From NCBI GenBank assembly GCA_016787645.1, contig JAEUUF010000026.1, positions 124,001-188,000 on the forward strand: a DNA stretch of 64,000 bases, given 5' to 3'. Each line of letters opens with the position of its first letter. The first letter of the stretch is position 1. Under the pieces are notes generated by a model that made no database searches, was not told where the DNA came from, and saw only the letters and a list, made by a program, of their open reading frames with translations. The DNA comes from Cyclobacteriaceae bacterium. GTDB lineage: Bacteria; Bacteroidota; Bacteroidia; Cytophagales; Cyclobacteriaceae. Below, in pieces: positions 1 through 64,000 of the stretch. Position numbers and translations under genes: made by a program.

Positions 1-317
1 AGACGCTGTATGGTGAGCTGATGGATTTCAACGTCAAAGTCTCCTGCATCCAGCCCTCCTATTTCAAGACGAATATTGCCGAAAGCTGCCGTGGCGGAGA
101 AACAGTGAAGAAGACCACACAATTCTTTATTGACCGGTCAGGTATTGAGGCCAAAGAGGTGGCTGTCGAAATTCTTGTCCGTGCGGGCAAAGGAGAACTA
201 TACATCATCCTGCCTAAAGTTGCACGGAAAGCCTGGCTATGGAAACGGTTGGCTCCCACTCGATTCCGCAAGATGGTAAAAGAAGGTTTTCAAGCGGCTG
301 CCCGTAAGGTCAGATAG
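1..317 (+). CDS. Short-chain dehydrogenase/reductase, C-terminal part (cut by window edge)
   Basis: The frame is open from the first complete codon at base 3, so the gene begins upstream of the window. The visible part reads TLYGELMDFNVKVSCIQPSY and continues with FKTNI. This matches the end of the Rossmann fold in classical SDR enzymes, where a helix is followed by 'gVkVs.i.Pg...T' closing the NAD(P)-binding and substrate pocket. The basic tail (RKMVKEGFQAAARKVR) resembles SDRs of the YqjQ/DltE kind that end near the membrane. The NAD motif and the YxxxK site lie outside the window, so substrate and cofactor cannot be judged. The thioesterase gene starts 5 bp after the stop, which suggests one operon, perhaps in lipid metabolism (inference). 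Confidence 0.75.
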   Translation, partial: TLYGELMDFNVKVSCIQPSYFKTNIAESCRGGETVKKTTQFFIDRSGIEAKEVAVEILVRAGKGELYIILPKVARKAWLWKRLAPTRFRKMVKEGFQAAARKVR

Positions 318-322
318 GTCCC

Positions 323-742
323 ATGAGTTCCATTCCTGTCGACCGACAAGTATACAGACTGCCGATAAAGGTAAATCGGACAGATATCGATGACCTCAAC
401 CATGTCAATAACGTGGTGTATGTAAGCTGGATTCAGGATGCCGCGGCCGCGCATTGGAATTCGGCCGCCTCTGAAGCGCTGCGCCGTCAATGCCGGTGGG
501 TAGTGCTGCGACATGAAATCAACTACTTGTCTTCTGCGGTAGAGGGGGAAGAACTCGAGGCGTTTACCTGGGTGGACCCGGCTACAGGAGTTCGTCAAAA
601 CCGGCATGTATTGATTCAGCGGGTATCCGACCAAAAGGTAATGGCCACTGCACAAACCACTTGGTGCCTTCTTGATCCTGTCAGCGAAAAGCCAAAACGG
701 ATCGGGCCGGAAATTGAAGAAGTTATCCGGTTAAAAAGCTGA
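323..742 (+). CDS. Acyl-CoA thioesterase, 4HBT hotdog family
   Basis: This 139-residue protein has the size and pattern of single-domain hotdog thioesterases. The segment VNRTDIDDLNHVNNVVYVSW contains the D-x-x-x-H-x-N-N-x-x-Y signature of the YbgC/FadM group, in which the Asp (or the Asn-containing loop) acts on acyl-CoA thioesters. The later strands (FTWVDPATGVRQNRHVLIQR) fit the hotdog sheet. No signal peptide is visible, so it should be cytoplasmic. It follows the dehydrogenase by 5 bp and is probably co-transcribed with it. The chain length it prefers cannot be read from the sequence. Its last 12 bp overlap a small ORF on the opposite strand. Confidence 0.85.
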   Translation: MSSIPVDRQVYRLPIKVNRTDIDDLNHVNNVVYVSWIQDAAAAHWNSAASEALRRQCRWVVLRHEINYLSSAVEGEELEAFTWVDPATGVRQNRHVLIQRVSDQKVMATAQTTWCLLDPVSEKPKRIGPEIEEVIRLKS

Positions 743-862
743 GAAGAGGCCGCCACGCTGCAGCATCTTCTTATGACGCCGGGTGCCAGACAGGTAAATG
801 CACAACGAGCATACTCCAACCTGAAACACCAGGAAAGCCACGATAGCAAAAAATGTAATCAT
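731..862 (-). CDS. Possible 43-residue single-pass membrane protein
   Basis: An ATG at 862 opens a 43-codon frame that ends at 731, inside the tail of the thioesterase gene. It begins MITFFAIVAFLVFQVGVCSL, a plausible transmembrane helix, and ends with a strongly basic stretch (GTRRHKKMLQRGG). This arrangement is typical of real bacterial membrane micropeptides and unlikely by chance in a shadow frame. I do not recognise a family. There is no clear promoter, and an AT-rich stretch (870-956) lies upstream. It could still be fortuitous. Confidence 0.45.
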   Translation of the reverse strand: MITFFAIVAFLVFQVGVCSLCIYLSGTRRHKKMLQRGGLFSAF

Positions 863-956
863 ACACGTATCGTTTAATGTGGGATGCTAAACTATAATAG
901 AATTCAATATTATCCTAATGGTCAGCTAATTAAGTTGAATTATATCAAGTAAATTA

Positions 957-1505
957 TTGATAATGAACTTGCTGAAGGCCGTTGAAAACTGTCATTCCCG
1001 GGCCGGCGTTGAAGTAATAGTGAAGTGGGTGGGCCACAGCCCTTCCCGATTCGGACAACTGACCAAGTTGCTCCTAAAGGGGACACGGAATGTCCAAATC
1101 CGGGCTTCCTGGCCTCTTAGCTATTGCTGCGAACGGTTTCCTGAGTTGGCGGGACCCCATCTTAAACAGCTGGTTAGACATCTCCGAAACCCCGACGTCC
1201 ACGGTTCTGTCCGGAGGTCAGTTGTGCGATCGATGCAATTCCTGGATATCCCCAAAAGCCTTCAAGGTGAAGTTGCCGATTTGTGCTTCGGATACCTTGC
1301 CAATCCGTCTGAGGAACCGGCCATCCGTATCTTCTCTATGTCGGTCCTGCTAAACCTGGTGGAAGTCGTCCCTGATCTGGCAGGCGAGCTGAAACTCATT
1401 ATCGAAGATCAGCTACCCTATGCCTCACCCGGGTTCCGAAGCCGTGCAAAGAAGGTGTTGAAGCAATTGAATACAATCAAGCGGCCCATGGATAGAAAGC
1501 CTTAG
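957..1505 (+). CDS. HEAT-repeat-like protein of unknown function
   Basis: This 182-residue protein has no signal peptide. It is rich in amphipathic helices of about 30-40 residues with recurring L/V positions and 'N-P-D/E' turns (RHLRNPDVHGSVRRSVVRS, ANPSEEPAIRIFSMSVLLNL). That pattern suggests 3-4 HEAT or armadillo-like helical repeats, a scaffold for protein binding. No catalytic motif is visible. The start could be Met1 (957) or Met3 (963); an AT-rich leader lies upstream with no recognisable ribosome site. The DUF3667 gene follows after 18 bp, so the two may share a transcript. Confidence 0.6.
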   Translation: MIMNLLKAVENCHSRAGVEVIVKWVGHSPSRFGQLTKLLLKGTRNVQIRASWPLSYCCERFPELAGPHLKQLVRHLRNPDVHGSVRRSVVRSMQFLDIPKSLQGEVADLCFGYLANPSEEPAIRIFSMSVLLNLVEVVPDLAGELKLIIEDQLPYASPGFRSRAKKVLKQLNTIKRPMDRKP

Positions 1506-1523
1506 TTTTGTGCGGCTTGATCA

Positions 1524-2345
1524 ATGACCGGTACGGAAGAGCACATTTGTAAGAGTTGCGGCAATCGATTTGCCGGTCTTTACTGCAATCAATGCGGTGA
1601 GCGGGTCATCCTTCCCCAGGACCGCTCCTTCCGAACCTTCCTCAGCAGTATCCTGGTTGCGCTGACATTTGCTGACAGCAAATTCTTCCGGTCAATCGGG
1701 TTGGTCGTAGTGAAACCTGGCTTTCTTTCCAGGGAATTTGCGGAAGGTCGACGGGTAAGATACCTGCGACCTATGTCTTTGTTCTTCCTGCTGAACCTTA
1801 TTTATTTCATCTTTCCGATCATCCAGCTCTTTAGCGCCACCCTCCGCACCCAACTCAATTCCTTCCATGGGCAGTACGCTGTTCCTGCCATCGCTTCCAA
1901 GATGACGGCGCTGGGCATCCGGGATATCAACTCATTTGCCCTCGTCTACGATCAAAAGACCGGTGGCCTGGCCAAAATGCTGGTGATCGTATTTGCCATA
2001 CTTGTTTCACTCCCCCTCAATCTCATCTATCGAAGCCGAAATCGATACTTTACGGATCATGTCGGTTTGGCCGTTGAACTGGTTTGCTTCAACCTTTTCA
2101 TTAATGCACTCGTGCTTTCACTTGTCGTAGCACTCTTTGGTCTCGGTTCATATATCAACGAATTTATCCTGAGTAGTATCCTGTTGACTACAAATCTTTA
2201 TTTCATCTTCCGTTCGGGCATCATGTTCTATGAAGACACAGGACTCAAACTAGTCCTCAGAAGCGTGCTGATGATTGGCGTGTTGAAAATTGCCCTGGAA
2301 GTATATAGGGCCATACTCTTCTATGTGACCATTTGGTCACTTTGA
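1524..2345 (+). CDS. DUF3667 family zinc-ribbon membrane protein
   Basis: This 273-residue protein starts with a zinc ribbon made of two CxxC pairs (Cys9, Cys12, Cys21, Cys24). Next comes the family's amphipathic region with 'KPGFLSREFAEGRRVRYLRP', then four or so transmembrane segments (around residues 85-105, 150-170, 185-210 and 240-265). This matches the DUF3667 family of Bacteroidota, whose function is unknown. The zinc ribbon is expected to face the cytoplasm. A second member is encoded at 34273-34974. A heptanucleotide repeat array begins 4 bp after the stop codon. Confidence 0.85.
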   Translation: MTGTEEHICKSCGNRFAGLYCNQCGERVILPQDRSFRTFLSSILVALTFADSKFFRSIGLVVVKPGFLSREFAEGRRVRYLRPMSLFFLLNLIYFIFPIIQLFSATLRTQLNSFHGQYAVPAIASKMTALGIRDINSFALVYDQKTGGLAKMLVIVFAILVSLPLNLIYRSRNRYFTDHVGLAVELVCFNLFINALVLSLVVALFGLGSYINEFILSSILLTTNLYFIFRSGIMFYEDTGLKLVLRSVLMIGVLKIALEVYRAILFYVTIWSL

Positions 2346-2349
2346 TCCC

Positions 2350-2384
2350 TAGTCACTAGCCACTAGTCACTGGCCACTGGCTGT
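2350..2384. repeat. Heptanucleotide tandem repeat, about five units
   Basis: The sequence reads as 7-bp units TAGTCAC, TAGCCAC, TAGTCAC, TGGCCAC and a degenerate TGGCTGT. It begins 4 bp after the DUF3667 stop. The consensus (TRGYCAC) belongs to the same family as the arrays at 20562-20666 and 22207-22234. Confidence 0.85.
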
Positions 2385-2421
2385 CATCCCAATGTAACCC
2401 CGGTGTCATTTTATTCGTCTT

Positions 2422-3369
2422 TTGCCCATGCTTCAGCGATTGAATCCTTACGTCGCCGGTTACATCCTGGTCTATTGCCTCAATACTTGGTTTGCCACTT
2501 CAGTTGATGGCTTCCCGCTGGAGGAGGCCCTTGGAGTGCTTATCGTGATGGGCATTGGCTTTTCCCTGATCGCCCATTTCCTTTCGCGTGGTGCCACCCC
2601 ACTGGACGAACCTCGGCCGGCACAAACCAACGAACGTATGGTACTCCTTGGGCTGGTGATTTATTTCATGCTCGTGATTATTCCAGGCAATAAGCCACTG
2701 ACCTTGTTGCTCCCGGCCTCCTGGCAGGATACCGAAGCAAAACTTTCGGTTATCACCCTCGTGCGCAAGCTGACCACTTTTGTTGTCTTTCCTTTCCTCG
2801 CCTATCGCTTCCTCTACAGGATTGGCGCTTCTGATTTTGGTTTATCCACCGACTGGAAAAGGGTCTTCTCGCGAAAGCACATGATGATATTCTTCGGCAT
2901 GTCCTTTTTGCTGGCTGCCTTCAACTACTACGCAGGCAGTGGAGCCCGACCCCTGCGCGAAGGGCTGCTTTCCGGGCAACAATTACTCCTCGGTATTCCT
3001 ATCCTGTTCCTGTGGGATTACCTGGAGGTGGGTCTTGGTGAAGAGTTCTTCTTTCGTGGGTTATTGCAGAACCGTCTCGCCGTACTTCTTCGCTCGCCTT
3101 GGGGATCAATTTTTGTTACCGCCTTCATCTTTGGCGTCGTCCATGCTCCGGGCATGTACCTCCGGGGTGCGGGGGTCATCGAAGGTCTCGGCGGCGCTCC
3201 TTCCCTTCTTACCTGCATCAGCTACTGTATCGCTGTTCAGTCGGTGACCGGCATCTTCTTCGGGATCCTGTGGCATCGCACACGGAACCTGTGGATCCTG
3301 ATGGGAATCCATGCCATCACCGATCTCGTACCACACCTCTACGGCTTCGTGAAAGAATGGGGGATTTAG
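2422..3369 (+). CDS. CPBP-family intramembrane metalloprotease
   Basis: This 315-residue polytopic membrane protein has about eight hydrophobic segments. The conserved CPBP (Abi) motifs are present: motif 1 EEFFFRG with Glu207, Glu208 and Arg212; motif 2 FGVVHAP with His241; and a third polar helix near the C terminus (GIHAITDLVPH). These residues form the presumed metal and catalytic site of glutamic/metallo-type intramembrane endopeptidases related to Rce1. In other bacteria the family acts in bacteriocin immunity, protein maturation or envelope stress; the role here is unknown. The gene stands after the heptamer repeat and ends 22 bp before a convergent gene. Confidence 0.88.
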   Translation: MPMLQRLNPYVAGYILVYCLNTWFATSVDGFPLEEALGVLIVMGIGFSLIAHFLSRGATPLDEPRPAQTNERMVLLGLVIYFMLVIIPGNKPLTLLLPASWQDTEAKLSVITLVRKLTTFVVFPFLAYRFLYRIGASDFGLSTDWKRVFSRKHMMIFFGMSFLLAAFNYYAGSGARPLREGLLSGQQLLLGIPILFLWDYLEVGLGEEFFFRGLLQNRLAVLLRSPWGSIFVTAFIFGVVHAPGMYLRGAGVIEGLGGAPSLLTCISYCIAVQSVTGIFFGILWHRTRNLWILMGIHAITDLVPHLYGFVKEWGI

Positions 3370-3391
3370 CATGCTGGAGAAGGCCGCACAA

Positions 3392-4099
3392 CTACTTGCT
3401 TCCGTGGATAGCAGCATCAAGTTCTTCCAGCAGGCTGAGGCTTTGAGGTAGCATGTTAAACAAAAGCGAAGAATAGGCAGTGTAAGATTGCTTTTCCAAT
3501 CGGTCAAGATAGGCTTGGGCAGGAAGATTCTTACGAAGCTTCCCCATAACTCTTGATTGATTCAAAGAAGAGAAAGTATAGTCCTCTATGGTGAGTACAT
3601 CCGTAAAGGCCGCATTGTAGGATATATTGCCTCGTTCGGATTCATGAATTTTCATTAGTGCCTCCACCCGAATGTAATAACGTATGATGTCGTTTCGGAG
3701 TCCTTCGTCAACGATTAACTGCAGGTTTCCAGAAGCGCGGAGATCTTCAAAGACGGAGGTAGAGTGGAACGGGTCGATACCCATTAAGACTGACTGCACC
3801 ATCTCCTCAAAGTGGGCGTCATCGGTGGTTCCGCCGGAATTCGCCAAGTCGAGGAGTGTACGGGCTGCCTTCTGTTTCAAATAACACTTTTGAATCTCTT
3901 GATTCAGCATCGCGGTGTCGGCCTGCACCGAGGCAAAAAGGGCGATAAGGTAATTATGTTCTGCCTTGCGCTCCTGGATGGATTGTCGCCAATTCTCAAC
4001 CGCGATTGCCGCCAATACCCCGACAATGATCAGCACGAGTTCAACGAGAATCGAGTAAATCGGTTTCTGATCACTTTTTAGCGCCTTGAACATGCCCAA
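3392..4099 (-). CDS. DUF6090-like single-pass membrane protein
   Basis: This 235-residue protein has a short cytoplasmic N terminus, one transmembrane helix (about residues 16-36, ILVELVLIIVGVLAAIAVENW), and then a mostly helical soluble part beginning WRQSIQERKAEHNYL. This layout, including the 'E-N-W-R/N' exit from the membrane helix, is that of the DUF6090 family, abundant in Bacteroidota and of unknown function. The start may be Met1 or Met3. It ends convergently to the CPBP gene and lies 3 bp after the cupin gene, so the latter two are probably co-transcribed. Confidence 0.7.
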   Translation of the reverse strand: MGMFKALKSDQKPIYSILVELVLIIVGVLAAIAVENWRQSIQERKAEHNYLIALFASVQADTAMLNQEIQKCYLKQKAARTLLDLANSGGTTDDAHFEEMVQSVLMGIDPFHSTSVFEDLRASGNLQLIVDEGLRNDIIRYYIRVEALMKIHESERGNISYNAAFTDVLTIEDYTFSSLNQSRVMGKLRKNLPAQAYLDRLEKQSYTAYSSLLFNMLPQSLSLLEELDAAIHGSK

Positions 4100-4102
4100 T
4101 AC

Positions 4103-4471
4103 CTAAGGTTTCTTCTTGTATTCGATGATCTGGGCTTTGACGATGTTCTTGCCGCTGTTGATCACCACATGTGTTTCAGCCTCGCTCCAAAAGGTAGTAC
4201 CAGCTGCTGATTTGGTAGTCGACACCTTGCCATTGGGCAGTGTGACGGTCACCGTTGCCTCTGTCAACAACACGGTCAGGTGCGGCCCATGACTATGTTT
4301 GCCGATGCCGCACATGTCTTTCCCCGGCTCGCTTTCTATCGCGGTAACCTTCACCTTCTCGTTGTCCAGGATAACCTTGCCAAAGGGTTTTGGCTCGATT
4401 CCAGACTGAGCATGGGCAATCGAAACCGTCAGCAAGGCAACAAGAATTAGCGTCGCGATTTTCATGTGCAT
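4103..4471 (-). CDS. Secreted cupin-like protein
   Basis: This 122-residue protein has a cleavable signal peptide (MKIATLILVALLTVSIAHAQ; the real start is probably the Met at 4465). The mature part is a small beta-barrel with 'GIGKHSHGPHLTVLLTEATV' and a later 'ETHVVINSG'. These histidines sit where cupins bind metal or substrate. The architecture resembles small periplasmic cupins of unknown substrate. It precedes the DUF6090-like gene by 3 bp. There is no catalytic assignment. Confidence 0.65.
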   Translation of the reverse strand: MHMKIATLILVALLTVSIAHAQSGIEPKPFGKVILDNEKVKVTAIESEPGKDMCGIGKHSHGPHLTVLLTEATVTVTLPNGKVSTTKSAAGTTFWSEAETHVVINSGKNIVKAQIIEYKKKP

Positions 4472-4610
4472 GGATTCTCTTATCTGACGAAATTGGTCAA
4501 TTAGCCTGACTTCTTCAACTGGTTACTCTTTCCATCAACGGCATTCGGGTACTCATCCGTCGCCATCCCATCAAAATGGTCAAACGACTACAGCAGCTTG
4601 CCTTCGGGCA

Positions 4611-7253
4611 CTATAAGATAAAACGATAGGTGAACTTCAGCAAGAACACATTGTGCGCCTGCTGATTAAAGTTGAAACCGTATTCGGAGTGTGTTGTATC
4701 CTTCGGACTATAGAAAGCCCCATTCATCTCTTCCGTCCACACCAGGAACACCGTTGAACCCGGCACATATTCCCATCGGACCACGAGATTCGAACGGAAC
4801 TGCCCAAAGTTAAAGTCGGGCTTGTGGAAGGAGTATTCGGGCGATCCATTATTCCCTTCGTCAACGACAATCTGGTCGCCGGAACTCGTTAACCAGTCGG
4901 AAGGGATGGGTACATACCGCTCCTGGTAGGTTTCAGCCCTCGAATCGGTGATGTACTTGTAATTCGTGTATTGCCCTGAAGTACCAAAGGGTTGTCCCCA
5001 ATACTGGATGGACAAGTTGGGTGTAAGCATGTAAGTGACCCGGATGGAAGCACGCACGGTCAATTGGTCAATCTCCCCTACCATATACCGAGGGGTGCCG
5101 CTCACATCGCCGGTGGTCACATATTGCATCTGGTTGAGGTTATGACTGATGCTCGGAGTAACCGAGATATTCAGGGCATTAAAAGGCCGGTACACCAGGT
5201 TTAGCTCAAGGTTTTGGTTATTGGTATACTTATCGTGACCCTCAAACCAGTTAGGGCCAAAGCCTGCATAGAATTTCTTCCTCCGGTCGCTGGATATCCA
5301 AAACCAACCGCCGATCCCACCGGGATACCGCAAAGCTGGACCACCTCGCAGATCAGCATTCGATACATAAAATTCGTTGTAATAAATCCCAGTGCCTACC
5401 TCCCAAAAATTCTTCAGTTCATAATAAACGTTGGCCTCATAATCCCTTGAGATCGTCCTCCCATCAAAGTCCCACGACTGCAACTGGTTCACGTTATAAT
5501 ACTGTGACCGTGTAATGCCCACCGGGTTTGTTACCCGGTACTGCATAAAAGCAGATTGTCGGATCTGGTCTGTCTGCCGCATGTATCCAAGGTCATTGAG
5601 TTCCAGTTGAGGAGACATCCAGCTACCCCTCAGGTTGTAGGTGAAGTTTCCGCTTCGCTTTCCGATGGCAACATTGCCTCCGGTGCCCAGCATCGACCGA
5701 CGGGTGCTGTCAACATCAGCATGGTAGTTGTCCGGGCGCTGAAAGTAACGTTCCGATGACCGCTGTGTCTCAATCATGGACTCAGGGCTTCCGGCTACAT
5801 AACTCATAAAACCCTTCGCGCTGACAAAGTATTTCCGCTCAGCCCAGCTGTGCATCACATCGATACCTCCCGAATAGGCTTCTTTCTTCAACCACGCTAA
5901 CGACATGTCCTCGATCTTCCGGTTGGTTGCTGTAAACATCGCGCCCACGATGGTGTTGCCTTTATTGATGTCTTGCTGAGCGCGCGCGACAAAGTAATTC
6001 GTTAGAGGTTCTATTGTCTGATATTTTGTTTTTCCGGCACTATCGATGGTAGCTTGTTCAGGTGAGGTGACGGACTCAAGTACTCCCCAGGAAAACCCAT
6101 TGTGATTCTTACCGGTCAGCTTCGCCGCACCGAGGATGGTGGTGCGGGCATCTGACTTGGCGTATTCATTGGCCGAAAGGGATGGATAACCCTGAGGCGC
6201 CCGCCCAATCCGCCGGGAATAAAACAGGTTGTCACTGTTGTTGTCGGCGAGCGGAAAGTTCAGCGTGTTGTTTCCCTCGATGAAGAAGGGTCGCTGTTCC
6301 CGGAAGAACAATTCAAACGCCGTCAGGTTCACCTGCGACGGGTCTGCTTCCACTTGCCCGAAGTCGGGGTTCACGGTAAGATCGAGGGTGATGTCGCTGG
6401 TGATGCCAATCTTGGCGTCAAGCCCCATGGCGAGATCAGAGGCCTGACCGGTCTTGAACGGGTTACCCTCCTCCTTCTGGTAAGTCTCCGCCTTCGTGAC
6501 TATGTACGGCTGAACTTCAAGTTGTTTCTGGGGCTTGATCCCTTTGATGCCATGCAGCTCGGCAAAAAGGTGAACCCAACCTGCCGAAGTTGGTGGAATA
6601 TATTGCCACAGGGAGCGCTCCTGGTTGCGGAAGAAACGCCGGGTGATCTGGAATCCCCAGACATGCTCGGGTTTGTTGGTGAACCTCAGCTGACTCAAGG
6701 GAATCCGCAATTCGGCGATCCACCCTTCCGCGTTGATGCTGGTTTTCAAATACCAGATCGGGTCCCAGCTGGTGTCCCAGTCTTCACCATTGTTGGAAAC
6801 ATATTCATCTCCTTTTACCCCCGATACAGAACTCGTGAACGAAAATGCAGATCGCTTGTCGGCGTAGCTGTCAATATTGATTTCTACCCAGTCGCCTTCA
6901 AACCCATCACGTCGCGACATGCGCTTGACGATCTTGGAAGGTTCTGGATCAAGGTTCTTGAAGAGGATGTACAAGTTGGAGGCATCGTAAAGGATCTTGA
7001 ACCAGGTTTGCACCGAAGCGGGTGCTCCTGCATCCGGGGAATGCTGCCGAAAGGTTCCTCCACCCCACGGAACCTGGTCCCAGGCCTTATCATCCGGGAG
7101 CCCGTCAATTCTGGGGGACTCACCTTCCAGCCGGGCTGTAGTGTAGGATTTAGTTGAATCCAGTTTCGATTTCAGTGAATCACTTTGACCCCATGATTCT
7201 TCTGCCCAAAGCATAAAGGCAGGTGCAAAGAGGCAAAGTAATTTCAAACGCAT
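4611..7253 (-). CDS. DUF5916 outer-membrane beta-barrel protein with CBM9-like N-terminal domain
   Basis: This 880-residue protein has a signal peptide (cut near AEESWGQ). It then has a carbohydrate-binding family 9-like beta-sandwich at about residues 40-215 (RLEGESPRIDGLPDDKAWDQ; later GDWVEINIDSYADKRSAFSF) and a long DUF5916 region of alternating aromatic strands to the end. The middle holds the family hallmark TLDLTVNPDFGQVEADPSQV and the segment ELFFREQRPFFIEGNNTLNF. The final strand LLKFTYRFIL suggests an outer-membrane barrel. Substrate is unknown; a glycan role is inferred from the CBM9-like part. A paralogue lies at 47395-49635. Spacing to the neighbouring genes is over 100 bp on both sides, so it is probably monocistronic. 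Confidence 0.85.
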   Translation of the reverse strand: MRLKLLCLFAPAFMLWAEESWGQSDSLKSKLDSTKSYTTARLEGESPRIDGLPDDKAWDQVPWGGGTFRQHSPDAGAPASVQTWFKILYDASNLYILFKNLDPEPSKIVKRMSRRDGFEGDWVEINIDSYADKRSAFSFTSSVSGVKGDEYVSNNGEDWDTSWDPIWYLKTSINAEGWIAELRIPLSQLRFTNKPEHVWGFQITRRFFRNQERSLWQYIPPTSAGWVHLFAELHGIKGIKPQKQLEVQPYIVTKAETYQKEEGNPFKTGQASDLAMGLDAKIGITSDITLDLTVNPDFGQVEADPSQVNLTAFELFFREQRPFFIEGNNTLNFPLADNNSDNLFYSRRIGRAPQGYPSLSANEYAKSDARTTILGAAKLTGKNHNGFSWGVLESVTSPEQATIDSAGKTKYQTIEPLTNYFVARAQQDINKGNTIVGAMFTATNRKIEDMSLAWLKKEAYSGGIDVMHSWAERKYFVSAKGFMSYVAGSPESMIETQRSSERYFQRPDNYHADVDSTRRSMLGTGGNVAIGKRSGNFTYNLRGSWMSPQLELNDLGYMRQTDQIRQSAFMQYRVTNPVGITRSQYYNVNQLQSWDFDGRTISRDYEANVYYELKNFWEVGTGIYYNEFYVSNADLRGGPALRYPGGIGGWFWISSDRRKKFYAGFGPNWFEGHDKYTNNQNLELNLVYRPFNALNISVTPSISHNLNQMQYVTTGDVSGTPRYMVGEIDQLTVRASIRVTYMLTPNLSIQYWGQPFGTSGQYTNYKYITDSRAETYQERYVPIPSDWLTSSGDQIVVDEGNNGSPEYSFHKPDFNFGQFRSNLVVRWEYVPGSTVFLVWTEEMNGAFYSPKDTTHSEYGFNFNQQAHNVFLLKFTYRFIL

Positions 7254-7493
7254 GGAGGGGTGTAATCAAACCCCGAACATTAGCCGCACTCCCGCCCTCC
7301 AGTATCACAGGTCAATGTTCGGGCAATAGTTGATAAACGAGCAATTGTTGAGGGTGTTGCAGCCATGGTCAGTTTTTCCGGCCAACGGCACATAATGCCC
7401 ACCGAATGGCTTTTTTCAAACCGCCACTTAACTAATCATTAACAAGAAGATTGAGATTATTTGCCCCCGGGAGGATTAGATGGCATCCCCAAA

Positions 7494-8360
7494 CTATCGC
7501 ATAATCGATTTCTGATACCGGTATTGAAGTTCTCGCTTGGCCTTGTCAGATTCGACCGGTTCAAACACAACAGGATCCTCCTCCTTCTGAATCTCAAAAT
7601 AACGAGAGAAGTAAGGATTCGGAAGAATGGCTTGACAATAATTGCCAAGACATACCTTTGAAGGACTCACAGCTGGCACATTCACCATTATACCTTTAGT
7701 CGAATATACTTCGATTGGTTCCTCATCGTTAACGCTGACGGTGGCCGTGGTAGGAAACTTCCCATTGGCTTTCAGATAAAGGTAAAAGGTTGCCCTGGGC
7801 TCCTGGTCGCCTGGCTTCTTCCATCTTGCCACGTTGTAAAGGCGAATAATCCGCTTCACCGAAGCCTCGTTTAGCTTAAAATCCTCCTGGCTTAATTGGC
7901 TAACCAAATCCGCATCATCACGAACAATCTTTTTCAACTCCTCTGTTCGATTTGACTTTCCTTGAAAAATTGTATTGGAACTATACAATATATTCTTCAA
8001 TACGTCCCCTTGATCAAGATAAAGCACCCGGCTGCTGGCGGTATTTGAATAAGGTACTAACTCAGAAAGCAAGGTAAGAGGACCCTCTTCCAGAACTTCA
8101 AACTTATCCCAACTAACTCCAAATTCGTTTCTACGCTTCCTAAGCACGAAGGTGGTTTCATCATTCAATACATGAATACGAGAGATGCTGTCGACCGGTA
8201 TAAAATATTTTTTTCCCTTGATTGGCTTCATCTCAACTTTTTCTCCATCGACAAAAAACTCTTTCACCTCCCGTTGGGAATTGTCTTTGAGGATCACAAT
8301 CTTTTGTGCTTGTACGGGCCAGGCGAGTGCGATCACCAGGAAGGCTAAAACAAAACGCAT
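7494..8360 (-). CDS. Secreted protein of unknown function
   Basis: This 288-residue protein has a clear signal peptide (MRFVLAFLVIALAWPVQAQ). The mature part begins KIVILKDNSQREVKEFFVDG, a beta-rich start seen in many hypothetical Bacteroidota exported proteins that describe a value 'key'. It is then predominantly charged, with an HEEF-like helical centre. No catalytic motif is visible. It starts 12 bp after the TPR gene's stop, so the Ku, TPR and this gene may form one transcript. The 240 bp beyond its stop hold no gene I can support. Confidence 0.6.
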   Translation of the reverse strand: MRFVLAFLVIALAWPVQAQKIVILKDNSQREVKEFFVDGEKVEMKPIKGKKYFIPVDSISRIHVLNDETTFVLRKRRNEFGVSWDKFEVLEEGPLTLLSELVPYSNTASSRVLYLDQGDVLKNILYSSNTIFQGKSNRTEELKKIVRDDADLVSQLSQEDFKLNEASVKRIIRLYNVARWKKPGDQEPRATFYLYLKANGKFPTTATVSVNDEEPIEVYSTKGIMVNVPAVSPSKVCLGNYCQAILPNPYFSRYFEIQKEEDPVVFEPVESDKAKRELQYRYQKSIMR

Positions 8361-8372
8361 ATGCTAATTGAT

Positions 8373-8969
8373 TTACTTCGAAGATCGTAAAAGATTTTCG
8401 ATCAGTTCATCGACCTGGGCAAGATCTTCACCCGCTGAACGCTTGCGATACTCAAGTAGCATGAGTACAGCACTATCAACCTCCTGGTTCATAGCCAGCG
8501 TAAGGCCAAGATTAAAATAACTGTTGGGAAAATCAGGTTCTATGCTGATGGACATTTGGTAATGCACCTTCGCGAGCGGCAGGTTGCCCAGTTCAGCATA
8601 CAGGTTGGCCAGGTTGTAGTGTGACTCAAAGTGGCGAGGATCCTCTTTCAGGGACAGTGTAAAACAGTCAATCGCCTTAGGAAAGTTCTTGAGTTTGGAT
8701 TCGATGATGCCCAGGTTGCAATACGCGTCCGGCAGGCTGTCACCTTCCTTGATGGCCTTGAGATAATGCTCCTTGGCGGCTCGGTCGCCTTGTTCATCCA
8801 ACAGCAGTGCTTCTTCGAACGAACTGAGCTGGTTGAGCTTGACCACCTTCGCCCCAGTGAACAGGTTAAGCTGGGCTGTGCGGGGCGCAGGAGCTTCCCT
8901 CTTCTTGCGGACAGGACGGAAACCGAACTTCTCGGGTGGCTGTACAGGAAATTTGACAACCTTGGCCAT
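8373..8969 (-). CDS. Tetratricopeptide repeat protein
   Basis: The start at 8969 gives 198 residues beginning MAKVVKFPVQPPEKFG; a start 21 bp upstream is possible but adds nothing recognisable. After a basic, proline-rich N terminus there are about four TPR units between residues 60 and 175. They show the typical W/L-G-Y-A/P pattern (AYCNLGIIESKLKNFPKAID, SHYNLANLYAELGNLPLAKV, SYFNLGLTLAMNQEVDSAVL). There is no signal peptide, so it is a cytoplasmic adaptor. It starts 37 bp downstream of Ku and may be co-transcribed with it, but a shared function is not implied. Confidence 0.8.
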   Translation of the reverse strand: MAKVVKFPVQPPEKFGFRPVRKKREAPAPRTAQLNLFTGAKVVKLNQLSSFEEALLLDEQGDRAAKEHYLKAIKEGDSLPDAYCNLGIIESKLKNFPKAIDCFTLSLKEDPRHFESHYNLANLYAELGNLPLAKVHYQMSISIEPDFPNSYFNLGLTLAMNQEVDSAVLMLLEYRKRSAGEDLAQVDELIENLLRSSK

Positions 8970-9006
8970 GCGGCAAAGATACCGCATCATTCAGGGGAAT
9001 CCAACC

Positions 9007-9861
9007 TTAGCTGGCCTTGCGCTTGACCTTGGTCTCCTTCTGCACCTTCTTCTTCTCCTTTTCCTTGGCACCCTTCGCTTTCTGCATCGGCTTCTTGGCT
9101 TTCTCGATGCTGGCCTTCAGCGCTGTCATAATATCCACCACGGGCGTCTCTTCCTCGGCAATGGTCACGATTTCCTTTCCATCGATCTTTGCCTGGATCA
9201 TGCTGCGCAGCGCGTCCTGGTAGTTGTCCTTCATGGGAATGTCCACGAATTGCTTCGTCATGCTGTCTACAAGCATCTTGGCCATCTTGATCTGCTCCTT
9301 GTCAACTTTAACGTCTTCAAGTAGTTGGGGTACCTCACCTATACTTTTAACTTCATTTGGATAGCGGAGCTTGTAAAGCAGGATTCCATTCTTTTCAGGG
9401 GTTAGCAGTACAACTGTCTCCCGATCGCGAAGCACAACACGGCCCACTCCTACCTTACCCGATTCTTTCAGCGTCTTGCACAGCAAAGCATAAGTCTTGG
9501 CGGCCACGTCGCCATCTGGACCAATAAAGTAAGGGGTGTCAAACAAGGTGGGGTGAACCTCGGTGGCTTTCACAAAGCCCTCCAGGTCGATCACCTTTGT
9601 GCTCTTCAGACGCACCTTGTTGAAATCCTCGTCCTCGATAATCACATACTGGCCCGGTTCGTACTGAAATCCCTTCACGATATCTTCCTGCCTCAGCACC
9701 TGGCCGGTTACCTTGTCTTTCTTCTCATAGCTGACCGGATTATGCCCGTCCTTGGAGAGCAGATTGAAACTCAGCGTCTGTGCGGAGTCAATGGCGCTGT
9801 AAACCCGGATCGGGATGGTGACAAGGGAGAATCGAATGTGGCCTTTCCAGATAGCTCTCAT
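9007..9861 (-). CDS. ku: Non-homologous end-joining protein Ku
   Basis: This 284-residue protein begins MRAIWKGHIRFSLVTIPIRV, the near-invariant opening of bacterial Ku. It carries the Ku core beta-barrel, including the GPDGDVAAKTYALL segment and the AKMLVDSMTKQF helix. The C terminus (from about residue 245) is a lysine-rich tail (KAKKPMQKAKGAKEKEKKKV), as in other bacterial Ku proteins, where it helps with DNA threading and ligase recruitment. Ku forms a homodimer ring on double-strand ends and normally works with the polymerase/ligase LigD. No ligD is present in this window. A promoter with TTTG-N19-TATTTTAG lies just upstream (9905-9935). Confidence 0.96.
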   Translation of the reverse strand: MRAIWKGHIRFSLVTIPIRVYSAIDSAQTLSFNLLSKDGHNPVSYEKKDKVTGQVLRQEDIVKGFQYEPGQYVIIEDEDFNKVRLKSTKVIDLEGFVKATEVHPTLFDTPYFIGPDGDVAAKTYALLCKTLKESGKVGVGRVVLRDRETVVLLTPEKNGILLYKLRYPNEVKSIGEVPQLLEDVKVDKEQIKMAKMLVDSMTKQFVDIPMKDNYQDALRSMIQAKIDGKEIVTIAEEETPVVDIMTALKASIEKAKKPMQKAKGAKEKEKKKVQKETKVKRKAS

Positions 9862-9904
9862 ATCAAAAAAGTTAAAGTTCGACTAAAAAATGAGGAACAA
9901 TATG

Positions 9905-9935
9905 CTAAAATATTGACAATGAATGTTTTTTCAAA
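9905..9935 (-). promoter_or_regulatory. Promoter of ku (Bacteroidota -33/-7 type)
   Basis: On the minus strand TTTG (9935-9932) is followed after exactly 19 bp by TATTTTAG (9912-9905), one base from the TAnnTTTG consensus. Transcription would begin near 9898, giving a leader of about 37 nt before the ATG at 9861. It sits between the end of the FGE-like gene and ku, so ku can be expressed independently. Confidence 0.7.
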
Positions 9936-9940
9936 GTCAA

Positions 9941-12718
9941 TTACTTCTCATTCTTATCGACCACACACCTGAATCCCACAGTCGCATTGCGCTCAAAACC
10001 CTGGGACACTCGCAGCAAATACTGGCGGTAATGTAGTTCACGGGGCCCACCCTGCACATACCACCAGCTGGAGGAAGGCTTAAAGTAGCTGCCTCCCTTC
10101 ATCATGATGTATCGGTAACTCCCGCTTTCATAAACGTCGTTGGTCAGCTGCCAGACGCACCCGACCAGGTCCTGGAGTCCATACGGATTTGAGCCAGCCG
10201 GGTACTTGCCCACAGGGTACAGCTTTCCGTCCCCCAGGTTGCAATTCTTGGGACTTATGCCTTCAATAGCCTTAACGGTAAGGGTCTCTGTCACATACTG
10301 TTCTTTTCGCGTTACAGGCTTGGTTTGTTTCCAAGGCCACTCGTTTCCGGCAGGTGTCTGCGCGGCGAATTGCCACTCAGCTTCTGTGGGCAAACGCTTA
10401 CCGGCCCACTTTGCATAGGCCTGAGCATCTTCCCAAGAGACATACACCACGGGATGCTGATCTTGCCCTTTGGGAATCCTCCCCTGTTTCCAATGCTTCA
10501 AGTAATTGGCAGTATCTGTTGGCCTATATCCAGTTGCCTGCACAAACTTCTCGAATTGTGCATTTGTAACCGGGAACTTGTCCATGTAAAAGGGCGCGAT
10601 CTCAATGACTTCCTCTGGATCGGCTGGGTACGGGATAAAGTCATCTCCATGGGTAGTCTTGAGTTTGATCTGGCCCTTGGGAATAGAAACCATCCCGGCC
10701 GGGGCTGCCGGTGACCCCTTTGTATGCTGGCTGCTTGAAATCAACAACGAGGTGCCGGGCTTGATGTAGAAAAACGTCTCATCGACCAACTCAGCATCAT
10801 CAAACGCCTGGATCACAAATTTTCCTTCATACCGACCAAATGATTTCCTCAGGGATATTGCACTAGATCCTCCTTTCAGCACAACCGGCTTCTTTTCATA
10901 CGATGGATTTCCAGCCCACACTTTCACTGATTTTACATTAGCCTCGATCATGAGCTGATCATCTTTCAAACCCCACCGGATCTTAACAGGAAATTCGGCG
11001 AGGCAACCTGCCTGACCTTCGTTGTTAGTTCCCAGGTCCCTGCTGTCAAAAGCATCCAGCCATGCCGTCACCGTAGGCTTGTCTCCGTTTTTGGTGACTG
11101 CAGCCTCTTCATGATGCCAGAGGTCTACCCAATGCCACCCTTCCCGATGTTTTACTTCCATCAAGGGACCATGATAACCTCCAGGCTTCAGACTATAAAT
11201 CGTGTACACATGTTTTACGGCCGACGGCCAGGAGTTGACCCAGATACTGTCCCGAATGGAAGGCACCAGGGGTGTAAACGCAGAAGTTAGAAAGACCGAA
11301 CTGTTCTCACGGAGGATCATCGATGTCTTACCGAGGTAACGGTACTGCTCTTCTTCATACTCAGGATGACCAGGTCCGAATTGGTTGATCTCCGTACCAT
11401 AGCCATTGAAGAATGCCGTAGCATACTCACGCTGGATAGGTTCCTTGAAAACCTCAGCCACGCGGAAGATGGCAAAATCAGGTTTGATCAGCTTGTTCAG
11501 GTTCAGCATCGGCGGGTAGTACAATGCGTTGTGTACCCTTCCGGAGACAATACCGGGCATGTCTTTTGGAACTGCCATGCCTTCGCTGTACATGATGACG
11601 CCTGGGCGAACGGCATCAGCGGCCAACTGCAGTTCGCGCGATGACTCTCCCTTGGTATCCAACACGACCCCATCGGCAGAGGTATTGCGAATAAGATCGG
11701 CAAGCCCGTTCAGGTGCCCTTCGCTGCGGGTACTTTCGTCCCAGGGGTTGTACGCTATGAAAAATTTTGTGCCATGTTTCCTCAGCGTATCCGCCAGCTG
11801 GCGCAGCTTCGGAAGGCCTCCGGGTAAATCCCGGTACATATCGAACTGGTTGCGCTCATCCAGTCCCAGGGTCGGCCACGTAGGCCAGAGACAGATCACA
11901 TCATCTCCACCGTACAATCTGGACCCGCGCCTTTGGAACCGGTCCCAGTTAAACTTGCCTGAGACGATATCAAAATAATCCTTGTCCCACGCTCCCATCA
12001 GGTGCATGACATAGGCGTAGCGGATCCACAGCAGATCGGCCCGGTGAAACAGGGAATCATCAAACTTTTCTACGTCATACAACTTCTTTTCCTGGAAGCA
12101 ACGTCGAAGGCCATTCTGCCAGTCGCCTTCAAAATGCCCCATGTAGAAGTTATAAACTACTGAACCGCCAGGGTTAATCACCGTCACAAATCGCTGCCGC
12201 GTGGCATTCTTCCATGAATTGGGGATACGGCGAGTGAGCGCATAGAGGTGTACCCCACCCGGCTGATCGAGACTGATGTACCCAAGGTCCCAGGCATTGT
12301 CCGGAACAATCACATTGACAGGAACTTTGCCAGGCCGGAACAAATGTGTGCGCGATAGCCGGTGGTTGCCCTGGCCGGTGATGTATATCTCTGAACTCGT
12401 TGGTGCAAGTGGCGCAACATTGTGCAGCCGAAGTGTATCCTTTGATGTGTTTAGAAATGTGATGGTCAACACAGCCTGTCCGGAATCTGCCTTGCCCGTG
12501 GTGATCTTCAAAGGTGATGGGGTGGCCGAGTTAAACCACTGGTCGCCAAGCTGGAAAGACACAAGCGGTCGGTCAAGCAGCATGGAGTGCCCATCCACCT
12601 GGGCACGGATCACTTTACCATCTTTTAGTTCAAGTTGTGCCTCTGCAGTGAAGACAAGAAGAACAAAGGCCGCTGGAAACACCCAGCTAAATGAGCGATT
12701 TCTGATCATGGCAATCAA
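9941..12718 (-). CDS. Secreted glycosidase-like protein fused to a C-terminal FGE-fold (sulfatase-modifying factor) domain
   Basis: This 925-residue protein has a signal peptide (to about residue 28). The N-terminal half has a beta-sandwich followed by a TIM-barrel-like region of the alpha-galactosidase/GH36-like kind (LWIRYAYVMHLMG, then DVICLWPTWPTLGLDERNQ, TKFFIAYNPWDESTR, DGVVLDTKGESSREL). The C-terminal 230 residues (from VSIPKG) are an FGE/SUMF1 fold: FYMDKFPVTNAQFEKF, VSWEDAQAYAKWAGKRLPTE, LQDLVGCVWQLTNDVYESG, and a final VGFRC. The pair of active cysteines of true formylglycine-generating enzymes is absent in the segment before VGFRC, so the domain probably binds rather than oxidises. 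Inference: a periplasmic or surface glycan hydrolase with a lectin-like module. Substrate is unknown. Confidence 0.75.
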   Translation of the reverse strand: MIAMIRNRSFSWVFPAAFVLLVFTAEAQLELKDGKVIRAQVDGHSMLLDRPLVSFQLGDQWFNSATPSPLKITTGKADSGQAVLTITFLNTSKDTLRLHNVAPLAPTSSEIYITGQGNHRLSRTHLFRPGKVPVNVIVPDNAWDLGYISLDQPGGVHLYALTRRIPNSWKNATRQRFVTVINPGGSVVYNFYMGHFEGDWQNGLRRCFQEKKLYDVEKFDDSLFHRADLLWIRYAYVMHLMGAWDKDYFDIVSGKFNWDRFQRRGSRLYGGDDVICLWPTWPTLGLDERNQFDMYRDLPGGLPKLRQLADTLRKHGTKFFIAYNPWDESTRSEGHLNGLADLIRNTSADGVVLDTKGESSRELQLAADAVRPGVIMYSEGMAVPKDMPGIVSGRVHNALYYPPMLNLNKLIKPDFAIFRVAEVFKEPIQREYATAFFNGYGTEINQFGPGHPEYEEEQYRYLGKTSMILRENSSVFLTSAFTPLVPSIRDSIWVNSWPSAVKHVYTIYSLKPGGYHGPLMEVKHREGWHWVDLWHHEEAAVTKNGDKPTVTAWLDAFDSRDLGTNNEGQAGCLAEFPVKIRWGLKDDQLMIEANVKSVKVWAGNPSYEKKPVVLKGGSSAISLRKSFGRYEGKFVIQAFDDAELVDETFFYIKPGTSLLISSSQHTKGSPAAPAGMVSIPKGQIKLKTTHGDDFIPYPADPEEVIEIAPFYMDKFPVTNAQFEKFVQATGYRPTDTANYLKHWKQGRIPKGQDQHPVVYVSWEDAQAYAKWAGKRLPTEAEWQFAAQTPAGNEWPWKQTKPVTRKEQYVTETLTVKAIEGISPKNCNLGDGKLYPVGKYPAGSNPYGLQDLVGCVWQLTNDVYESGSYRYIMMKGGSYFKPSSSWWYVQGGPRELHYRQYLLRVSQGFERNATVGFRCVVDKNEK

Positions 12719-12764
12719 GGTAAAAAAAGAGAGGCTAAACTCAAGACCTCGTGGAGAATCCCGC

Positions 12765-12980
12765 TTATCCTTTCATCTTCACTTTCTTCAATCCCTGCTT
12801 GTCGCCAAATGGATGAAGATCGACCCGCAATGGCCCCAACTGCTTCTTGTGCCAGCGGCTTTTCTTATACCACGTGTGATGGTAAATGGGCTTGTGCACC
12901 CGCACCGTATGATAGGTCTTCGACCCCGACGAACAGGAGACGATCAACACAAAGCACCCAATGAAAGCGAGGTATTTCAT
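12765..12980 (-). CDS. Small basic lipoprotein
   Basis: Starting at the ATG at 12980, this 71-residue protein begins with a lipoprotein signal (MKYLAFIGCFVLIVSCSSGS), with lipidated Cys16. The mature part is rich in His, Lys and Trp (KPIYHHTWYKKSRWHKKQ). A longer upstream frame exists (to 13124), but it would bury the lipobox, so the shorter start is preferred. No family is recognised; the basic His-rich tail may bind nucleic acid, peptidoglycan or metal (inference). It lies 46 bp before the FGE-like gene. Confidence 0.65.
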   Translation of the reverse strand: MKYLAFIGCFVLIVSCSSGSKTYHTVRVHKPIYHHTWYKKSRWHKKQLGPLRVDLHPFGDKQGLKKVKMKG

Positions 12981-13068
12981 GAACCAATAACGAACGAAGA
13001 TACAGAAAATTGGGCTCAGGGCTTGTTGGCGGCCGCACAAACGAATACAACTATAACATGACCCAGCC

Positions 13069-13107
13069 TGTTTTCTTGCACCGGCATTAATGCAGGGCAA
13101 GAAAACA
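13069..13107. repeat. Perfect 10-bp inverted repeat in a gene-free stretch
   Basis: TGTTTTCTTG (13069-13078) is repeated as its exact reverse complement (13098-13107) with 19 bp between. It lies in the stretch 12981-13280 between the small lipoprotein gene and the tetR end, where I find no gene, promoter consensus or mobile-element end. Either a terminator-like hairpin or a protein-binding site would fit; neither strand has a clean T-tract directly after the stem. Confidence 0.5.
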
Positions 13108-13280
13108 AACGAGATGACAATCATTGATTTTCTCCAATAGATACTAAACTCCAGTCAAAAGCCACTAGCCCCCGCCTGCCTCAAAGAATCGATTTGTTCC
13201 GCTTGATACAAATTTACTTCGGAGCATTGAAATGGAGCCAAGGGTCGGCGGGCAGGCCTGACCCCTCGCCCCTGTCCACT

Positions 13281-13910
13281 TTACTGCAGTCCCTTGATCG
13301 CCGACTCAACCAAACGCCTCATGAATTGCTTCGTAGGACTCACTTGCGTCAGTTGAAGTGTGACCAGTGACCCGAAAAACAACGTCATCAACAAATGCAT
13401 GATGTCGCGGGTGTTGGAGGTCTTGGTAAACTCTTTCCGGAAAACCCCCTCCAGCGCAAACTTCTCCATGAGTTGCTCGATGCTCATGATCTCTACGGAA
13501 GCAATGTCAGGAACTTCAGGAAACAATAGCTTCTTTTCTTCTGCTTTGAGGGGAAAGGGTTTGGGCGGACGTTTGGGACTGGACAGGTAGGCCACCAGGC
13601 TGAGGACAATACCCGGGTGCTGGTCAAAGTCCTCACTCAGCTTGTCGAAAAGGAAGTATACACCCTGCACACCTTCTTTTGGTTTTTCTTTAAGCTCCAC
13701 CGTACGGCGAAGGCACCACACCCGGAAATAGTATGCGAGGATATCCTCTTTGATAGGGAAATATTTGAACAGGGTGACTTTCGAGATCTTCACCCGCAGG
13801 CAGATATCTTCGACGTACAAGTCATCAAACGGTCTCCGGCCAATGAGTTTCAGCGTCTGGTCCAGTATGGCCAGTTTCAGGCGGGCGGCTTTTTCTTTGC
13901 GGAGGCTCAT
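13281..13910 (-). CDS. TetR/AcrR family transcriptional regulator
   Basis: This 209-residue protein has an N-terminal TetR helix-turn-helix at about residues 10-55. The sequence LKLAILDQTLKLIGRRPFDD, then YVEDICLRVKISKVTLFKYF, matches the family pattern including the 'T-L-F-K/Y-Y-F' recognition-helix end. The C-terminal ligand domain is helical and family-diverse. It is divergent from the gamma-glutamyltransferase gene with only 55 bp between start codons, and the ggt promoter overlaps its own start region. Control of ggt and of itself is therefore plausible, but no palindromic operator is obvious. Confidence 0.85.
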   Translation of the reverse strand: MSLRKEKAARLKLAILDQTLKLIGRRPFDDLYVEDICLRVKISKVTLFKYFPIKEDILAYYFRVWCLRRTVELKEKPKEGVQGVYFLFDKLSEDFDQHPGIVLSLVAYLSSPKRPPKPFPLKAEEKKLLFPEVPDIASVEIMSIEQLMEKFALEGVFRKEFTKTSNTRDIMHLLMTLFFGSLVTLQLTQVSPTKQFMRRLVESAIKGLQ

Positions 13911-13939
13911 TTGTAGTTAAGACGGAAATAATACATTTA
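13910..13939 (+). promoter_or_regulatory. Promoter of the gamma-glutamyltransferase gene
   Basis: TTTG (13910-13913), 18 bp, then TACATTTA (13932-13939), one base off the TAnnTTTG -7 element. The predicted start of transcription is near 13946, about 20 nt before the ATG at 13966. The -33 element touches the tetR start codon on the other strand. Confidence 0.55.
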
Positions 13940-13965
13940 GGCTCAAATAGCCAAAACTTTACTCC

Positions 13966-15648
13966 ATGAAACGTTTTTTCTTACTGCTGACAACCGTCCT
14001 GGTCGTTGCTTGTCAAACCAAAGAGCCTGTTGTTGGACTGATTGCGGACTCCGCCATGGTGGTGTCGGCGCAACCCTATGCCTCTCAGGTGGGTGTTGAC
14101 ATCATGAAAAAGGGCGGTAATGCCGTCGACGCCGCCATTGCCACTCACTTTGCACTTGCTGTTGTTTTCCCTGCGGCGGGCAACATCGGAGGCGGCGGTT
14201 TCATGGTGATCCGCTTGAAAGACGGCAGCACCACGACGCTCGACTTCCGGGAAAAGGCCCCGGCGGCAGCGACCACAGACATGTACCTGGACAAAGAGGG
14301 TAATGTGATTGAAGGCCTCAGCCTCGCCGGTCACCTTGCCTCCGGCGTACCAGGCTCGGTGGACGGCATGGTGGAAGCACATGCGAAGTATGGCTCGCTC
14401 CCGTGGAAGGATCTTGTGCAGCCGGCTATTGACCTGGCTTTAAATGGAATTCCCGTCTCTGAACGCGAAGCCAATTCGCTCAACGACTTGCAAAAGGACC
14501 TGGAGAAGTACAACACGGTACGTCCTGAATTTCTCATGCGTCAGGGTTGGGCGAAAGGTGACACGATCCGCTGGATCGACATGGCGCACACCCTTGAGCG
14601 AATTCGCGACAACGGCCGTGCCGGTTTCTATGAAGGAAAGACCGCTCAAGATATTGTTGCCGAGATGCAACGCGGCAAGGGACTTATCACTCTCGAAGAC
14701 TTGAAGAACTATCACTCTGCGTGGCGCGAACCCGTAGTAGCCAATTACAAGAACTATAAAATTATCTCCATGGCTCCCCCTTCCAGCGGTGGACTCTGTG
14801 TGGTGCAATTGTTGAAGGCCGTCGAGCCAATGCCCCTAAAAGACTGGGGATTCAACAAGCCAAAGACTGTCCACGCTATGGTCGAAGCCGAGCGTCGTGT
14901 TTATGCCGACCGTGCCAAGTTCATGGGCGATCCCGATTTCTTCAAGGTTCCTGTTGCCGAGTTGATTGATCCCAAATACATCACTGATCGCATGACCACC
15001 TTTAACCCGGACCAGGCGACGCCCAGTTCAGCAGTCGCTGCAGGAAATATTCCAGGGTACGAGTCCGAGGAGACCACGCACTTCTCCGTCGTAGACAAAG
15101 ACGGCAATGCGGTGGCGGTGACTACCACGCTCAATCTTTGGTTTGGCAACAAGGTGGTGGTAGCAGGTTCTGGATTCTTTCTCAATGACGAGATGGATGA
15201 CTTCAGTTCCAAGCCTGGAGTGCCGAACGTATTTGGCGTAACCGGTGGCACGGCCAACAAGATTGAGCCAAACAAACGCATGCTGAGCGCCATGTCGCCG
15301 ACTATCGTAGAAAAAGACGGGAAGCTGCACATGGTGGTTGGTTCGCCGGGCGGTTCGACGATCATCACCTCAGTCTTCCAGGTTATCCTCAATGTGGTTG
15401 AACACGGCATGGGAATGCAGGCTGCGGTGGATGCACGCCGTGTGCACAGTCAGTGGCTGCCCGATGTCATTGTTCCCGAACGCGGTGCCCTGGCTACTCC
15501 CGACAGTCTTGCCCTTGTCGGTATGGGACACAAGATTGCGCCCAGGCCCAACATCGGTCGTGTAGATGCCATCCTGGTCTTACCCAACGGCAAGCTCGAA
15601 GCCGGGGCCGACCGAACCCGAAGTGATGATGAAGCGAGAGGGTATTGA
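13966..15648 (+). CDS. ggt: Gamma-glutamyltransferase, predicted lipoprotein
   Basis: This 560-residue protein has a lipoprotein signal ([20 protein letters not shown], Cys16). It is the autoprocessed N-terminal-nucleophile enzyme that cleaves or transfers the gamma-glutamyl group of glutathione-like compounds in the periplasm. Visible motifs are [13 protein letters not shown] near residue 50, [13 protein letters not shown], and the processing site with the catalytic Thr370 in [20 protein letters not shown]. The small subunit also has [27 protein letters not shown] and [14 protein letters not shown]. Length and motif order match the family. It is divergent from the tetR gene. Bacillithiol (bshB1 at 40 kb) rather than glutathione is the likely local thiol, so the true substrate is open. 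Confidence 0.95.
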
Positions 15649-15678
15649 GGGACTGAAAAAGGCCTTGCTGCCAGATGT

Positions 15679-16272
15679 CTAATTTCCGAATACTAGTTTT
15701 CCGCAGGGAATCAACACGGAATCAACATCCGGAGCTACGCTAATTTTGAAGAACAGGTCCTTCCCTTTCAACACTAGTGCGGCTCGTGTGGTACCGCGGG
15801 CCTGGTAAAAAAGTACAGGGACATAGAAAAAGCACTCATTCTTAGGAAGAACAGTTTTGTCCAACACGCTTGGTTTGTTGAAACCAGTGGCCAAAAAGGA
15901 TTGCAAATCCAGGCCATAGTCGTTTAAGGAGATTTTATCCTGCATCATAGTGTCCGGGGGCACAAATAACCTGATGTGTGAGTCGGGCGAGGGGAAAATG
16001 GTAAACGGTTCAGCGGGCAATCTAATGCTTAAGGCCAACGGAGCAGATGATTCATTAATTACCCGAAACCAGAATATCACATAGCCATACTTCTTTCCAA
16101 TGGAATCCGTGTACACACTCCCACCTTTCGGCAAACTGCTGTGCACCATAACGGATTTCCCGGCGGCATCCGTGTACCTGACTTCGCTGTCAACCCACTT
16201 TCTTTCCGCGGAAGCCTGCGCCATCACCGTAAAGCAAATCGATACCAGAATGAAAGTGAATAATAACCTCAT
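15679..16272 (-). CDS. Secreted protein of unknown function
   Basis: The start at 16272 gives 197 residues with a signal peptide (MRLLFTFILVSICFTVMAQA). The longer frame to 16311 would place 13 polar residues before it. The mature part is beta-rich, with an immunoglobulin-like feel (VIFWFRVINESSAPLALSIR, LFVPPDTMMQDK, FFYVPVLFYQARGTTRAAL). I recognise no family. It stands alone between ggt (convergent, 30 bp) and the permease gene. Confidence 0.6.
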   Translation of the reverse strand: MRLLFTFILVSICFTVMAQASAERKWVDSEVRYTDAAGKSVMVHSSLPKGGSVYTDSIGKKYGYVIFWFRVINESSAPLALSIRLPAEPFTIFPSPDSHIRLFVPPDTMMQDKISLNDYGLDLQSFLATGFNKPSVLDKTVLPKNECFFYVPVLFYQARGTTRAALVLKGKDLFFKISVAPDVDSVLIPCGKLVFGN

Positions 16273-16395
16273 AGGACTTTTGTGATTGTCAGATTTGTGT
16301 TGGCCATCCAACTCTACACTTGGGCAATCCGGTAAAACGCTACATACTGACCTATTTGTCCGCAGACACGTTTACACACAGACACCTTGACCCGT

Positions 16396-18735
16396 TCACT
16401 CCCATTTCAACGCTTCCACAGGGTTCGTCACCGCCGACCTGTAGGTGTGAAAAGAGACTACTGAAACAATAATGACCATCGCACCGGCCGCAATAGAAAG
16501 AAACGTCATCGCTGTAATGGGTACCCGGTAGGCAAATGATTCGAGGTATTTCTGGATAATCAGGTAGCCCACAGGCAAGGCAATAACTATTGACAATAAA
16601 GCCGGCCTAAAGAATTCACGTAAGAATAACATCAATACTTGCCGCACCGTGGCACCCAATACCTTTCGGATAGCCACTTCCTTCGTACGGCGTTCCACAC
16701 TGAACAGCGTAAGCCCCAGCAACCCGAGAATAGCAATAAAGATGGCGATGACCGTCAATGCTGCCGAAATTTTGCCCAGGAATATTTCCCGATACATCTG
16801 CATTTCGAAGTCGTCGTCGAGGAACGTATGCGTAAAGTTGATGCCCGGGTAAAGCCGCGCAAAGACTTTCTTGAGGTTGTCCACGGCCGCCTCGGCTTGT
16901 CCTTCTTCATACCGGATAAACAAATTGAACAACTGACTGGACTTCCCGGGAATAAACACAACCGGTGCGACCGGCAAGTGAATGTCATCGTTGTTGAAGT
17001 CTTCGATCACCCCGATGATCTCCCCCTTCTGCTCGCTGTACATGTTATAACTAATCTGCTGACCCAAGGGATTCTCCAGTCCCATCACCTCCGCCGCCTT
17101 CCGGTTAATGATGAAATTGGTGCTGTCGGACGGCCGGCTCGGAGAAAAATTCCTTCCCGCTACGAGCTTCATCCCCAGCGTTGGGATCATATCAAAGTCA
17201 ACCGTCACCCCAAAAAGATAGGTAGGCTTATCCATCGACATGCCTGGCCATTTCACCTGGCTGTAACCATTTATCTCCATTGGGCTCGCTCCCCCGAAGG
17301 CCACCGCCTTTACCGATGGGTGGCGGGCCAGTTCAGTTTTCAAGGCTTCCTGGGGACGTATGACATCAGTCGGAAACCATACGTTGATCACATTGTGCTT
17401 GTCATACCCAACATCGCGCTTCAAGAGAAAGTTGGTTTGTCGCCACATCAGCAACGCCACAAAGACCAGCCCGATGGACAACGCGAACTGAAACGTCACC
17501 AGGGCCTTCCGGACCGCGGCACCAGTCAGTGTGCTGAACGTATTGCCTTTCAGCACCACGGCGGGGCGCACCGCAGACAGCAAGAAGGCGGGATAGGTGC
17601 CGGCGATGAGCCCGGTCATCGCGGCAATAACCACAATTCCAACAAGTAACATCGGATCGGACCATTCGAGGAAGAGAGGAATGCCCAAAAACTCGCGCAC
17701 CAGGGGAAGCACAAGGATCACCATCAAAACCGAGAGCAATGAAGCCAACCCGGAGAGGGTAAGGCTTTCCACAAGAAATTGCTTTACCAGCGCGCGTTGC
17801 GTTGCGCCTGTCACTTTACGTACGCCGATCTCCCTTGCCCGGCGACTGGCACGGGCAGTAGCCAGGTTAACGTAGTTGATGCAGGCCATGAGCAAGATGA
17901 AGGCCCCGGTGATGTTGAAAATCATCACATAAACAATCCTTCCTCCGGTGGGCTTTCCATTTTCAAAATTCCAATGCAGTCGCCAGTCCGTCAGCGCGTG
18001 CAGGAAGGAAGTGAGCTTGTCATTGCCAAAAATCTGCTTGAGCTTTCCATCAATCTTGTGCTCCACCTGTACTTTGTCAGCAGAAGGGTAAAGCTTTACA
18101 TAATAGTTCACCCACTCGTCTGGCTGCCGGGGGATCGCGTGGAAGGGTAAAATGTAGTGGATATAACTGAGATGGCTGTTGCGGGGAAAAGTTTTAAAGA
18201 TAGAGGTGACCTGGAATTCTCTCTTGCCATCCAGTGTAAGGTGCTTGCCAAGCGCCTGCGTATCCCGGAATAGTAAAAGGGCCAGTTCCTCGGAAATGGC
18301 GATGGACCGGTTGCCCGGAAGAGGCTGAAGGCCTGAACCTTCAAATAGCGGAGCATGGAATACCCGGAAGAAGCTGCTGTCCGCATAAATACCTGACTTG
18401 CGTACCGTGGCATTGTCAACCGTCAATTGCTGTTCCGTATTATCAATCCGCGTAGTCGCCTCTACTTCAGGTAGTTCATGTGCCAGGAAATCTGCCAACG
18501 GCACGTTAAACTCCTCTCCCGTTTCGATTGCTCCATCCATTTTTTCATTGCTCAGCAGCGTGTACACACGTGCTGCATCCGGATCCTGCCGGTCAAAGCC
18601 AAACTCATACCGGTCCCAAAGAAAAAGAATCACCACAACGGAAATCCCCACCACCAGGCTGCCCAGGGTGATGACTGAGAAATACAGGTTGCGGAAAAAA
18701 TGGCGTACGGTGAGGGAAAGGATGGAACGAAGCAT
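16396..18735 (-). CDS. MacB/FtsX-type ABC transporter permease
   Basis: The start at 18735 (MLRSILSLTVRHFFRNLYFS) gives 779 residues; the 24 extra upstream codons do not fit the family start. The order is an N-terminal membrane helix (~20-42), a large periplasmic MacB-type domain (~43-265), an FtsX helix bundle (TGAFILLMACINYVNLATAR; SRRAREIGVRKVTGATQ), a second periplasmic domain, and a second FtsX bundle (ERRTKEVAIRKVLGATVRQ). This duplicated eight-helix layout is usual for Bacteroidota permeases that work with a separate ATPase in exporting peptides or lipids or in envelope signalling. No ATPase gene is adjacent. Confidence 0.9.
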   Translation of the reverse strand: MLRSILSLTVRHFFRNLYFSVITLGSLVVGISVVVILFLWDRYEFGFDRQDPDAARVYTLLSNEKMDGAIETGEEFNVPLADFLAHELPEVEATTRIDNTEQQLTVDNATVRKSGIYADSSFFRVFHAPLFEGSGLQPLPGNRSIAISEELALLLFRDTQALGKHLTLDGKREFQVTSIFKTFPRNSHLSYIHYILPFHAIPRQPDEWVNYYVKLYPSADKVQVEHKIDGKLKQIFGNDKLTSFLHALTDWRLHWNFENGKPTGGRIVYVMIFNITGAFILLMACINYVNLATARASRRAREIGVRKVTGATQRALVKQFLVESLTLSGLASLLSVLMVILVLPLVREFLGIPLFLEWSDPMLLVGIVVIAAMTGLIAGTYPAFLLSAVRPAVVLKGNTFSTLTGAAVRKALVTFQFALSIGLVFVALLMWRQTNFLLKRDVGYDKHNVINVWFPTDVIRPQEALKTELARHPSVKAVAFGGASPMEINGYSQVKWPGMSMDKPTYLFGVTVDFDMIPTLGMKLVAGRNFSPSRPSDSTNFIINRKAAEVMGLENPLGQQISYNMYSEQKGEIIGVIEDFNNDDIHLPVAPVVFIPGKSSQLFNLFIRYEEGQAEAAVDNLKKVFARLYPGINFTHTFLDDDFEMQMYREIFLGKISAALTVIAIFIAILGLLGLTLFSVERRTKEVAIRKVLGATVRQVLMLFLREFFRPALLSIVIALPVGYLIIQKYLESFAYRVPITAMTFLSIAAGAMVIIVSVVSFHTYRSAVTNPVEALKWE

Positions 18736-18745
18736 GGGCGTTGGG

Positions 18746-18901
18746 TTAGTTGAACTGGTCAATCCACGTCGATAAAACTGGCACCTTAAGAATATCATGC
18801 CCCACAACTTCCCATGGTGTAAAAATCACCGACAATAAGAGGAAGACTTTAAGGTCCCACCCGCCAATACTTTGAACAAACTTCATTCCACTAACTTTCA
18901 T
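18746..18901 (-). CDS. Possible 51-residue membrane peptide before the permease gene
   Basis: An ATG at 18901 opens 51 codons ending at 18746, 10 bp before the permease start. It contains a hydrophobic stretch (DLKVFLLLSVIFTPWEVVG) bounded by charged residues. Position and composition would fit a leader or small membrane protein translated with the permease. No family is recognised, and the region also contains the permissive upstream part of the permease frame, so chance is a serious alternative. Confidence 0.3.
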   Translation of the reverse strand: MKVSGMKFVQSIGGWDLKVFLLLSVIFTPWEVVGHDILKVPVLSTWIDQFN

Positions 18902-19003
18902 CTCTTAGTTGGTTTATCCCAGACACCAGACACTTAGAAACTTAGACGCCAAGCACCCTAACACGCAGGCCCACGCGAGCGCAACGGTGGGAAATGCGTA
19001 TTC

Positions 19004-20698
19004 TCAATCTTTCACGATCGTAAACTCCACCCTCCGGTTCAATCTCCTTGTCTCCTCCGTTCGGTTGTCCGCGATCGGCTTTGTACCTCCGTATCCTTTT
19101 CCAGAGATCCTTCTCGAACTGATTCCCTTCGATACCAGGTAGGCTTTCACAGTCTGCACCCGCTTCTCAGAAAGATTCTTATTGTGCTCCGGGTTGCCGC
19201 GATTGTCCGTGTGTCCTGATAATTCAATTTCCACCTTCGGGTTCGTTTTCAGGAAGCTGACTACCTGGTCCAATTCGTCGTTGGACTCAGGCAGCAGGTT
19301 GGGAGTACTTTGTTGGAAGAGCACACTTTTCAGGTTGACGGTCGCCCCGATTTCAATGGGCTGCAGCTTGAAGTTCATCTCCAGCGAATTCATTTCATAA
19401 GTTCGCACATCGAGTTTCTCGAAATTCCCTATGTAACCTTCCTCTTCCACGTTAACGCTGTACTCATTCACTGAGGGAAACTTGATATCGTACTCCCCGT
19501 TGCGCCCTGTGGTGGCGCTGAATGTACTGTCGCTCTTGAATACAATCGACACCCCGCGAAGCGGTGAACCGGTCTTGGCATCCGTCACCCTTCCATAGAC
19601 ACGGAATAGTTTCTCTTCGGCGGTGATCGGCTTTTCGCGGACAATCTCCACCAGTTGCACGACGGTGTCCAATTTCTGCGCGATAAGGGAATCCTTGAGG
19701 TTGGGCGGGGGCGAAAACACTTTGATATCGCCAAGGCCATCACTATTCTGTGTGGAGGTATAAATGGCAATTTTTGCACCCGGCACTGTGCGATAGTACA
19801 ACTCCCGGCCTTCTGTATTGATATTGGCACCCATATTCACGGGTACGGTCCAGTTCGTCCACGTGTCATCGAGCCGCTCAGAGAAAAAGATATCAAAGCT
19901 GCCATAACCGCGCCGACCGTTGCTAGAGAAGTATAAGGTCTTCCCATCAGCGCTCAGGCTGGGCGCCCACTCCTGGTGCGACGTGTTGATTCGAGGCCCC
20001 AGGTTGATAGGTTCTGTCCACTGCCCCTGCTCGAGCAGCGAAACATAGATGTCTTCGGCGCCTACCGTGGTGAATGACTCCCCGGAGAAAACCAGGGCTT
20101 CAACGGTGGTCGAGAAATAGGCAAGGGTGTAGGGAGAACGATTATGAAAATAGGGAATGCGAATAAACTCGGGAGCTGACCAGCCATCTCCGGTCTTGCG
20201 CGATAGCGCTATGCCCTGCTTGGCGGCATTGTAGTTGTTGGCGAGAAACATTCGTTCTCCATCATGTGAAAACCCGATCACCGCATCGTAGCCCGCATCA
20301 TTGATCACCTTTCCGCCATGCACGGCTGGTCCCCATTGGTCTCCCAGCCACACGGAATACCAAATATCTCCCAGGTCTTTCTTTCCTCCAATATTTGAGG
20401 AATGACCTGCCACCGTGAAATACATCACCTTGCCATCCGGCGTTATCATCGGTGATTGCTCATCATGGATAGTGTTCGGTGCATCCAACGCGCGTTGCGT
20501 AAAAGTATGTTGAGCTTGTGAACGGGTAAGTATTGAGAAACAAAGGGTCAGTAGTAGTAAGTAACTGGTGACCTGTGGCCGGTGAACAGTGAGCAGTGAT
20601 CGGCAATCGGTGATCGGTGATCGGTGATCGGTGACCGGTGAACAGTGACCGGTGATCGGTGACTGGAAGTTTACAGTCTGCTTTATTTCGATACCCAT
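19004..20698 (-). CDS. OmpA-family protein with PD40 repeats and carboxypeptidase-like domain
   Basis: This 564-residue envelope protein has a signal peptide core only at residues 46-62 (YLLLLTLCFSILTRSQAQ). Then come PD40/TolB-like blades (about 75-330; SPMITPDGKVMYFTVAG, APSLSADGKTLYFSSNGRRG), a carboxypeptidase regulatory-like sandwich (about 365-445; GRVTDAKTGSPLRGVSIVFK), and an OmpA peptidoglycan-binding domain (455-564; LSGHTDNRGNPEHN, with RLNRRVEF). It probably tethers the outer membrane to the cell wall. The only available start overlaps the mpg stop by 16 bp. Residues 12-46 are encoded by a heptanucleotide repeat, which gives a visible 7-residue period before the signal core. Confidence 0.85.
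   Translation of the reverse strand: MGIEIKQTVNFQSPITGHCSPVTDHRSPITDCRSLLTVHRPQVTSYLLLLTLCFSILTRSQAQHTFTQRALDAPNTIHDEQSPMITPDGKVMYFTVAGHSSNIGGKKDLGDIWYSVWLGDQWGPAVHGGKVINDAGYDAVIGFSHDGERMFLANNYNAAKQGIALSRKTGDGWSAPEFIRIPYFHNRSPYTLAYFSTTVEALVFSGESFTTVGAEDIYVSLLEQGQWTEPINLGPRINTSHQEWAPSLSADGKTLYFSSNGRRGYGSFDIFFSERLDDTWTNWTVPVNMGANINTEGRELYYRTVPGAKIAIYTSTQNSDGLGDIKVFSPPPNLKDSLIAQKLDTVVQLVEIVREKPITAEEKLFRVYGRVTDAKTGSPLRGVSIVFKSDSTFSATTGRNGEYDIKFPSVNEYSVNVEEEGYIGNFEKLDVRTYEMNSLEMNFKLQPIEIGATVNLKSVLFQQSTPNLLPESNDELDQVVSFLKTNPKVEIELSGHTDNRGNPEHNKNLSEKRVQTVKAYLVSKGISSRRISGKGYGGTKPIADNRTEETRRLNRRVEFTIVKD
20562..20666. repeat. Heptanucleotide tandem repeat, 15 units, inside the start region of the OmpA-family gene
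   Basis: Fifteen consecutive 7-bp units, mostly TGATCGG, TGACCGG or TGAACAG on the plus strand, fill exactly 105 bp. Three units make 21 bp, so the minus-strand reading frame shows a 7-residue period (SPITGHC, SPVTDHR, SPITDCR, SLLTVHR, PQVTSYL). It lies 16 bp beyond the mpg stop. Loss or gain of one unit would shift the OmpA-family frame. Confidence 0.95.
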
Positions 20699-21279
20699 TC
20701 GTTGTCTTTTAATATGAACCTCCAGGGCAGTTGTGCGTCTTCCCCGGCATAGTCGATGCCAATTCTGGGGCTGGCCACAATTTCCTTCTTGCCCACCTTA
20801 TATCCTACGTCCGCCAGCCAAACTTGCCTGGACCGCAAGGGAACCCCGTTGTGCGTGCGGTCAATACCCAGTGCGCGAGTGAGTTTGCCGGGACCCGAGG
20901 TGATACGTTTCGAGTGCTGAACTCCAGCGCGATCTTGCATGATGTTGACTCCCTCCATTGGTTCCAATGCCCTGATCAGGACTGCTTCCGCCTTCCCTTT
21001 ACGGTTGGTTACAACATTAAACAGATTATACATCCCATAACAGAGGTAAACATACGCGTGGCCCCCTTCATCAAACATCACCGCATTCCGCTGGGTCATT
21101 CGACTGTCGTAGGCGTGGCAGCCTCTCTCTTTCCACGAATATGCTTCCGTTTCAACAATCAGGCCAGCAGTGATTTCACCATCCAACCGCGTATAAAGGG
21201 CCTTCCCAATCAGGTCCCGGGCAATTCGTGTCACGTCATTGCGATAATAAAAGGCCTCAGGAAGCAGCATCTGGCGCAA
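20683..21279 (-). CDS. mpg: DNA-3-methyladenine glycosylase, AAG/Mpg type
   Basis: This 198-residue protein is a full-length member of the alkyladenine DNA glycosylase family. These are base-excision enzymes that flip out and remove alkylated and deaminated purines. Visible features are the N-terminal DVTRIARDLIGK, the catalytic-loop region IVETEAYSWKERGCHAYD with the water-activating Glu, the VYLCYGMYNLFNVVT strand, and the conserved GPGKLTRALGI. The start may be Met1 (21279) or Met4 (21270). Its stop overlaps the start of the OmpA-family gene, which may be translationally coupled. It is divergent from the DUF2911 gene. Confidence 0.93.
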   Translation of the reverse strand: MRQMLLPEAFYYRNDVTRIARDLIGKALYTRLDGEITAGLIVETEAYSWKERGCHAYDSRMTQRNAVMFDEGGHAYVYLCYGMYNLFNVVTNRKGKAEAVLIRALEPMEGVNIMQDRAGVQHSKRITSGPGKLTRALGIDRTHNGVPLRSRQVWLADVGYKVGKKEIVASPRIGIDYAGEDAQLPWRFILKDNEWVSK

Positions 21280-21314
21280 GGAATGAAAGACTTTTTATGT
21301 AGTCGAAACTCTTC

Positions 21315-21322
21315 TATTTTTG
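21315..21322 (+). promoter_or_regulatory. -7 element for the DUF2911 gene
   Basis: TATTTTTG matches TAnnTTTG exactly, 38 bp before the ATG at 21360. A -33 TTTG is not clear; a T-rich stretch at 21291-21296 is in about the right place. The leader would be about 30 nt and ends in an A-rich, Shine-Dalgarno-poor stretch, as is common in Bacteroidota. Confidence 0.55.
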
Positions 21323-21359
21323 AGGCCTCATACACGTAAACACAACAAAAATAACATTT

Positions 21360-22208
21360 ATGAAAAGAGTTTTGATCCTCCTTTTGGTGGCAGCAAGCCT
21401 CGTGGCCCAGGCCCAGGTCGTTACCCCAGCCGCCAGCCCGGCCGCTACGGTATCCACAGTCGTTGGCCTTACCGATGTGAAAGTCGAGTACTCCCGCCCC
21501 AAGGCTAAGGGCCGCAAGATCTTTGGCGCAGGCGCTGACTTTGTTACCCCCTACGGACAAGTATGGCGTACAGGCGCCAATGCCGGAACAACCATCACCT
21601 TCAGTGATGATGTAAAATTCGGCGGTGTAGATGTGCCCAAAGGCAAGTACCTCGTGCTCACAATCCCCGGAGCCGCTGAATGGACCGTGATCCTCTACAA
21701 GGATATCAACCTCGGTGGCAATGTCTCCGCTTACGATCAAAAGAACGACCAGGCCCGCGCGGTCGTAAAGCCGGAGACGCTCGCCCAGAAGGTGGAAGCC
21801 TTCACGATTGAGATTGCTGACCTTTCTGCTGACAGCAAATCCGCCAACTTCCAGTTGATGTGGGACAACACGTCAGTGAAAGTGCCAATCGTAGTTGACT
21901 ATGACAAAAAAGTACAGGCTTCTATTGACGCGAACACAGCCGTTAATCCCAATAACCTGTATGCTGCTGCCAGCTACTATCTGGAGAATGGCAAAGACCT
22001 GAAGAAAGCACTCGAGTGGTGCACTACCGCCGCAGCAGCCCGTCCCCAGGCCTATTGGGTCATGTACACCAAAGCAAAAATTCAGCAAGCCCTCGGCGAC
22101 AAGAAAGGCGCCATGGAGTCCGCTAACGCCTCCAAAGCTGAGGCCGAAAAGCAAAAAGACGGAGCCTACGTTCGCATGAACGACGAACTTCTGAAAGCAC
22201 TGAAATAG
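21360..22208 (+). CDS. DUF2911 family secreted protein with TPR-like tail
   Basis: This 282-residue protein has a signal peptide (MKRVLILLLVAASLVAQAQ). The DUF2911 domain follows (about residues 25-175; VEYSRPKAKGRKIFG, GQVWRTGANAGTTITFSDDV, GAAEWTVILYKD). A C-terminal helical region of about 90 residues looks like two TPR-type hairpins (NLYAAASYYLENGKDLKKAL, YWVMYTKAKIQQALGDKKGA). DUF2911 is widespread in Bacteroidota and has no established function. The stop codon lies within the first unit of a heptamer repeat and is followed by a strong terminator. Confidence 0.88.
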   Translation: MKRVLILLLVAASLVAQAQVVTPAASPAATVSTVVGLTDVKVEYSRPKAKGRKIFGAGADFVTPYGQVWRTGANAGTTITFSDDVKFGGVDVPKGKYLVLTIPGAAEWTVILYKDINLGGNVSAYDQKNDQARAVVKPETLAQKVEAFTIEIADLSADSKSANFQLMWDNTSVKVPIVVDYDKKVQASIDANTAVNPNNLYAAASYYLENGKDLKKALEWCTTAAAARPQAYWVMYTKAKIQQALGDKKGAMESANASKAEAEKQKDGAYVRMNDELLKALK

Positions 22209-22234
22209 TGGCTAGTGACTAGTGGCTAGTCGCT
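22207..22234. repeat. Heptanucleotide tandem repeat, four units
   Basis: Units AGTGGCT, AGTGACT, AGTGGCT, AGTCGCT. This is the same family as 2350-2384 in the opposite orientation. The first unit overlaps the TAG stop of the DUF2911 gene. Confidence 0.85.
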
Positions 22235-22248
22235 TGTAAGTAATAAGC

Positions 22249-22280
22249 AAAAGAGCCTCTCCAAATGGAGAGGCTCTTTT
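22249..22280. terminator. Strong bidirectional rho-independent terminator
   Basis: A perfect 14-bp stem (22249-22262 with 22267-22280) has an AAAT loop. A-tracts and T-tracts at both ends let it end the DUF2911 transcript on the plus strand and the symporter operon on the minus strand. Confidence 0.9.
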
Positions 22281-22312
22281 GTTTGCTCTTTTCCCACACG
22301 AACAAGATGTAT

Positions 22313-24022
22313 TTACTCCCCTCCTCCACGAAGTGGAGAGGGGCTGGGGGTGAGGGCCTGCACCACCAACGCCACCCCAATCACCGCGGCACAACCAATA
22401 ATGTTATACAGCAAAAAAGCGACATCGGTATTGAAGTACAGGTAGAGAATGATCGCCTCTCCGACCAAACCTCCAATAAAAACGGCGGTAGACTTCAGGT
22501 ACTTGATGTAGAACGCGGACAAGAATATCCCGAGGATCGTGCCGTAGAACAATGATCCGACAATGTTCACAAACTGGATGAGATTCTCCGCCTGGTTAAC
22601 CAGCGAGGCGTAAATCATTCCAAATATCGCCCAACCCACCGTGAGCCACCTGGAGGCCTTTACATAATGTTCCTCCGACTCCGCAGGCCGAATGGATCGC
22701 TTGTAGATATCAACTGCGGATGTTGACGCCAGTGCATTCAGCTCCGAGGCCGTGGAAGACATAGCTGCTGAAAACACCACAGCCAATAACAACCCAATCA
22801 AACCGTGAGGCAGATACGTCATCACGTAGTTGATGAAGACGTAGTCCTTATCCACGGTATTCTCACCAGGCATAGCTGTTGCGATGGCTCCCTTCGCCTT
22901 TGCCCTCAGCTCGGCCTCCGTGGCTTGCAACCTTTTCAATTCCGCCTTAGCCTTGTCAATCTCTCCCCTGTCTTGTGATTGAATCGCTCCTACCAACTCC
23001 TGCGCCTTCTCCTTTCGTTGTTGGTACACCTCGTCATAGCTTCCTGACAACTGGCTGAGTTCAGCCTGTGCGGCTGTTTCCATGGCACGCTTCAACAATG
23101 GCTGATTATGAACGAGGGGTGCCTGGTGAAACTGGTAGAAAACAAAAATGAGAATGCCGATGTACAGAATGATGAACTGCATGGGGATCTTCAATAGCCC
23201 GTTAAACAGCAAGCCGAGCCGACTTTCTGTAATGGAACTACCTCCCAGGTAACGGCCCACTTGCGATTGATCTGCACCGAAATAGGAAAGGAAGAGGAAC
23301 AAACCGCCAATCAGCCCGGACCAGATGTTATACCGATCGGTAAGATTAAACGACAGGTTGATCAAGTTGAGTTTGCCGACTTCACCCGCATAGGAAAACG
23401 TCTGCCCAAAGGTCATTCCCTCGGGCAACCTGCTGAATGCGATGTACCCTGCGGTAATCATGCCCGCCATGATGATGGTCAACTGGTACTTCTGCGTGAT
23501 GCTAACCGCCTTTGTACCGCCGGAAACGGTGTATAACATCACCAAGGTTCCAATCATGAGGGTGGTAATGCTGATGCTCCAACCCAGCATGGTAGAAAGG
23601 ATCAATGCAGGCGCATAAATAGTGATCCCTACCGAGAGGCCACGCAGCATGAGAAAGTAAAAGGCGGCCAGCGTACGGGTCTTGCGATCAAACCGGGTCT
23701 CTAAATATTCGTAGGCCGTGTAGACCTTCAGCTTGTGATAGAGCGGCACGGCGGTGATCGACAGGAAGATCATCGCCAAAGGAAGGCCAAAATAGAATTG
23801 GAGGAACCGCATGCCATCCTCGTACGCTTGTCCGGTCGTCGAAAGAAAAGTAATGGCGCTGGCTTGTGTGGCCATGATGGAAAGTCCTACACCCCACCAC
23901 GGCAGCGAGTTGTTTCCAAGAAGGTAACTCTGCATGCTCTTCGCCCCACGTGTTTTCCAGGCACCGTAGGCTACGATGAGCAGCAGTGTGCCAAACAGTA
24001 CTATCCAATCAACGGTATTCAT
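22313..24022 (-). CDS. Sodium:solute symporter (SSS family) with coiled-coil insertion
   Basis: This 569-residue protein starts at 24022 (MNTVDWIVLFGTLLLIVAYG); 27 more upstream codons belong to the overlapping micropeptide gene. It has about 13 membrane helices with SSS motifs (NSLPWWGVGLSIMATQASAI, TVSGGTKAVSITQKYQLTII, FGADQSQVGRYL). An 85-residue hydrophilic, heptad-like insertion lies at 308-392. Its ATG overlaps the stop of the micropeptide gene (ATGA), so translation is coupled. The last 14 residues, beginning ALTPSPSPLRGG, are encoded by a palindromic repeat element. Substrate is unknown; the coupled deacetylase suggests an amino-sugar or thiol conjugate (inference). Confidence 0.9.
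   Translation of the reverse strand: MNTVDWIVLFGTLLLIVAYGAWKTRGAKSMQSYLLGNNSLPWWGVGLSIMATQASAITFLSTTGQAYEDGMRFLQFYFGLPLAMIFLSITAVPLYHKLKVYTAYEYLETRFDRKTRTLAAFYFLMLRGLSVGITIYAPALILSTMLGWSISITTLMIGTLVMLYTVSGGTKAVSITQKYQLTIIMAGMITAGYIAFSRLPEGMTFGQTFSYAGEVGKLNLINLSFNLTDRYNIWSGLIGGLFLFLSYFGADQSQVGRYLGGSSITESRLGLLFNGLLKIPMQFIILYIGILIFVFYQFHQAPLVHNQPLLKRAMETAAQAELSQLSGSYDEVYQQRKEKAQELVGAIQSQDRGEIDKAKAELKRLQATEAELRAKAKGAIATAMPGENTVDKDYVFINYVMTYLPHGLIGLLLAVVFSAAMSSTASELNALASTSAVDIYKRSIRPAESEEHYVKASRWLTVGWAIFGMIYASLVNQAENLIQFVNIVGSLFYGTILGIFLSAFYIKYLKSTAVFIGGLVGEAIILYLYFNTDVAFLLYNIIGCAAVIGVALVVQALTPSPSPLRGGGE
22316..22357. repeat. Palindromic dispersed repeat, copy 1
   Basis: The element (CTCCCCTCCTCCACGAAGTG, then GAGAGGGGCTGGGGGTGAGG) folds into a hairpin. 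It resembles the copies at 33212-33258, 34219-34262 and 35045-35096. This copy is read in frame by the symporter gene on the minus strand as ALTPSPSPLRGGGE followed by the stop. Confidence 0.85.
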
Positions 24023-24147
24023 GAGAAAGCTTGCGTGATCATGAGGTAAATCATCACTTGCGCCAGCATGGTCAGCAGCACAAGCCAATACCAGCCCTTC
24101 CAACTACTAAATACGGGTGGCTTCTGTTCAGCGGTTTCTTCGCTCAT
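24019..24147 (-). CDS. 42-residue single-pass membrane peptide coupled to deacetylase and symporter
   Basis: The ATG at 24147 overlaps the deacetylase stop by 4 bp (ATGA), and its own stop overlaps the symporter start by 4 bp (ATGA). The peptide begins MSEETAEQKPPVFSSWKGWY and continues as one hydrophobic helix WLVLLTMLAQVMIYLMITQA to a two-residue end. The double stop/start overlap, acidic cytoplasmic head and tryptophan-flanked helix argue strongly for a real gene. By analogy with small partner subunits of some SSS transporters, it may be an accessory subunit of the symporter. No family is recognised. Confidence 0.8.
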   Translation of the reverse strand: MSEETAEQKPPVFSSWKGWYWLVLLTMLAQVMIYLMITQAFS

Positions 24148-26678
24148 TTTTTGGCTTTGAGTTTTTCATTCTTCGGCTTGGGTTGTTTGCCCAGCGATGA
24201 AAGATTGGCGAACAGCTTGTAGGCGCCAGCCACACCTTCAGGAAGTTCCCTGAAAAATGACAAGCCGGTATACACATAATACCCGGTGCCATATTGTGCG
24301 ACCAGGAGGCTGCCGTTCCGGGCAGGCTCGCCCGCGTCATTCATGGACAGTAATGGGGTAAATTTAGGGTCCCACTTATCCGGAAAGTAAAGGCCACGCT
24401 CCTGCACCCAGCCATTGAAATCTTCTGCCGTGATCTTGTTGGGAAAATTCAATGCAGGATGATCCGGACTCAGCACCCTGACCTCGCTGTTTTCTTCCGT
24501 CACTCGCTCACGCGAAATATTCAATGGATACGGTGAAAACTTATCCTTGTCAATTTCCAAATCATTGTTCGTGTTGTATTGCGTGATCAGGGTACCGCCT
24601 CCTTCAACGTACTTGAGCAGGTCGGGCATGAAAAAACGGATTCGCTCGTTGGTGTTGAGTGCTCTTACTCCCAACACTACTGCATCCACTTTCTTGAGGT
24701 TATCTGGAGTGACTTCCTCATTCTTCATCTCCCAGACCTCGTAGCCCAGGTTACGCAGCGCTGCGGGTGTCTCATCTCCGGCCCCGGCAATGTAACCGAT
24801 CACATGTCCCTGGGTCTTAATGTCAACCCTAACCAGGCTAGCCTCTGCCTTGGGGAGCAAAGTTTGAAATGGGATGTGATCATAGGAGATCGTCTGAACA
24901 GAACGATCATAGGCCTTGCCTCCTACTTCTACCTGCGCATAAACCTTGAACGATCCCTGGCCTGTCGCCGCCGGAAATAGCCAGAAGTCAACCTTCACTT
25001 CTTCACCGCGCTTGGGAAGCGTAACGGGCGCAGATACCGGTTCCGAACGCCATCCCGGCGGAAGTACCAGGCTAGCCGTTCCGTTTACCGGAGATCCGGA
25101 TGATGACTTCACCAATAAGCTGACCATCTTCGGCTTTGTATCGGGGAACACAAACACATGCTGACTTAGGTTCACAAAAACAGGCGGCACAATTTCGAAG
25201 GGGCGTGACAATTCACCCTTGACCGGATCGGTCCATTTGTATACCAAGGGAACATCCAATACAAATCTGTCCCCACTTACCTCGAACGTACACGCTACAG
25301 TTGCCGCCGGCCCATTCTCAGGCTTGCCAATGTATTCCGGACCCGGCACGAGGAAAGTTCCCTGCAGGTGGTCCTCACGCAGCCAATAGGGATCGGAATA
25401 TCCCGATTGCGGATCAATAGGTTTGCGCGTTCGGAAAAGCACGAGTTTGTTGTCCTTCAATTCCAGGTTCATCGTGGAGTCAATGACCACCTTGCGGCCC
25501 TGAATCGAGAGAAGCTTCACCGGAACCGGTGAGCGGTTGACCAACTCAAAACTATTCGTGACCACTTCACCCGGAGACATCCATGGCTGGTTGGTTGTTA
25601 TTTCGGTATACAATCCAAGGCAGTCCTGGATGAGTTGATTCACTTCACCCAGCTTGCGATCTCTCCACACTGACGGTGACAAGGACGAAATCTGCCTCCT
25701 GATTTGGAGCAGCAACGGCACGGAGGAATGAGGCTTTTCAGGATTGAAACCTTTAATAGCCTGTTCCACCAGCGGCTGAACCTTCTCACCGCCGGGCACA
25801 CGCGACCAGGTAGTGTTCACTCCGTCGAACAAATCTTTGTCGGCCTTGTCTCCCTTGAGGTATAGGAAATATTCTGGCGAATCGCCTCGGCGGCCAGACG
25901 AACCGAAGCCCTGACTTTTGTGCTGCGTGCGGCTTTCGGCGGCAATTTCTGAGTAGGACCTTCCCAAAAGGCTGTTGTAGGTGCCCATATTCACAGCCAC
26001 CACACCGGGAGTATTCTCATTGACGGTATTGTCGAAGAACCTGGCCGTGTTCATATAGATCCGTTTGGGCTGCCAGGTACCATAACGACTTACCTGGTCT
26101 GGCTTATAATCTGCTTTGCCTGCAAGGTCAAAGGCCTCGATGGCCAATACCGCAGAGCCGGTGTGATGTCCATGGCCGGCTCTTTCATCTGGTGGGAACC
26201 GGGTAAGGATAATATCAGGCTGAAATTGACGCAGGACGCTCACCACATCGCTGAGGATTTCTTCCTTACCCCAGATCGAAAAAGTCTCATTGACGTTCTT
26301 CGAAAAGCCAAAGTCATTGGCCCGGGTAAAGAACTGTTGTCCCCCATCGATGCGCCGGGCCGCGAGGAGTTCCTGGGTCCGGATCAGCCCCAACAAGTCA
26401 CGCAGCTCCGGGCCGATCAGGTTTTGTCCACCGTCCCCGCGGGTCATGGACAAGTAAGCCGCTGCAGCCAACCGATCATTACCCATGTACGTGATGGCAC
26501 GTGTGTTTTCGTCGTCCGGGTGTGCGGCGACATACAGCATGGAAGCGAGCACGTTTAGTTTCTTCAACTTCAATTGAATCGCCGCTGCGTTCGGCTGGCG
26601 GAATTGCCCTATGGCAGAGTAGCCACCAAGAAGTAAGATGACCAGAAAAGCGAAACCATACTTGCGCTGAATCAACAT
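24144..26678 (-). CDS. Large secreted PIG-L (LmbE-like) deacetylase
   Basis: This 844-residue protein has a signal peptide or anchor (residues 7-25). The PIG-L domain follows with zinc ligands in AAHPDDE (His53, Asp55, Asp56) and ERAGHGHHTG (His169-His172). This family hydrolyses N-acetyl groups of amino sugars such as GlcNAc conjugates. The middle is beta-sandwich, with NPCBM/NEW-like strands. The last 200 residues resemble a glutamine-amidotransferase-like (ThuA/BPL_N) fold (VDAVVLGVRALNTNERIRFF, YVEGGGTLITQYNTNNDL). The stop overlaps the micropeptide start, so deacetylase, micropeptide and symporter are made from one message. Substrate is unknown. Confidence 0.9.
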   Translation of the reverse strand: MLIQRKYGFAFLVILLLGGYSAIGQFRQPNAAAIQLKLKKLNVLASMLYVAAHPDDENTRAITYMGNDRLAAAAYLSMTRGDGGQNLIGPELRDLLGLIRTQELLAARRIDGGQQFFTRANDFGFSKNVNETFSIWGKEEILSDVVSVLRQFQPDIILTRFPPDERAGHGHHTGSAVLAIEAFDLAGKADYKPDQVSRYGTWQPKRIYMNTARFFDNTVNENTPGVVAVNMGTYNSLLGRSYSEIAAESRTQHKSQGFGSSGRRGDSPEYFLYLKGDKADKDLFDGVNTTWSRVPGGEKVQPLVEQAIKGFNPEKPHSSVPLLLQIRRQISSLSPSVWRDRKLGEVNQLIQDCLGLYTEITTNQPWMSPGEVVTNSFELVNRSPVPVKLLSIQGRKVVIDSTMNLELKDNKLVLFRTRKPIDPQSGYSDPYWLREDHLQGTFLVPGPEYIGKPENGPAATVACTFEVSGDRFVLDVPLVYKWTDPVKGELSRPFEIVPPVFVNLSQHVFVFPDTKPKMVSLLVKSSSGSPVNGTASLVLPPGWRSEPVSAPVTLPKRGEEVKVDFWLFPAATGQGSFKVYAQVEVGGKAYDRSVQTISYDHIPFQTLLPKAEASLVRVDIKTQGHVIGYIAGAGDETPAALRNLGYEVWEMKNEEVTPDNLKKVDAVVLGVRALNTNERIRFFMPDLLKYVEGGGTLITQYNTNNDLEIDKDKFSPYPLNISRERVTEENSEVRVLSPDHPALNFPNKITAEDFNGWVQERGLYFPDKWDPKFTPLLSMNDAGEPARNGSLLVAQYGTGYYVYTGLSFFRELPEGVAGAYKLFANLSSLGKQPKPKNEKLKAKK

Positions 26679-26732
26679 ATTGATAGTCGTGAAATAAGAA
26701 AGTAATGTATTCAGAAATTGGCTATCTGAAAA

Positions 26733-27212
26733 TTAGAATTTCCCTCTTCGAACACCGTTGACCAGGAATGTACCGTCCTGCTCCACGATGAGGTTAACCT
26801 GGGATACGTCCTTCTTGTCCGCTGACATCAGGTAGAAAATGTACTGATAGGCGGTCACTCTGTCTTTCATGTCTTCGGTGAAACCAAGGTCGAGGGAGTA
26901 AACTTTGCCCAATTCAACTTTCTTGGAAAATCGGTTCTTCCTGTTGTTATCTACGCAACGTACACGGACTTCCTGATCCGAAAGCTTCAGAAAACTCATA
27001 TGGATAACCAGGTAGGGCAATGGACTGGAGCCGGAAATTCGTTTTTCCTTTTCCCGCTCTGTTTCAGTGAGGTCAATAAAGGCGTTTTCAGTATCCGGGC
27101 GCGCTTTGAACTCATATTGAAGTTCAAGTTTGAATTCCTCAGCAGCCTTAAGGGGAGGCTGCGGGGTTTCCTGGGGAGTCAACAGTAAAAGGAGGATGAA
27201 TAGCAGATTCAT
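26733..27212 (-). CDS. Secreted protein of unknown function
   Basis: This 159-residue protein has a signal sequence (MNLLFILLLLLTPQETPQPP, cleavage uncertain). It is a beta-rich small domain with DTENAFIDLTETEREKEKRI and 'LPYLVIHMSFLKLSDQEVRV'. No catalytic residues or known family are evident. It lies 54 bp upstream of the deacetylase gene on the same strand and could belong to the same transcript. Confidence 0.6.
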   Translation of the reverse strand: MNLLFILLLLLTPQETPQPPLKAAEEFKLELQYEFKARPDTENAFIDLTETEREKEKRISGSSPLPYLVIHMSFLKLSDQEVRVRCVDNNRKNRFSKKVELGKVYSLDLGFTEDMKDRVTAYQYIFYLMSADKKDVSQVNLIVEQDGTFLVNGVRRGKF

Positions 27213-27253
27213 GGGAAAAGGGAAACCTCAAGTTACGGATTCATCGATACATT

Positions 27254-27685
27254 CTACTTCCTGGTTATGACGACTCCAGAGAGCGTTTTTACCGTTCCCC
27301 AGGGATAGGTGTATGAAACGTTCGCTGACGAAATGGTGGCGTAGTTGCTGCTGACTGCACAATTGGCGAAAGTGATGAAATACGGCTGAACCAGGACTGC
27401 ATCGTTTGCGTTGACCCGGATCTCGCCGATGGCCGGAAGGCTTACCCCCATCAGTGTTCCTGCCGCCTGACCCGCTACCCCACCCACCTTTATGCTATTT
27501 GCGGTTATCCCCAGCGTTCCGCTGCTGGTCTTCAGTTCAAACTCTACCGTGATGGCATTGTCTGGTGTGGTATAGGACCAGACACCATCAACCGATGTAT
27601 AAACGGGTGCAGGCGTGGATGAATCTTTGCCACAGCCCGATAGGAGAACGAACAACACGACAGCCAGGAATCCATTAATTCTCAT
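27254..27685 (-). CDS. Lipoprotein of unknown function
   Basis: Starting at 27685 (MRINGFLAVVLFVLLSGCGK) the protein has 143 residues with lipidated Cys18. A start nine codons earlier is possible but would lengthen the n-region. The mature part is a small beta-sandwich rich in Ser/Thr/Val (VDGVWSYTTPDNAITVEFEL). This resembles single-domain 'gel-forming' lipoproteins of Bacteroidota. It precedes the gene at 26733 by 41 bp. Confidence 0.65.
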   Translation of the reverse strand: MRINGFLAVVLFVLLSGCGKDSSTPAPVYTSVDGVWSYTTPDNAITVEFELKTSSGTLGITANSIKVGGVAGQAAGTLMGVSLPAIGEIRVNANDAVLVQPYFITFANCAVSSNYATISSANVSYTYPWGTVKTLSGVVITRK

Positions 27686-27757
27686 GGTGCGAAAATAGCC
27701 AATAACTCTCATCCCTGGAGTCGGTTGAGATAGACCCTTCCTGAAAACACCCTATAG

Positions 27758-27799
27758 CTATTGCCATCCACCACCCAGCGCGCGGTACAATTCCCAATA
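27758..27799 (-). pseudogene. Possible remnant of the C terminus of a NodT/TolC-type efflux outer-membrane protein
   Basis: On the minus strand the last 13 codons before a TAG read YWELYRALGGGWQ. That matches the very conserved end (LYKALGGGW) of NodT-family outer-membrane factors. A stop lies immediately upstream in frame, and no longer similarity is visible in any frame back to 27960. If real, it is a decayed end left by a deletion. The rest of the gap between 27686 and 28000 holds no gene I can support. Confidence 0.35.
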
Positions 27800-28000
27800 C
27801 TATAATCGCTCCTCACGTACTACAAAATGTGCATGAAGCGATAACAGTATGTTGGGCCTCATCTGTCCATCGAAGTACTGGTTCAATGGAAGGACCTTCC
27901 CGTCCTGGAATAGCCTATCCCCGGTTCCCTATTGGACAAGAAAATAGGGAAATAATGGCGTTGAAAACCCCTGAAATATTGCTGGAAACTCCTCTACGGG

Positions 28001-28031
28001 TTTGCAATGAAGCCTTGAAAAGCTACTTTTG
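28001..28031 (+). promoter_or_regulatory. Consensus promoter of tRNA-Thr
   Basis: TTTG (28001-28004), exactly 19 bp, then TACTTTTG (28024-28031). Both elements match the Bacteroidota primary-sigma consensus fully. The predicted transcription start is about 5 bp before the tRNA. Confidence 0.9.
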
Positions 28032-28042
28032 CACCCTTCCAA

Positions 28043-28115
<73 letters not shown>

Positions 28116-28121
28116 CAAATG

Positions 28122-28158
28122 AAAGGCCGTTACATTCGTGTAACGGCCTTTCCTTTTG
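28122..28158 (+). terminator. Rho-independent terminator of tRNA-Thr
   Basis: A perfect 13-bp stem (28122-28134 with 28139-28151) is closed by the very stable TTCG tetraloop and followed by TCCTTTTG. It lies 6 bp after the tRNA. Confidence 0.9.
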
Positions 28159-28205
28159 GGGGTCGTAGTTAGCGATTAGGGCTCAGGGGCATAAATTAAG
28201 TTGGG

Positions 28206-29183
28206 CTATTTGTCCCTCAGCTTGGTACACTTCTCCACGAAATAGTCCGCATATTTCTCGCAGGCAAGCTTGGCCGCTGCCTTGTATTTCTCGCGTGTGG
28301 TTGTGAGCAATACCGGGGTAATCTCCTTCCGGAAAGCAAACTGCTTGGCCAGTCCACCCCTCGCCTTTGAAGGATCCTCCGACATTGCCGCATCATAACG
28401 CGCCCCCGTCTGGATGTCATTCCACTGGAATATCATCTCGGGCCAACCCTTCGGTCCCTGAAGCATCGGAGCTGCACCATCCGGCACGTTAACCGTCATC
28501 TCCGGATTGACCGCCCAGGTGTACTTCTTTGAGGTCGTTGTCGTAGTATACAGCCAGTTTTCATTCACGGCAACTTTCAGATCGAGGTTCACCATCACAT
28601 CGGCAAAATCAACGGTCAGTTCAAAGAAACCGGCCACAGCGTCCAAGTCCTTTGTAAACGTCACGATCCGCTTTCCCTTTGCCCCGGCAAAGCCGGTTAA
28701 TCCATTGTGCAACATCTTCCCATTGTTAGCGACGGCCGTCATCCACGTGTTGCCTCCCTTTTCACTCTTCTCGCCGCTTTCTTCATCATCCGATACCTTC
28801 TCGTAGAACTCATGCGCCGTAATCGCGCCCCAACCTACAGTGTCGATGCCACCGGACTTCAGGCGCTTCTGGAAATACCGGTAGAAGTGATCCGTAATCT
28901 CCTGATAGTCCTGCTGGGTCGGTTCGGCATCCGTAAATTCCAGGTAGGCCGAAACACGTGCACCCGCGATAGAATTGCTTCCTTTGTCCTTCGCAACCGT
29001 CTTCGCTGTTGTCACCAGTTTATAGTGTACCGCCACCTGTGCCAGCGCCAAACGCTTCATTTTCGGGATCAATTTCGAATCATCGACCTTGAACTTGTCC
29101 GCCTCCGATTTTTCCTTGTTCTGTGCCCATGACGGTCCGACCATTAGCGCAGTTAACAACACCAGAATAATATGCTTTTTCAT
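28206..29183 (-). CDS. Secreted protein of unknown function, next to a two-component system
   Basis: This 325-residue protein has a signal peptide (MKKHIILVLLTALMVGPSWA). The mature part has mixed helix and strand with an Asp/Glu/Lys-rich linker (about residues 130-150, KVSDDEESGEKSEKGG). No family is recognised. It is the last gene of a minus-strand row behind the kinase and LuxR-type regulator. A 20-bp palindrome sits 52-71 bp upstream of its start, so it is a plausible target of that regulator (inference). Confidence 0.65.
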   Translation of the reverse strand: MKKHIILVLLTALMVGPSWAQNKEKSEADKFKVDDSKLIPKMKRLALAQVAVHYKLVTTAKTVAKDKGSNSIAGARVSAYLEFTDAEPTQQDYQEITDHFYRYFQKRLKSGGIDTVGWGAITAHEFYEKVSDDEESGEKSEKGGNTWMTAVANNGKMLHNGLTGFAGAKGKRIVTFTKDLDAVAGFFELTVDFADVMVNLDLKVAVNENWLYTTTTTSKKYTWAVNPEMTVNVPDGAAPMLQGPKGWPEMIFQWNDIQTGARYDAAMSEDPSKARGGLAKQFAFRKEITPVLLTTTREKYKAAAKLACEKYADYFVEKCTKLRDK

Positions 29184-29234
29184 TGGGGGTTTTGATTTAA
29201 TGACCTAAAGATGGATCAACACCCCTTTTGCCTC

Positions 29235-29254
29235 AATACGCAGGGTTGCGTATT
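29235..29254. promoter_or_regulatory. Perfect palindrome, candidate operator
   Basis: AATACGCA (29235-29242), GGGT, then TGCGTATT (29247-29254) forms a perfect 8-bp inverted repeat with a 4-bp spacer. It is in the 83-bp gap between the response regulator gene and the secreted protein gene at 28206-29183. LuxR/NarL-type regulators bind inverted repeats of about this size, so it may be a site for the neighbouring regulator. Confidence 0.55.
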
Positions 29255-29266
29255 TGCGGCATTGGT

Positions 29267-29914
29267 CTATATGATGTTCGCCTTTGAAGCTTTCTGCACC
29301 GCTTCCACCTTATTGTGGACCTGCAGCTTGCGGTATACGTGTTCGATGTGCTTGCGGACCGTTCCGGAACTGATAAACAACTGACTGGCAATCTTCTCAT
29401 AGGTGAATCCCGCCTTCAGTTTCTCCAGTATCTCGACTTCGCGCATGGTGAGATTAAAATCCTCTAGTAACGCCGGCTCCAGCCTTGGCATTTTCATCAT
29501 CCGCAGCACCCGGGCCGCCACCCCGGCCGACATTCCCGCTCCGCCGTCCAACATCTCCAGGATGGCCGTTCGGATCTTGTCGCCGGATTCCTCCTTGAGC
29601 ACATATCCGTCCGCACCTGCCAGGATCGCATTGTAAATATTCTCGTCATCATCAAAGATGGTCAGGATAAGTACCTTGATCCCGGGGAACTGTGCCTTCA
29701 GTTCGCGGGTCGCCTCGATGCCGTTCATGTCAGGCATCTCAATGTCCATGAGTACCAGGTCAACGCGACCCAGTTGCGGTAGGCGTTGCAACAGCTGACG
29801 ACCGGTTGTCACCGTCGCACAAACGGTAAACTCATCATCGGCGCTCAATTTTCCGAGGATCACTTCCAGCGCAAAAGCGTTGTCTTCCGCTACTACCAAT
29901 CGTACAGCTTTCAT
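29267..29914 (-). CDS. LuxR/NarL-type response regulator
   Basis: The start at 29914 (MKAVRLVVAEDNAFALEVIL) gives 215 residues. The receiver domain has acidic residues at 10-11, phosphoacceptor Asp57 in VLMDIEMPDMNG, and the expected downstream Thr and Lys (LILTIFDDDE, ADGYVLKEES). The C-terminal GerE-type helix-turn-helix (about 150-207) reads LTMREVEILEKLKAGFTYEK, then FISSGTVRKHIEHVYRKL. The cognate kinase gene lies 54 bp upstream on the same strand, so this is a canonical pair in one operon. Confidence 0.95.
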   Translation of the reverse strand: MKAVRLVVAEDNAFALEVILGKLSADDEFTVCATVTTGRQLLQRLPQLGRVDLVLMDIEMPDMNGIEATRELKAQFPGIKVLILTIFDDDENIYNAILAGADGYVLKEESGDKIRTAILEMLDGGAGMSAGVAARVLRMMKMPRLEPALLEDFNLTMREVEILEKLKAGFTYEKIASQLFISSGTVRKHIEHVYRKLQVHNKVEAVQKASKANII

Positions 29915-29968
29915 CGGGCTAAAAGTACACAATCAGTATACGCTTCAGGATACGCATTCTTGCGGATT

Positions 29969-31960
29969 TTATTCCCCCTGCGCTTTGATTGGAATTCGCA
30001 ACGTAACGGTGGTGCCCTCCGTGGAAGAGTGTACCGTCAGCGATCCGGCGGCCAATTCGGCGTAGGAATCCATATTTCGAAGTCCGTTCCCCTGCTTCCG
30101 TGCAGATTCCGTCGCATCAAAGCCTTTCCCGTCGTCATGTACATGCAATTCAATCCACTCTTTTTCTGAAGTGAGTTTCACCGCAATCCGTGATGCCCGG
30201 CTGTGCTTCAGCGCATTACTTACCGCTTCCTGTGCCACGCGAAAGATGGCCGCCGCTACCGAAGTGCCCACGGTGATTCCTGGATCCGCCTCCAACGCGT
30301 GGTCCAACTGAACCACTGGGTCCTGATGGAGGAACCCAAAGTACTCCCGCATCTTCGTCTGCAGCGCTTCGAGATCGATGTTGTCCTGGTTGATAAACCA
30401 TACCGTTCGGCGCAACTCCTGCAAAGTTGTCCTTGCAAATGAGCCCATCTGGTGCGCCCTTTCTCGCTCAACCCCTTCAACTTTGTCAGCCAGGGAATCG
30501 GCGCTTGAGGTGAGAAACAACAACCGTGAGCCAATGTTGTCGTGAAGTTCCCTGGAAATCCGCTGACGCACTTGCTGCACCTCGTTCTCGCGCTCAAGGG
30601 TCGCAAGCTTGAGCCGGAATTCTGCTTCCTGCTCGGCCTTTTTCCTCCTTGTTCGCTGCCCCTGAATGACAAACGCACCCGCAATAATGAGCAGGATCGA
30701 ACCGGAAGAAAGCCAGATAAATTGATTCCGGCGATTTCGTAGCTCCAGGTCATTGGCGGCAAGCTGTACTTTCTGTTTGGAAATTTCCAGCTCCCGTGTC
30801 TCCGTCTCATATTTTACTTGCATCTCCAGGATGGACTTTGTCTTTAGCTCTTCAAAAAGACTGTCCTTCAACGCGGTGTACTTCATCTGGTTAAGGTAGG
30901 CCTCCCTGAACTGACCCAGGTCATTGCAAATGGTCGACATCACGAAAAAGGCATCCCGAAGCATCTCCTTGGCCCCAATATCCGTGGCGAGCTGAATGGC
31001 TTGCGATGCAAAAGTCTTCGCGCGAACAGGCGAATGTTGCCGCTGGTAAAAGGCAGCGAGATTCTTGCAGGTGTAAGCGGCCTCATAGCGGTTCCCGAAA
31101 CGCATGTGGCGTGTGAACGCTTCGTTGTACTGCTCCTCTGCCTCGCGAAACCGATGCAAGCTGTCATTGGCAATCGCCATGTTGCCGATGGAATAAGGAA
31201 TGTACCGTATATAACCCAGGCGCTCATAACCATCCTTCGCTATCCGGGAGTATTTCAGTGATTCTTCATAGTCGCCGGTTTGCAGCATGATCGAGCCTAT
31301 ATTTCCCGATGTAACAGTTATTCCAAACTCCGATTTCAGCTGTTCATAGATGGATAGTGCCACTTGGTAATACTCCAGCACCTTGGCATACTGTTTCTGC
31401 TTCTTGTACACCACACCAATATTGCTCAACGTGTTTGCCTCCATACGGATATCACCCTTAGCCCGCGCCAGGCGAAGTGCCTTGAAATAGCTTCGCAGTG
31501 CTTTATCGTAATCGCCGCGTTCATCGTAAATAATGCCCAGGTTGCTTAATTCATTCGCCAAGGCTGAAGAGTCACTCCAGGTCAATTTGACATCGATGGC
31601 CTGCTTGATAAATAGGATAGCGCTGTCGTATTCGCCCATGGCCTGCTTGGCGCTTCCCAGATTGCTGAGCGACTTACTTATTCCGGCTTTGTCACTTATT
31701 CTTGTAGCCAGGGAAAGTGCCTGGCGGGCCAGCAGGACTGCGGAATCAACCCGGATGTTTTTGTAGTACCAACTTAGTTCATTGAGCGATTGGATACGCG
31801 CCGAATCATTTCCATCTGCCACGATCCGCAACAGGCTGTCGAGGGGAGCATGCTGTGCGGCGACCGGCAGAACCGGTAAGAATGCCGCAACGAGGAAGAG
31901 TACAAGGTTTCTATGTAATCCAAAACTTGCCTTCAAAATTCCGGTTAGCACAATTGTCAT
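29969..31960 (-). CDS. TPR-containing sensor histidine kinase (HisKA_3 type)
   Basis: The start at 31960 gives 663 residues with a signal peptide (to about residue 36). Periplasmic TPR units (about 60-380; SKSLSNLGSAKQAMGEYDSA, NELSNLGIIYDERGDYDKAL) and a short coiled coil precede one membrane helix (413-433). A NarL-type kinase core follows, with phosphoacceptor His473 in ISRELHDNIGSRL, N-box Asn582 in SNALKHSRAS, and ATP-lid DDGKGFD at 609-615. It phosphorylates the adjacent response regulator. The ligand is unknown; TPR sensors probably bind proteins or peptides. A near-consensus -7 element (TATATTTC, 31991-31998) lies just upstream. Confidence 0.93.
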   Translation of the reverse strand: MTIVLTGILKASFGLHRNLVLFLVAAFLPVLPVAAQHAPLDSLLRIVADGNDSARIQSLNELSWYYKNIRVDSAVLLARQALSLATRISDKAGISKSLSNLGSAKQAMGEYDSAILFIKQAIDVKLTWSDSSALANELSNLGIIYDERGDYDKALRSYFKALRLARAKGDIRMEANTLSNIGVVYKKQKQYAKVLEYYQVALSIYEQLKSEFGITVTSGNIGSIMLQTGDYEESLKYSRIAKDGYERLGYIRYIPYSIGNMAIANDSLHRFREAEEQYNEAFTRHMRFGNRYEAAYTCKNLAAFYQRQHSPVRAKTFASQAIQLATDIGAKEMLRDAFFVMSTICNDLGQFREAYLNQMKYTALKDSLFEELKTKSILEMQVKYETETRELEISKQKVQLAANDLELRNRRNQFIWLSSGSILLIIAGAFVIQGQRTRRKKAEQEAEFRLKLATLERENEVQQVRQRISRELHDNIGSRLLFLTSSADSLADKVEGVERERAHQMGSFARTTLQELRRTVWFINQDNIDLEALQTKMREYFGFLHQDPVVQLDHALEADPGITVGTSVAAAIFRVAQEAVSNALKHSRASRIAVKLTSEKEWIELHVHDDGKGFDATESARKQGNGLRNMDSYAELAAGSLTVHSSTEGTTVTLRIPIKAQGE

Positions 31961-32207
31961 TTTGTGAGGAGGTCCGTCAATACCGCCTGGGAAATATACC
32001 AAAATTCAGTCCGCACAGGACACTTCCGGTTGACATTCACTGAGGTGCGATGATCTTCAAAAGGTAAATCACGAGTCGAAGAAATGACGAAGGGTGATCA
32101 TTACCCGATAACTGGGCACACTTTTTCATCGTACGGAAGTATTGAAACTTATCTCCCCCTCTTGCTGCTTCTAAAAGCCATAGGGTCCAAACCAATTTCA
32201 TATCTTG

Positions 32208-33188
32208 ATGCCTATGGAACACAAAATCCTCCGATCGGTCCCTCTCCTTGTTGCTTTGGCACTGTTGACAAATTGCACTCCAAAACCCTCCGAAACTACA
32301 TGGTGCAGTCAACCGCTCCGGTCACAACTAAACCAGTACATCGAGATCCCTACCCGACAACCATGGTTCAGGGTCTACGAGGTTGGCAAGGGCGTTTATG
32401 CTATCGTTGAACCTTACAACTTCCAGGAGGTGATCTCTTACCTCATCCTCGGCAATGAGCGAAACATCCTGTTTGATACGGGCATGGGAATGGGTAGCAT
32501 CAAGGATGTGGTAGCAGAATTGTCGACCTTGCCTCTTACCGTCATCAACTCGCATACCCACTATGACCACATCGGCGGGAATCACGAGTTTGATAACATA
32601 CTCTCTGTGGATACAGCCTACACACGGAATAACAGCACGAAAGGTTGGCCACATCAATCAGTAAGGCAGGAAGTCCGTATGGATGCCTTTTGCCAGGACA
32701 AGCTCCCTGGGCTGGACACGGCAGTGTACGCGATCAAACCCTACGCAGATCGCATCAAAGGATTTCTCCAGAATGGGGACACGATCCAACTCGGTCAACG
32801 CACAATCGAAGTGCTTCGCGTTCCAGGCCACACCCCGGACTGCATCGCGCTGCTCGACCGCGCCAATGGCTATCTCTGGACCGGCGACATGTACTACGAG
32901 GCAACCATCTGGCTTTTCTTCGACGGAACCGACCTTGATGCCTATGAAAAAAGCATCAGAAAGTTTGAGGATTTGGCACCGTCACTGACGGCGGTCTTTC
33001 CCGCGCACAACACACCCGTGGCTGATCCGACCCATCTCCATGAACTGGTGACTGCCTTTAGAAAGATCATCAGGCGCGAAGTAAATCCGGTAGCTGGGGC
33101 CCAATCTGGTCACCCGGATGATAGCTCAGCACTTACTTTTCAGTTTGAACACTTCAGTTTCAAAATCCGCAGCGATGCCATACACTAG
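32208..33188 (+). CDS. Metallo-beta-lactamase-fold lipoprotein hydrolase
   Basis: From the ATG at 32208 the protein has 326 residues (another ATG follows at 32214). The lipoprotein signal ends LALLTNC, giving Cys23. The metallo-beta-lactamase core shows INSHTHYDHIGGN (zinc ligands His116, His118, Asp120, His121), VLRVPGHTPDC, LWTGDMYYEA and FPAHNTPV. That is a full set for a di-zinc hydrolase. The group includes lactonases, phosphorylcholine-like esterases and unclassified hydrolases; substrate is not predictable. It is anchored at the inner or outer membrane on the periplasmic side. It is divergent from the histidine kinase gene. Confidence 0.85.
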   Translation: MPMEHKILRSVPLLVALALLTNCTPKPSETTWCSQPLRSQLNQYIEIPTRQPWFRVYEVGKGVYAIVEPYNFQEVISYLILGNERNILFDTGMGMGSIKDVVAELSTLPLTVINSHTHYDHIGGNHEFDNILSVDTAYTRNNSTKGWPHQSVRQEVRMDAFCQDKLPGLDTAVYAIKPYADRIKGFLQNGDTIQLGQRTIEVLRVPGHTPDCIALLDRANGYLWTGDMYYEATIWLFFDGTDLDAYEKSIRKFEDLAPSLTAVFPAHNTPVADPTHLHELVTAFRKIIRREVNPVAGAQSGHPDDSSALTFQFEHFSFKIRSDAIH

Positions 33189-33211
33189 TCCAGTTCCGTG
33201 CGCGCACTAAT

Positions 33212-33258
33212 CCACTCCCCCTCTCCGTCCTACGGACAGGGGGCCGGGGGGTGAGGTG
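33212..33258. repeat. Palindromic dispersed repeat, copy 2
   Basis: CACTCCCCCTCTCCGTCCTA followed by CGGACAGGGGGCCGGGGGGT and GAGGTG. This is the same palindrome as copies 1, 3 and 4. It lies between two convergently unrelated lipoprotein genes. Confidence 0.85.
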
Positions 33259-33282
33259 CCTCTAATTCATTACCTTCCCCTC

Positions 33283-34209
33283 ATGAAGAGCGCTCATATT
33301 CCCATCCTGGTATTGGCCCTACTTCTTCCGGCCTGCTCCAAGGAATCCTCGGAGCCTCCTTCAGCATTCCCCATCAAGAATCCTTTTGAAGTTATCCCCA
33401 CACAACTGCCTACCAATGGCCCTTATTTTCACACCATCCGTACCGCCACCTCGACCGACGGACTCACGTGGACGGATGAACGGGCCGCTGACCTGGTGCT
33501 GCACGCATCCGTCCCTGCCGCCGTTCAACTGAATGACGGAACATTGCTGGTCTACTTCGTTGATTTCTCCAGCGGCTCGCCCGAGCGGTTGGGTTGTTTG
33601 ATATCAACGGATAATGGTGTGACGTACCACTGGGGAGGATGCACAATAACCGGGCTGACTTCCAATAAAGCCGTTGACTTTGCCCCATTGAAAATGGATG
33701 ACGGCATGATTCGCTTGTATTTCTATGCATCGGATCAGGATGTCAATTCGACTGGGCTCCATGCAGTGGATGTGGCTACCAGTGCCGATGGGAAGAACTT
33801 CTTCCGTGCCTCGACCGTGTTCACGTACAACGGCCTCGTCGACCCGGATGTGTTCTGGAACGGTACCGATTGGATCATGCACGTGTTCAGCCTCACCGAT
33901 GGTGCCACAGTGAGGGCAACCAGTACTGATGGGCTAACCTTTACCTACCTTGACCACCTCCAGCCGGGCAACATTGGTGTTACCAAACCTGTCAAGCTCG
34001 ATGACGGCAGCTTCCGAATGTATGGGTTTCCGCAGGGTCCCAATCAACAGGTACGTTTTGTCAGCCTCCACGCTCTCGATGGATATACCTGGACCCAGGA
34101 GACTGGGGACCGTCTGGCTGCTCCGACGGGTTATGAAATTACCGATCCCTATGTGATCCGGCTGAATAATGGGAAGTGGTTCATGGTTTACAAGCGATCT
34201 CCAAAATAG
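33283..34209 (+). CDS. Beta-propeller lipoprotein (sialidase/GH43-like fold)
   Basis: The start at 33283 gives 308 residues with a lipobox LLLPACS. The mature protein is a series of blades with a recurring 'ATSTDGLTWT' motif: TSTDGLTWTDERAADL, STDNGVTYHWGG, TSADGKNFFRAS, TSTDGLTFTYLDHL. This Asp-box-like pattern occurs in sialidases and in the five-bladed GH43/32 fold. The strands PVKLDDGSFRMYGFPQ and YVIRLNNGKWFMVYKR fit the blades. Catalytic residues cannot be assigned with certainty. It sits between palindromic repeats. Confidence 0.7.
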   Translation: MKSAHIPILVLALLLPACSKESSEPPSAFPIKNPFEVIPTQLPTNGPYFHTIRTATSTDGLTWTDERAADLVLHASVPAAVQLNDGTLLVYFVDFSSGSPERLGCLISTDNGVTYHWGGCTITGLTSNKAVDFAPLKMDDGMIRLYFYASDQDVNSTGLHAVDVATSADGKNFFRASTVFTYNGLVDPDVFWNGTDWIMHVFSLTDGATVRATSTDGLTFTYLDHLQPGNIGVTKPVKLDDGSFRMYGFPQGPNQQVRFVSLHALDGYTWTQETGDRLAAPTGYEITDPYVIRLNNGKWFMVYKRSPK

Positions 34210-34218
34210 AACTTCCTT

Positions 34219-34262
34219 ACTCCCCCTCTCCGTCTCACGGAGAGGGGCCGGAGGGTGAGGCG
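34219..34262. repeat. Palindromic dispersed repeat, copy 3
   Basis: CTCCCCCTCTCCGTCTCACG followed by GAGAGGGGCCGGAGGGTGAG. It lies 10 bp after the stop of the propeller lipoprotein and 11 bp before the convergent DUF3667 stop. Confidence 0.85.
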
Positions 34263-34272
34263 GGTCAGCCGA

Positions 34273-34974
34273 CTATGTCAATCCAAACAAAACCCTGCCA
34301 ACGCCAAAGATCAAGGCCATTTGCACGGCAAGGGATGCAAGGGACTTTGCGATACTGACTACCCAGTGGCCTTTGAATACATTGAAATTAAACCACAGCA
34401 TATACATGAGCATCAAAGAAAAAATAGAAGACCCCACCATGAAAAACAATGGCCAAAGCAACAACGCTACCAGGACCAATTGAAGAACGAAGTACAATGC
34501 AATGATCAGATGTTCCACCGCGTTCCGGGCAGATCGGAACAGAAGGTAATTCATGATGGCAACGGTGACCATCCACGGAATTGAAACCAGGAAAGGCTCT
34601 AAGGAAGTAACTAATGCATCAGCGATCTCCGGTGCTGCCTGATGCGTATTGCTATCAAGTTGTAGGGCGCTGCTCCAGAAATACGTCTTTAAGAATAGTC
34701 CAATTGCCGCGAGGGTAAAGACACTCACAAAGTATCGGCCAGGGTCAGTGAACTTCCTCGTGTTCCCTCCGAGGTAGGTCGTGGTGACCTTACCCGGGTT
34801 CCATAGAAGAAAGGCGAACGTGAAAAAGAAACCTCGGTTGAAATCAAGATTACTGACCGCCAATTGACCAATGCTTCGAAAGGAATATGGTATGGTCACA
34901 TGTTTCTGACCACATTGCGGACAGAAATTACCTGAAAACGCCCCCTGACAATTCCTGCAGACCAATTGCTCCAC
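34273..34974 (-). CDS. DUF3667 family zinc-ribbon membrane protein, second copy
   Basis: This 233-residue protein starts with GTG at 34974; the zinc ribbon begins at residue 6, so no later start is sensible. The zinc ligands are Cys6, Cys9, Cys18 and Cys21 (CRNCQGAFSGNFCPQCGQ). The family segment LLWNPGKVTTTYLGGNTRKF comes next, then about four membrane helices. It is shorter than the copy at 1524-2345. The two share the ribbon spacing and the layout, but they are distant in sequence. Function is unknown. It is convergent with the propeller lipoprotein and separated from it by a palindromic repeat. Confidence 0.85.
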   Translation of the reverse strand: MEQLVCRNCQGAFSGNFCPQCGQKHVTIPYSFRSIGQLAVSNLDFNRGFFFTFAFLLWNPGKVTTTYLGGNTRKFTDPGRYFVSVFTLAAIGLFLKTYFWSSALQLDSNTHQAAPEIADALVTSLEPFLVSIPWMVTVAIMNYLLFRSARNAVEHLIIALYFVLQLVLVALLLWPLFFMVGSSIFSLMLMYMLWFNFNVFKGHWVVSIAKSLASLAVQMALIFGVGRVLFGLT

Positions 34975-35044
34975 CCGATAAATATATCATTTGCCCACTA
35001 CAACTCATGCTGATCACTCCGGAGTTCTCCACTCTACTGGCCTA

Positions 35045-35096
35045 CCACCTCACCCCCTCTCCGTCCCTACGGAGAGGGGGCCCGGGGGTGAGGTGG
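35045..35096. repeat. Palindromic dispersed repeat, copy 4 (most complete)
   Basis: The outer arms CCACCTCACCCCC (35045-35057) and GGGGGTGAGGTGG (35084-35096) are perfect reverse complements. A second nested palindrome (35053-35064 with 35069-35080) fills the inside. The other three copies are truncated or diverged forms of this one. Confidence 0.9.
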
Positions 35097-35101
35097 AAGA
35101 A

Positions 35102-35131
35102 AGAAAAAGGCCACCTGCTCAGGTGGCCTTT
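35102..35131 (-). terminator. Rho-independent terminator of the 35153 gene
   Basis: A perfect 11-bp stem (35106-35116 with 35121-35131) has a 4-nt loop and is followed on the minus strand by TTTTTCTT. It lies 22 bp after the stop of the secreted-protein gene. Confidence 0.85.
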
Positions 35132-35152
35132 GACGGATCATTGAGTGACCTG

Positions 35153-35914
35153 TTACTTGGAGCTCAAGTCTCTTCTCAACTTCATGATGTACTGTTGAGT
35201 ACTTGCAACAGCCGCATCGAGCAACTTCACACGATCATCCCATGCCTGATGGCCGTAGAGTTTAACATAGTCGTCACGGAATGAAGGCGTACCAGGTGCG
35301 TCGGCTGGATAAAAGCCGTTAGCCAGCGACTTGAATCCATCTTTGAGGCTGCGCACTGTAACGGTTACCTGGTCTGAACCATCCCACAATTGCTCATAAT
35401 AGGAAGTAGAGAGAGCCTGCCAGAATGGGCTATTTTGAGCGGTCCTGATTTTGGCTGCGCGAGCCAATTCACGGCGATAATCCTGGATGTTTAGGCCTTC
35501 TTTCAAGTGACGTACAGTAACTACAAATGCATCAGCTATTACTCCAGGTCGAATGGCACAGCTGTCAATGGCTTGATAGGTCCCTTCTGTGATTTGGTCC
35601 AGCAAAGGGAAGAAAGTTTTGTCAAGATCCAGATTATGGGCCATCTCATCGGTCCGGGTTTTGTCAAAGTCGGCGAAAGTGCCGGCTGGACCTACCAAGT
35701 GATAATACCCAGTTGAGGGTCCGCTCATGATCTCATACACGTTGGTCTTGTCGCTCGCCGCATGAAATTTTGCGATGTGCGCCTTGTAAGCAGCCTCCCA
35801 GGCCATTCGCTGCCCATTCTTTGGTTGAACAGTGCTTACGGTTACCAGGTCAGCTTTTTGAGCAAAAGCTGCCGCTGATGCTGCTAGTAGCAGCACTACC
35901 ATAATTTTCCTCAT
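35153..35914 (-). CDS. Secreted protein of unknown function, possibly two NIPSNAP-like units
   Basis: This 253-residue protein has a signal peptide (MRKIMVVLLLAASAAAFAQ). Two halves look alike: VTVSTVQPKNGQRMAWEAAY with YEIMSGPSTGYYHLVG, and VTVRHLKEGLNIQDYRRELA with a later VTVTVRSLKDGFKSL. That fits tandem dimeric alpha-beta-barrel (NIPSNAP/ABM-like) domains. No catalytic residue is clear. It is a single gene with its own strong terminator downstream. Confidence 0.6.
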   Translation of the reverse strand: MRKIMVVLLLAASAAAFAQKADLVTVSTVQPKNGQRMAWEAAYKAHIAKFHAASDKTNVYEIMSGPSTGYYHLVGPAGTFADFDKTRTDEMAHNLDLDKTFFPLLDQITEGTYQAIDSCAIRPGVIADAFVVTVRHLKEGLNIQDYRRELARAAKIRTAQNSPFWQALSTSYYEQLWDGSDQVTVTVRSLKDGFKSLANGFYPADAPGTPSFRDDYVKLYGHQAWDDRVKLLDAAVASTQQYIMKLRRDLSSK

Positions 35915-36154
35915 CGTGTTTTGGGTTTAGGGGTTGTGTGTTATTTGAAGGAATGTAGACCTTCCCCTATTTAGAACCAATTGATATAACTCAATGAGCC
36001 AAGGAGGAGTGCATCAGGAACGGGAATCGCCTATAGTTGCGATAAATGCAACAATCTTTTCTGAGATGTAGTTTGGCTAGCACGGTTGGCGACCTCAATA
36101 CATCCCATCCCTCGCACCTCCTTGACATGCCAAATAGACAACACTAGACGTGAA

Positions 36155-36186
36155 CCACGTCAACACGTCAACACGTCAGCACCTCA
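36155..36186. repeat. Octanucleotide tandem repeat, four units
   Basis: Units CCACGTCA, ACACGTCA, ACACGTCA, GCACCTCA occur in the 280-bp gap between the genes ending at 35914 and 36383. I see no gene in that gap. Confidence 0.75.
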
Positions 36187-36194
36187 ACACCACT

Positions 36195-36383
36195 TCAGTG
36201 CGCCATACGGTGTTTCTCCGCCTCAATATCCTGCGGGGTTTTGTCCCACACATGATGCTTCGCGAAGTAAGGAACCAGCCAGAACAGGATGGCCAGGGTC
36301 AGCAGCAGCAGTGGCACAAACAGGATCGGGAAAATGGCGGCAAGGATGAACAAGGCGCCCAACAAGAATTCTTTCCACATCAT
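36195..36383 (-). CDS. Small membrane protein
   Basis: This 62-residue protein begins MMWKEFLLGALFILAAIFPI and has two adjacent hydrophobic helices (about 5-23 and 25-42). A polar C terminus (KTPQDIEAEKHRMAH) follows. Codon use is ordinary. It is isolated, with the octamer repeat beyond its stop, and I recognise no family. The next 233 bp (36384-36616) hold no gene I can support. Confidence 0.6.
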   Translation of the reverse strand: MMWKEFLLGALFILAAIFPILFVPLLLLTLAILFWLVPYFAKHHVWDKTPQDIEAEKHRMAH

Positions 36384-36616
36384 AACGGTAGGGTTTAAGT
36401 GAAAAATTCCTTTTAGACCACAATACGTAGTTAACCCTTTCCCCGTCCGTTACCCATGACGCACGTTCAGCCTGCCAATGACGGTTGTCATTGACGCTCA
36501 AGATGAGCTCATTTCAGCCCATTTGGTAAACCTTCCCAAGGAAGTTGTCTGTTTGAGATGGCAGAATTCCATCCCAACTGAATACCTGACTTTCAAATGC
36601 CGAAATCCTGCTACAC

Positions 36617-38437
36617 TTAACGCAGCACCGCCCGCAACTGCTTCAACTGCGCCTTCAGGCTGGCAATCTCTTGCTCGCCGGCAATGATCTTCGCACCGAA
36701 CTCCGCCTTCATTTTCTCGGCGTTCTTGCTGCGGCCAAAAAATTCGAGGTTATTCTTCAACAAGGCCAGGTCATTTTCCTCCTTCTGGATGCGCTTGCGC
36801 AACCCCTGCTCCCGCTGCTGCAACTTGTAGGCGGCATCCGGGTCGTTCTTTATGCTCTCCAACTGCAATTCCAGCATCACTTGGTCTTTATCCGCCTGGC
36901 TCACTTCCACGGTTGCCATCGCTTGCTGGAAAAGATTGGTGAACCGGGTTTTGATTTCGCCAGCAGCGGCACGGGGAACAAACCCAATGGCTTGAAAGGC
37001 GCGCTGACGTTCCTTGAGCACATCCAACGTGGCTGTTTTGCTCGCGATCAATTGCTCCAACTCCGCGCAAATGGATTCCTTCTTAACAAGATTTTCTCCC
37101 TGCTCCTTGTCGGCCGCCTCAAAGCGGTCTCTGCGCTGGTTAAAGAAGTGATCACAGGCAGCTTTGAATTCTGCATAAATGGACTCGCGGAACTTATCTG
37201 GTACAGGTCCGATCTCTTTCCATTGCACCTGCAGGTTACGCAAGGCCGTTGCTGTCTTGTCCCAGTCCGTATTGGCTTTTAGCGCTTCAGCTTGTTTCAC
37301 CAACTCGCGCTTCTTTTCGAGATTGGCCTTTCGGCCCTCCTCCATTTTAGCAAAGAACTTGCTCTTGGCCGCAAAGAATGCCTTGAAGCCTGACCAGAAT
37401 TGCTTGTTGATTTCCTTGGAACGACTTCGTGCAACGCCTCCCAACCCTTCCCACGTTTTCTGGATGGCCAGTATCTCCTGGGTCTTCTGATTCCACTCCT
37501 TAATGCGGTCGGATTCAAACTTTGAGAGCGCCACCACTTTGGCAATCAACTCCTCTTTTTGGGACAAGTTCTTGGCCCACTCTTCGTGCTGGGTTGCCAA
37601 TGCAGCATCGCGGCGCTCGTACACGGCGTCTGACGCTTTTTTAAATCTCTCCCACAGTTGCTCCTTCTCCTCACGGGCTACCGGTCCAATGTGCTTATAC
37701 TCTTCGTGAAGCTCATGCAACTCGCGAAGGGCCACGTTCACCCTGGGCTCTTCAGCCAGTTTCTCGGCGCGCAAACATAACTCGAGCTTGGCCTCAAGGT
37801 TCTTCTTGCGGTCAAGTTCCTTTAGCTCAAAATAGATGTTCCGATTGTCGTAGAAACGGTCAACCAGTGCATGGTAACTCGCCCAAGTTGGCCGCACCTC
37901 CGCTGCCGGAACTGGTCCAACTTCCTTCCACTGCTTTTGAATTTCCTTGAACTTGTTGAAGCTCTGCTTGTCGTCTTTGCCGTCTATCAGATCGCGAAGG
38001 CTGGCCAGCAGCTCTTTCTTCTTTCGGAGATTCTCATTCTTCTCCTGTTCCAACCCGCGGAAGTGCTCAAGGCGTTTGTGTCGGAGTGTCTTAAAGTTAG
38101 CCTCAAAGGCAATATCAAGAACGTCCTCGCGATAATCGAAGTCATCCAGTGTCCCGCCATTCTCCAGGAAGCGTTTGAGTGCTTCGGTCTTCTCCTGGTG
38201 CTGAAGGTCTTCAAACTTGCTCCGCAATTCGCGCAGCGATGATTCCGATTTCAGGAAGTCATTTTCCCGCACCATTTCCTTGACAAGATCCACCAGCTCT
38301 TTCTTGGTGAGTTTAGAATAGTCTATTTCATGGATTTCCTCACCCAGGATTTCACCCGTTGGCTCAAGGTTTTCTGATGAATTGATGGAAGCTTCGCTCA
38401 CCACCTCCAGCCCTTCTTCTTTCGCTTCAGTTTCCAT
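36617..38437 (-). CDS. DUF349 helical repeat protein
   Basis: This 606-residue, highly charged, all-helical cytoplasmic protein has at least five DUF349 units between about residues 150 and 540. They are marked by W/F-x-x-I/L/V-G-x-V/I-P turns (IQKQWKEVGPVPAAEVR, YKHIGPVAREEKEQLWERFK, WEGLGGVARSRSKEINKQF, WKEIGPVPDKFRESIYAEF, FQAIGFVPRAAAGEIK). The N-terminal 60 residues are acidic and the last 70 form a coiled coil. DUF349 proteins are common in Bacteroidota and also found in gammaproteobacteria; their exact biochemical role is not settled. Confidence 0.9.
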   Translation of the reverse strand: METEAKEEGLEVVSEASINSSENLEPTGEILGEEIHEIDYSKLTKKELVDLVKEMVRENDFLKSESSLRELRSKFEDLQHQEKTEALKRFLENGGTLDDFDYREDVLDIAFEANFKTLRHKRLEHFRGLEQEKNENLRKKKELLASLRDLIDGKDDKQSFNKFKEIQKQWKEVGPVPAAEVRPTWASYHALVDRFYDNRNIYFELKELDRKKNLEAKLELCLRAEKLAEEPRVNVALRELHELHEEYKHIGPVAREEKEQLWERFKKASDAVYERRDAALATQHEEWAKNLSQKEELIAKVVALSKFESDRIKEWNQKTQEILAIQKTWEGLGGVARSRSKEINKQFWSGFKAFFAAKSKFFAKMEEGRKANLEKKRELVKQAEALKANTDWDKTATALRNLQVQWKEIGPVPDKFRESIYAEFKAACDHFFNQRRDRFEAADKEQGENLVKKESICAELEQLIASKTATLDVLKERQRAFQAIGFVPRAAAGEIKTRFTNLFQQAMATVEVSQADKDQVMLELQLESIKNDPDAAYKLQQREQGLRKRIQKEENDLALLKNNLEFFGRSKNAEKMKAEFGAKIIAGEQEIASLKAQLKQLRAVLR

Positions 38438-38495
38438 TCATTTGGCGTTACTATTCCGATTTGCAGTTGGGATGGCAAAACTAGCCATTCCGGCG

Positions 38496-39071
38496 CTAAT
38501 TCAGCCTTGGGTCCTTAGGATAATTTGAGTAAATGGAGAACCTTCCCCCCATGATTTTCAGGGTCTTTTTCCACATATCATCAGGTTCCGTGTCAAAGAT
38601 CAGCTCTTCACTGGCCTGGTCCGACACGATCCAGGAGTCCTGCTCCAGTTCCTCATCGAGTTGACCCGCCGACCATCCGCTGTAGCCGAGGAAAAACTTG
38701 ATATCCTTATGGGCTAACTGGTTTGTTTCCAGGAGGAACAGAATGCGCTCAAAACTCCCTCCCCAATACACTCCATCCAGGATTTCTACGGCATCGGCGA
38801 TACCCTCATGACGGTGAAGGTAGTGCAAGGTGTCCTGCTGAACCGGCCCACCCACTAAGGCAGGTGTATTGAAATTCTTGATATCGTCCATTACATCACT
38901 GACAATCGCCAATGAAGGCTTGTTCAACACAAAACCAAAGGAACCTTCCTCATTGTTTTCACACAAAAGGATGATCGTCCGCTCGAAGTTCGGATCCGGA
39001 AGGAACGGCTCCGAAATCAGCAGCCTTCCCTTCTCCGGTTTGATCTTGTTTTTGTACTTGAAGAAGTCCAT
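38496..39071 (-). CDS. YqgE/AlgH family protein
   Basis: The start at 39071 (MDFFKYKNKIKPEKGRLLIS) gives 191 residues; an ATG at 39092 is also possible. The core reads EPFLPDPNFERTIILLCENN, GSFGFVLNKPS, LVGGPVQQDTLHYLH and FFLGYSGWSAGQLDEELEQD, all typical of the YqgE/AlgH fold. The name AlgH came from alginate work in Pseudomonas, but the biochemical role is unknown. A promoter with TTTG-N20-TAATTTTT lies upstream. It is divergent from pdxH. Confidence 0.93.
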   Translation of the reverse strand: MDFFKYKNKIKPEKGRLLISEPFLPDPNFERTIILLCENNEEGSFGFVLNKPSLAIVSDVMDDIKNFNTPALVGGPVQQDTLHYLHRHEGIADAVEILDGVYWGGSFERILFLLETNQLAHKDIKFFLGYSGWSAGQLDEELEQDSWIVSDQASEELIFDTEPDDMWKKTLKIMGGRFSIYSNYPKDPRLN

Positions 39072-39120
39072 TTTCCAGTCCAAGAAACTCATGAAACGGC
39101 AGACCACCAAGCGAAGCTCT

Positions 39121-39152
39121 AAAAATTAATACGGGGCCGAAAAACGTACAAA
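39121..39152 (-). promoter_or_regulatory. Promoter of the yqgE-like gene
   Basis: On the minus strand TTTG (39152-39149), 20 bp, then TAATTTTT (39128-39121), one base off consensus. Transcription would begin near 39114. Confidence 0.6.
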
Positions 39153-39192
39153 AGAAGTCACCATCTTTGCGGTAAATCACGCTATCACGCTC

Positions 39193-39834
39193 ATGCTCTC
39201 TCTCTCCGATCTCCGCAAGGAATATTCGCTCAACGTACTTGATGAAAGTAACGTGGCAAAACATCCGCTGGTTCAGTTTGAGAAGTGGTTCCAGGAAGCG
39301 GTGCACGCCGAAGTACCCGAGCCCAGCGCGATGACCTTGTCAACCGTCACCGAAAGTGGTCTACCCTCCAGCCGGGTGGTACTCCTCAAGGGTATTGAAA
39401 GCGGTTGCTTTATTTTCTATACCAACCATCAAAGTCGCAAGGGCAAGCAGTTGGATGAACATCCGGTGTGCGCGCTTACTTTCTTTTGGCCGGAACTTGA
39501 ACGGCAGATACGTATCGAAGGCATTAGTGCTCGTGTCGACGAAGACACCGCTACCGCCTATTTTCAAAGCCGCCCCCGAGAAAGCCAGATCGGCGCCTGG
39601 GCCTCACCCCAAAGTACCATCATCGCCAGCCGCCACATCCTGGAAGAACGAGTGAATGAAATCACTAAACGTTTCGAGGGATATGCCGTACTCCCCAAAC
39701 CCAAACAGTGGGGCGGTTACCGCGTGGAACCACATTGGATTGAATTCTGGCAAGGCCGCACCAGCCGCCTTCATGATCGTATTCTTTACAGCAAATCTGA
39801 AAACGGCTGGACCATCAGCCGGCTTGCTCCCTAA
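39193..39834 (+). CDS. pdxH: Pyridoxamine 5'-phosphate oxidase
   Basis: This 213-residue protein is a full-length PdxH. It oxidises pyridoxine or pyridoxamine 5'-phosphate to pyridoxal phosphate with FMN, completing vitamin B6 coenzyme supply. Motifs are PSAMTLSTVTESGLPSSRVV, YTNHQSRKGKQLDEHPVCAL (FMN and phosphate contacts), ARVDEDTATAYFQSRPRESQ, and the C-terminal signature EFWQGRTSRLHDRILYSK. The first residues MLSLSDLRKEYSL match the usual N terminus. Its end overlaps the bshB1 stop by 4 bp on the other strand. Confidence 0.96.
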   Translation: MLSLSDLRKEYSLNVLDESNVAKHPLVQFEKWFQEAVHAEVPEPSAMTLSTVTESGLPSSRVVLLKGIESGCFIFYTNHQSRKGKQLDEHPVCALTFFWPELERQIRIEGISARVDEDTATAYFQSRPRESQIGAWASPQSTIIASRHILEERVNEITKRFEGYAVLPKPKQWGGYRVEPHWIEFWQGRTSRLHDRILYSKSENGWTISRLAP

Positions 39835-40550
39835 ATTAAATCGGCTAGCGAGCGTACACCTACCCACCGGCGGGCGACAAACCCTTCTCCATATTTCACG
39901 CCGATCGCGTGGCCCATTTCAATGGCCCGTGATTCCAACATCTTCATGAACTCCGGTGTGGAGATATAAGTAACAGGTTCCTTACTTGCCGGATCGAAGA
40001 ACTGTGTCTTGAAAGCGCGGATCGCCGTCATCTTTTGCTCCCACTCATCGGTGATATCTACTACAAAATCAGGAGTGATATGCTGACTCTGAATGTAGTG
40101 GTACAATGCCTTCGGGCGCCACGGGTCCTGAGGTTTGCCATCTGAGCCTGATGTGACCACTTTGGATAGCCCCGCCAGGAAGCAGGAAGAATGGGCAATG
40201 TCAGATCCCTTGCCATGATCGGGATGCCGGTCATAAATGGCGTTCGCCAGCATGATATCTGGTCGGTAGGTACGGATTGCTGCAATGACCGATAGCTGAT
40301 GTTCTGGAATGTCTTGGAAGAAACCGTCAGGAAGACCGAGGTTGGTTCGAACGGTGAGACCCATCAGCCTGGCCGAAGCGGCAGCTTCCTGGGCCCGTTG
40401 ATCAGGTGTTCCTCGGGTACCCAACTCGCCACGGGTAAGATCGACTACGCCGACCTTCAACCCTGCCTTGATGTGCTTGATTAATGTCCCGCCACAGCCT
40501 AATTCGGCGTCATCAGGATGGGCGGCAAGGGCGAGGATATCGAGTTTCAT
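39831..40550 (-). CDS. bshB1: Bacillithiol biosynthesis deacetylase BshB1
   Basis: This 239-residue protein is a compact PIG-L deacetylase. Zinc ligands are His11, Asp13, Asp14 in AAHPDDAELGCGG, and His109-Asp111-His112 in YDRHPDHGKGSDI. The substrate-contact segment TRGELGTRGTPD also matches the BshB1 type. It removes the acetyl group from GlcNAc-malate to give GlcN-malate in bacillithiol synthesis. Its ATG overlaps the trxB stop (ATGA), so it is coupled to thioredoxin reductase and thiol redox control. Other bsh genes are not in the window. Confidence 0.93.
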   Translation of the reverse strand: MKLDILALAAHPDDAELGCGGTLIKHIKAGLKVGVVDLTRGELGTRGTPDQRAQEAAASARLMGLTVRTNLGLPDGFFQDIPEHQLSVIAAIRTYRPDIMLANAIYDRHPDHGKGSDIAHSSCFLAGLSKVVTSGSDGKPQDPWRPKALYHYIQSQHITPDFVVDITDEWEQKMTAIRAFKTQFFDPASKEPVTYISTPEFMKMLESRAIEMGHAIGVKYGEGFVARRWVGVRSLADLI

Positions 40551-41497
40551 GCGGGTACTAACTCATGCTCACGGGCTGCCAGCCAGCGCTCGGCGTCCAG
40601 GGCGCCCATGCACCCGGTGCCGGCAGCAGTAACCGCCTGCCGGTATACCCGGTCGGCAGCATCACCTACTGCGAAAACACCTTCAATGTTGGTCCACGTC
40701 GAACCGGGTTTCACTTTGATGTACCCGGTCTCATCCATATCCAATTGACCCTTGAAGATGCCTGTGTTGGGCTGGTGCCCAATGGCCACAAAGAAACCTT
40801 TGACTGGAATATCCCGGCGTTCGCCACTACTGGTATTCAACACACGGATGCCCGTGACTTCTTCGGTACCGAGCACCTCTTCCGTGACGGTATTCCAGAG
40901 GATTTCAATTTTGGGATTATTTTTCACGCGTTGTTGCATGATCTTCGACGCGCGCATTTCATCGCGTCGAACCACGAGGTAAACTTTCGGGCATAGTTTG
41001 GAAAGGTAACTGGCTTCCTCAGCAGCCGAGTCGCCTGCACCGATCACTGCTACTTCCATGCCGCGGTAGAAAAAGCCATCGCACACCGCGCAAGCGGACA
41101 CGCCTTTGTTCATGAGCCGCTGTTCGGAAGGAAGTCCAAGGTACTTGGCGCTTGCTCCGGTGGCCACGATGATCGCCTCAGATTCTATTTCATGTTGGTC
41201 ATCCACCACCGAATAGAACGGATACTTCTTAAGATCTACTTTAGTGACAAGGCCGTCGCGGACCTGGGTGCCAAAACGTTCAGCCTGGGCGCGAAGGTCC
41301 ATCATCATCTGGGGCCCCTCCACGCCTTTGGGATATCCGGGATAGTTTTCCACTTCCCCGGTAATGGTCAACTGGCCGCCAGGTTGTCCGCCGGAATATA
41401 AAACCGGGTTGAGACCCGCCCGTGCTGCATAAATTGCCGCAGTATACCCGGCAGGGCCTGAACCGATGATCAGCACTTTTACTTTTTCCTTTGCCAT
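40547..41497 (-). CDS. trxB: Thioredoxin-disulfide reductase
   Basis: This 316-residue flavoprotein has the FAD-binding GSGPAG motif at 12-17. The redox-active CAVC is at 136-139, the NADPH-binding VIGAGDSAAEEASYL comes next, and the C-terminal FAD motif GVFAVGDAADRVYRQAVTAA is intact. It passes electrons from NADPH to thioredoxin. Full length for the low-molecular-weight type. The stop overlaps the start of bshB1 by 4 bp. The rpoD terminator lies 16 bp upstream of the start codon, and I see no clear promoter in between. Confidence 0.97.
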   Translation of the reverse strand: MAKEKVKVLIIGSGPAGYTAAIYAARAGLNPVLYSGGQPGGQLTITGEVENYPGYPKGVEGPQMMMDLRAQAERFGTQVRDGLVTKVDLKKYPFYSVVDDQHEIESEAIIVATGASAKYLGLPSEQRLMNKGVSACAVCDGFFYRGMEVAVIGAGDSAAEEASYLSKLCPKVYLVVRRDEMRASKIMQQRVKNNPKIEILWNTVTEEVLGTEEVTGIRVLNTSSGERRDIPVKGFFVAIGHQPNTGIFKGQLDMDETGYIKVKPGSTWTNIEGVFAVGDAADRVYRQAVTAAGTGCMGALDAERWLAAREHELVPA

Positions 41498-41512
41498 AGA
41501 AACTACTGGTTA

Positions 41513-41540
41513 CAAAAAAGGTCCCGCGAAGAGACCTTTG
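41513..41540 (-). terminator. Rho-independent terminator downstream of rpoD
   Basis: A stem of 41518-41526 with 41532-41540 (one mismatch) has loop GCGAA and is followed on the minus strand by TTTTTTG. It lies 24 bp beyond the rpoD stop and before trxB. Confidence 0.8.
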
Positions 41541-41564
41541 TATTTAATTCTCTTTCGACTATTC

Positions 41565-42428
41565 TTAACCCAAGTAAGGTTTCAGTGCCTTGCTTCGAGA
41601 GGTGTGGCGCAGGCGGCGGATGGCTTTCTCCTTGATCTGGCGAACGCGCTCACGGGTAAGGTTAAACTTCTCACCAATCTCCTCAAGCGTCATGGCATGC
41701 TCGCCATTCAACCCGAAGTAAAGGGCAATTACATCCGATTCCCGCTGGGTAAGCGTTGACAGTGCGCGCTGTACCTCGCGGCGCAGCGAATCCGTCATCA
41801 GCCCCTGGTCGGGGGTATCTTCACCGTCATTTTCCAGCACATCAAGGAGGCTATTCTCCTCGCCTTGCACAAACGGAGCATCCATGCTCACATGACGTCC
41901 TGAAATCTTCATAGTGTCCACCACTTCAGCGGTTGTCACTTGCAACACTTCAGCGAGTTCTTCCGGAGATGGTTCCCGCTCATACTTCTGCTCAAGTTCA
42001 GAGAAGGTTTTCGAGATCTTGTTCAACGAACCAACCCGGTTGAGCGGCAGGCGAACGATACGCGACTGCTCAGCGAGCGCCTGGAGGATCGACTGGCGAA
42101 TCCACCAAACCGCATACGAGATGAATTTGAATCCGCGGGTTTCGTCGAAACGCTGTGCTGCTTTGATCAGGCCGAGGTTGCCTTCGTTGATCAGGTCGCC
42201 CAGGGAAAGTCCCTGGTTTTGATATTGCTTGGCTACCGACACCACGAAACGGAGATTGGCCTTGGTCAGTTTCTCAAGGGCGATTTGGTCGCCTTCTTTG
42301 ATGCGTTTGGCCAGCTCGACCTCCTCGTCGGGTGTGAGCAGATCAACCTTGCCAATCTCCTGGAGGTATTTGTCCAGCGACTGGCTCTCGCGATTGGTGA
42401 TCTGCTTGCTGATTTTAAGCTGTCTCAT
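41565..42428 (-). CDS. rpoD: RNA polymerase primary sigma factor, short Bacteroidota type
   Basis: This 287-residue protein begins [20 protein letters not shown] and lacks region 1.1. That is the normal form of the Bacteroidota primary sigma. Region 2 contains [20 protein letters not shown] and the -10-type recognition area [20 protein letters not shown]. Region 3 follows, and region 4 has [21 protein letters not shown]. It should recognise the TTTG/TAnnTTTG promoters seen throughout the window. It has its own promoter (42464-42495) and a terminator downstream, so it is probably monocistronic. Confidence 0.97.
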
Positions 42429-42463
42429 GGTGCCTTTTTAGCTTCTTTGAAAACGTCTGGACG

Positions 42464-42495
42464 AAAAATTAGTTCCAAAAATCTTCGCTGGCAAC
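42464..42495 (-). promoter_or_regulatory. Promoter of rpoD
   Basis: On the minus strand GTTG (42495-42492), 20 bp, then TAATTTTT (42471-42464), one base off TAnnTTTG. The leader would be about 28 nt. The -33 element touches the pnp stop codon. Confidence 0.55.
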
Positions 42496-44636
42496 TATAC
42501 CTGGGCAGGTTCTTCCTTTTTCGGAGGCTTTGGCAGCAGAACCTTGCGGGAAAGCCGGAATTTGCCGGTTTTCTTGTCCACCTCGATAAGCTTTACCTTG
42601 ACTTCTTCGCCCACTTCCATCACTCCGTCCATGGTCTCGAGGCGCTCCCATTTGATCTCAGAAATGTGGAGCAACCCGTCTTTGCCTGGCATGAACTCGA
42701 CAAAGGCACCGAAGGGCATGATCGATTTAACCACGCCGTCGTATACCTGCCCCACTTCGGGCACAGCCACGATGGCACGAATCCGCTTCAACGCGCCTTC
42801 CATCGACGCCTGGTCCGTCGCAAAAATGCTTACGTGACCTTTCTTGTCTTTCTCTTCAATGACGACGGTCGCGCCAGTAGTATTTTGGATGTCCTGGATT
42901 ACTTTTCCGCCAGGTCCGATTACCGCTCCGATCATCTCTTTGTCGATGACCATGGAGAAGGCACGCGGAGCATGGGGCTTAAGGTCAGGACGAGGTGCCT
43001 GGATGGCCTTGTTCATCTCGCCGAGAATGTGAAGCCTTCCTTCCTTCGCCTGGAGCAACGCTTCCTTTAGAATGTCATAGGAAAGCCCTTCTACCTTCAG
43101 GTCCATCTGGCAGCCGGTGATTCCTTTTTGGGTTCCGGTAACTTTGAAATCCATATCTCCCAAATGATCCTCGTCGCCGAGGATATCAGACAAGATCGCA
43201 TATCGTCCCTTCTCGGAAATCATGCCCATGGCAATTCCGGATACAGGGGCCTTGATCGGCACACCGGCATCCATCAACGCCAGCGCTCCGGCACAGACAG
43301 TGGCCATCGACGATGAACCATTTGATTCAAGAATGTCTGACACCACGCGGATGGTGTAAGGATTGCTATCTTCTGCGGGGAGAACTTGCTTGAGGGAGCG
43401 CATGGCGAGGTTGCCATGCCCTACTTCCCGGCGTCCCGGTCCACGATTAGGTTTTACTTCGCCGGTGGAGAACGACGGGAAGTTATAATGGAGAATAAAC
43501 TTGTTCGAACCGGAGAACATAGCTCCGTCGATCAATTGCTCGTCGAGCTTGGTACCCAGGGTCACCGTGCTGAGCGATTGGGTCTCGCCGCGGGTGAAAA
43601 TGGCTGAACCGTGCGCTGCGGGCAGGTAATCAACTTCCGTCCAGATGGGGCGGATTTCATTGGTCTTGCGGCCATCCAAACGAACCCGTTCATTGAGGAC
43701 GAGGTCGCGGGAAGCTTTCTTCTGAATGTCGTGGTAGTACTTCTTGACCAGTCCTTTGTCAATCGTAGAGTCTTCCGGGAGACCGGCGAGGTATTCTTCA
43801 ACCACTTGCGAAAACAACTCCGAACGTTTGGCCTTGTTGGCAGTCTGCAACTTGGCAACGGCGTAGACCTTGTCATAAAGGAGCTTGAACAGCTCTTCTT
43901 TCAGTGCGGGGTCGTTGGTTTCGTGATTATAGGTGCGCTTTTCGGTCTTATTGGTCAGCTTAGTCAGTTCGATCTGTAGCTGGCACTGAACCTTGATAGC
44001 TTCATGGGCTATTTTCAGTGCTTCGAGCATGTCTTCTTCGCTGACTTCTTTCGCTTCGCCTTCAACCATCAGGATATTGTCGATGGACGCAGCCACAATG
44101 AGATCGAGGTCGGCCTTCTCTTTCATATCCAGGGGAGGATTGACGATGTACTTGCCATCGACACGGGCCACCCGCACTTCAGAGATCGGGCCCTGGAACG
44201 GAATATCAGAAACAGAGAGTGCAGCCGAAGCCGCAAAGGCAGCGAGTGCATCAGGAAGCGCCTTCTCGTCTCCAGAGATTAACTGGATGATGACTTGAGT
44301 CTCGGCATGATAATCATCTGGAAATAAGGGACGTATAGCGCGATCAACCAAGCGGCTGATGAGGATCTCGTAATCGGAAAGTCTACCCTCACGACGCAGG
44401 AAGCCACCGGGTATTTTACCCATAGAGGCAAACTTCTCCTGGTAGTCAACAGAAAGGGGCAGAAAATCTGCGCCTTCCTTGCCCTCCTTGTTGGAGACAA
44501 CCGTGGCAAGGATCATGGTATTGGCCATTCGAAGGACCACGGAACCGTCGGCCTGGCGGGCAAGTTTGCCGGTTTCAATGGTAATTTCCCTGCCGTCAGG
44601 AAGCTGGCAGGACTTAATAATAGGAGTTGGTTTCAT
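42495..44636 (-). CDS. pnp: Polyribonucleotide nucleotidyltransferase (PNPase)
   Basis: This 713-residue protein has two RNase PH domains (the first from [20 protein letters not shown]; the second from [20 protein letters not shown]). A KH domain ([14 protein letters not shown]) follows at about 555-620. The S1 domain ([20 protein letters not shown]) is at about 625-695. It degrades RNA 3'-5' with phosphate and works with the RNA degradosome or alone. Length is normal. It follows rpsO by 81 bp, as in many bacteria, and a hairpin lies between them. Confidence 0.98.
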
Positions 44637-44672
44637 AATAGTTGGGTGGCCAATCGTGGCCGTTACAAAAGC

Positions 44673-44698
44673 GAAAAGGGAACCTTGGAAGGGTTCCC
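44673..44698 (-). terminator. Hairpin between rpsO and pnp
   Basis: A 7-bp GC-rich stem (44678-44684 with 44692-44698) has a 7-nt loop and is followed on the minus strand by TTTTCGCTTTTG. It may end part of the rpsO transcripts, or serve as a processing or autoregulatory hairpin of the pnp leader. Confidence 0.65.
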
Positions 44699-44717
44699 TG
44701 ACCGCCTTATGGGTTTG

Positions 44718-44993
44718 TTATTTTCTCAGGTCCAGTTCAGCAATGATCGAGCGGTAACGCGCGATATTGGTTTTCTGCAGGTAGCCCAGCAGTTTCTTGC
44801 GCTGGCCAACAAGGTTGAGGAGGCCTTGTTGAGTGGAAAAGTCCTTCTTGTGGCCCTTCAGGTGCTCTGTTAGGGAATTGATCCGATGGGTGAACAGGGC
44901 AATCTGGGATTCGGGCGAACCGGTATCCTTGGCTGTTTTGGCCGCTCCGTACTTGGTGAAAAGTTCCTTCTTTTTGGTTGAATCGAGGTACAT
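44718..44993 (-). CDS. rpsO: 30S ribosomal protein S15
   Basis: This 91-residue protein is a full-length S15 with the core [20 protein letters not shown] and the conserved [20 protein letters not shown] that contacts the 16S central domain. It is an early assembly protein of the small subunit. The consensus promoter at 45032-45062 gives a leader of about 30 nt. A hairpin and pnp follow downstream. Confidence 0.98.
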
Positions 44994-45031
44994 CGCTTAA
45001 AGTTTACTGCTTTGGTCGTTTTTTAATCGCG

Positions 45032-45062
45032 CAAAATTAAGGGAAATGGCCAATATGTCAAA
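45032..45062 (-). promoter_or_regulatory. Consensus promoter of rpsO-pnp
   Basis: On the minus strand TTTG (45062-45059), exactly 19 bp, then TAATTTTG (45039-45032). Both elements are perfect. Transcription should start near 45025. Confidence 0.9.
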
Positions 45063-45065
45063 GCA

Positions 45066-46628
45066 TCAGCCTGCAGGAAGTTCTGGCGTTTTAGCTCCAA
45101 AACGCCGTTTTAGCTTCTCCACGACAACCCGGTAATAGTCTGAGTCAAACAGCCGTGCATCCAGGCGCGCTTGCCTGAGGAAAATGAGGCCTATTGCCGC
45201 CAGGATCACATCTGCGGCCCAGATACCCTGAGGTACCGTTATCTTTTCCTGGAGCGCCCACTTTTCCCCGGTGCTGATAAACAGGTAGAATAGAATGAAG
45301 AAAAAGATCGAGAAGATTACGGGCACCCCCAACCCACCCTTTTTGATGATGGATCCCAGCGGGGCGCCAATCAGGAACATCACGATGCAGGCGATCGAGT
45401 TGGCCAGGATCTTATGCCATTGGATCTGAAATACCGCGCGTTCGTGGGTATAGGTATTCCGATTGGTGTTCATGTTCAGCAACGTCGCCTTGAGGGTCCG
45501 CGTTTGATTTAGCGCGATGGCGATTTCATCCGCCGTAAAGTCGGACGTGAACAGGCTATCAGAAACTTTTCGAGTTGCGGCCCCGATACTATCGGAGGGT
45601 ACAGGAGTAAAATCCAGGGCAAAGGGGGAGCGATAAGGGTTATTCACCTTGTTCAGGGAATCACGGTACCGCTTGAAGGCTATGAGGTCCTTGGGTACAT
45701 CAAGGGTATCTCCTTTCCGGTGAAAGGTGAAGAGGGAAAACTGCATGTTGTAGCGCCCCAGGTAATTTTGCTTGATCTCGGTGTTCAGCGAATCGATGTC
45801 ATCGTCAAGTTGCCACACACTCCGCATGATCCGGTTACCCTGGAACCAGCGTTTGTCTGTCCGGGCAAGACCGAAGGACGAGAGGTCAAAGACAATCTCC
45901 ATTTTGCCAAAGTGTGTTTTCTGCAGAGTTTCCTGACTATTACTCACCTGTTGCCCAATATTCTGCCCCTCAGAACCTTCGGTATAGTCATAGCCGTTAT
46001 AGAGTTCAAGCTTCAGGTACTGCTCATTGAAAATCGTATACATTCGCCCTGAATCAGCGATGGTTACTTTCTTGTTTCCGGTTTGCCCCCGGTGGTCATA
46101 AATAATTACATCTTTAAGCGAAGCCCCATCCGGAAATTTCTTGTTCACCTTGATGCTGATGTCAGGGATTCCGCCATAAAATGCTCCCTCCTGCAAATCA
46201 AGGGCTGGTTTTTTTTGCTTGATGTCATAGAGCAGGCTGTAGGCTTCCAGGGCAGCTTTGGGAACCCACGTGTTGTTCACATAGAAGGCGAAAACGGTCA
46301 ACCCGATCACCATGATAAAGATGGGGACCAGGCTCCGGGAAAGAGAAATGCCCAAGGATTTGATGGCCGTGATCTCAAAGTGTTCGCTCAGGTTGCCAAA
46401 GGTGATCAGGGAGGAAAGCAGGATCGCCAGCGGCAGCGCCAGGGGAGTCATAAAGACCGCGAAGTAGAACAACAAAGTGCCCACCACATCCCATCCCAGG
46501 TCCTTCCCGATAATGTCGTCGAAGTACTTGAGCATGTGCTGAAGCAGGAGGATAAAGACCACCACCAGGAAGGTGAGGATAAAGGGCCCCACGAATGACT
46601 TGATGATGAGTTTATCGATCTTGCGCAT
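45066..46628 (-). CDS. LptF/LptG family permease
   Basis: The start at 46628 (MRKIDKLIIKSFVGPFILTF) gives 520 residues. An upstream frame exists, but the predicted -7 element at 46643-46650 lies inside it. Three membrane helices are at the N terminus (FLVVVFILLLQHMLKYFDDI; VGTLLFYFAVFMTPLALPLA; and the next). A large periplasmic beta-jellyroll domain (about 125-410) follows, and three helices close the protein. The family moves lipopolysaccharide from the inner membrane with LptB and LptC. The partner permease is not adjacent. Confidence 0.92.
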   Translation of the reverse strand: MRKIDKLIIKSFVGPFILTFLVVVFILLLQHMLKYFDDIIGKDLGWDVVGTLLFYFAVFMTPLALPLAILLSSLITFGNLSEHFEITAIKSLGISLSRSLVPIFIMVIGLTVFAFYVNNTWVPKAALEAYSLLYDIKQKKPALDLQEGAFYGGIPDISIKVNKKFPDGASLKDVIIYDHRGQTGNKKVTIADSGRMYTIFNEQYLKLELYNGYDYTEGSEGQNIGQQVSNSQETLQKTHFGKMEIVFDLSSFGLARTDKRWFQGNRIMRSVWQLDDDIDSLNTEIKQNYLGRYNMQFSLFTFHRKGDTLDVPKDLIAFKRYRDSLNKVNNPYRSPFALDFTPVPSDSIGAATRKVSDSLFTSDFTADEIAIALNQTRTLKATLLNMNTNRNTYTHERAVFQIQWHKILANSIACIVMFLIGAPLGSIIKKGGLGVPVIFSIFFFILFYLFISTGEKWALQEKITVPQGIWAADVILAAIGLIFLRQARLDARLFDSDYYRVVVEKLKRRFGAKTPELPAG

Positions 46629-46642
46629 GCGGATTCCTGTCT

Positions 46643-46650
46643 CAAAAATA
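46643..46650 (-). promoter_or_regulatory. -7 element of the LptF/G permease gene
   Basis: TATTTTTG on the minus strand matches TAnnTTTG exactly. The start of transcription would be near 46636, only about 8 nt before the chosen ATG. No good -33 TTTG is visible. Confidence 0.5.
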
Positions 46651-46701
46651 ACGCCATTTTGAAAGCTTTCCCGAAGGATTACCCCAAATGGCAAAAGTTT
46701 A

Positions 46702-46709
46702 TAAATTTG
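46702..46709 (+). promoter_or_regulatory. -7 element of tRNA-Met
   Basis: TAAATTTG matches TAnnTTTG exactly, 11 bp before the tRNA. A consensus -33 TTTG is not present at the expected distance. Confidence 0.6.
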
Positions 46710-46720
46710 CGCCTCCTTTT

Positions 46721-46794
46721 GGCGAGGTAGCTCAGTTGGTTAGAGCATCGGATTCATAACCCGAAGGTCGGCAGTTCAAATCTGCTCCTCGCTA
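46721..46794 (+). tRNA. tRNA-Met (anticodon CAT), elongator type
   Basis: A 74-nt cloverleaf with acceptor GGCGAGG/CCTCGCT (first pair G-T), D-arm GCTCAGTTGGTTAGAGC, anticodon loop TTCATAA and T-loop TTCAAAT. The initiator hallmarks (three G-C pairs in the anticodon stem, mispaired first base) are absent. A lysidine-modified Ile-CAT tRNA cannot be excluded by sequence alone. CCA is not encoded. Confidence 0.93.
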
Positions 46795-46855
46795 CTCAAT
46801 TGGGTGGTCATTCACCGGGGTGGCCCTCAGACACACTGAACCATCCGGAAGAAAG

Positions 46856-46886
46856 TCCCCGCAGCCTGCCGCTACGGGGATTTTTT
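46856..46886 (+). terminator. Rho-independent terminator of tRNA-Met
   Basis: TCCCCG (46856-46861) pairs with CGGGGA (46875-46880) and is followed directly by TTTTTT. Confidence 0.7.
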
Positions 46887-46972
46887 ATGTCTCCGCGAAA
46901 TCTTCTTGTATCGGCGGCAAGTCATTTGACAGTCCGGAAAATTCGTATATCTTCCAATCGAATCTGAGAGAG

Positions 46973-47383
46973 ATGGAAACGAAAATGGCCAAGAAGCAAC
47001 TTTTTACGGCGGACTATGAGTTGCATGCTTCTGTTAAGATGCTATACCCTTATATCCAGACCGCCAGTGGCCTCGCTGAGTGGTTTGCCGATGATGTCCG
47101 CATCAGCCCTGAGAAAGTATTCACCTTTGTGTGGGACCAGGAAGAACACAAGGCTATCCTCGCCTCGCACCGCACAAACCACTTCGTTCGATTTGAGTAC
47201 CTGCCCGAGTCGGCTGAAGATAAAAAGGATCCCTCCTACTTTGAGCTGACCCTGGACGTGAACGAGCTGACCCAGATGACGTTCCTCAAAGTCTTCGACT
47301 ACTCCGATTTCGATGACATGAAGGAACTCCAGGATTTGTGGGATGGCTTAATTGAACGACTGAAGACCGTTGTGGGTGGATAG
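46973..47383 (+). CDS. START-like/SRPBCC domain protein
   Basis: From the ATG at 46973, preceded by GAGAGAG, the protein has 136 residues (a second ATG is at 46985). A longer frame to 46820 runs through the tRNA terminator region and is not credible. The single domain (KKQLFTADYELHASVKMLYP, ASGLAEWFADDVRIS, FVRFEYLPESAEDKKDPSYF, VFDYSDFDDMKELQDLWDGL) is a helix-grip fold common in Bacteroidota as a 'START-like' protein. Such folds bind hydrophobic ligands or act as chaperone co-factors; none is known here. Confidence 0.85.
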   Translation: METKMAKKQLFTADYELHASVKMLYPYIQTASGLAEWFADDVRISPEKVFTFVWDQEEHKAILASHRTNHFVRFEYLPESAEDKKDPSYFELTLDVNELTQMTFLKVFDYSDFDDMKELQDLWDGLIERLKTVVGG

Positions 47384-47394
47384 CAGATTCTGAC

Positions 47395-49635
47395 TCAGAG
47401 GTTAAACCAATACGTCAGCTTTACCACAATCGCCCTGTTCTTGGGCATGAAATTCTCAGCCGGCTGATCAAAAGAATAGAAGTAGTTGTCCGTGTATACG
47501 ATAAACAAATCGGATACTGGCCGGAAGCGCCACTGCAGGCGCGTATTGATGTTTACATTTTGATACTGGCTGTTGTACTGAACAAACGTCGTGAAGAAGA
47601 CACTGCGGGTCAGGGTTAAGTCAACCCTTGGACTGATCAGGTAAATATCTGCGCTGGTATACGGAGACGGCATTTTGATCTGGTTGAAGTTGGCGTCCAA
47701 TGAAATCACGCCATAGGGCTGAAACCGATAATTGAGGCTGGCCGTCAGGTTGGTTCGAGTGCCATTGAAGTAGCTTCCATGCAACGCCCCTACCGTATAC
47801 GTAAAGAATTTCCTTGGATCTGATTGAAAACTGGCGGACGCATTGGTATAGGTATACTCCGTGAATGCCGGTAAGGGTACCGGATTGTCTTCCGGCGGCG
47901 ACCGGGTAGGATCAAAGTCAAAAAGCAGGAGCGTGTAGGTGTGCTGAACTTGGAAGGTCAATATCCCCTGGTTTTGAAACACCACATTGTACCCGGGAAC
48001 ATACTGGTAATCGGACAATGCGTGAATGTCATCCCAGATGTAAGATAGGTCGAGCACAGGGCCATGGTTGTTAATCCGGCTGTTGGCCGGAAACCACCGG
48101 TAGGCCCCGGAGGGTGAGATGCGCTTGTACCCGGCCCTCGGCACGAAGCCCACCGCGGGATCGTAGTTTCGACCAATGGCCTGTTGATAAAGATTAAACG
48201 TAAAAGGCTGCGTGTTGTACACAAAGCTCGCTCCCTGGGCATATTCCTCGCCCGGGTTATTGGGGGTGAACTGCTGATGGTAAAAGACCGTACCTGTATA
48301 CCGGTTGTTCTTGAAACTGTAGTTGTAGTCCGCACCCAGGACTCGGTTGTAGTTGTATCCCTCCATGCGGAAGTCGCCAGAATCATTCTTGAACGTCTGG
48401 CGGTTTACAAAGATCGCCCGGATGTTGGAGTTGGTTCCCAGCCGGCGCTGACCCGTGGCGACGGTGTAGTTGTATGACGGCACTTTCGACTCCGGAATCT
48501 CTGCTGTTTGCATGTTCAGAAAGCCGACTCGGTAATACTTGTTCACATTGCCGCTGAGCCGTGCGCCAAAAAGAATCTGGTTTTGGATATTCTGCCCTGT
48601 ATTGGGATCACGGGCCACACCAATCCGGCGGGAGAAGAAGGGTCGTGCATTCATATGCCCATAGGAAAGAAAAAGGTCTGCGTTTTCCAGGAAGAACTGT
48701 CGTCGCTCCGGAAAGAAAATTTCAAACCGGTCCAGGTTGGTCACCTGCCGGTCCACTTCAACCTGCGAAAAGTCAGGGTTCACCGTCAGGTCCAGGTTTA
48801 GGGAAGATGTCACTGCCACTTTCGCATCACCACCTACCGTTGCCTTCGAAACGGAGGGCTTGTCGTTGAGGAAGTCTTTTGAAGCATTCCCGGCCACATA
48901 CGGAATTATCGAAATGTTGGAACCTGGGTGCTGAAGGGGTTGGTCCCAAACCAGTTCCCCTGCATAGTTCAGATTCCCGGCTTCAAAATACCGGGGAGTC
49001 CATGGCCATACAGCGCGTTCATTTTCTTTGCTGTCCTGACGGTAATACTTGACGTTCCATCGTGTTGAGCCAGCCTTAAAGCGAAGGGTGGTGTAAGGTA
49101 TGGCCATCTCGGCGACGTAATACCCTTCATACTGTTTAACCGCACTATACCACTTGTTATCCCATGACATATCCAAATGATCAGGCATGACATAGCCGTT
49201 GGAGATCAATCCCTCCCGTTGGACGCCGGCAGGACTCAGTCCAAAGAAGAAGGCGTTGGTCAAATCCTGAAAAGTATCCAGGATAACGGCGACACCGTCC
49301 AGCCCCGGACCACGGAAATCCCGGCGAAGGGAAGACACCACATACCCACCAGGCTTGTTGTTGTGGGCCACCATACTGAAATAGACAAACTCGTCATCAT
49401 AAGTGGCCCGGAACTCGGTGTTGACCAGCGACCGGCTGGTATCATACGGATACTGCTGCCACAAATCGCTTCCTACTTCGGCCTCTTTCCATGACTCCTC
49501 ATCGAGGGCCCCATCGAGCTGTACCTTGTCAATGGCACGCCGGATGGAGACCGATGGGCGTTCCACTTCCGGTTCCGATCGCAACGGAACAGAGAGCAAA
49601 ACCAAGAGCCCAACCAGCGAGAGGGTGACACGCAT
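47395..49635 (-). CDS. DUF5916 outer-membrane beta-barrel protein with CBM9-like domain, second copy
   Basis: The start at 49635 gives 746 residues with a signal peptide (MRVTLSLVGLLVLLSVPLRS). The CBM9-like sandwich (about 30-210; RRAIDKVQLDGALDEESWKE) precedes DUF5916, with the hallmark LDLTVNPDFSQVEVDRQVTN and FFPERRQFFLENADLFLSYG. The many aromatic strands end in VVKLTYWFNL, as in outer-membrane barrels. It is smaller than the copy at 4611-7253 and distantly related. Its 5' end is divergent from pgi. Substrate is unknown. Confidence 0.85.
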   Translation of the reverse strand: MRVTLSLVGLLVLLSVPLRSEPEVERPSVSIRRAIDKVQLDGALDEESWKEAEVGSDLWQQYPYDTSRSLVNTEFRATYDDEFVYFSMVAHNNKPGGYVVSSLRRDFRGPGLDGVAVILDTFQDLTNAFFFGLSPAGVQREGLISNGYVMPDHLDMSWDNKWYSAVKQYEGYYVAEMAIPYTTLRFKAGSTRWNVKYYRQDSKENERAVWPWTPRYFEAGNLNYAGELVWDQPLQHPGSNISIIPYVAGNASKDFLNDKPSVSKATVGGDAKVAVTSSLNLDLTVNPDFSQVEVDRQVTNLDRFEIFFPERRQFFLENADLFLSYGHMNARPFFSRRIGVARDPNTGQNIQNQILFGARLSGNVNKYYRVGFLNMQTAEIPESKVPSYNYTVATGQRRLGTNSNIRAIFVNRQTFKNDSGDFRMEGYNYNRVLGADYNYSFKNNRYTGTVFYHQQFTPNNPGEEYAQGASFVYNTQPFTFNLYQQAIGRNYDPAVGFVPRAGYKRISPSGAYRWFPANSRINNHGPVLDLSYIWDDIHALSDYQYVPGYNVVFQNQGILTFQVQHTYTLLLFDFDPTRSPPEDNPVPLPAFTEYTYTNASASFQSDPRKFFTYTVGALHGSYFNGTRTNLTASLNYRFQPYGVISLDANFNQIKMPSPYTSADIYLISPRVDLTLTRSVFFTTFVQYNSQYQNVNINTRLQWRFRPVSDLFIVYTDNYFYSFDQPAENFMPKNRAIVVKLTYWFNL

Positions 49636-49719
49636 GATGCAAGAGAATGATCTTGAACGCGCCCTGCAAAATAAATCGGATGAGCGGAAGATTAGCGCGT
49701 GACTCTGGGCCGTGATTCC

Positions 49720-49727
49720 TATTTTTG
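49720..49727 (+). promoter_or_regulatory. -7 element of pgi
   Basis: TATTTTTG matches TAnnTTTG exactly, 18 bp before the ATG. The -33 element is not consensus. Confidence 0.55.
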
Positions 49728-49745
49728 TCAACTAACGCGAAACCT

Positions 49746-51401
49746 ATGCTCCCTGCCATAACCCCTACCGAAACTGAAGCGTGGCGCAAACTAACGGCCC
49801 ACTTTCTGGAAATGCAGGCCTTTTCCCTGCGAGAGGCTTTTGAAACTGATCCACAGCGATTTGACAAGTTTCACCTCTTCTTTGAGGGTATTCTTGTTGA
49901 CTTCTCCAAGAATTCGATAACCGAGGAAACTCTAAACCTCTTCACTCAGCTTGCGGATGAGTGTGAACTCAGCGCCGCCATTGAGAGCATGTTTACTGGT
50001 CAGCTCATCAATCAGACGGAGGGTCGGGCTGTACTCCATGTTGCCCTTCGAAACCGCAGCAACAATCCTGTAGTAGCACAAGGCGCTGATGTAATGCCGG
50101 AAGTCAACCGGGTACTAAACCAGATGAAGGCCTTTTCTTCAAGACTGCTTTCCGGCGAATGGAAAGGTTATTCCGGAAAGGCGATCACTGATATCGTAAA
50201 TATTGGCATCGGCGGCTCTGACCTGGGTCCGCTCATGGTTACGGAAGCCCTTCGACCTTATCACAAAAACATCCGACCTCACTTTGTTTCCAACATTGAC
50301 GGAACCCACCTGGTGGAAACGCTGAAGAAAGTCAACCCGGAAACTACGCTTTTCATTATCGCGTCAAAAACATTTACCACCCAGGAGACAATGACGAATG
50401 CCGAATCAGCTCGAAGCTGGTTCCTCGAACAATCGGCTAACCAAGGCGACGTAGCCAAGCACTTCGTAGCAGTTTCCACTAACGAAAAGGCAGTCAAGGC
50501 GTTCGGCATAGCCCCCGAAAACATGTTTGTCTTTTGGGATTGGGTGGGCGGAAGATATTCACTGTGGTCATCCATCGGTTTGTCCATCGCCTGCACCCTG
50601 GGGTTCGAAGCGTTTGAACAATTGCTGGATGGCGCGCACGCCATGGACAAACATTTCCGCGAGGCATCGATGCAACAGAACATTCCGGTACTTCTCGCGA
50701 TGATCGGCATATGGCATACCAACTTCTTCGACGCACAAAGTGAAGCCATCCTCCCCTACGACCAATACCTCCATCGCTTCGCTGCCTACTTCCAGCAAGG
50801 AAATATGGAGAGCAATGGCAAGTCCATCGACCGTAACGGGCAACCAGTTCTTCACCAAACCGGGCCTGTCATCTGGGGCGAACCTGGCACCAATGGCCAG
50901 CATGCCTTCTATCAGTTGATCCACCAGGGCACACGACTCGTTCCATGCGACTTTATCGCACCTGCAATCAGCCATAACCCGGTTGGCGACCACCATGCCA
51001 AATTGCTGTCCAACTTCTTTGCGCAGACCGAGGCACTGATGAAAGGAAAGTCACCTGAAGAGGTAAGAACCGAACTGCAACAACAGGGAATGTCAAAAGA
51101 GGCCATTGAGTTTCATTTACCTTACCGGGTTTTTGCCGGCAATCGACCTACCAACTCCATTCTATTTGAAAGACTCACACCCCGAACACTCGGATCCCTT
51201 ATCGCCATGTACGAACACAAGATTTTCGTGCAGGGCGTGATCTGGAATATCTTCAGTTTTGACCAATGGGGTGTTGAACTCGGGAAAATCCTTGCCAAGA
51301 AGATACTGCCTGAATTATCCACCCAAGGTGTTATAACAGGGCATGATTCGTCCACCAACGGGCTGATTAACTATTTCAAACGATTGAGAGGACTACTGTG
51401 A
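49746..51401 (+). CDS. pgi: Glucose-6-phosphate isomerase
   Basis: From the ATG at 49746 the protein has 551 residues, normal for the large Pgi type. Motifs include [65 protein letters not shown]-like [12 protein letters not shown], and the signature [20 protein letters not shown]. It interconverts glucose-6-P and fructose-6-P in glycolysis. It is the first gene of the row pgi-pfkA-glk, so the three upper glycolytic steps are clustered. It has its own -7 element. Confidence 0.97.
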
Positions 51402-51432
51402 GTCACAACATGGAAATGCCTGTCTACTGACC

Positions 51433-51440
51433 TATTTTTG
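51433..51440 (+). promoter_or_regulatory. -7 element of pfkA
   Basis: TATTTTTG matches TAnnTTTG exactly, 17 bp before the TTG start. With pgi having the same element, pfkA-glk can be transcribed separately. Confidence 0.55.
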
Positions 51441-51457
51441 GCCTTTCATTTTTAACC

Positions 51458-52444
51458 TTGAACAAGACTACTATTACCAAAATCGGCGTGTTCACCTCAG
51501 GAGGTGACGCCCCTGGCATGAATGCGGCCATCCGAGCCGTAGTGCGATCTGCCAACTACTACCAGGTTGAATCCCTGGGAATCAACCGTGGCTATGAAGG
51601 CATGATTGATGGAGAGATCTCCAAGTTGGGAACACGCTCGGTAGGCAATATCATACAACGGGGCGGAACGATCCTGAAATGCGCACGGAGCGACAACTTC
51701 CGAACGAAGGAAGGAAGGGCCAAAGCCATTGCTAACCTTCGCAAGCAGGGCATTGATGGCCTGGTGGCCATTGGTGGTGACGGTACTTTCCGTGGGATGC
51801 ATGAGCTGATCAAGGATTCCGGCATCCCGGCCATTTGCGTGCCTGGTACCATTGACAACGACATTTCGGGGACGGACTATACCATCGGCTACGATACGGC
51901 TACGAACACCGCGGTAGAAGCTATCGATCGCATCCGCGACACGGCCCTTTCCCACAACCGCCTTTTCTTCATCGAAGTGATGGGACGGCATTCAGGCTAT
52001 ATCGCGCTCAACAGCGCTATCGCCGGGGGCGCTGTGGCCGTTATCATTCCTGAAGAGCAGACCACCTTTGATGAACTTTATACACTACTGGAGCAGAGCG
52101 GAAAGGCCAACAAGAAATCCAGCCTGGTGGTTGTCGCAGAAGGAGCCAAACTCAACGCGATGGAGCTGGCCCGGATGGTGGCTGAACGGTCCAACTACTT
52201 TGACATCAAAGTGACGATCCTGGGTCACTTGCAGCGCGGCGGCTCTCCTACTTATTTCGACCGCGTATTGGCCAGCCAGATGGGCCTGGCCGCAGTGGAA
52301 GGCTTGCTGCGCGGTGAGAAGGATTGTATGGTGGGTACTCGCAATGGAAAAATGGTCTTGAACGCATTTGAAGATATTATGAATGGCCAGGTCCATGAAA
52401 TCGACCAGGAAGCCTTGCGGCTGGCAAAAATTCTTTCTACCTAA
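51458..52444 (+). CDS. pfkA: 6-phosphofructokinase
   Basis: This 328-residue protein starts with TTG at 51458; no in-frame ATG or GTG occurs before the conserved IGVFTSGGDAPGMNAAIRAV. Further motifs are DGLVAIGGDGTFRG (ATP), VPGTIDNDISGTDYTIGYDT (catalytic TIDND), FIEVMGRHSGYIALNSAIAG and LGHLQRGGSPTYFDRV. It phosphorylates fructose-6-P with ATP, the committed glycolytic step. Bacteroidota often also carry PPi-dependent types; here GGDG and the family length favour the ATP form. glk starts 8 bp after the stop. Confidence 0.97.
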   Translation: MNKTTITKIGVFTSGGDAPGMNAAIRAVVRSANYYQVESLGINRGYEGMIDGEISKLGTRSVGNIIQRGGTILKCARSDNFRTKEGRAKAIANLRKQGIDGLVAIGGDGTFRGMHELIKDSGIPAICVPGTIDNDISGTDYTIGYDTATNTAVEAIDRIRDTALSHNRLFFIEVMGRHSGYIALNSAIAGGAVAVIIPEEQTTFDELYTLLEQSGKANKKSSLVVVAEGAKLNAMELARMVAERSNYFDIKVTILGHLQRGGSPTYFDRVLASQMGLAAVEGLLRGEKDCMVGTRNGKMVLNAFEDIMNGQVHEIDQEALRLAKILST

Positions 52445-52452
52445 GGGGTCGA

Positions 52453-53421
52453 ATGACACCATTTACTGTCGGCATTGACATCGGCGGCACGAGCACCAAG
52501 TTTGGTCTCGCCGATCGCGAAGGAAATGTCTTTCATCAGGATAGTCTTCCGATGATTGACTTTGTTGAATTTGAGGACTTTTATAACTCACTGGCTAAGA
52601 CGATTCGCGCAGCAGCGCAGACCGCCCCAACCGGATATCAGCTCGTGGGAATCGGTGTCGGCGCAGCAAATGGGAACTATTACCACGGTACTATCGAAAA
52701 TGCAGTTAATCTCCGATGGAAAGGCATTCTTCCACTCGGCAAGATGTTTACCGATGACTTCCATGTTCCGTGTCTCGTCACTAACGATGCCAATGCGGCT
52801 GCAGTAGGCGAAATGGTCTATGGCAAGGCCAAGGGTATGAAGGATTTTGTCATCATTACCCTGGGCACCGGCCTGGGAAGCGGGTTTGTCTGTGGCGGCG
52901 AATTGATCAATGGGCACAACGGCATCGCGGGTGAACTGGGTCATACGACGGTGAACCCAGGCGGTCGATATTGTAATTGTGGCAAACGGGGATGCCTGGA
53001 GACCTATGCTTCAGCTACCGGGATCAAACGTACTGTGTATAAGCTCCTGGCCGACCATCTTGAACCCAGTGAGTTGAGGGGCATCAGCTTTGAAGACCTC
53101 AACACCAAGATGATTTCTGAAGCCGCACACCGTGGCGACGTAGTAGCGAAGGAGGCCTTTGAATACACAGGCCGGATTCTTGGTATGAAGCTCTCCGACA
53201 CGGTTGTCCATACTGATCCCGAAGCCATCTTCCTGTTTGGTGGCCTCGCCCTTGCGGGCCCGCTGATCTTCGATCCAACGATCTACCACATGGAGAAAAA
53301 TCTGATGCCCCAGTTTCGTGGACGCGTGAAGGTGATCCCCTCCGGCCTCGAGAATCAGACGGCGCCGATATTGGGAGCGAGTAGCCTCGTGTGGGATCAC
53401 CTTGAGAAGAAAAGCAAGTAG
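52453..53421 (+). CDS. glk: ROK-family glucokinase
   Basis: This 322-residue protein shows the ROK pattern: the ATP motif VGIDIGGTSTKFGLADREG, NDANAAAVGEMVYGKAKGMK, LGTGLGSGFVCGGELINGHN and the zinc signature GHTTVNPGGRYCNCGKRGCLE (CxCGxxGC). It phosphorylates glucose to glucose-6-P. It begins 8 bp after pfkA and completes the kinase/isomerase set. Other sugar specificities are possible in ROK kinases, but the neighbours support glucose. Confidence 0.93.
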   Translation: MTPFTVGIDIGGTSTKFGLADREGNVFHQDSLPMIDFVEFEDFYNSLAKTIRAAAQTAPTGYQLVGIGVGAANGNYYHGTIENAVNLRWKGILPLGKMFTDDFHVPCLVTNDANAAAVGEMVYGKAKGMKDFVIITLGTGLGSGFVCGGELINGHNGIAGELGHTTVNPGGRYCNCGKRGCLETYASATGIKRTVYKLLADHLEPSELRGISFEDLNTKMISEAAHRGDVVAKEAFEYTGRILGMKLSDTVVHTDPEAIFLFGGLALAGPLIFDPTIYHMEKNLMPQFRGRVKVIPSGLENQTAPILGASSLVWDHLEKKSK

Positions 53422-53438
53422 CTGTCAGCCGACCGACA

Positions 53439-54842
53439 TCACTGGTGCATCGGTTCGAGCCGCTGCGGCTCTCGTGGTGTCAGGAGGCTAACCACCAACA
53501 GGGCAACTACACTCAGGAAGGTAGCGGGCACCAAACTGTGGATGCCAATGCTGATCACAAACTCACAGAGCGCCCAGCTGATCACACCAACCAGCATTGA
53601 CGCCATGGCACCCGCTGAGGTGGTTCTCCTCCAATAGATGCCAAACGTCAACGGCGCCAGCAGCGTGACCATACTCAGTACAGAAGATTCCCCCACCAAC
53701 TCGTAGATATTGCTGCGTAAGCAGGCCATTAACGTCGCCAGAGCGCTGAACAAAAGTACGGAGCCTCTTGTCAGCCATAGCATCTGGCGATCGTTGAGCC
53801 GCTCCTTCATCAGAGGCCGAACGAGATTTTCAGAGAAGATGGCCGCCGGTGCAAGGATCGCCGAGCTGGTGGTACTCATGATTGCAGAAAGCAATGAACC
53901 GAAGAACAACACTTGCACCACCAGGTTGGTATGTTGCAGCACCATCACAGGTAAGGTGAGTTGGGTATCACCGGTCAACTGTTCCGGGTACAGGTGCTTG
54001 GTGCACAGGCTGATGAACAGCGGCAGCATGGCGACAGTAAGGTACAGGAAGGCTGCGTAGTAACAGGACCTTACAGCAGTGTTTGCTGATCCCGAAGACA
54101 TCGAACGTTGAAATACATCCTGGGAAGGAATGGAACCCAACCCCAAAACCGACCAGGCCGCCAGGTAGGCGGTTACCTCCCGCCATTCTGGTTTGGGTAA
54201 GAATCGAAAATTCGCCGGATGAACATCTGCAAATACAGCTGCAACGCCGCCCGCCTTTCCCGCCAGGACAACGGCCAAAACCACCAAGCCAACAACAATA
54301 ATAATGCTCTGTACAAAGTCGGTTATGGAGATCGCCCACATGCCGCCGATGTAGGTGTAGAACGTCACCACGAGGGCACTGACCACCACACCCATCCACA
54401 CGTCGAGACCGGAGACCACATTGAGAATGAGGCCCATGGCCACCAACTGGGCTGCAATGTAACCCACATACGGAGGTGCCATCAGCGCACTGGACAGGAG
54501 TTCTGCTCTTCTGCCGTAACGAAGCTTGAAAAAATCACCCAGGGTGAGCAGGTTCATCGAGTATAGTTTTCGCGCGAAGAAAATCCCAAAAAGTATCAGA
54601 CAGAGTGCCGCGCCAAAAGGGTCTTCAATCACCGCGTACAACCCACCTTTGAGAAACTCTGAGGAGGCTCCAAAAACGGTTTCCGATCCAAACCAGGTCG
54701 CGAAAAGTGCGGAAGAGCTCAACAAGATGGGCAGGCTTCTGCCCGCCAACATAAAATCACCAGCGGTCTTTACCCGACGCGAAGCCCAATAACCGATGAG
54801 GACGGTGAGGAAGAGGTAGGCGATGATGGAAAGAAGGAGCAA
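53439..54842 (-). CDS. Sodium:solute symporter (SSS family)
   Basis: This 467-residue protein with about 13 membrane helices has SSS motifs: YWASRRVKTAGDFMLAGRSL near the N terminus, LFATWFGSETVFGASSEFLK, and YTYIGGMWAISITDFVQSII. It is similar in plan to the symporter at 22313-24022 but lacks the coiled-coil insertion and a small partner gene. Substrate is unknown. It is convergent with glk (18 bp apart). Confidence 0.9.
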   Translation of the reverse strand: MLLLSIIAYLFLTVLIGYWASRRVKTAGDFMLAGRSLPILLSSSALFATWFGSETVFGASSEFLKGGLYAVIEDPFGAALCLILFGIFFARKLYSMNLLTLGDFFKLRYGRRAELLSSALMAPPYVGYIAAQLVAMGLILNVVSGLDVWMGVVVSALVVTFYTYIGGMWAISITDFVQSIIIVVGLVVLAVVLAGKAGGVAAVFADVHPANFRFLPKPEWREVTAYLAAWSVLGLGSIPSQDVFQRSMSSGSANTAVRSCYYAAFLYLTVAMLPLFISLCTKHLYPEQLTGDTQLTLPVMVLQHTNLVVQVLFFGSLLSAIMSTTSSAILAPAAIFSENLVRPLMKERLNDRQMLWLTRGSVLLFSALATLMACLRSNIYELVGESSVLSMVTLLAPLTFGIYWRRTTSAGAMASMLVGVISWALCEFVISIGIHSLVPATFLSVVALLVVSLLTPREPQRLEPMHQ

Positions 54843-54907
54843 CGAACAGGTTCAATTCGTGCAAAAATAGGAGAATTCCATTACCCGCCGATTTGCCGGG
54901 TGATTCT

Positions 54908-55453
54908 TCATCTCCCCGACGACTTAAGGGTAAAGTCAATCGACACATCCACCGACTCAGCGACACTCTTCCAGAACAATTCCGGGATCCGGACTTGGTA
55001 GTCAATGAATTGCACAGTGAACTTCGACCGGATGACCAGGTAGCTACCCATCATTTCGGCTGTACCCGGGACATCGACCTCACGAGTTACACCGTGAATG
55101 GTCAACTTGCCTTTGGCATGCACCGACTGGGGGCCTGGCGTGTTGAAAGAAAAGCCCAGGAGCAGGCCTGTAAACGAGGCTGCAGGAAACTTGCCGGATT
55201 CCATATACTTCTCATTGAAGTGCTTCTTCATCAAGGATTTCTTGAATTGGAATTCGGCAATAGGGACTTGAAAGGCAATGACCCCGGATGCTGGGTCGTA
55301 CGCGCAGGTAGGCTTACTATTGGTCGCTTCAAGGTTTTCAACCGCTGCCTCCCTAAAGAAGGTCACGGTAGCACGTTCTGATACATAGGTTTGTGCCTGG
55401 ACACCCAGCGAGGGTAACCCGAGAATTAGCCAAAATAGAAATCCGCGCATCAA
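54908..55453 (-). CDS. YceI family periplasmic protein
   Basis: This 181-residue protein (start Met1 or Met2) has a signal peptide (MRGFLFWLILGLPSLGVQAQ). The YceI lipocalin-like barrel follows (ATVTFFREAAVENLEATNSK, KKHFNEKYMESGKFPAASF, GKLTIHGVTREVDVPGTAEM, VDVSIDFTLKSSGR). The family binds polyisoprenoids or fatty-acyl-like lipids in the periplasm. A degraded cytochrome-like fragment lies immediately upstream on the same strand. Confidence 0.9.
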   Translation of the reverse strand: MMRGFLFWLILGLPSLGVQAQTYVSERATVTFFREAAVENLEATNSKPTCAYDPASGVIAFQVPIAEFQFKKSLMKKHFNEKYMESGKFPAASFTGLLLGFSFNTPGPQSVHAKGKLTIHGVTREVDVPGTAEMMGSYLVIRSKFTVQFIDYQVRIPELFWKSVAESVDVSIDFTLKSSGR

Positions 55454-55459
55454 TTGTTC

Positions 55460-55586
55460 TTTGCCCCATTATCCACTCAGCCGCAATGAGCTGGATTTGT
55501 TCTGCACTCAGGCTGGCATTCCCGGCCGGAGGCATCGACTTGGTGCAGCGACAGGAGGGTACGTATTTGGTTTGGAAAAATATCAC
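55460..55586 (-). pseudogene. Remnant of a c-type-cytochrome-like C terminus
   Basis: On the minus strand a frame reads FFQTKYVPSCRCTKSMPPAG and continues NASLSAEQIQLIAAEWI. This pattern (S-x-x-C..C.., MPPAG, LSAEQIQLI..WI) is typical of the last 40 residues of small c-type cytochrome domains in Bacteroidota. A stop lies just upstream, no signal peptide or CxxCH motif is intact, and the frame after WI continues into yceI. A one-base shift would give the usual end (G-K-E-Q). I read it as an eroded gene end. Confidence 0.45.
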
Positions 55587-55610
55587 TTATCCCCTCCCCG
55601 ACAACCACTT

Positions 55611-55650
55611 AAAAAAGAAAATCCCCCAAAGTCCTTGACCCCAGGGGATT
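55611..55650 (-). terminator. Rho-independent terminator of the small membrane protein gene
   Basis: On the minus strand AATCCCC (55650-55644) pairs with GGGGATT (55626-55620) across a 17-nt loop, then TTCTTTTTT. It lies about 80 bp beyond the stop at 55733. Confidence 0.6.
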
Positions 55651-55732
55651 CTCCTGTCTATAGTTGGCTTTAATCTGTAACAAACATAACCGGGGTGGTC
55701 AAAGGGTAAAATAAGACCCCGGTTAATTGAAG

Positions 55733-55915
55733 CTAGGGCTGGTGAGCTGCTGATTTTGGCGACGAGCTGTTTTTGATGGTATCCACGGGCTCTACCTTTT
55801 CCTTCTTTTTAGAACCCGGGAACGTAGTGCGACGGCTGATATCAACGACAATGAAAACCAGGAAGGCGGCAAACAAGAGAGCGGCGATAAGGAATATCTT
55901 CCGGGATCGGGTCAT
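55733..55915 (-). CDS. Small single-pass membrane protein
   Basis: This 60-residue protein begins MTRSRKIFLIAALLFAAFLV and has one hydrophobic helix (7-25). A basic linker (RRTTFPGSKKKEKVEP) and a polar Ser/Pro/His-rich tail follow. No family is recognised. Start and hydrophobic pattern fit a real membrane protein. It lies 36 bp beyond the rplT terminator and is followed by its own terminator. Confidence 0.6.
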   Translation of the reverse strand: MTRSRKIFLIAALLFAAFLVFIVVDISRRTTFPGSKKKEKVEPVDTIKNSSSPKSAAHQP

Positions 55916-55949
55916 GGCACAAAGTACGGATGCCCTGGCTGGGGAAGCA

Positions 55950-55975
55950 AGAAAAAAGGGGCCGAAGCCCCTTTT
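55950..55975 (-). terminator. Rho-independent terminator of the infC-rpmI-rplT transcript
   Basis: A perfect 9-bp stem (55954-55962 with 55967-55975), read as a TTCG loop on the minus strand, is followed by TTCTTG. It begins 4 bp after the rplT stop. Confidence 0.9.
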
Positions 55976-55978
55976 GCA

Positions 55979-56323
55979 TTACTTGAGTTTCTTAACTACT
56001 TCCGAGAACGCATCCGGGTGGTTCATGGCCAGGTCGGCAAGCACCTTCCGGTTGAGGTCGATGCCAGCAGTCTTCAATTTGCCCATGAGCTCGGAATAGG
56101 ACATGCCGTGCAAGCGGGCGCCGGCGTTGATACGTTGAATCCAGAGGGAGCGGAAATCGCGCTTCTTGGCTTTACGGTCGCGGTAGGCGTAGCCGAGACC
56201 TTTTTCGACCGCGTTTTTGGCGACGGTCCATACATTCTTCTTTCTCCCAAAGAATCCTTTGGCGAGTTTGAGCACCTTCTTGCGCTTGGCGCGGGATGCT
56301 ACATGGTTTACTGAACGTGGCAT
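55979..56323 (-). CDS. rplT: 50S ribosomal protein L20
   Basis: This 114-residue protein begins [20 protein letters not shown], the usual L20 opening, and has the globular RNA-binding end [20 protein letters not shown]. Length is standard. L20 binds 23S rRNA early in assembly and, in other bacteria, represses its own operon by binding the leader. It is the last gene of infC-rpmI-rplT and is followed by a strong terminator. Confidence 0.98.
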
Positions 56324-56399
56324 AGTTACATTTTTTGGTTACAGGCGCCCAGACGTATCGGGGACTTGAAGCCGTGGAACCGGGTTAAACATGAAAACC

Positions 56400-56416
56400 G
56401 TCCCGACCTTCGGGAC
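56400..56416 (-). promoter_or_regulatory. Hairpin at the rpmI stop codon
   Basis: GTCCCGA and TCGGGAC form a perfect 7-bp stem with a 3-nt loop, overlapping the rpmI stop codon (56416-56418). It lies in the 92-bp gap before rplT. It could adjust rplT translation or be a weak attenuator. Confidence 0.45.
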
Positions 56417-56616
56417 TAGAGCAGATAGGGAAGCATCGGGCGCACGTTGCTTTCATCGACTTTCTTGACGATAGCACTGTTGCCTAACCTTCTCTTCTGC
56501 TTCGTTTCTTTTTTCGTCAGGATGTGACGCTTGTAAGCGCGCTTGCGCTTGATTTTACCGGTTCCGGTAACCTTGAAGCGCTTCTTCGCTCCTGACTTTG
56601 TCTTCAACTTGGGCAT
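56416..56616 (-). CDS. rpmI: 50S ribosomal protein L35
   Basis: This 66-residue protein is a standard L35 ([40 protein letters not shown]). It is located between infC (30 bp upstream) and rplT, the canonical order. Very basic, as expected for a 50S surface protein. Confidence 0.98.
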
Positions 56617-56646
56617 GACTCTTATCGCTTAATTCTACTACTTATT

Positions 56647-57261
56647 CTATTTCTTGGAGGCACCGGGTTTGGGCGCCACCATCATATACATCCGTTTTCC
56701 TTCCAGCTTCGGCATTTGTTCTACCTTCCCCACTTCCTCCAGGGCTGTCGCAAACTTCAACAGCAGAATCTCACCGCGCTCCTTGTACACAATCGACCGT
56801 CCGGCAAAATGAACGTAGGCTTTTACCTTCGCTCCTTCCTTCAGGAAGTTGATGGCGTGCTTCACCTTGAAATTGAAATCGTGGTCGTCCGTGTTCGGAC
56901 CGAAGCGCATCTCTTTGACGACGGTCTTCTGGGCGTTCGACTTGATTTCCTTCTGCTTCTTTTTCTGCTCGTACTTAAACTTCGAGTAATCAATCACCTT
57001 GCAGACTGGAGGGTCAGCATTGGGCGAAATCTCCACGAGGTCCAATCCGTGCTCCTGGGCAATCTTCAGTGCAACCTGGATGGGATAGACATCTACCTTG
57101 ATGTTTTCACCTACCACCCGCACACGGGGAGCGGTGATCCGCTCATTCACTTTATACGGCTCTTCAACCACCCTGGGGCGAAAGCCCCTGCTATACGGAC
57201 GATTGCCTCCTGGCGGGCGACTGCCCCCCGGAGGACGACTACTTCCAGGAAAAAATGCCAC
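56647..57261 (-). CDS. infC: Translation initiation factor IF-3
   Basis: This 204-residue protein starts with GTG at 57261; the frame has a stop codon a few codons upstream and no ATG before the conserved core. The first 30 residues are an unusual Gly/Pro/Arg-rich extension ([20 protein letters not shown]). The IF-3 N domain ([16 protein letters not shown]) and C domain ([35 protein letters not shown]) follow. IF-3 keeps 30S subunits free and checks start codons. A non-AUG start is also known in other bacteria, where it gives self-control. It is followed by rpmI after 30 bp. Confidence 0.97.
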
Positions 57262-57300
57262 TCGTTGGGTTTAAGTTTAACATCAATAATCTCTTCTTTT

Positions 57301-57335
57301 GCCTTTCAAATGGCCTCCTGGCCCATTTGCAAGGC
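57301..57335 (-). promoter_or_regulatory. Long leader hairpin upstream of infC
   Basis: The segment folds into a 14-bp imperfect stem: GCCTT with AAGGC, a 1-nt mismatch, then CAAATGG-CC with GG-CCATTTG, with one bulged G and an AGGA-type loop. It is not followed by T on the minus strand, so it is not an ordinary terminator. It lies 40 bp before the infC GTG. Confidence 0.6.
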
Positions 57336-57367
57336 CGCAAATATCACCATTTTTACAATTCTTCCCT

Positions 57368-57396
57368 CTCAAATGCCGTAATTTTTAGCATTTGAG
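57368..57396 (-). promoter_or_regulatory. Hairpin between thrS and infC
   Basis: CTCAAATGC and GCATTTGAG form a perfect 9-bp stem with an 11-nt loop, starting 2 bp after the thrS stop. No T-tract follows on the minus strand. It shares the CAAATG/CATTTG arms of the hairpin at 57301-57335, so the two could form alternative pairings. Confidence 0.55.
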
Positions 57397-57397
57397 G

Positions 57398-59335
57398 CTA
57401 CAACGGCATGGCAAAGTCCTTCGAAGCCAGTTCGATAAACTCAGCCAGCGAAACAGAACCTTCATCCCCCTTTCCATGCTTTCGCACAGAGACCCGGTTC
57501 TCCGATGCCTCCTTCTCTCCGACAATTAGCATAAACGGCACCTTGCTTACCTCTGCGTCACGGATCTTCCGACCTATCTTTTCATTCCGGTCATCAAGGA
57601 AACCCCGGATGTCCCGGTTCTTCAACTCCTGGAGCACATGTGCAGCGTAATCATTGAAACGTTCCGAAATGGGAAGCACGGCCACCTGCTCCGGTGTCAG
57701 CCACAAGGGGAAGTTGCCGGCGCAATGCTCAATAAGCACTGCCACAAACCGCTCCAATGATCCAAAAGGCGCCCGGTGAATCATCACCGGCCGGTGCTTC
57801 TGGTTGTCTGATCCGATGTATTCCAGCTCAAATCGCTGGGGCAATTGATAGTCTACCTGGATGGTGCCCAACTGCCAGCTCCGGCCCAGTGCATCTTTCA
57901 CCATGAAGTCCAATTTCGGTCCGTAGAACGCGGCCTCTCCTTTCACGGCGACGGTCTTCAGTCCGCGCTCGTCAGCGGCCTCCTGGATCTCCCGCTCGGC
58001 CCGGTCCCACAATTCGTCTTCACCGATATACTTCTGTTTGTCGGCAGGGTCGCGCAAGGACAGTTGTGCCGTATAGTTCTCGAACCCGAGGGAACGGAAC
58101 GCGTGAAGTACCAGATCGATCACCTTGATAAACTCTTCTTTCACCTGGTCGGGCCGGCAGAAGATATGCGCGTCGTCTTGGGTAAATCCACGCACCCTGG
58201 TCAGGCCATGCAACTCTCCGCTTTGCTCATACCGATATACCGTTCCAAACTCAGCAAACCTTATAGGAAGTTCCTTGTACGAACGAGGCTTCACTTTGTA
58301 CATCTCGCAGTGGTGCGGACAGTTCATGGGCTTAAGCAAGAACTCTTCGCCTTCATTCGGGGTCGTGATAGGCCTGAAGGAATCTTTGCCGTATTTGTCC
58401 CAGTGCCCTGAGGTGACATACAACGCTTTGCTTCCAATATGCGGTGATACCACGGGGTCATACCCGGCTTTAATCTGTGCCTTGCGCATGAACTGCTCCA
58501 ACCGCTCACGAACCACCGTTCCTTTAGGGAGCCACAAGGGCAATCCCATTCCCACCTTCTCAGAGAACGCAAACAATTCAAGCTCTTTGCCCAGTTTGCG
58601 GTGATCCCGCTTCTTAGCTTCCTCCAGCATATGGAGGTATTCTTCAAGTTCCTTTTGTTTCGGAAAAGTAATGCCGTAGATGCGGGTGAGCATCTTGTTC
58701 TTTTCGTCGCCACGCCAGTAGGCACCGGCCACGTTCAACAACTTTACGGCCTTAATGAAGCCTGTATTTGGAATGTGGGGACCACGGCACAAGTCAGTAA
58801 ATCCACCTTGATGGTAGAAAGTGATAGACCCATCCTCAAGGCCATCGATCAATTCCAGTTTGTACTCATCACCTTTCTTGCCAAAGAACTCAAGGGCTTC
58901 CTTCTTGGAAACATCCTGACGGGTATAGACGCTGTTCTTCCGGGCCAGTTCAATCATCTTAGCTTCCACCTTGGCCAGGTCGTCCTCGCCAAACGGCTGG
59001 GTGCCCAGGTCAACATCGTAGTAGAATCCATTTTCAATGGGTGGGCCAATTCCAAACTTTACCCCCGGGTAAAGGGCTTCCAATGCTTCCGCCAGCAGGT
59101 GGGCTGAAGAGTGCCAAAAGGCATACTTTCCTCCTGCATCATTCCAGGTGAATATCCGGATAGAAGCGTCGGCAGTAATTGTGCGGGACAAGTCACGGAT
59201 TTCTCCATTGACTTCAATGGCCAGCGCGTTGCGGGCAAGGCCCTCGCTAATACTTTGCGCAATTGCCATCCCGGTTACCCCGGAAGGATATGTCCTCGAT
59301 GAACCATCGGGGAGTGTGATCTTCACTTCACTCAT
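57398..59335 (-). CDS. thrS: Threonine-tRNA ligase
   Basis: This 645-residue protein has the full ThrRS order. TGS domain first ([20 protein letters not shown]). Then the editing domain with [11 protein letters not shown] and a second zinc/editing stretch ([20 protein letters not shown]). The class II core follows, with [20 protein letters not shown] and [17 protein letters not shown]. The anticodon domain closes the protein ([20 protein letters not shown]). It charges tRNA-Thr. It lies immediately upstream of infC, the classical arrangement. An upstream gap of 54 bp separates it from the DUF5686 gene. Confidence 0.98.
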
Positions 59336-59389
59336 TCAGCACACGAATTTGAGGCGCAAATATGCAACTTTTAGCGCAAAGGGGCTGCA

Positions 59390-61903
59390 CTACAACTTAA
59401 ACTGGATGGTACCCACAATCCCAAATGGCCGGACATCGGGACGGTTGAGGTACGTCAGGCGATGAACGAAGTCTACCCTGAAAAAGTGGAAGATGTTTTC
59501 GACACCATAACCAACTTCCACATAGGGAGTGCCCACCAGGTAGCCGGTTGGATAAGCTGTTTGGCCGTCGGGGGTCTGGGTGGCGATTAGTCGCTGGTTC
59601 TCCTGGCTCAGTCCTCCATAAATGATGTTGGTAGTAGCAACCAGTCGCCATTTGAGACGATTCATCAATGGAATACGGTTCAGAAAAAGGCCCTCAAGGA
59701 ATTGACGGTACCGGATCGTAACATACCGGTCACTGACAAATTCCCCGAAGTTCATAAGGTTGTACGCAAACTGGCTGTAAAGGAAGCTCTGGTTGCCAAG
59801 GTGGACACCCAGCAAGGGATACGGGAGCGTATCAGGAATATACTCACCGGCAATAGTCATGAAGCCAACGCCCAATAGCCCCATTCGGATCCGTTTGTCG
59901 ATCTGCAGCCTGAATTTGTTGTAAGTGAAATCGCTGCCAAACAGTCCCTGAATCCCATGGGTATAGCGAAAAGTAATGGCTGGCCATTTCCTCAACCCGA
60001 GGCTCACGCGCTCATTCCCGTTTTGAATATAGGTTTCATCCCGGGCATACCGCGACTCCAGGAATACTTCGGAAGTCTCAAACTTGGCATAGGTAGGCGA
60101 ACCGGGCACTGCTGCATCGCTGGGGTCTTTGTAATAGGCGAAAGGGTATGTCGGGTCAAATGTATTATACCGAAAACCAACCCGTTGCGAAAATCCCTTG
60201 AAGAACTCCCGGCGGAAGGAAGGAAATACTTCATTGAAGTAGTAAGCCCGCCGATACTGGCCCCAGCGCACGGCGGTGAGGAATAACTGGTTGTTCGAAA
60301 GCAGGTCGTCGTCAATGCCCAGTCGAACCACATCCGTACGCGCTGAAAAGTTAAGTGTGGTCCATTTCTTTCGATCGACCAATCGTTCGACAAACCCGGA
60401 GGCCTTTACCCGATGGTCATCAAATCCGTACGCCAGCATGGCGCCGTACATCATCTTTTTGCTGTACTTCGAGTTGGTCTTGAATCCACCCTGGATGCGG
60501 AATCCTTCCACGGAGTTCCAGGTGAAGGTGCGCAGGTAAGGCCCTACTTCCACTTTTCCCAGGCTATAATATCCATCCACGATCGCCTTGAATATCTCGG
60601 TGTAGGTTTTTACGACCGGGATGTTTTTCAGGGTGTCGATCATATTGTACACATTTCTTTCCGTAGAAGTCAATGGTTCATGCCGAAGGGTATCCCAATA
60701 CTTCTCTTCTTCAAATACTGTGGCATCTTCTGCGACATTGATACGGCGCTCATAGAACGATTGCTCACGGGGCTTGTTAATTACGAAGTTTCGGTTGCTC
60801 GTATAAAATTTGGCCAACAGTCCAATGGAGTTCTTACTCAGTTCGCTGATGTTGACCAGTACCCGGTTTTTCAGCGGCAACCAATGACCATCCTCGGTCT
60901 TGGCCAGTTCCTGTTGGATCTTGATGCGGTCGATGAAGTTGACGTTGGCGCTCTTGCTGATCGAGGCATCAATCTGCTTCAGCGCAAATTCCTTCTTGGT
61001 GATCCACATGGAACCGGTGAAGGCCAGTTCAAGGGGGCTCTTGGGGTAGAAATCAATCCGGTAGCAGAAGTCATCGCCCAGGTATAGACTGTCAAGAAGG
61101 TCATAATCATAATACAATCGCCAGCCATCGGCGATGGGCGATACGAAGTTCTTGTTAATGATCGGAACCCAGTTCTGGTAGAAATTATATTCCTGGAAGG
61201 TGGAACCCACTAACTGGGTTACCATGGTGCCGTCGTCAATGCCTACGCCGTTGACCTTGCTTCGAAGGATGGTCTCCGTACTGAGCTGGGGTTTTTCCCG
61301 GTAGTAGAACTTTGAAACGCTTTCGGTGATGAAGAGGGGCAGCACAGGTTTACCATCTTCACCGACAATTCGCTCCACGCTATCGAGTACCGCCGCGATC
61401 TTTTTCATCACCTTCTTCTGGCGGAATTGTTCAGTGATGTGATCGAGGTCTACTTCCGTTTTGGTATAGACATCGTATTCATAAGCGTCCAGCTTACGCT
61501 TGTCGTTGAGATCCCTGTTCCTGACAACTCCCCTGAGAATCTCCCACGCCGGGTTTTCGCCTGCTTTCACTATTACTTCCTGCAGGTTGGTTTTCTCCTC
61601 GACCAACTGGAAGTTCACTACCTGGTCAATACCGCGCTTGATCTTCTTGGTCCGGGCCTGGTACCCGATGTAACTCGCGACGACCGAGTCGCTGGCTTTG
61701 ATTGCCCGAATAACATATTTTCCATCGAAGTCCGTTGTTCCTCCGGTGGTTGTACCTTTGAACACCACGTTGACGAAAGGAAGCGGATCACCGGAATTGG
61801 CGTCGGTGACTTTCCCTCGCACAATAGTTTCCTGGCCTAGTGCGGCAGTAGTTGCGAAAAGAATAAACGCGAGGAAACGAAAAAAACCAACGAGAATCTT
61901 CAA
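59390..61903 (-). CDS. DUF5686 and carboxypeptidase-like domain outer-membrane protein
   Basis: This 837-residue protein has a signal peptide (cut near ALGQE). A carboxypeptidase regulatory-like sandwich follows (about 25-105; RGKVTDANSGDPLPFVNVVF). DUF5686 then runs from about residue 120 to the end, with YEYDVYTKTEVDLDHITEQF, VYNMIDTLKNIPVVKTYTEI and many aromatic strands. The final residues (VRPFGIVGTIQFKL) suggest an outer-membrane barrel. The family is restricted to Bacteroidota and its role is unknown. It is divergent from the Omp85-type gene (122 bp). Confidence 0.92.
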   Translation of the reverse strand: MKILVGFFRFLAFILFATTAALGQETIVRGKVTDANSGDPLPFVNVVFKGTTTGGTTDFDGKYVIRAIKASDSVVASYIGYQARTKKIKRGIDQVVNFQLVEEKTNLQEVIVKAGENPAWEILRGVVRNRDLNDKRKLDAYEYDVYTKTEVDLDHITEQFRQKKVMKKIAAVLDSVERIVGEDGKPVLPLFITESVSKFYYREKPQLSTETILRSKVNGVGIDDGTMVTQLVGSTFQEYNFYQNWVPIINKNFVSPIADGWRLYYDYDLLDSLYLGDDFCYRIDFYPKSPLELAFTGSMWITKKEFALKQIDASISKSANVNFIDRIKIQQELAKTEDGHWLPLKNRVLVNISELSKNSIGLLAKFYTSNRNFVINKPREQSFYERRINVAEDATVFEEEKYWDTLRHEPLTSTERNVYNMIDTLKNIPVVKTYTEIFKAIVDGYYSLGKVEVGPYLRTFTWNSVEGFRIQGGFKTNSKYSKKMMYGAMLAYGFDDHRVKASGFVERLVDRKKWTTLNFSARTDVVRLGIDDDLLSNNQLFLTAVRWGQYRRAYYFNEVFPSFRREFFKGFSQRVGFRYNTFDPTYPFAYYKDPSDAAVPGSPTYAKFETSEVFLESRYARDETYIQNGNERVSLGLRKWPAITFRYTHGIQGLFGSDFTYNKFRLQIDKRIRMGLLGVGFMTIAGEYIPDTLPYPLLGVHLGNQSFLYSQFAYNLMNFGEFVSDRYVTIRYRQFLEGLFLNRIPLMNRLKWRLVATTNIIYGGLSQENQRLIATQTPDGQTAYPTGYLVGTPYVEVGYGVENIFHFFRVDFVHRLTYLNRPDVRPFGIVGTIQFKL

Positions 61904-62024
61904 CGAAAACGGTTTTTATAGCTTATTTGGAGGCGCAAAAATGCCATGAATTCATCAAATTAGCAATTGCCTTCATCGAGCATGACCACCGGCTTGCATC
62001 CATGACCTCTACGAAAACTCCCCT

Positions 62025-63158
62025 ATGGTTGTTCGGTGCTTCGTGACATTTTGTTTGTTCTTGGGCTCGTGGGCAGGATTTGCACAAGAAGACGAGAAGT
62101 CCACCGAGATCAGCGCTCTTCCGAAATCCATCGACTCGACCCACATTGGCTACAAGAATAAACTTCTTGTTTTTCCCATAGTGGCTCTTTCCACGGAGAC
62201 GAGTTGGGTGTTTGGCATTGCCAACGCCTATGTCTTCAAAACCTCCAAAAAGGACCCTACCCTCCGGACGTCAACTATGCCATCCGGGATCCTGTACACG
62301 CTAAAGGATCAAATTCTTATCGCCCTGGGCGCCAACATTTTCCTTCCAAGGGAAAAGTACATTATTCGCTTTGAGAATACGTTTAGCAAGTTTCCTGATA
62401 AATTCTGGGGAATTGGCAACAACACCCCTTCCAGCGCGGAAGAGTCCTACACTATTAGCCAGTTCTATATCAACCCGGCCATCAGCCGCAAGATCAGAAG
62501 GAATTTGTTCCTGGGAGTCGGCATCGAATACCAAAGTGTGTTCAACATCAAATACAAGGCTGGAGGAAATTTCGAAAAGGACCAGGTTCTGGGCATTTAC
62601 AACCGGGAAGAATACAGCGTCTTTGGCATGAGTGCACTGATCACCTTTGATTCAAGAAACCACGCCTACACCCCTAACCACGGTTCGTTGTTTCGTGTTA
62701 AGTTCTCCGATTTCAACAAGAACCTGGCAAGCGACTACAACTTTCACCTGTTTGATGTCGATATCCGGAAATTCTTCCAGCTGAAACCTCAGAATATCCT
62801 CGCCTTTCAATATTACGGTATGTTCACCTTTGGTGATGTCCCCTACCGGCACCTGGCACTACTGGGCGGCAACGCGATGATGCGCGGATACTATGGAGGC
62901 CGCTACCGCGACAAGATGTTCATGGGCCTCCAGGCAGAATACCGGTTTCCAGTGTACTGGAGGTTTGGTGCTGCCACATTCGCCAGCGCAGGACAAGTCG
63001 CCGATAACGGAACTCAATTCAATTTCTCCGGGCTTCATTACGCAGTCGGGGGCGGCATACGTTTTTCCGTGTTACCCAGAGAGAACCTTAACCTCCGCTT
63101 CGATGTGGCGTACGGAGACAAGGTGAATTATTACGTAGTGCTTGCTGAATCGTTCTAG
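62025..63158 (+). CDS. BamA/TamA (Omp85) family outer-membrane protein, barrel only
   Basis: This 377-residue protein has a signal peptide (MVVRCFVTFCLFLGSWAGFA). A beta-barrel domain of the Omp85 superfamily follows, ending at RFDVAYGDKVNYYVVLAESF with the usual terminal Phe. The family hallmark is GGNAMMRGYYGGRYRDKMFM (RGY/F motif in the L6 loop). No POTRA repeats precede it, so it is a stand-alone barrel of the kind often annotated 'surface antigen'. A role as an outer-membrane insertase is not implied. It is divergent from the DUF5686 gene. Confidence 0.88.
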   Translation: MVVRCFVTFCLFLGSWAGFAQEDEKSTEISALPKSIDSTHIGYKNKLLVFPIVALSTETSWVFGIANAYVFKTSKKDPTLRTSTMPSGILYTLKDQILIALGANIFLPREKYIIRFENTFSKFPDKFWGIGNNTPSSAEESYTISQFYINPAISRKIRRNLFLGVGIEYQSVFNIKYKAGGNFEKDQVLGIYNREEYSVFGMSALITFDSRNHAYTPNHGSLFRVKFSDFNKNLASDYNFHLFDVDIRKFFQLKPQNILAFQYYGMFTFGDVPYRHLALLGGNAMMRGYYGGRYRDKMFMGLQAEYRFPVYWRFGAATFASAGQVADNGTQFNFSGLHYAVGGGIRFSVLPRENLNLRFDVAYGDKVNYYVVLAESF

Positions 63159-63160
63159 GC

Positions 63161-63811
63161 TTAGCCCATGTCAATGGGCTCCTTCTCCCCCAAGTGCCTT
63201 GGACCTGTTTTGAAAACATAGAGGTCCAACACCGCCTTGGCGCGCGCAAAATACTCCCTGACATAAACGCTGACCGCCGGTTCATCCGATGGTTCATTGG
63301 CGACAAGCGCTACCGCATCAATATGGTAGAAGCGGCTGATAAAGAGAGCGCGGTAGGAATGGAATGGTTGGGTAATGATGGTGATGTGTTCTTGCCCGAA
63401 GATCTCCTTGCTGCGTACCACAGAATCCAGGGTTCTAAGTCCTGCATAGTCAAGGGTAATGGCCGAATCCGGAACACCCAGTTTCAACAGGGCACGTTTC
63501 ATTTCCAGTGGCTCATTGTAGAAGCGCGACCGATTGTCACCACTCACAATGATGTGGCCAATCTTACCCATGGCATATAAACGCGCCGCGGCCTCCATGC
63601 GATTGTGAAAAAAGGGATTGGGCGACCCATCCGAACGACGACTGCTCGTCCCCAGCACTAAACCTACCGGGTTAGACGGGATACGATCGTAATCCGAAAA
63701 AACCTCATTCGAAGTGCTTCGGACAATCCACCAATTGGCGGCCACCAGCAGAAGGATGAAAAAAGTTCCAACCACCCAACTCAACCGCCACACCCATCGC
63801 GCGAAAGACAT
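63161..63811 (-). CDS. SanA/YdcF-type DUF218 membrane protein
   Basis: The start at 63811 gives 216 residues (a TTG nine codons upstream is possible). One N-terminal membrane helix (about 9-26, RLSWVVGTFFILLLVAANWW) precedes a DUF218 alpha/beta domain with GLVLGTSSRRSDGSPNPFF, IIVSGDNRSRFYNEPLEMKR and ITQPFHSYRALFISRFYHID. This matches SanA (vancomycin exclusion in E. coli) and related ElyC/YdcF proteins linked to envelope integrity. The reaction is unknown. It overlaps nothing but lies 2 bp from the Omp85-type stop (convergent). Confidence 0.9.
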   Translation of the reverse strand: MSFARWVWRLSWVVGTFFILLLVAANWWIVRSTSNEVFSDYDRIPSNPVGLVLGTSSRRSDGSPNPFFHNRMEAAARLYAMGKIGHIIVSGDNRSRFYNEPLEMKRALLKLGVPDSAITLDYAGLRTLDSVVRSKEIFGQEHITIITQPFHSYRALFISRFYHIDAVALVANEPSDEPAVSVYVREYFARAKAVLDLYVFKTGPRHLGEKEPIDMG

Positions 63812-63840
63812 ACGTACCCCTTGATTAAAGCCGGACAAAA

Positions 63841-64000
63841 CTACTGAATTGTCTTCAGATACTCCCGCTCAATGACTTCTGCATTGCGCACACTCTTCTT
63901 GTACCAAAGCAATCGGAGCGTTTCTTTCTCTTCCTCACTTAACTGCCATGAGATTTCTGACTGACGTAACCCGGAGAGGCTCGTGTACAGGCAAATAGCT
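63841..64000 (-). CDS. C-terminal part of an unidentified protein (cut by window edge)
   Basis: On the minus strand a frame is open from the end of the window to a TAG at 63841. It encodes at least 52 residues, ending LLWYKKSVRNAEVIEREYLK and TIQ. The visible part is helical and charged (QLSEEEKETLRLLWYKKS). No family can be assigned from this piece. It precedes the SanA-like gene by 29 bp on the same strand, so the two may be co-transcribed. Confidence 0.6.
   Translation of the reverse strand, partial: AICLYTSLSGLRQSEISWQLSEEEKETLRLLWYKKSVRNAEVIEREYLKTIQ

Follow-up and report, generated by a model that had tools for sequence, protein, structure and literature searches.

Introduction

Dispersed heptamer arrays are known and so far little explained. 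Long heptanucleotide repeats form the most abundant class according to Mrazek et al. (2007), as cited in PMC4679880, and several described systems resemble the array reported below. In neuO, the polysialate O-acetyltransferase gene of prophage CUS-3 in E. coli K1, AAGACTC is repeated 3 to 53 times across 64 genomes (PMC13001214). As at our locus, the heptanucleotide repeats lie in the 5' coding region, and unit numbers divisible by 3 give full-length translation (PMC13001214). Unlike neuO, the array described here has degenerate units, encodes a head placed before a signal peptide, belongs to a dispersed repeat family and is known from one genome per species.

The TAACTGA direct repeats of Beggiatoaceae, Cyanobacteria and some Bacteroidetes also resemble that family: they are likewise 7 bp long, mostly intergenic, often found just before start codons, and mixed with related heptamers (MacGregor 2015, PMC4679880). 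Some of them lie where ORFs begin or end, oriented so as to be free of stops (PMC4679880). The unit of our array differs from both TAACTGA and its complement, and neither start relocation nor signal-peptide recoding figures in the parts of the TAACTGA account that were covered (PMC4679880). The GGGNATC and GGGGA(C/T)T heptamers of Xanthomonas and Nostoc are likewise dispersed, variable in their units and mostly between genes, but they have another, G-rich unit and were studied as G-quadruplex formers (PMC4692102). Finally, 7-bp repeats act from upstream on the envelope genes hmw1A and hmw2A of Haemophilus influenzae; in that case, however, the TGAAAGA copies are in the promoter and the effect is on transcription (PMC2651432). 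A literature search with most subscription journals outside its scope returned nothing on heptad-recoded signal peptides or on start relocation by heptads.

The Array and Its Reading Frame

The window, which is the whole 64,000-nucleotide stretch analyzed, contains the following features at the locus:

19004..20698, minus strand: PD40 / carboxypeptidase regulatory-like / OmpA envelope gene (ORF list, Pfam, NCBIfam, solved-structure relatives)
20513..20563, minus strand: signal-peptide core and likely cleavage site, YLLLLTLCFSILTRSQA (rough in-house scoring only)
20561..20665, minus strand: 15 degenerate heptads, translated in frame (TRF, unit analysis)
20683..21279, minus strand: mpg, DNA-3-methyladenine glycosylase (ORF list, Pfam, NCBIfam)
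20696..20698, minus strand: the sole in-frame ATG upstream of the signal core, inside mpg and overlapping the W codon near the mpg end

The first ORF has 564 codons and starts at the ATG at 20698, while the mpg ORF ends at 20683, overlapping the first 16 bases of its neighbor. The PD40, carboxypeptidase regulatory-like and OmpA domains detected by Pfam fit an envelope, peptidoglycan-binding protein. Surface exposure, part of the original prediction, is conjectural. The protein belongs to neither of two NCBIfam models that it matches far under their curated cut-offs, PorE (168.7 against 600) and the CHU_0125 OmpA model (207.9 against 620). Among the best 60 of 77 matches to solved structures, the relatives cover the OmpA domain alone.

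As predicted, fifteen full-length 7-bp units lie in frame between the ATG at 20698 and the signal core. The span first given for them, 20562-20698, does contain the array, but it also takes in the bases separating the array from the ATG; the borders 20561 and 20665 were counted from the unit string, and the analyzed slices are one base off. The units are contiguous and non-identical, with nine types comprising CGATCAC (five copies), CGGTCAC, TGTTCAC and six others. Lag-7 identity is 0.77, and the longest perfect period-7 run measures 29 bp (20606-20634). The TRF scores of the array, 96 and 103, are the highest of the seven TRF rows in the window. The sequence also confirms that there is no ATG, GTG or TTG from the array to the signal core. 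Taking residue 73 as a landmark, the ORF has no in-frame ATG between 20698 and this residue, and its first in-frame GTG or TTG is two codons before it.

This arrangement recalls neuO (PMC13001214), and phase variation was the first of two explanations put forward. In this reading, slipped-strand changes in heptad number would move the start in and out of frame, switching an envelope protein on and off. Such a switch is mechanically possible. The unit is not a multiple of 3 and is inside the 5' coding region, 15 is divisible by 3, and adding or removing one or two units destroys the product in silico through a stop at codon 48-81, as anticipated, whereas removing three keeps the frame. Against this, the array lacks the homogeneous units that favor slippage, since nine types occur among 15 and the longest perfect run is 29 bp. 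We consider a dedicated switch of this kind improbable, and the comparisons below bear on it further. The array is open in all three sense frames and has stops in every antisense frame; its openness alone is therefore no evidence of coding, and comparison is needed to judge it.

A Family of Dispersed Heptads

The array in the window is a member of a dispersed family of degenerate 7-bp arrays located mainly between genes. The pattern RGTGANYRGTGANYRGTGA occurs 49 times in the genome from which the window comes (4.02 Mb, 28 contigs), compared with 8 matches for the reversed control pattern; array counts for this genome rest on such pattern searches and on sampled stretches. Sixteen places inspected there have several unit types, all with period 7, and TTCAAAG, CCCCTAA and GGCACTA types are among those found beside RGTGANY. 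One stretch (L067:2175-2603, contig C5) begins with an array of about 335 bp that shifts between heptad types and continues with a 73-bp CCCCTAA-type array. In a 464-kb sample made up of the window and 20 other stretches, lag 7 yields 8 regions, as opposed to none in one shuffle; the harmonic lag 14 yields 6, and the remaining lags from 4 to 16 yield 0 to 2. Period 7 thus dominates the sample. Two of the further arrays are in the window itself:

2343..2383, strand not assigned: further heptad array, beginning at the stop end of an ORF
22203..22241, strand not assigned: further heptad array, beginning at the stop end of the DUF2911 ORF

Mechanical ORFs cover 91% of the 464 kb, yet only two of the eight sampled arrays (that of the window and one in a PorP gene) are fully inside an ORF, with two at an edge and four outside. 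This predominance of arrays outside ORFs argues against phase variation as the reason for the array.

The RGTGANYRGTGANYRGTGA pattern is present in 10 of the 59 genomes of the genus, so the window's array type is patchy. Two other heptad patterns occur in 49 and 37 of the 291 genomes of the order, although the second count overstates the window's type, because several genomes match the reversed control equally. Of the 14-mers in the window array, 46/92 recur in other arrays of the same genome and 5/92 in those of G054, the nearest relative, whereas 0/142 from the G054 array recur in the other G054 arrays compared. An origin from a genome-wide dialect is consequently shown for the window's genome only. 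In another genome of the comparison (G123, L313-L317), 474 matches to one heptad pattern are found; its arrays often end at a start codon, and in two genes there is a TTG within the last unit.

The Start Codon in Orthologous Loci

Fifty-four loci were compared, 53 of them distinct, with L141 counted as a duplicate of L126; the set excludes weaker matches, five genomes without a match at 1e-90, and four genus members. In a contig scan for orthologues, named organisms reach 48% identity at best and one metagenome record reaches 71%. The mpg end is upstream from the OmpA-type gene in 50 of the 53 distinct loci. In 51/53 the nearest ATG precedes the landmark by no more than 39 codons; the two exceptions are the window, at 72 codons, and G054, at 83. 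Both carry heptads, which differ in sequence, and in both the frame is open to the same mpg ATG, with no ATG, GTG or TTG between array and signal core in either species. The G054 copy of the gene is cut by a contig end and has a second ATG directly after the mpg stop. Because the arrangement is paralleled in G054, an assembly error behind it is unlikely.

One could suppose that the long ORF is an illusion of annotation, with a non-ATG start within or after the array and the array itself forming only a 5' untranslated region. Arrays in the order often end at a start codon, one genome has a TTG inside the last unit, and a usable start is present at the array's end in 66 of the 74 ORFs fronted by an array. 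Gene starts beside such arrays are often mis-set. We nevertheless find this reading doubtful at our locus, given that none of the three start codons is there in either species and that both have an open upstream frame in the right phase. The same two genomes speak against phase variation, as both diverged species with this arrangement are in frame. It is much harder still to credit that the array deprived the gene of its start and left a young pseudogene: the original start position does appear overwritten, but 518 codons align at 65-68% identity to four relatives with no internal stop, and the frame reaches an ATG in both species.

The ATG now reached has its own history. A W codon is conserved at the mpg end, and the base preceding it creates an ATG in 30 of 49 orthologues. 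Nine of these 30 are in the OmpA frame and four are open throughout (the window, G054, L038 and L117), L038 and L117 having a near ATG of their own besides. An open connection to the mpg ATG exists in 2/2 loci needing it, compared with 2/28 of the other orthologues that have it (one-sided Fisher p=0.014, resting on two related genomes that possibly represent one shared event). This ATG was therefore present for the sake of mpg and available for capture.

Period 7 between mpg and the signal core is at the shuffle floor (p 0.0033) in six distinct loci: L031 (the window), L126 (G054), L044, L052, L100 and L121. It is weaker in L098 (p 0.017). In L044 and L100, ATTC-like heptads are between the sole plausible ATG and the signal core. 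ATTC-type heptads also precede the core in L052 and L098, but those two have a later ATG that could be used instead; L121 has its array ahead of the ATG. These leaders indicate that heptads have reached the leader of the gene in more than one lineage.

A Probable Takeover of the Start Region

Across these 53 loci, one gene pair presents an array in place of the start codon and a frame open to an upstream ATG, in two species. The comparison favors the second of the original explanations, namely an invasion of the sequence following mpg by the repeat, which then came to serve as the start: a near ATG is the rule in 51/53, and arrays with an open frame to the mpg ATG are found here and in G054. 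We think it probable that the array took over the start region and that translation moved to the mpg ATG, so that the array would be mainly a relic kept in frame rather than a dedicated switch.

The following history can be proposed. In an ancestor shared with G054, an array would have filled the short gap after mpg, covering the original ompA-like start codon. As every sense frame of this type of repeat is free of stop codons, the ATG already existing in the conserved mpg end could rescue the gene; the sequence of this connection is plain in both genomes, and its translation is presumed. The product would then start with about 45 mostly repeat-coded residues, acting as a long n-region ahead of an ordinary signal core, and this head would be removed on export. 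The n- and h-regions of signal peptides accept many sequences, which may be why the event was tolerated. A change in unit number could still switch the gene off. Certain points weigh against the takeover: an array open in every sense frame makes in-frame reading cheap, an uncommon start codon (CTG or ATT, for instance) could be in or after the array, and the loci compared include no array-free strain of the species. No mobile-element gene or terminal repeat was seen on inspection at the array.

Heptads in Other Leaders and Proteins

Heptads also code for parts of other exported proteins. In the PorP/SprF gene of the window's own genome (L218:2762-3709, contig C3; Pfam E 2.7e-67), the h-region is coded by CATTTTA-type heptads, ICILHFTFCILHSAPA. 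This leader has 22/28 lag-7 matches (p 0.0033), compared with 9-16 in all 29 other PorP loci, whose signal peptides look ordinary by eye. In an M20 peptidase (L261:244-1698, G006:C351), the signal peptide is coded by CATTTTT heptads with 26/28 lag-7 matches (p 0.0033). The other M20 loci that retain an N-terminus, 26/26, have 9-14 and are ordinary by eye; L409 and L410 have no N-terminus, and L411 repeats the G006 gene. Some of the loci in these comparisons are paralogues. Leader heptads are also present in an OEP protein (G058), a CusB-like protein (G068) and a SPOR lipoprotein (G021).

A first survey gave eight rows in which an array crosses a start. L031 and L327 are one gene counted twice, and two rows were dropped by eye, L276 for a later lipoprotein start and L301 for an antisense frame. 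This left the window OmpA, the G054 OmpA, the M20 peptidase, the OEP protein and the CusB-like protein, to which the PorP protein and the SPOR lipoprotein were added by hand. When the OmpA genes are set aside, 5/5 crossings are in exported proteins, compared with 19/62 signal-like proteins among ORFs starting at an array's end, a set from which L044, L052, L100 and L218 were dropped as misfiled or spurious (Fisher p=0.0044; the test is a post hoc one, a pattern with a hydrophobic translation picked up three of the five, and the signal score also flags cytosolic-looking proteins such as L258 and L260). A further 56 stretches, containing 82 arrays, showed no N-terminal crossing, the six rows with an ATG before the array, L462 among them, being judged by eye.

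More tentatively, heptad arrays may be recurrent raw material for signal peptides in these Bacteroidota. Extending from the gaps between genes, they would repeatedly overwrite starts and the n- and h-regions of exported proteins, shift the start to upstream ATGs, and persist since the new leader works and is then cleaved. Together with the locus described here, the heptad-coded signal peptides point to a testable route by which selfish or slippage-made repeats could be turned into coding sequence, in the most change-tolerant part of a protein.

The idea that arrays cross starts only in exported genes meets a counterexample in an FAD monooxygenase (L462:1310-2665, G058), where the stretch is internal. 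In this gene and in L468 and L469, in-frame heptads code for part of a loop; they span 66 bp in all three sibling species, although their letters differ. Translated heptads can evidently be stable, and they are not confined to exported proteins. The fixed length of this in-frame stretch likewise tells against phase variation in the window, and finding a 7-bp repeat within a reading frame does not on its own point to such variation.
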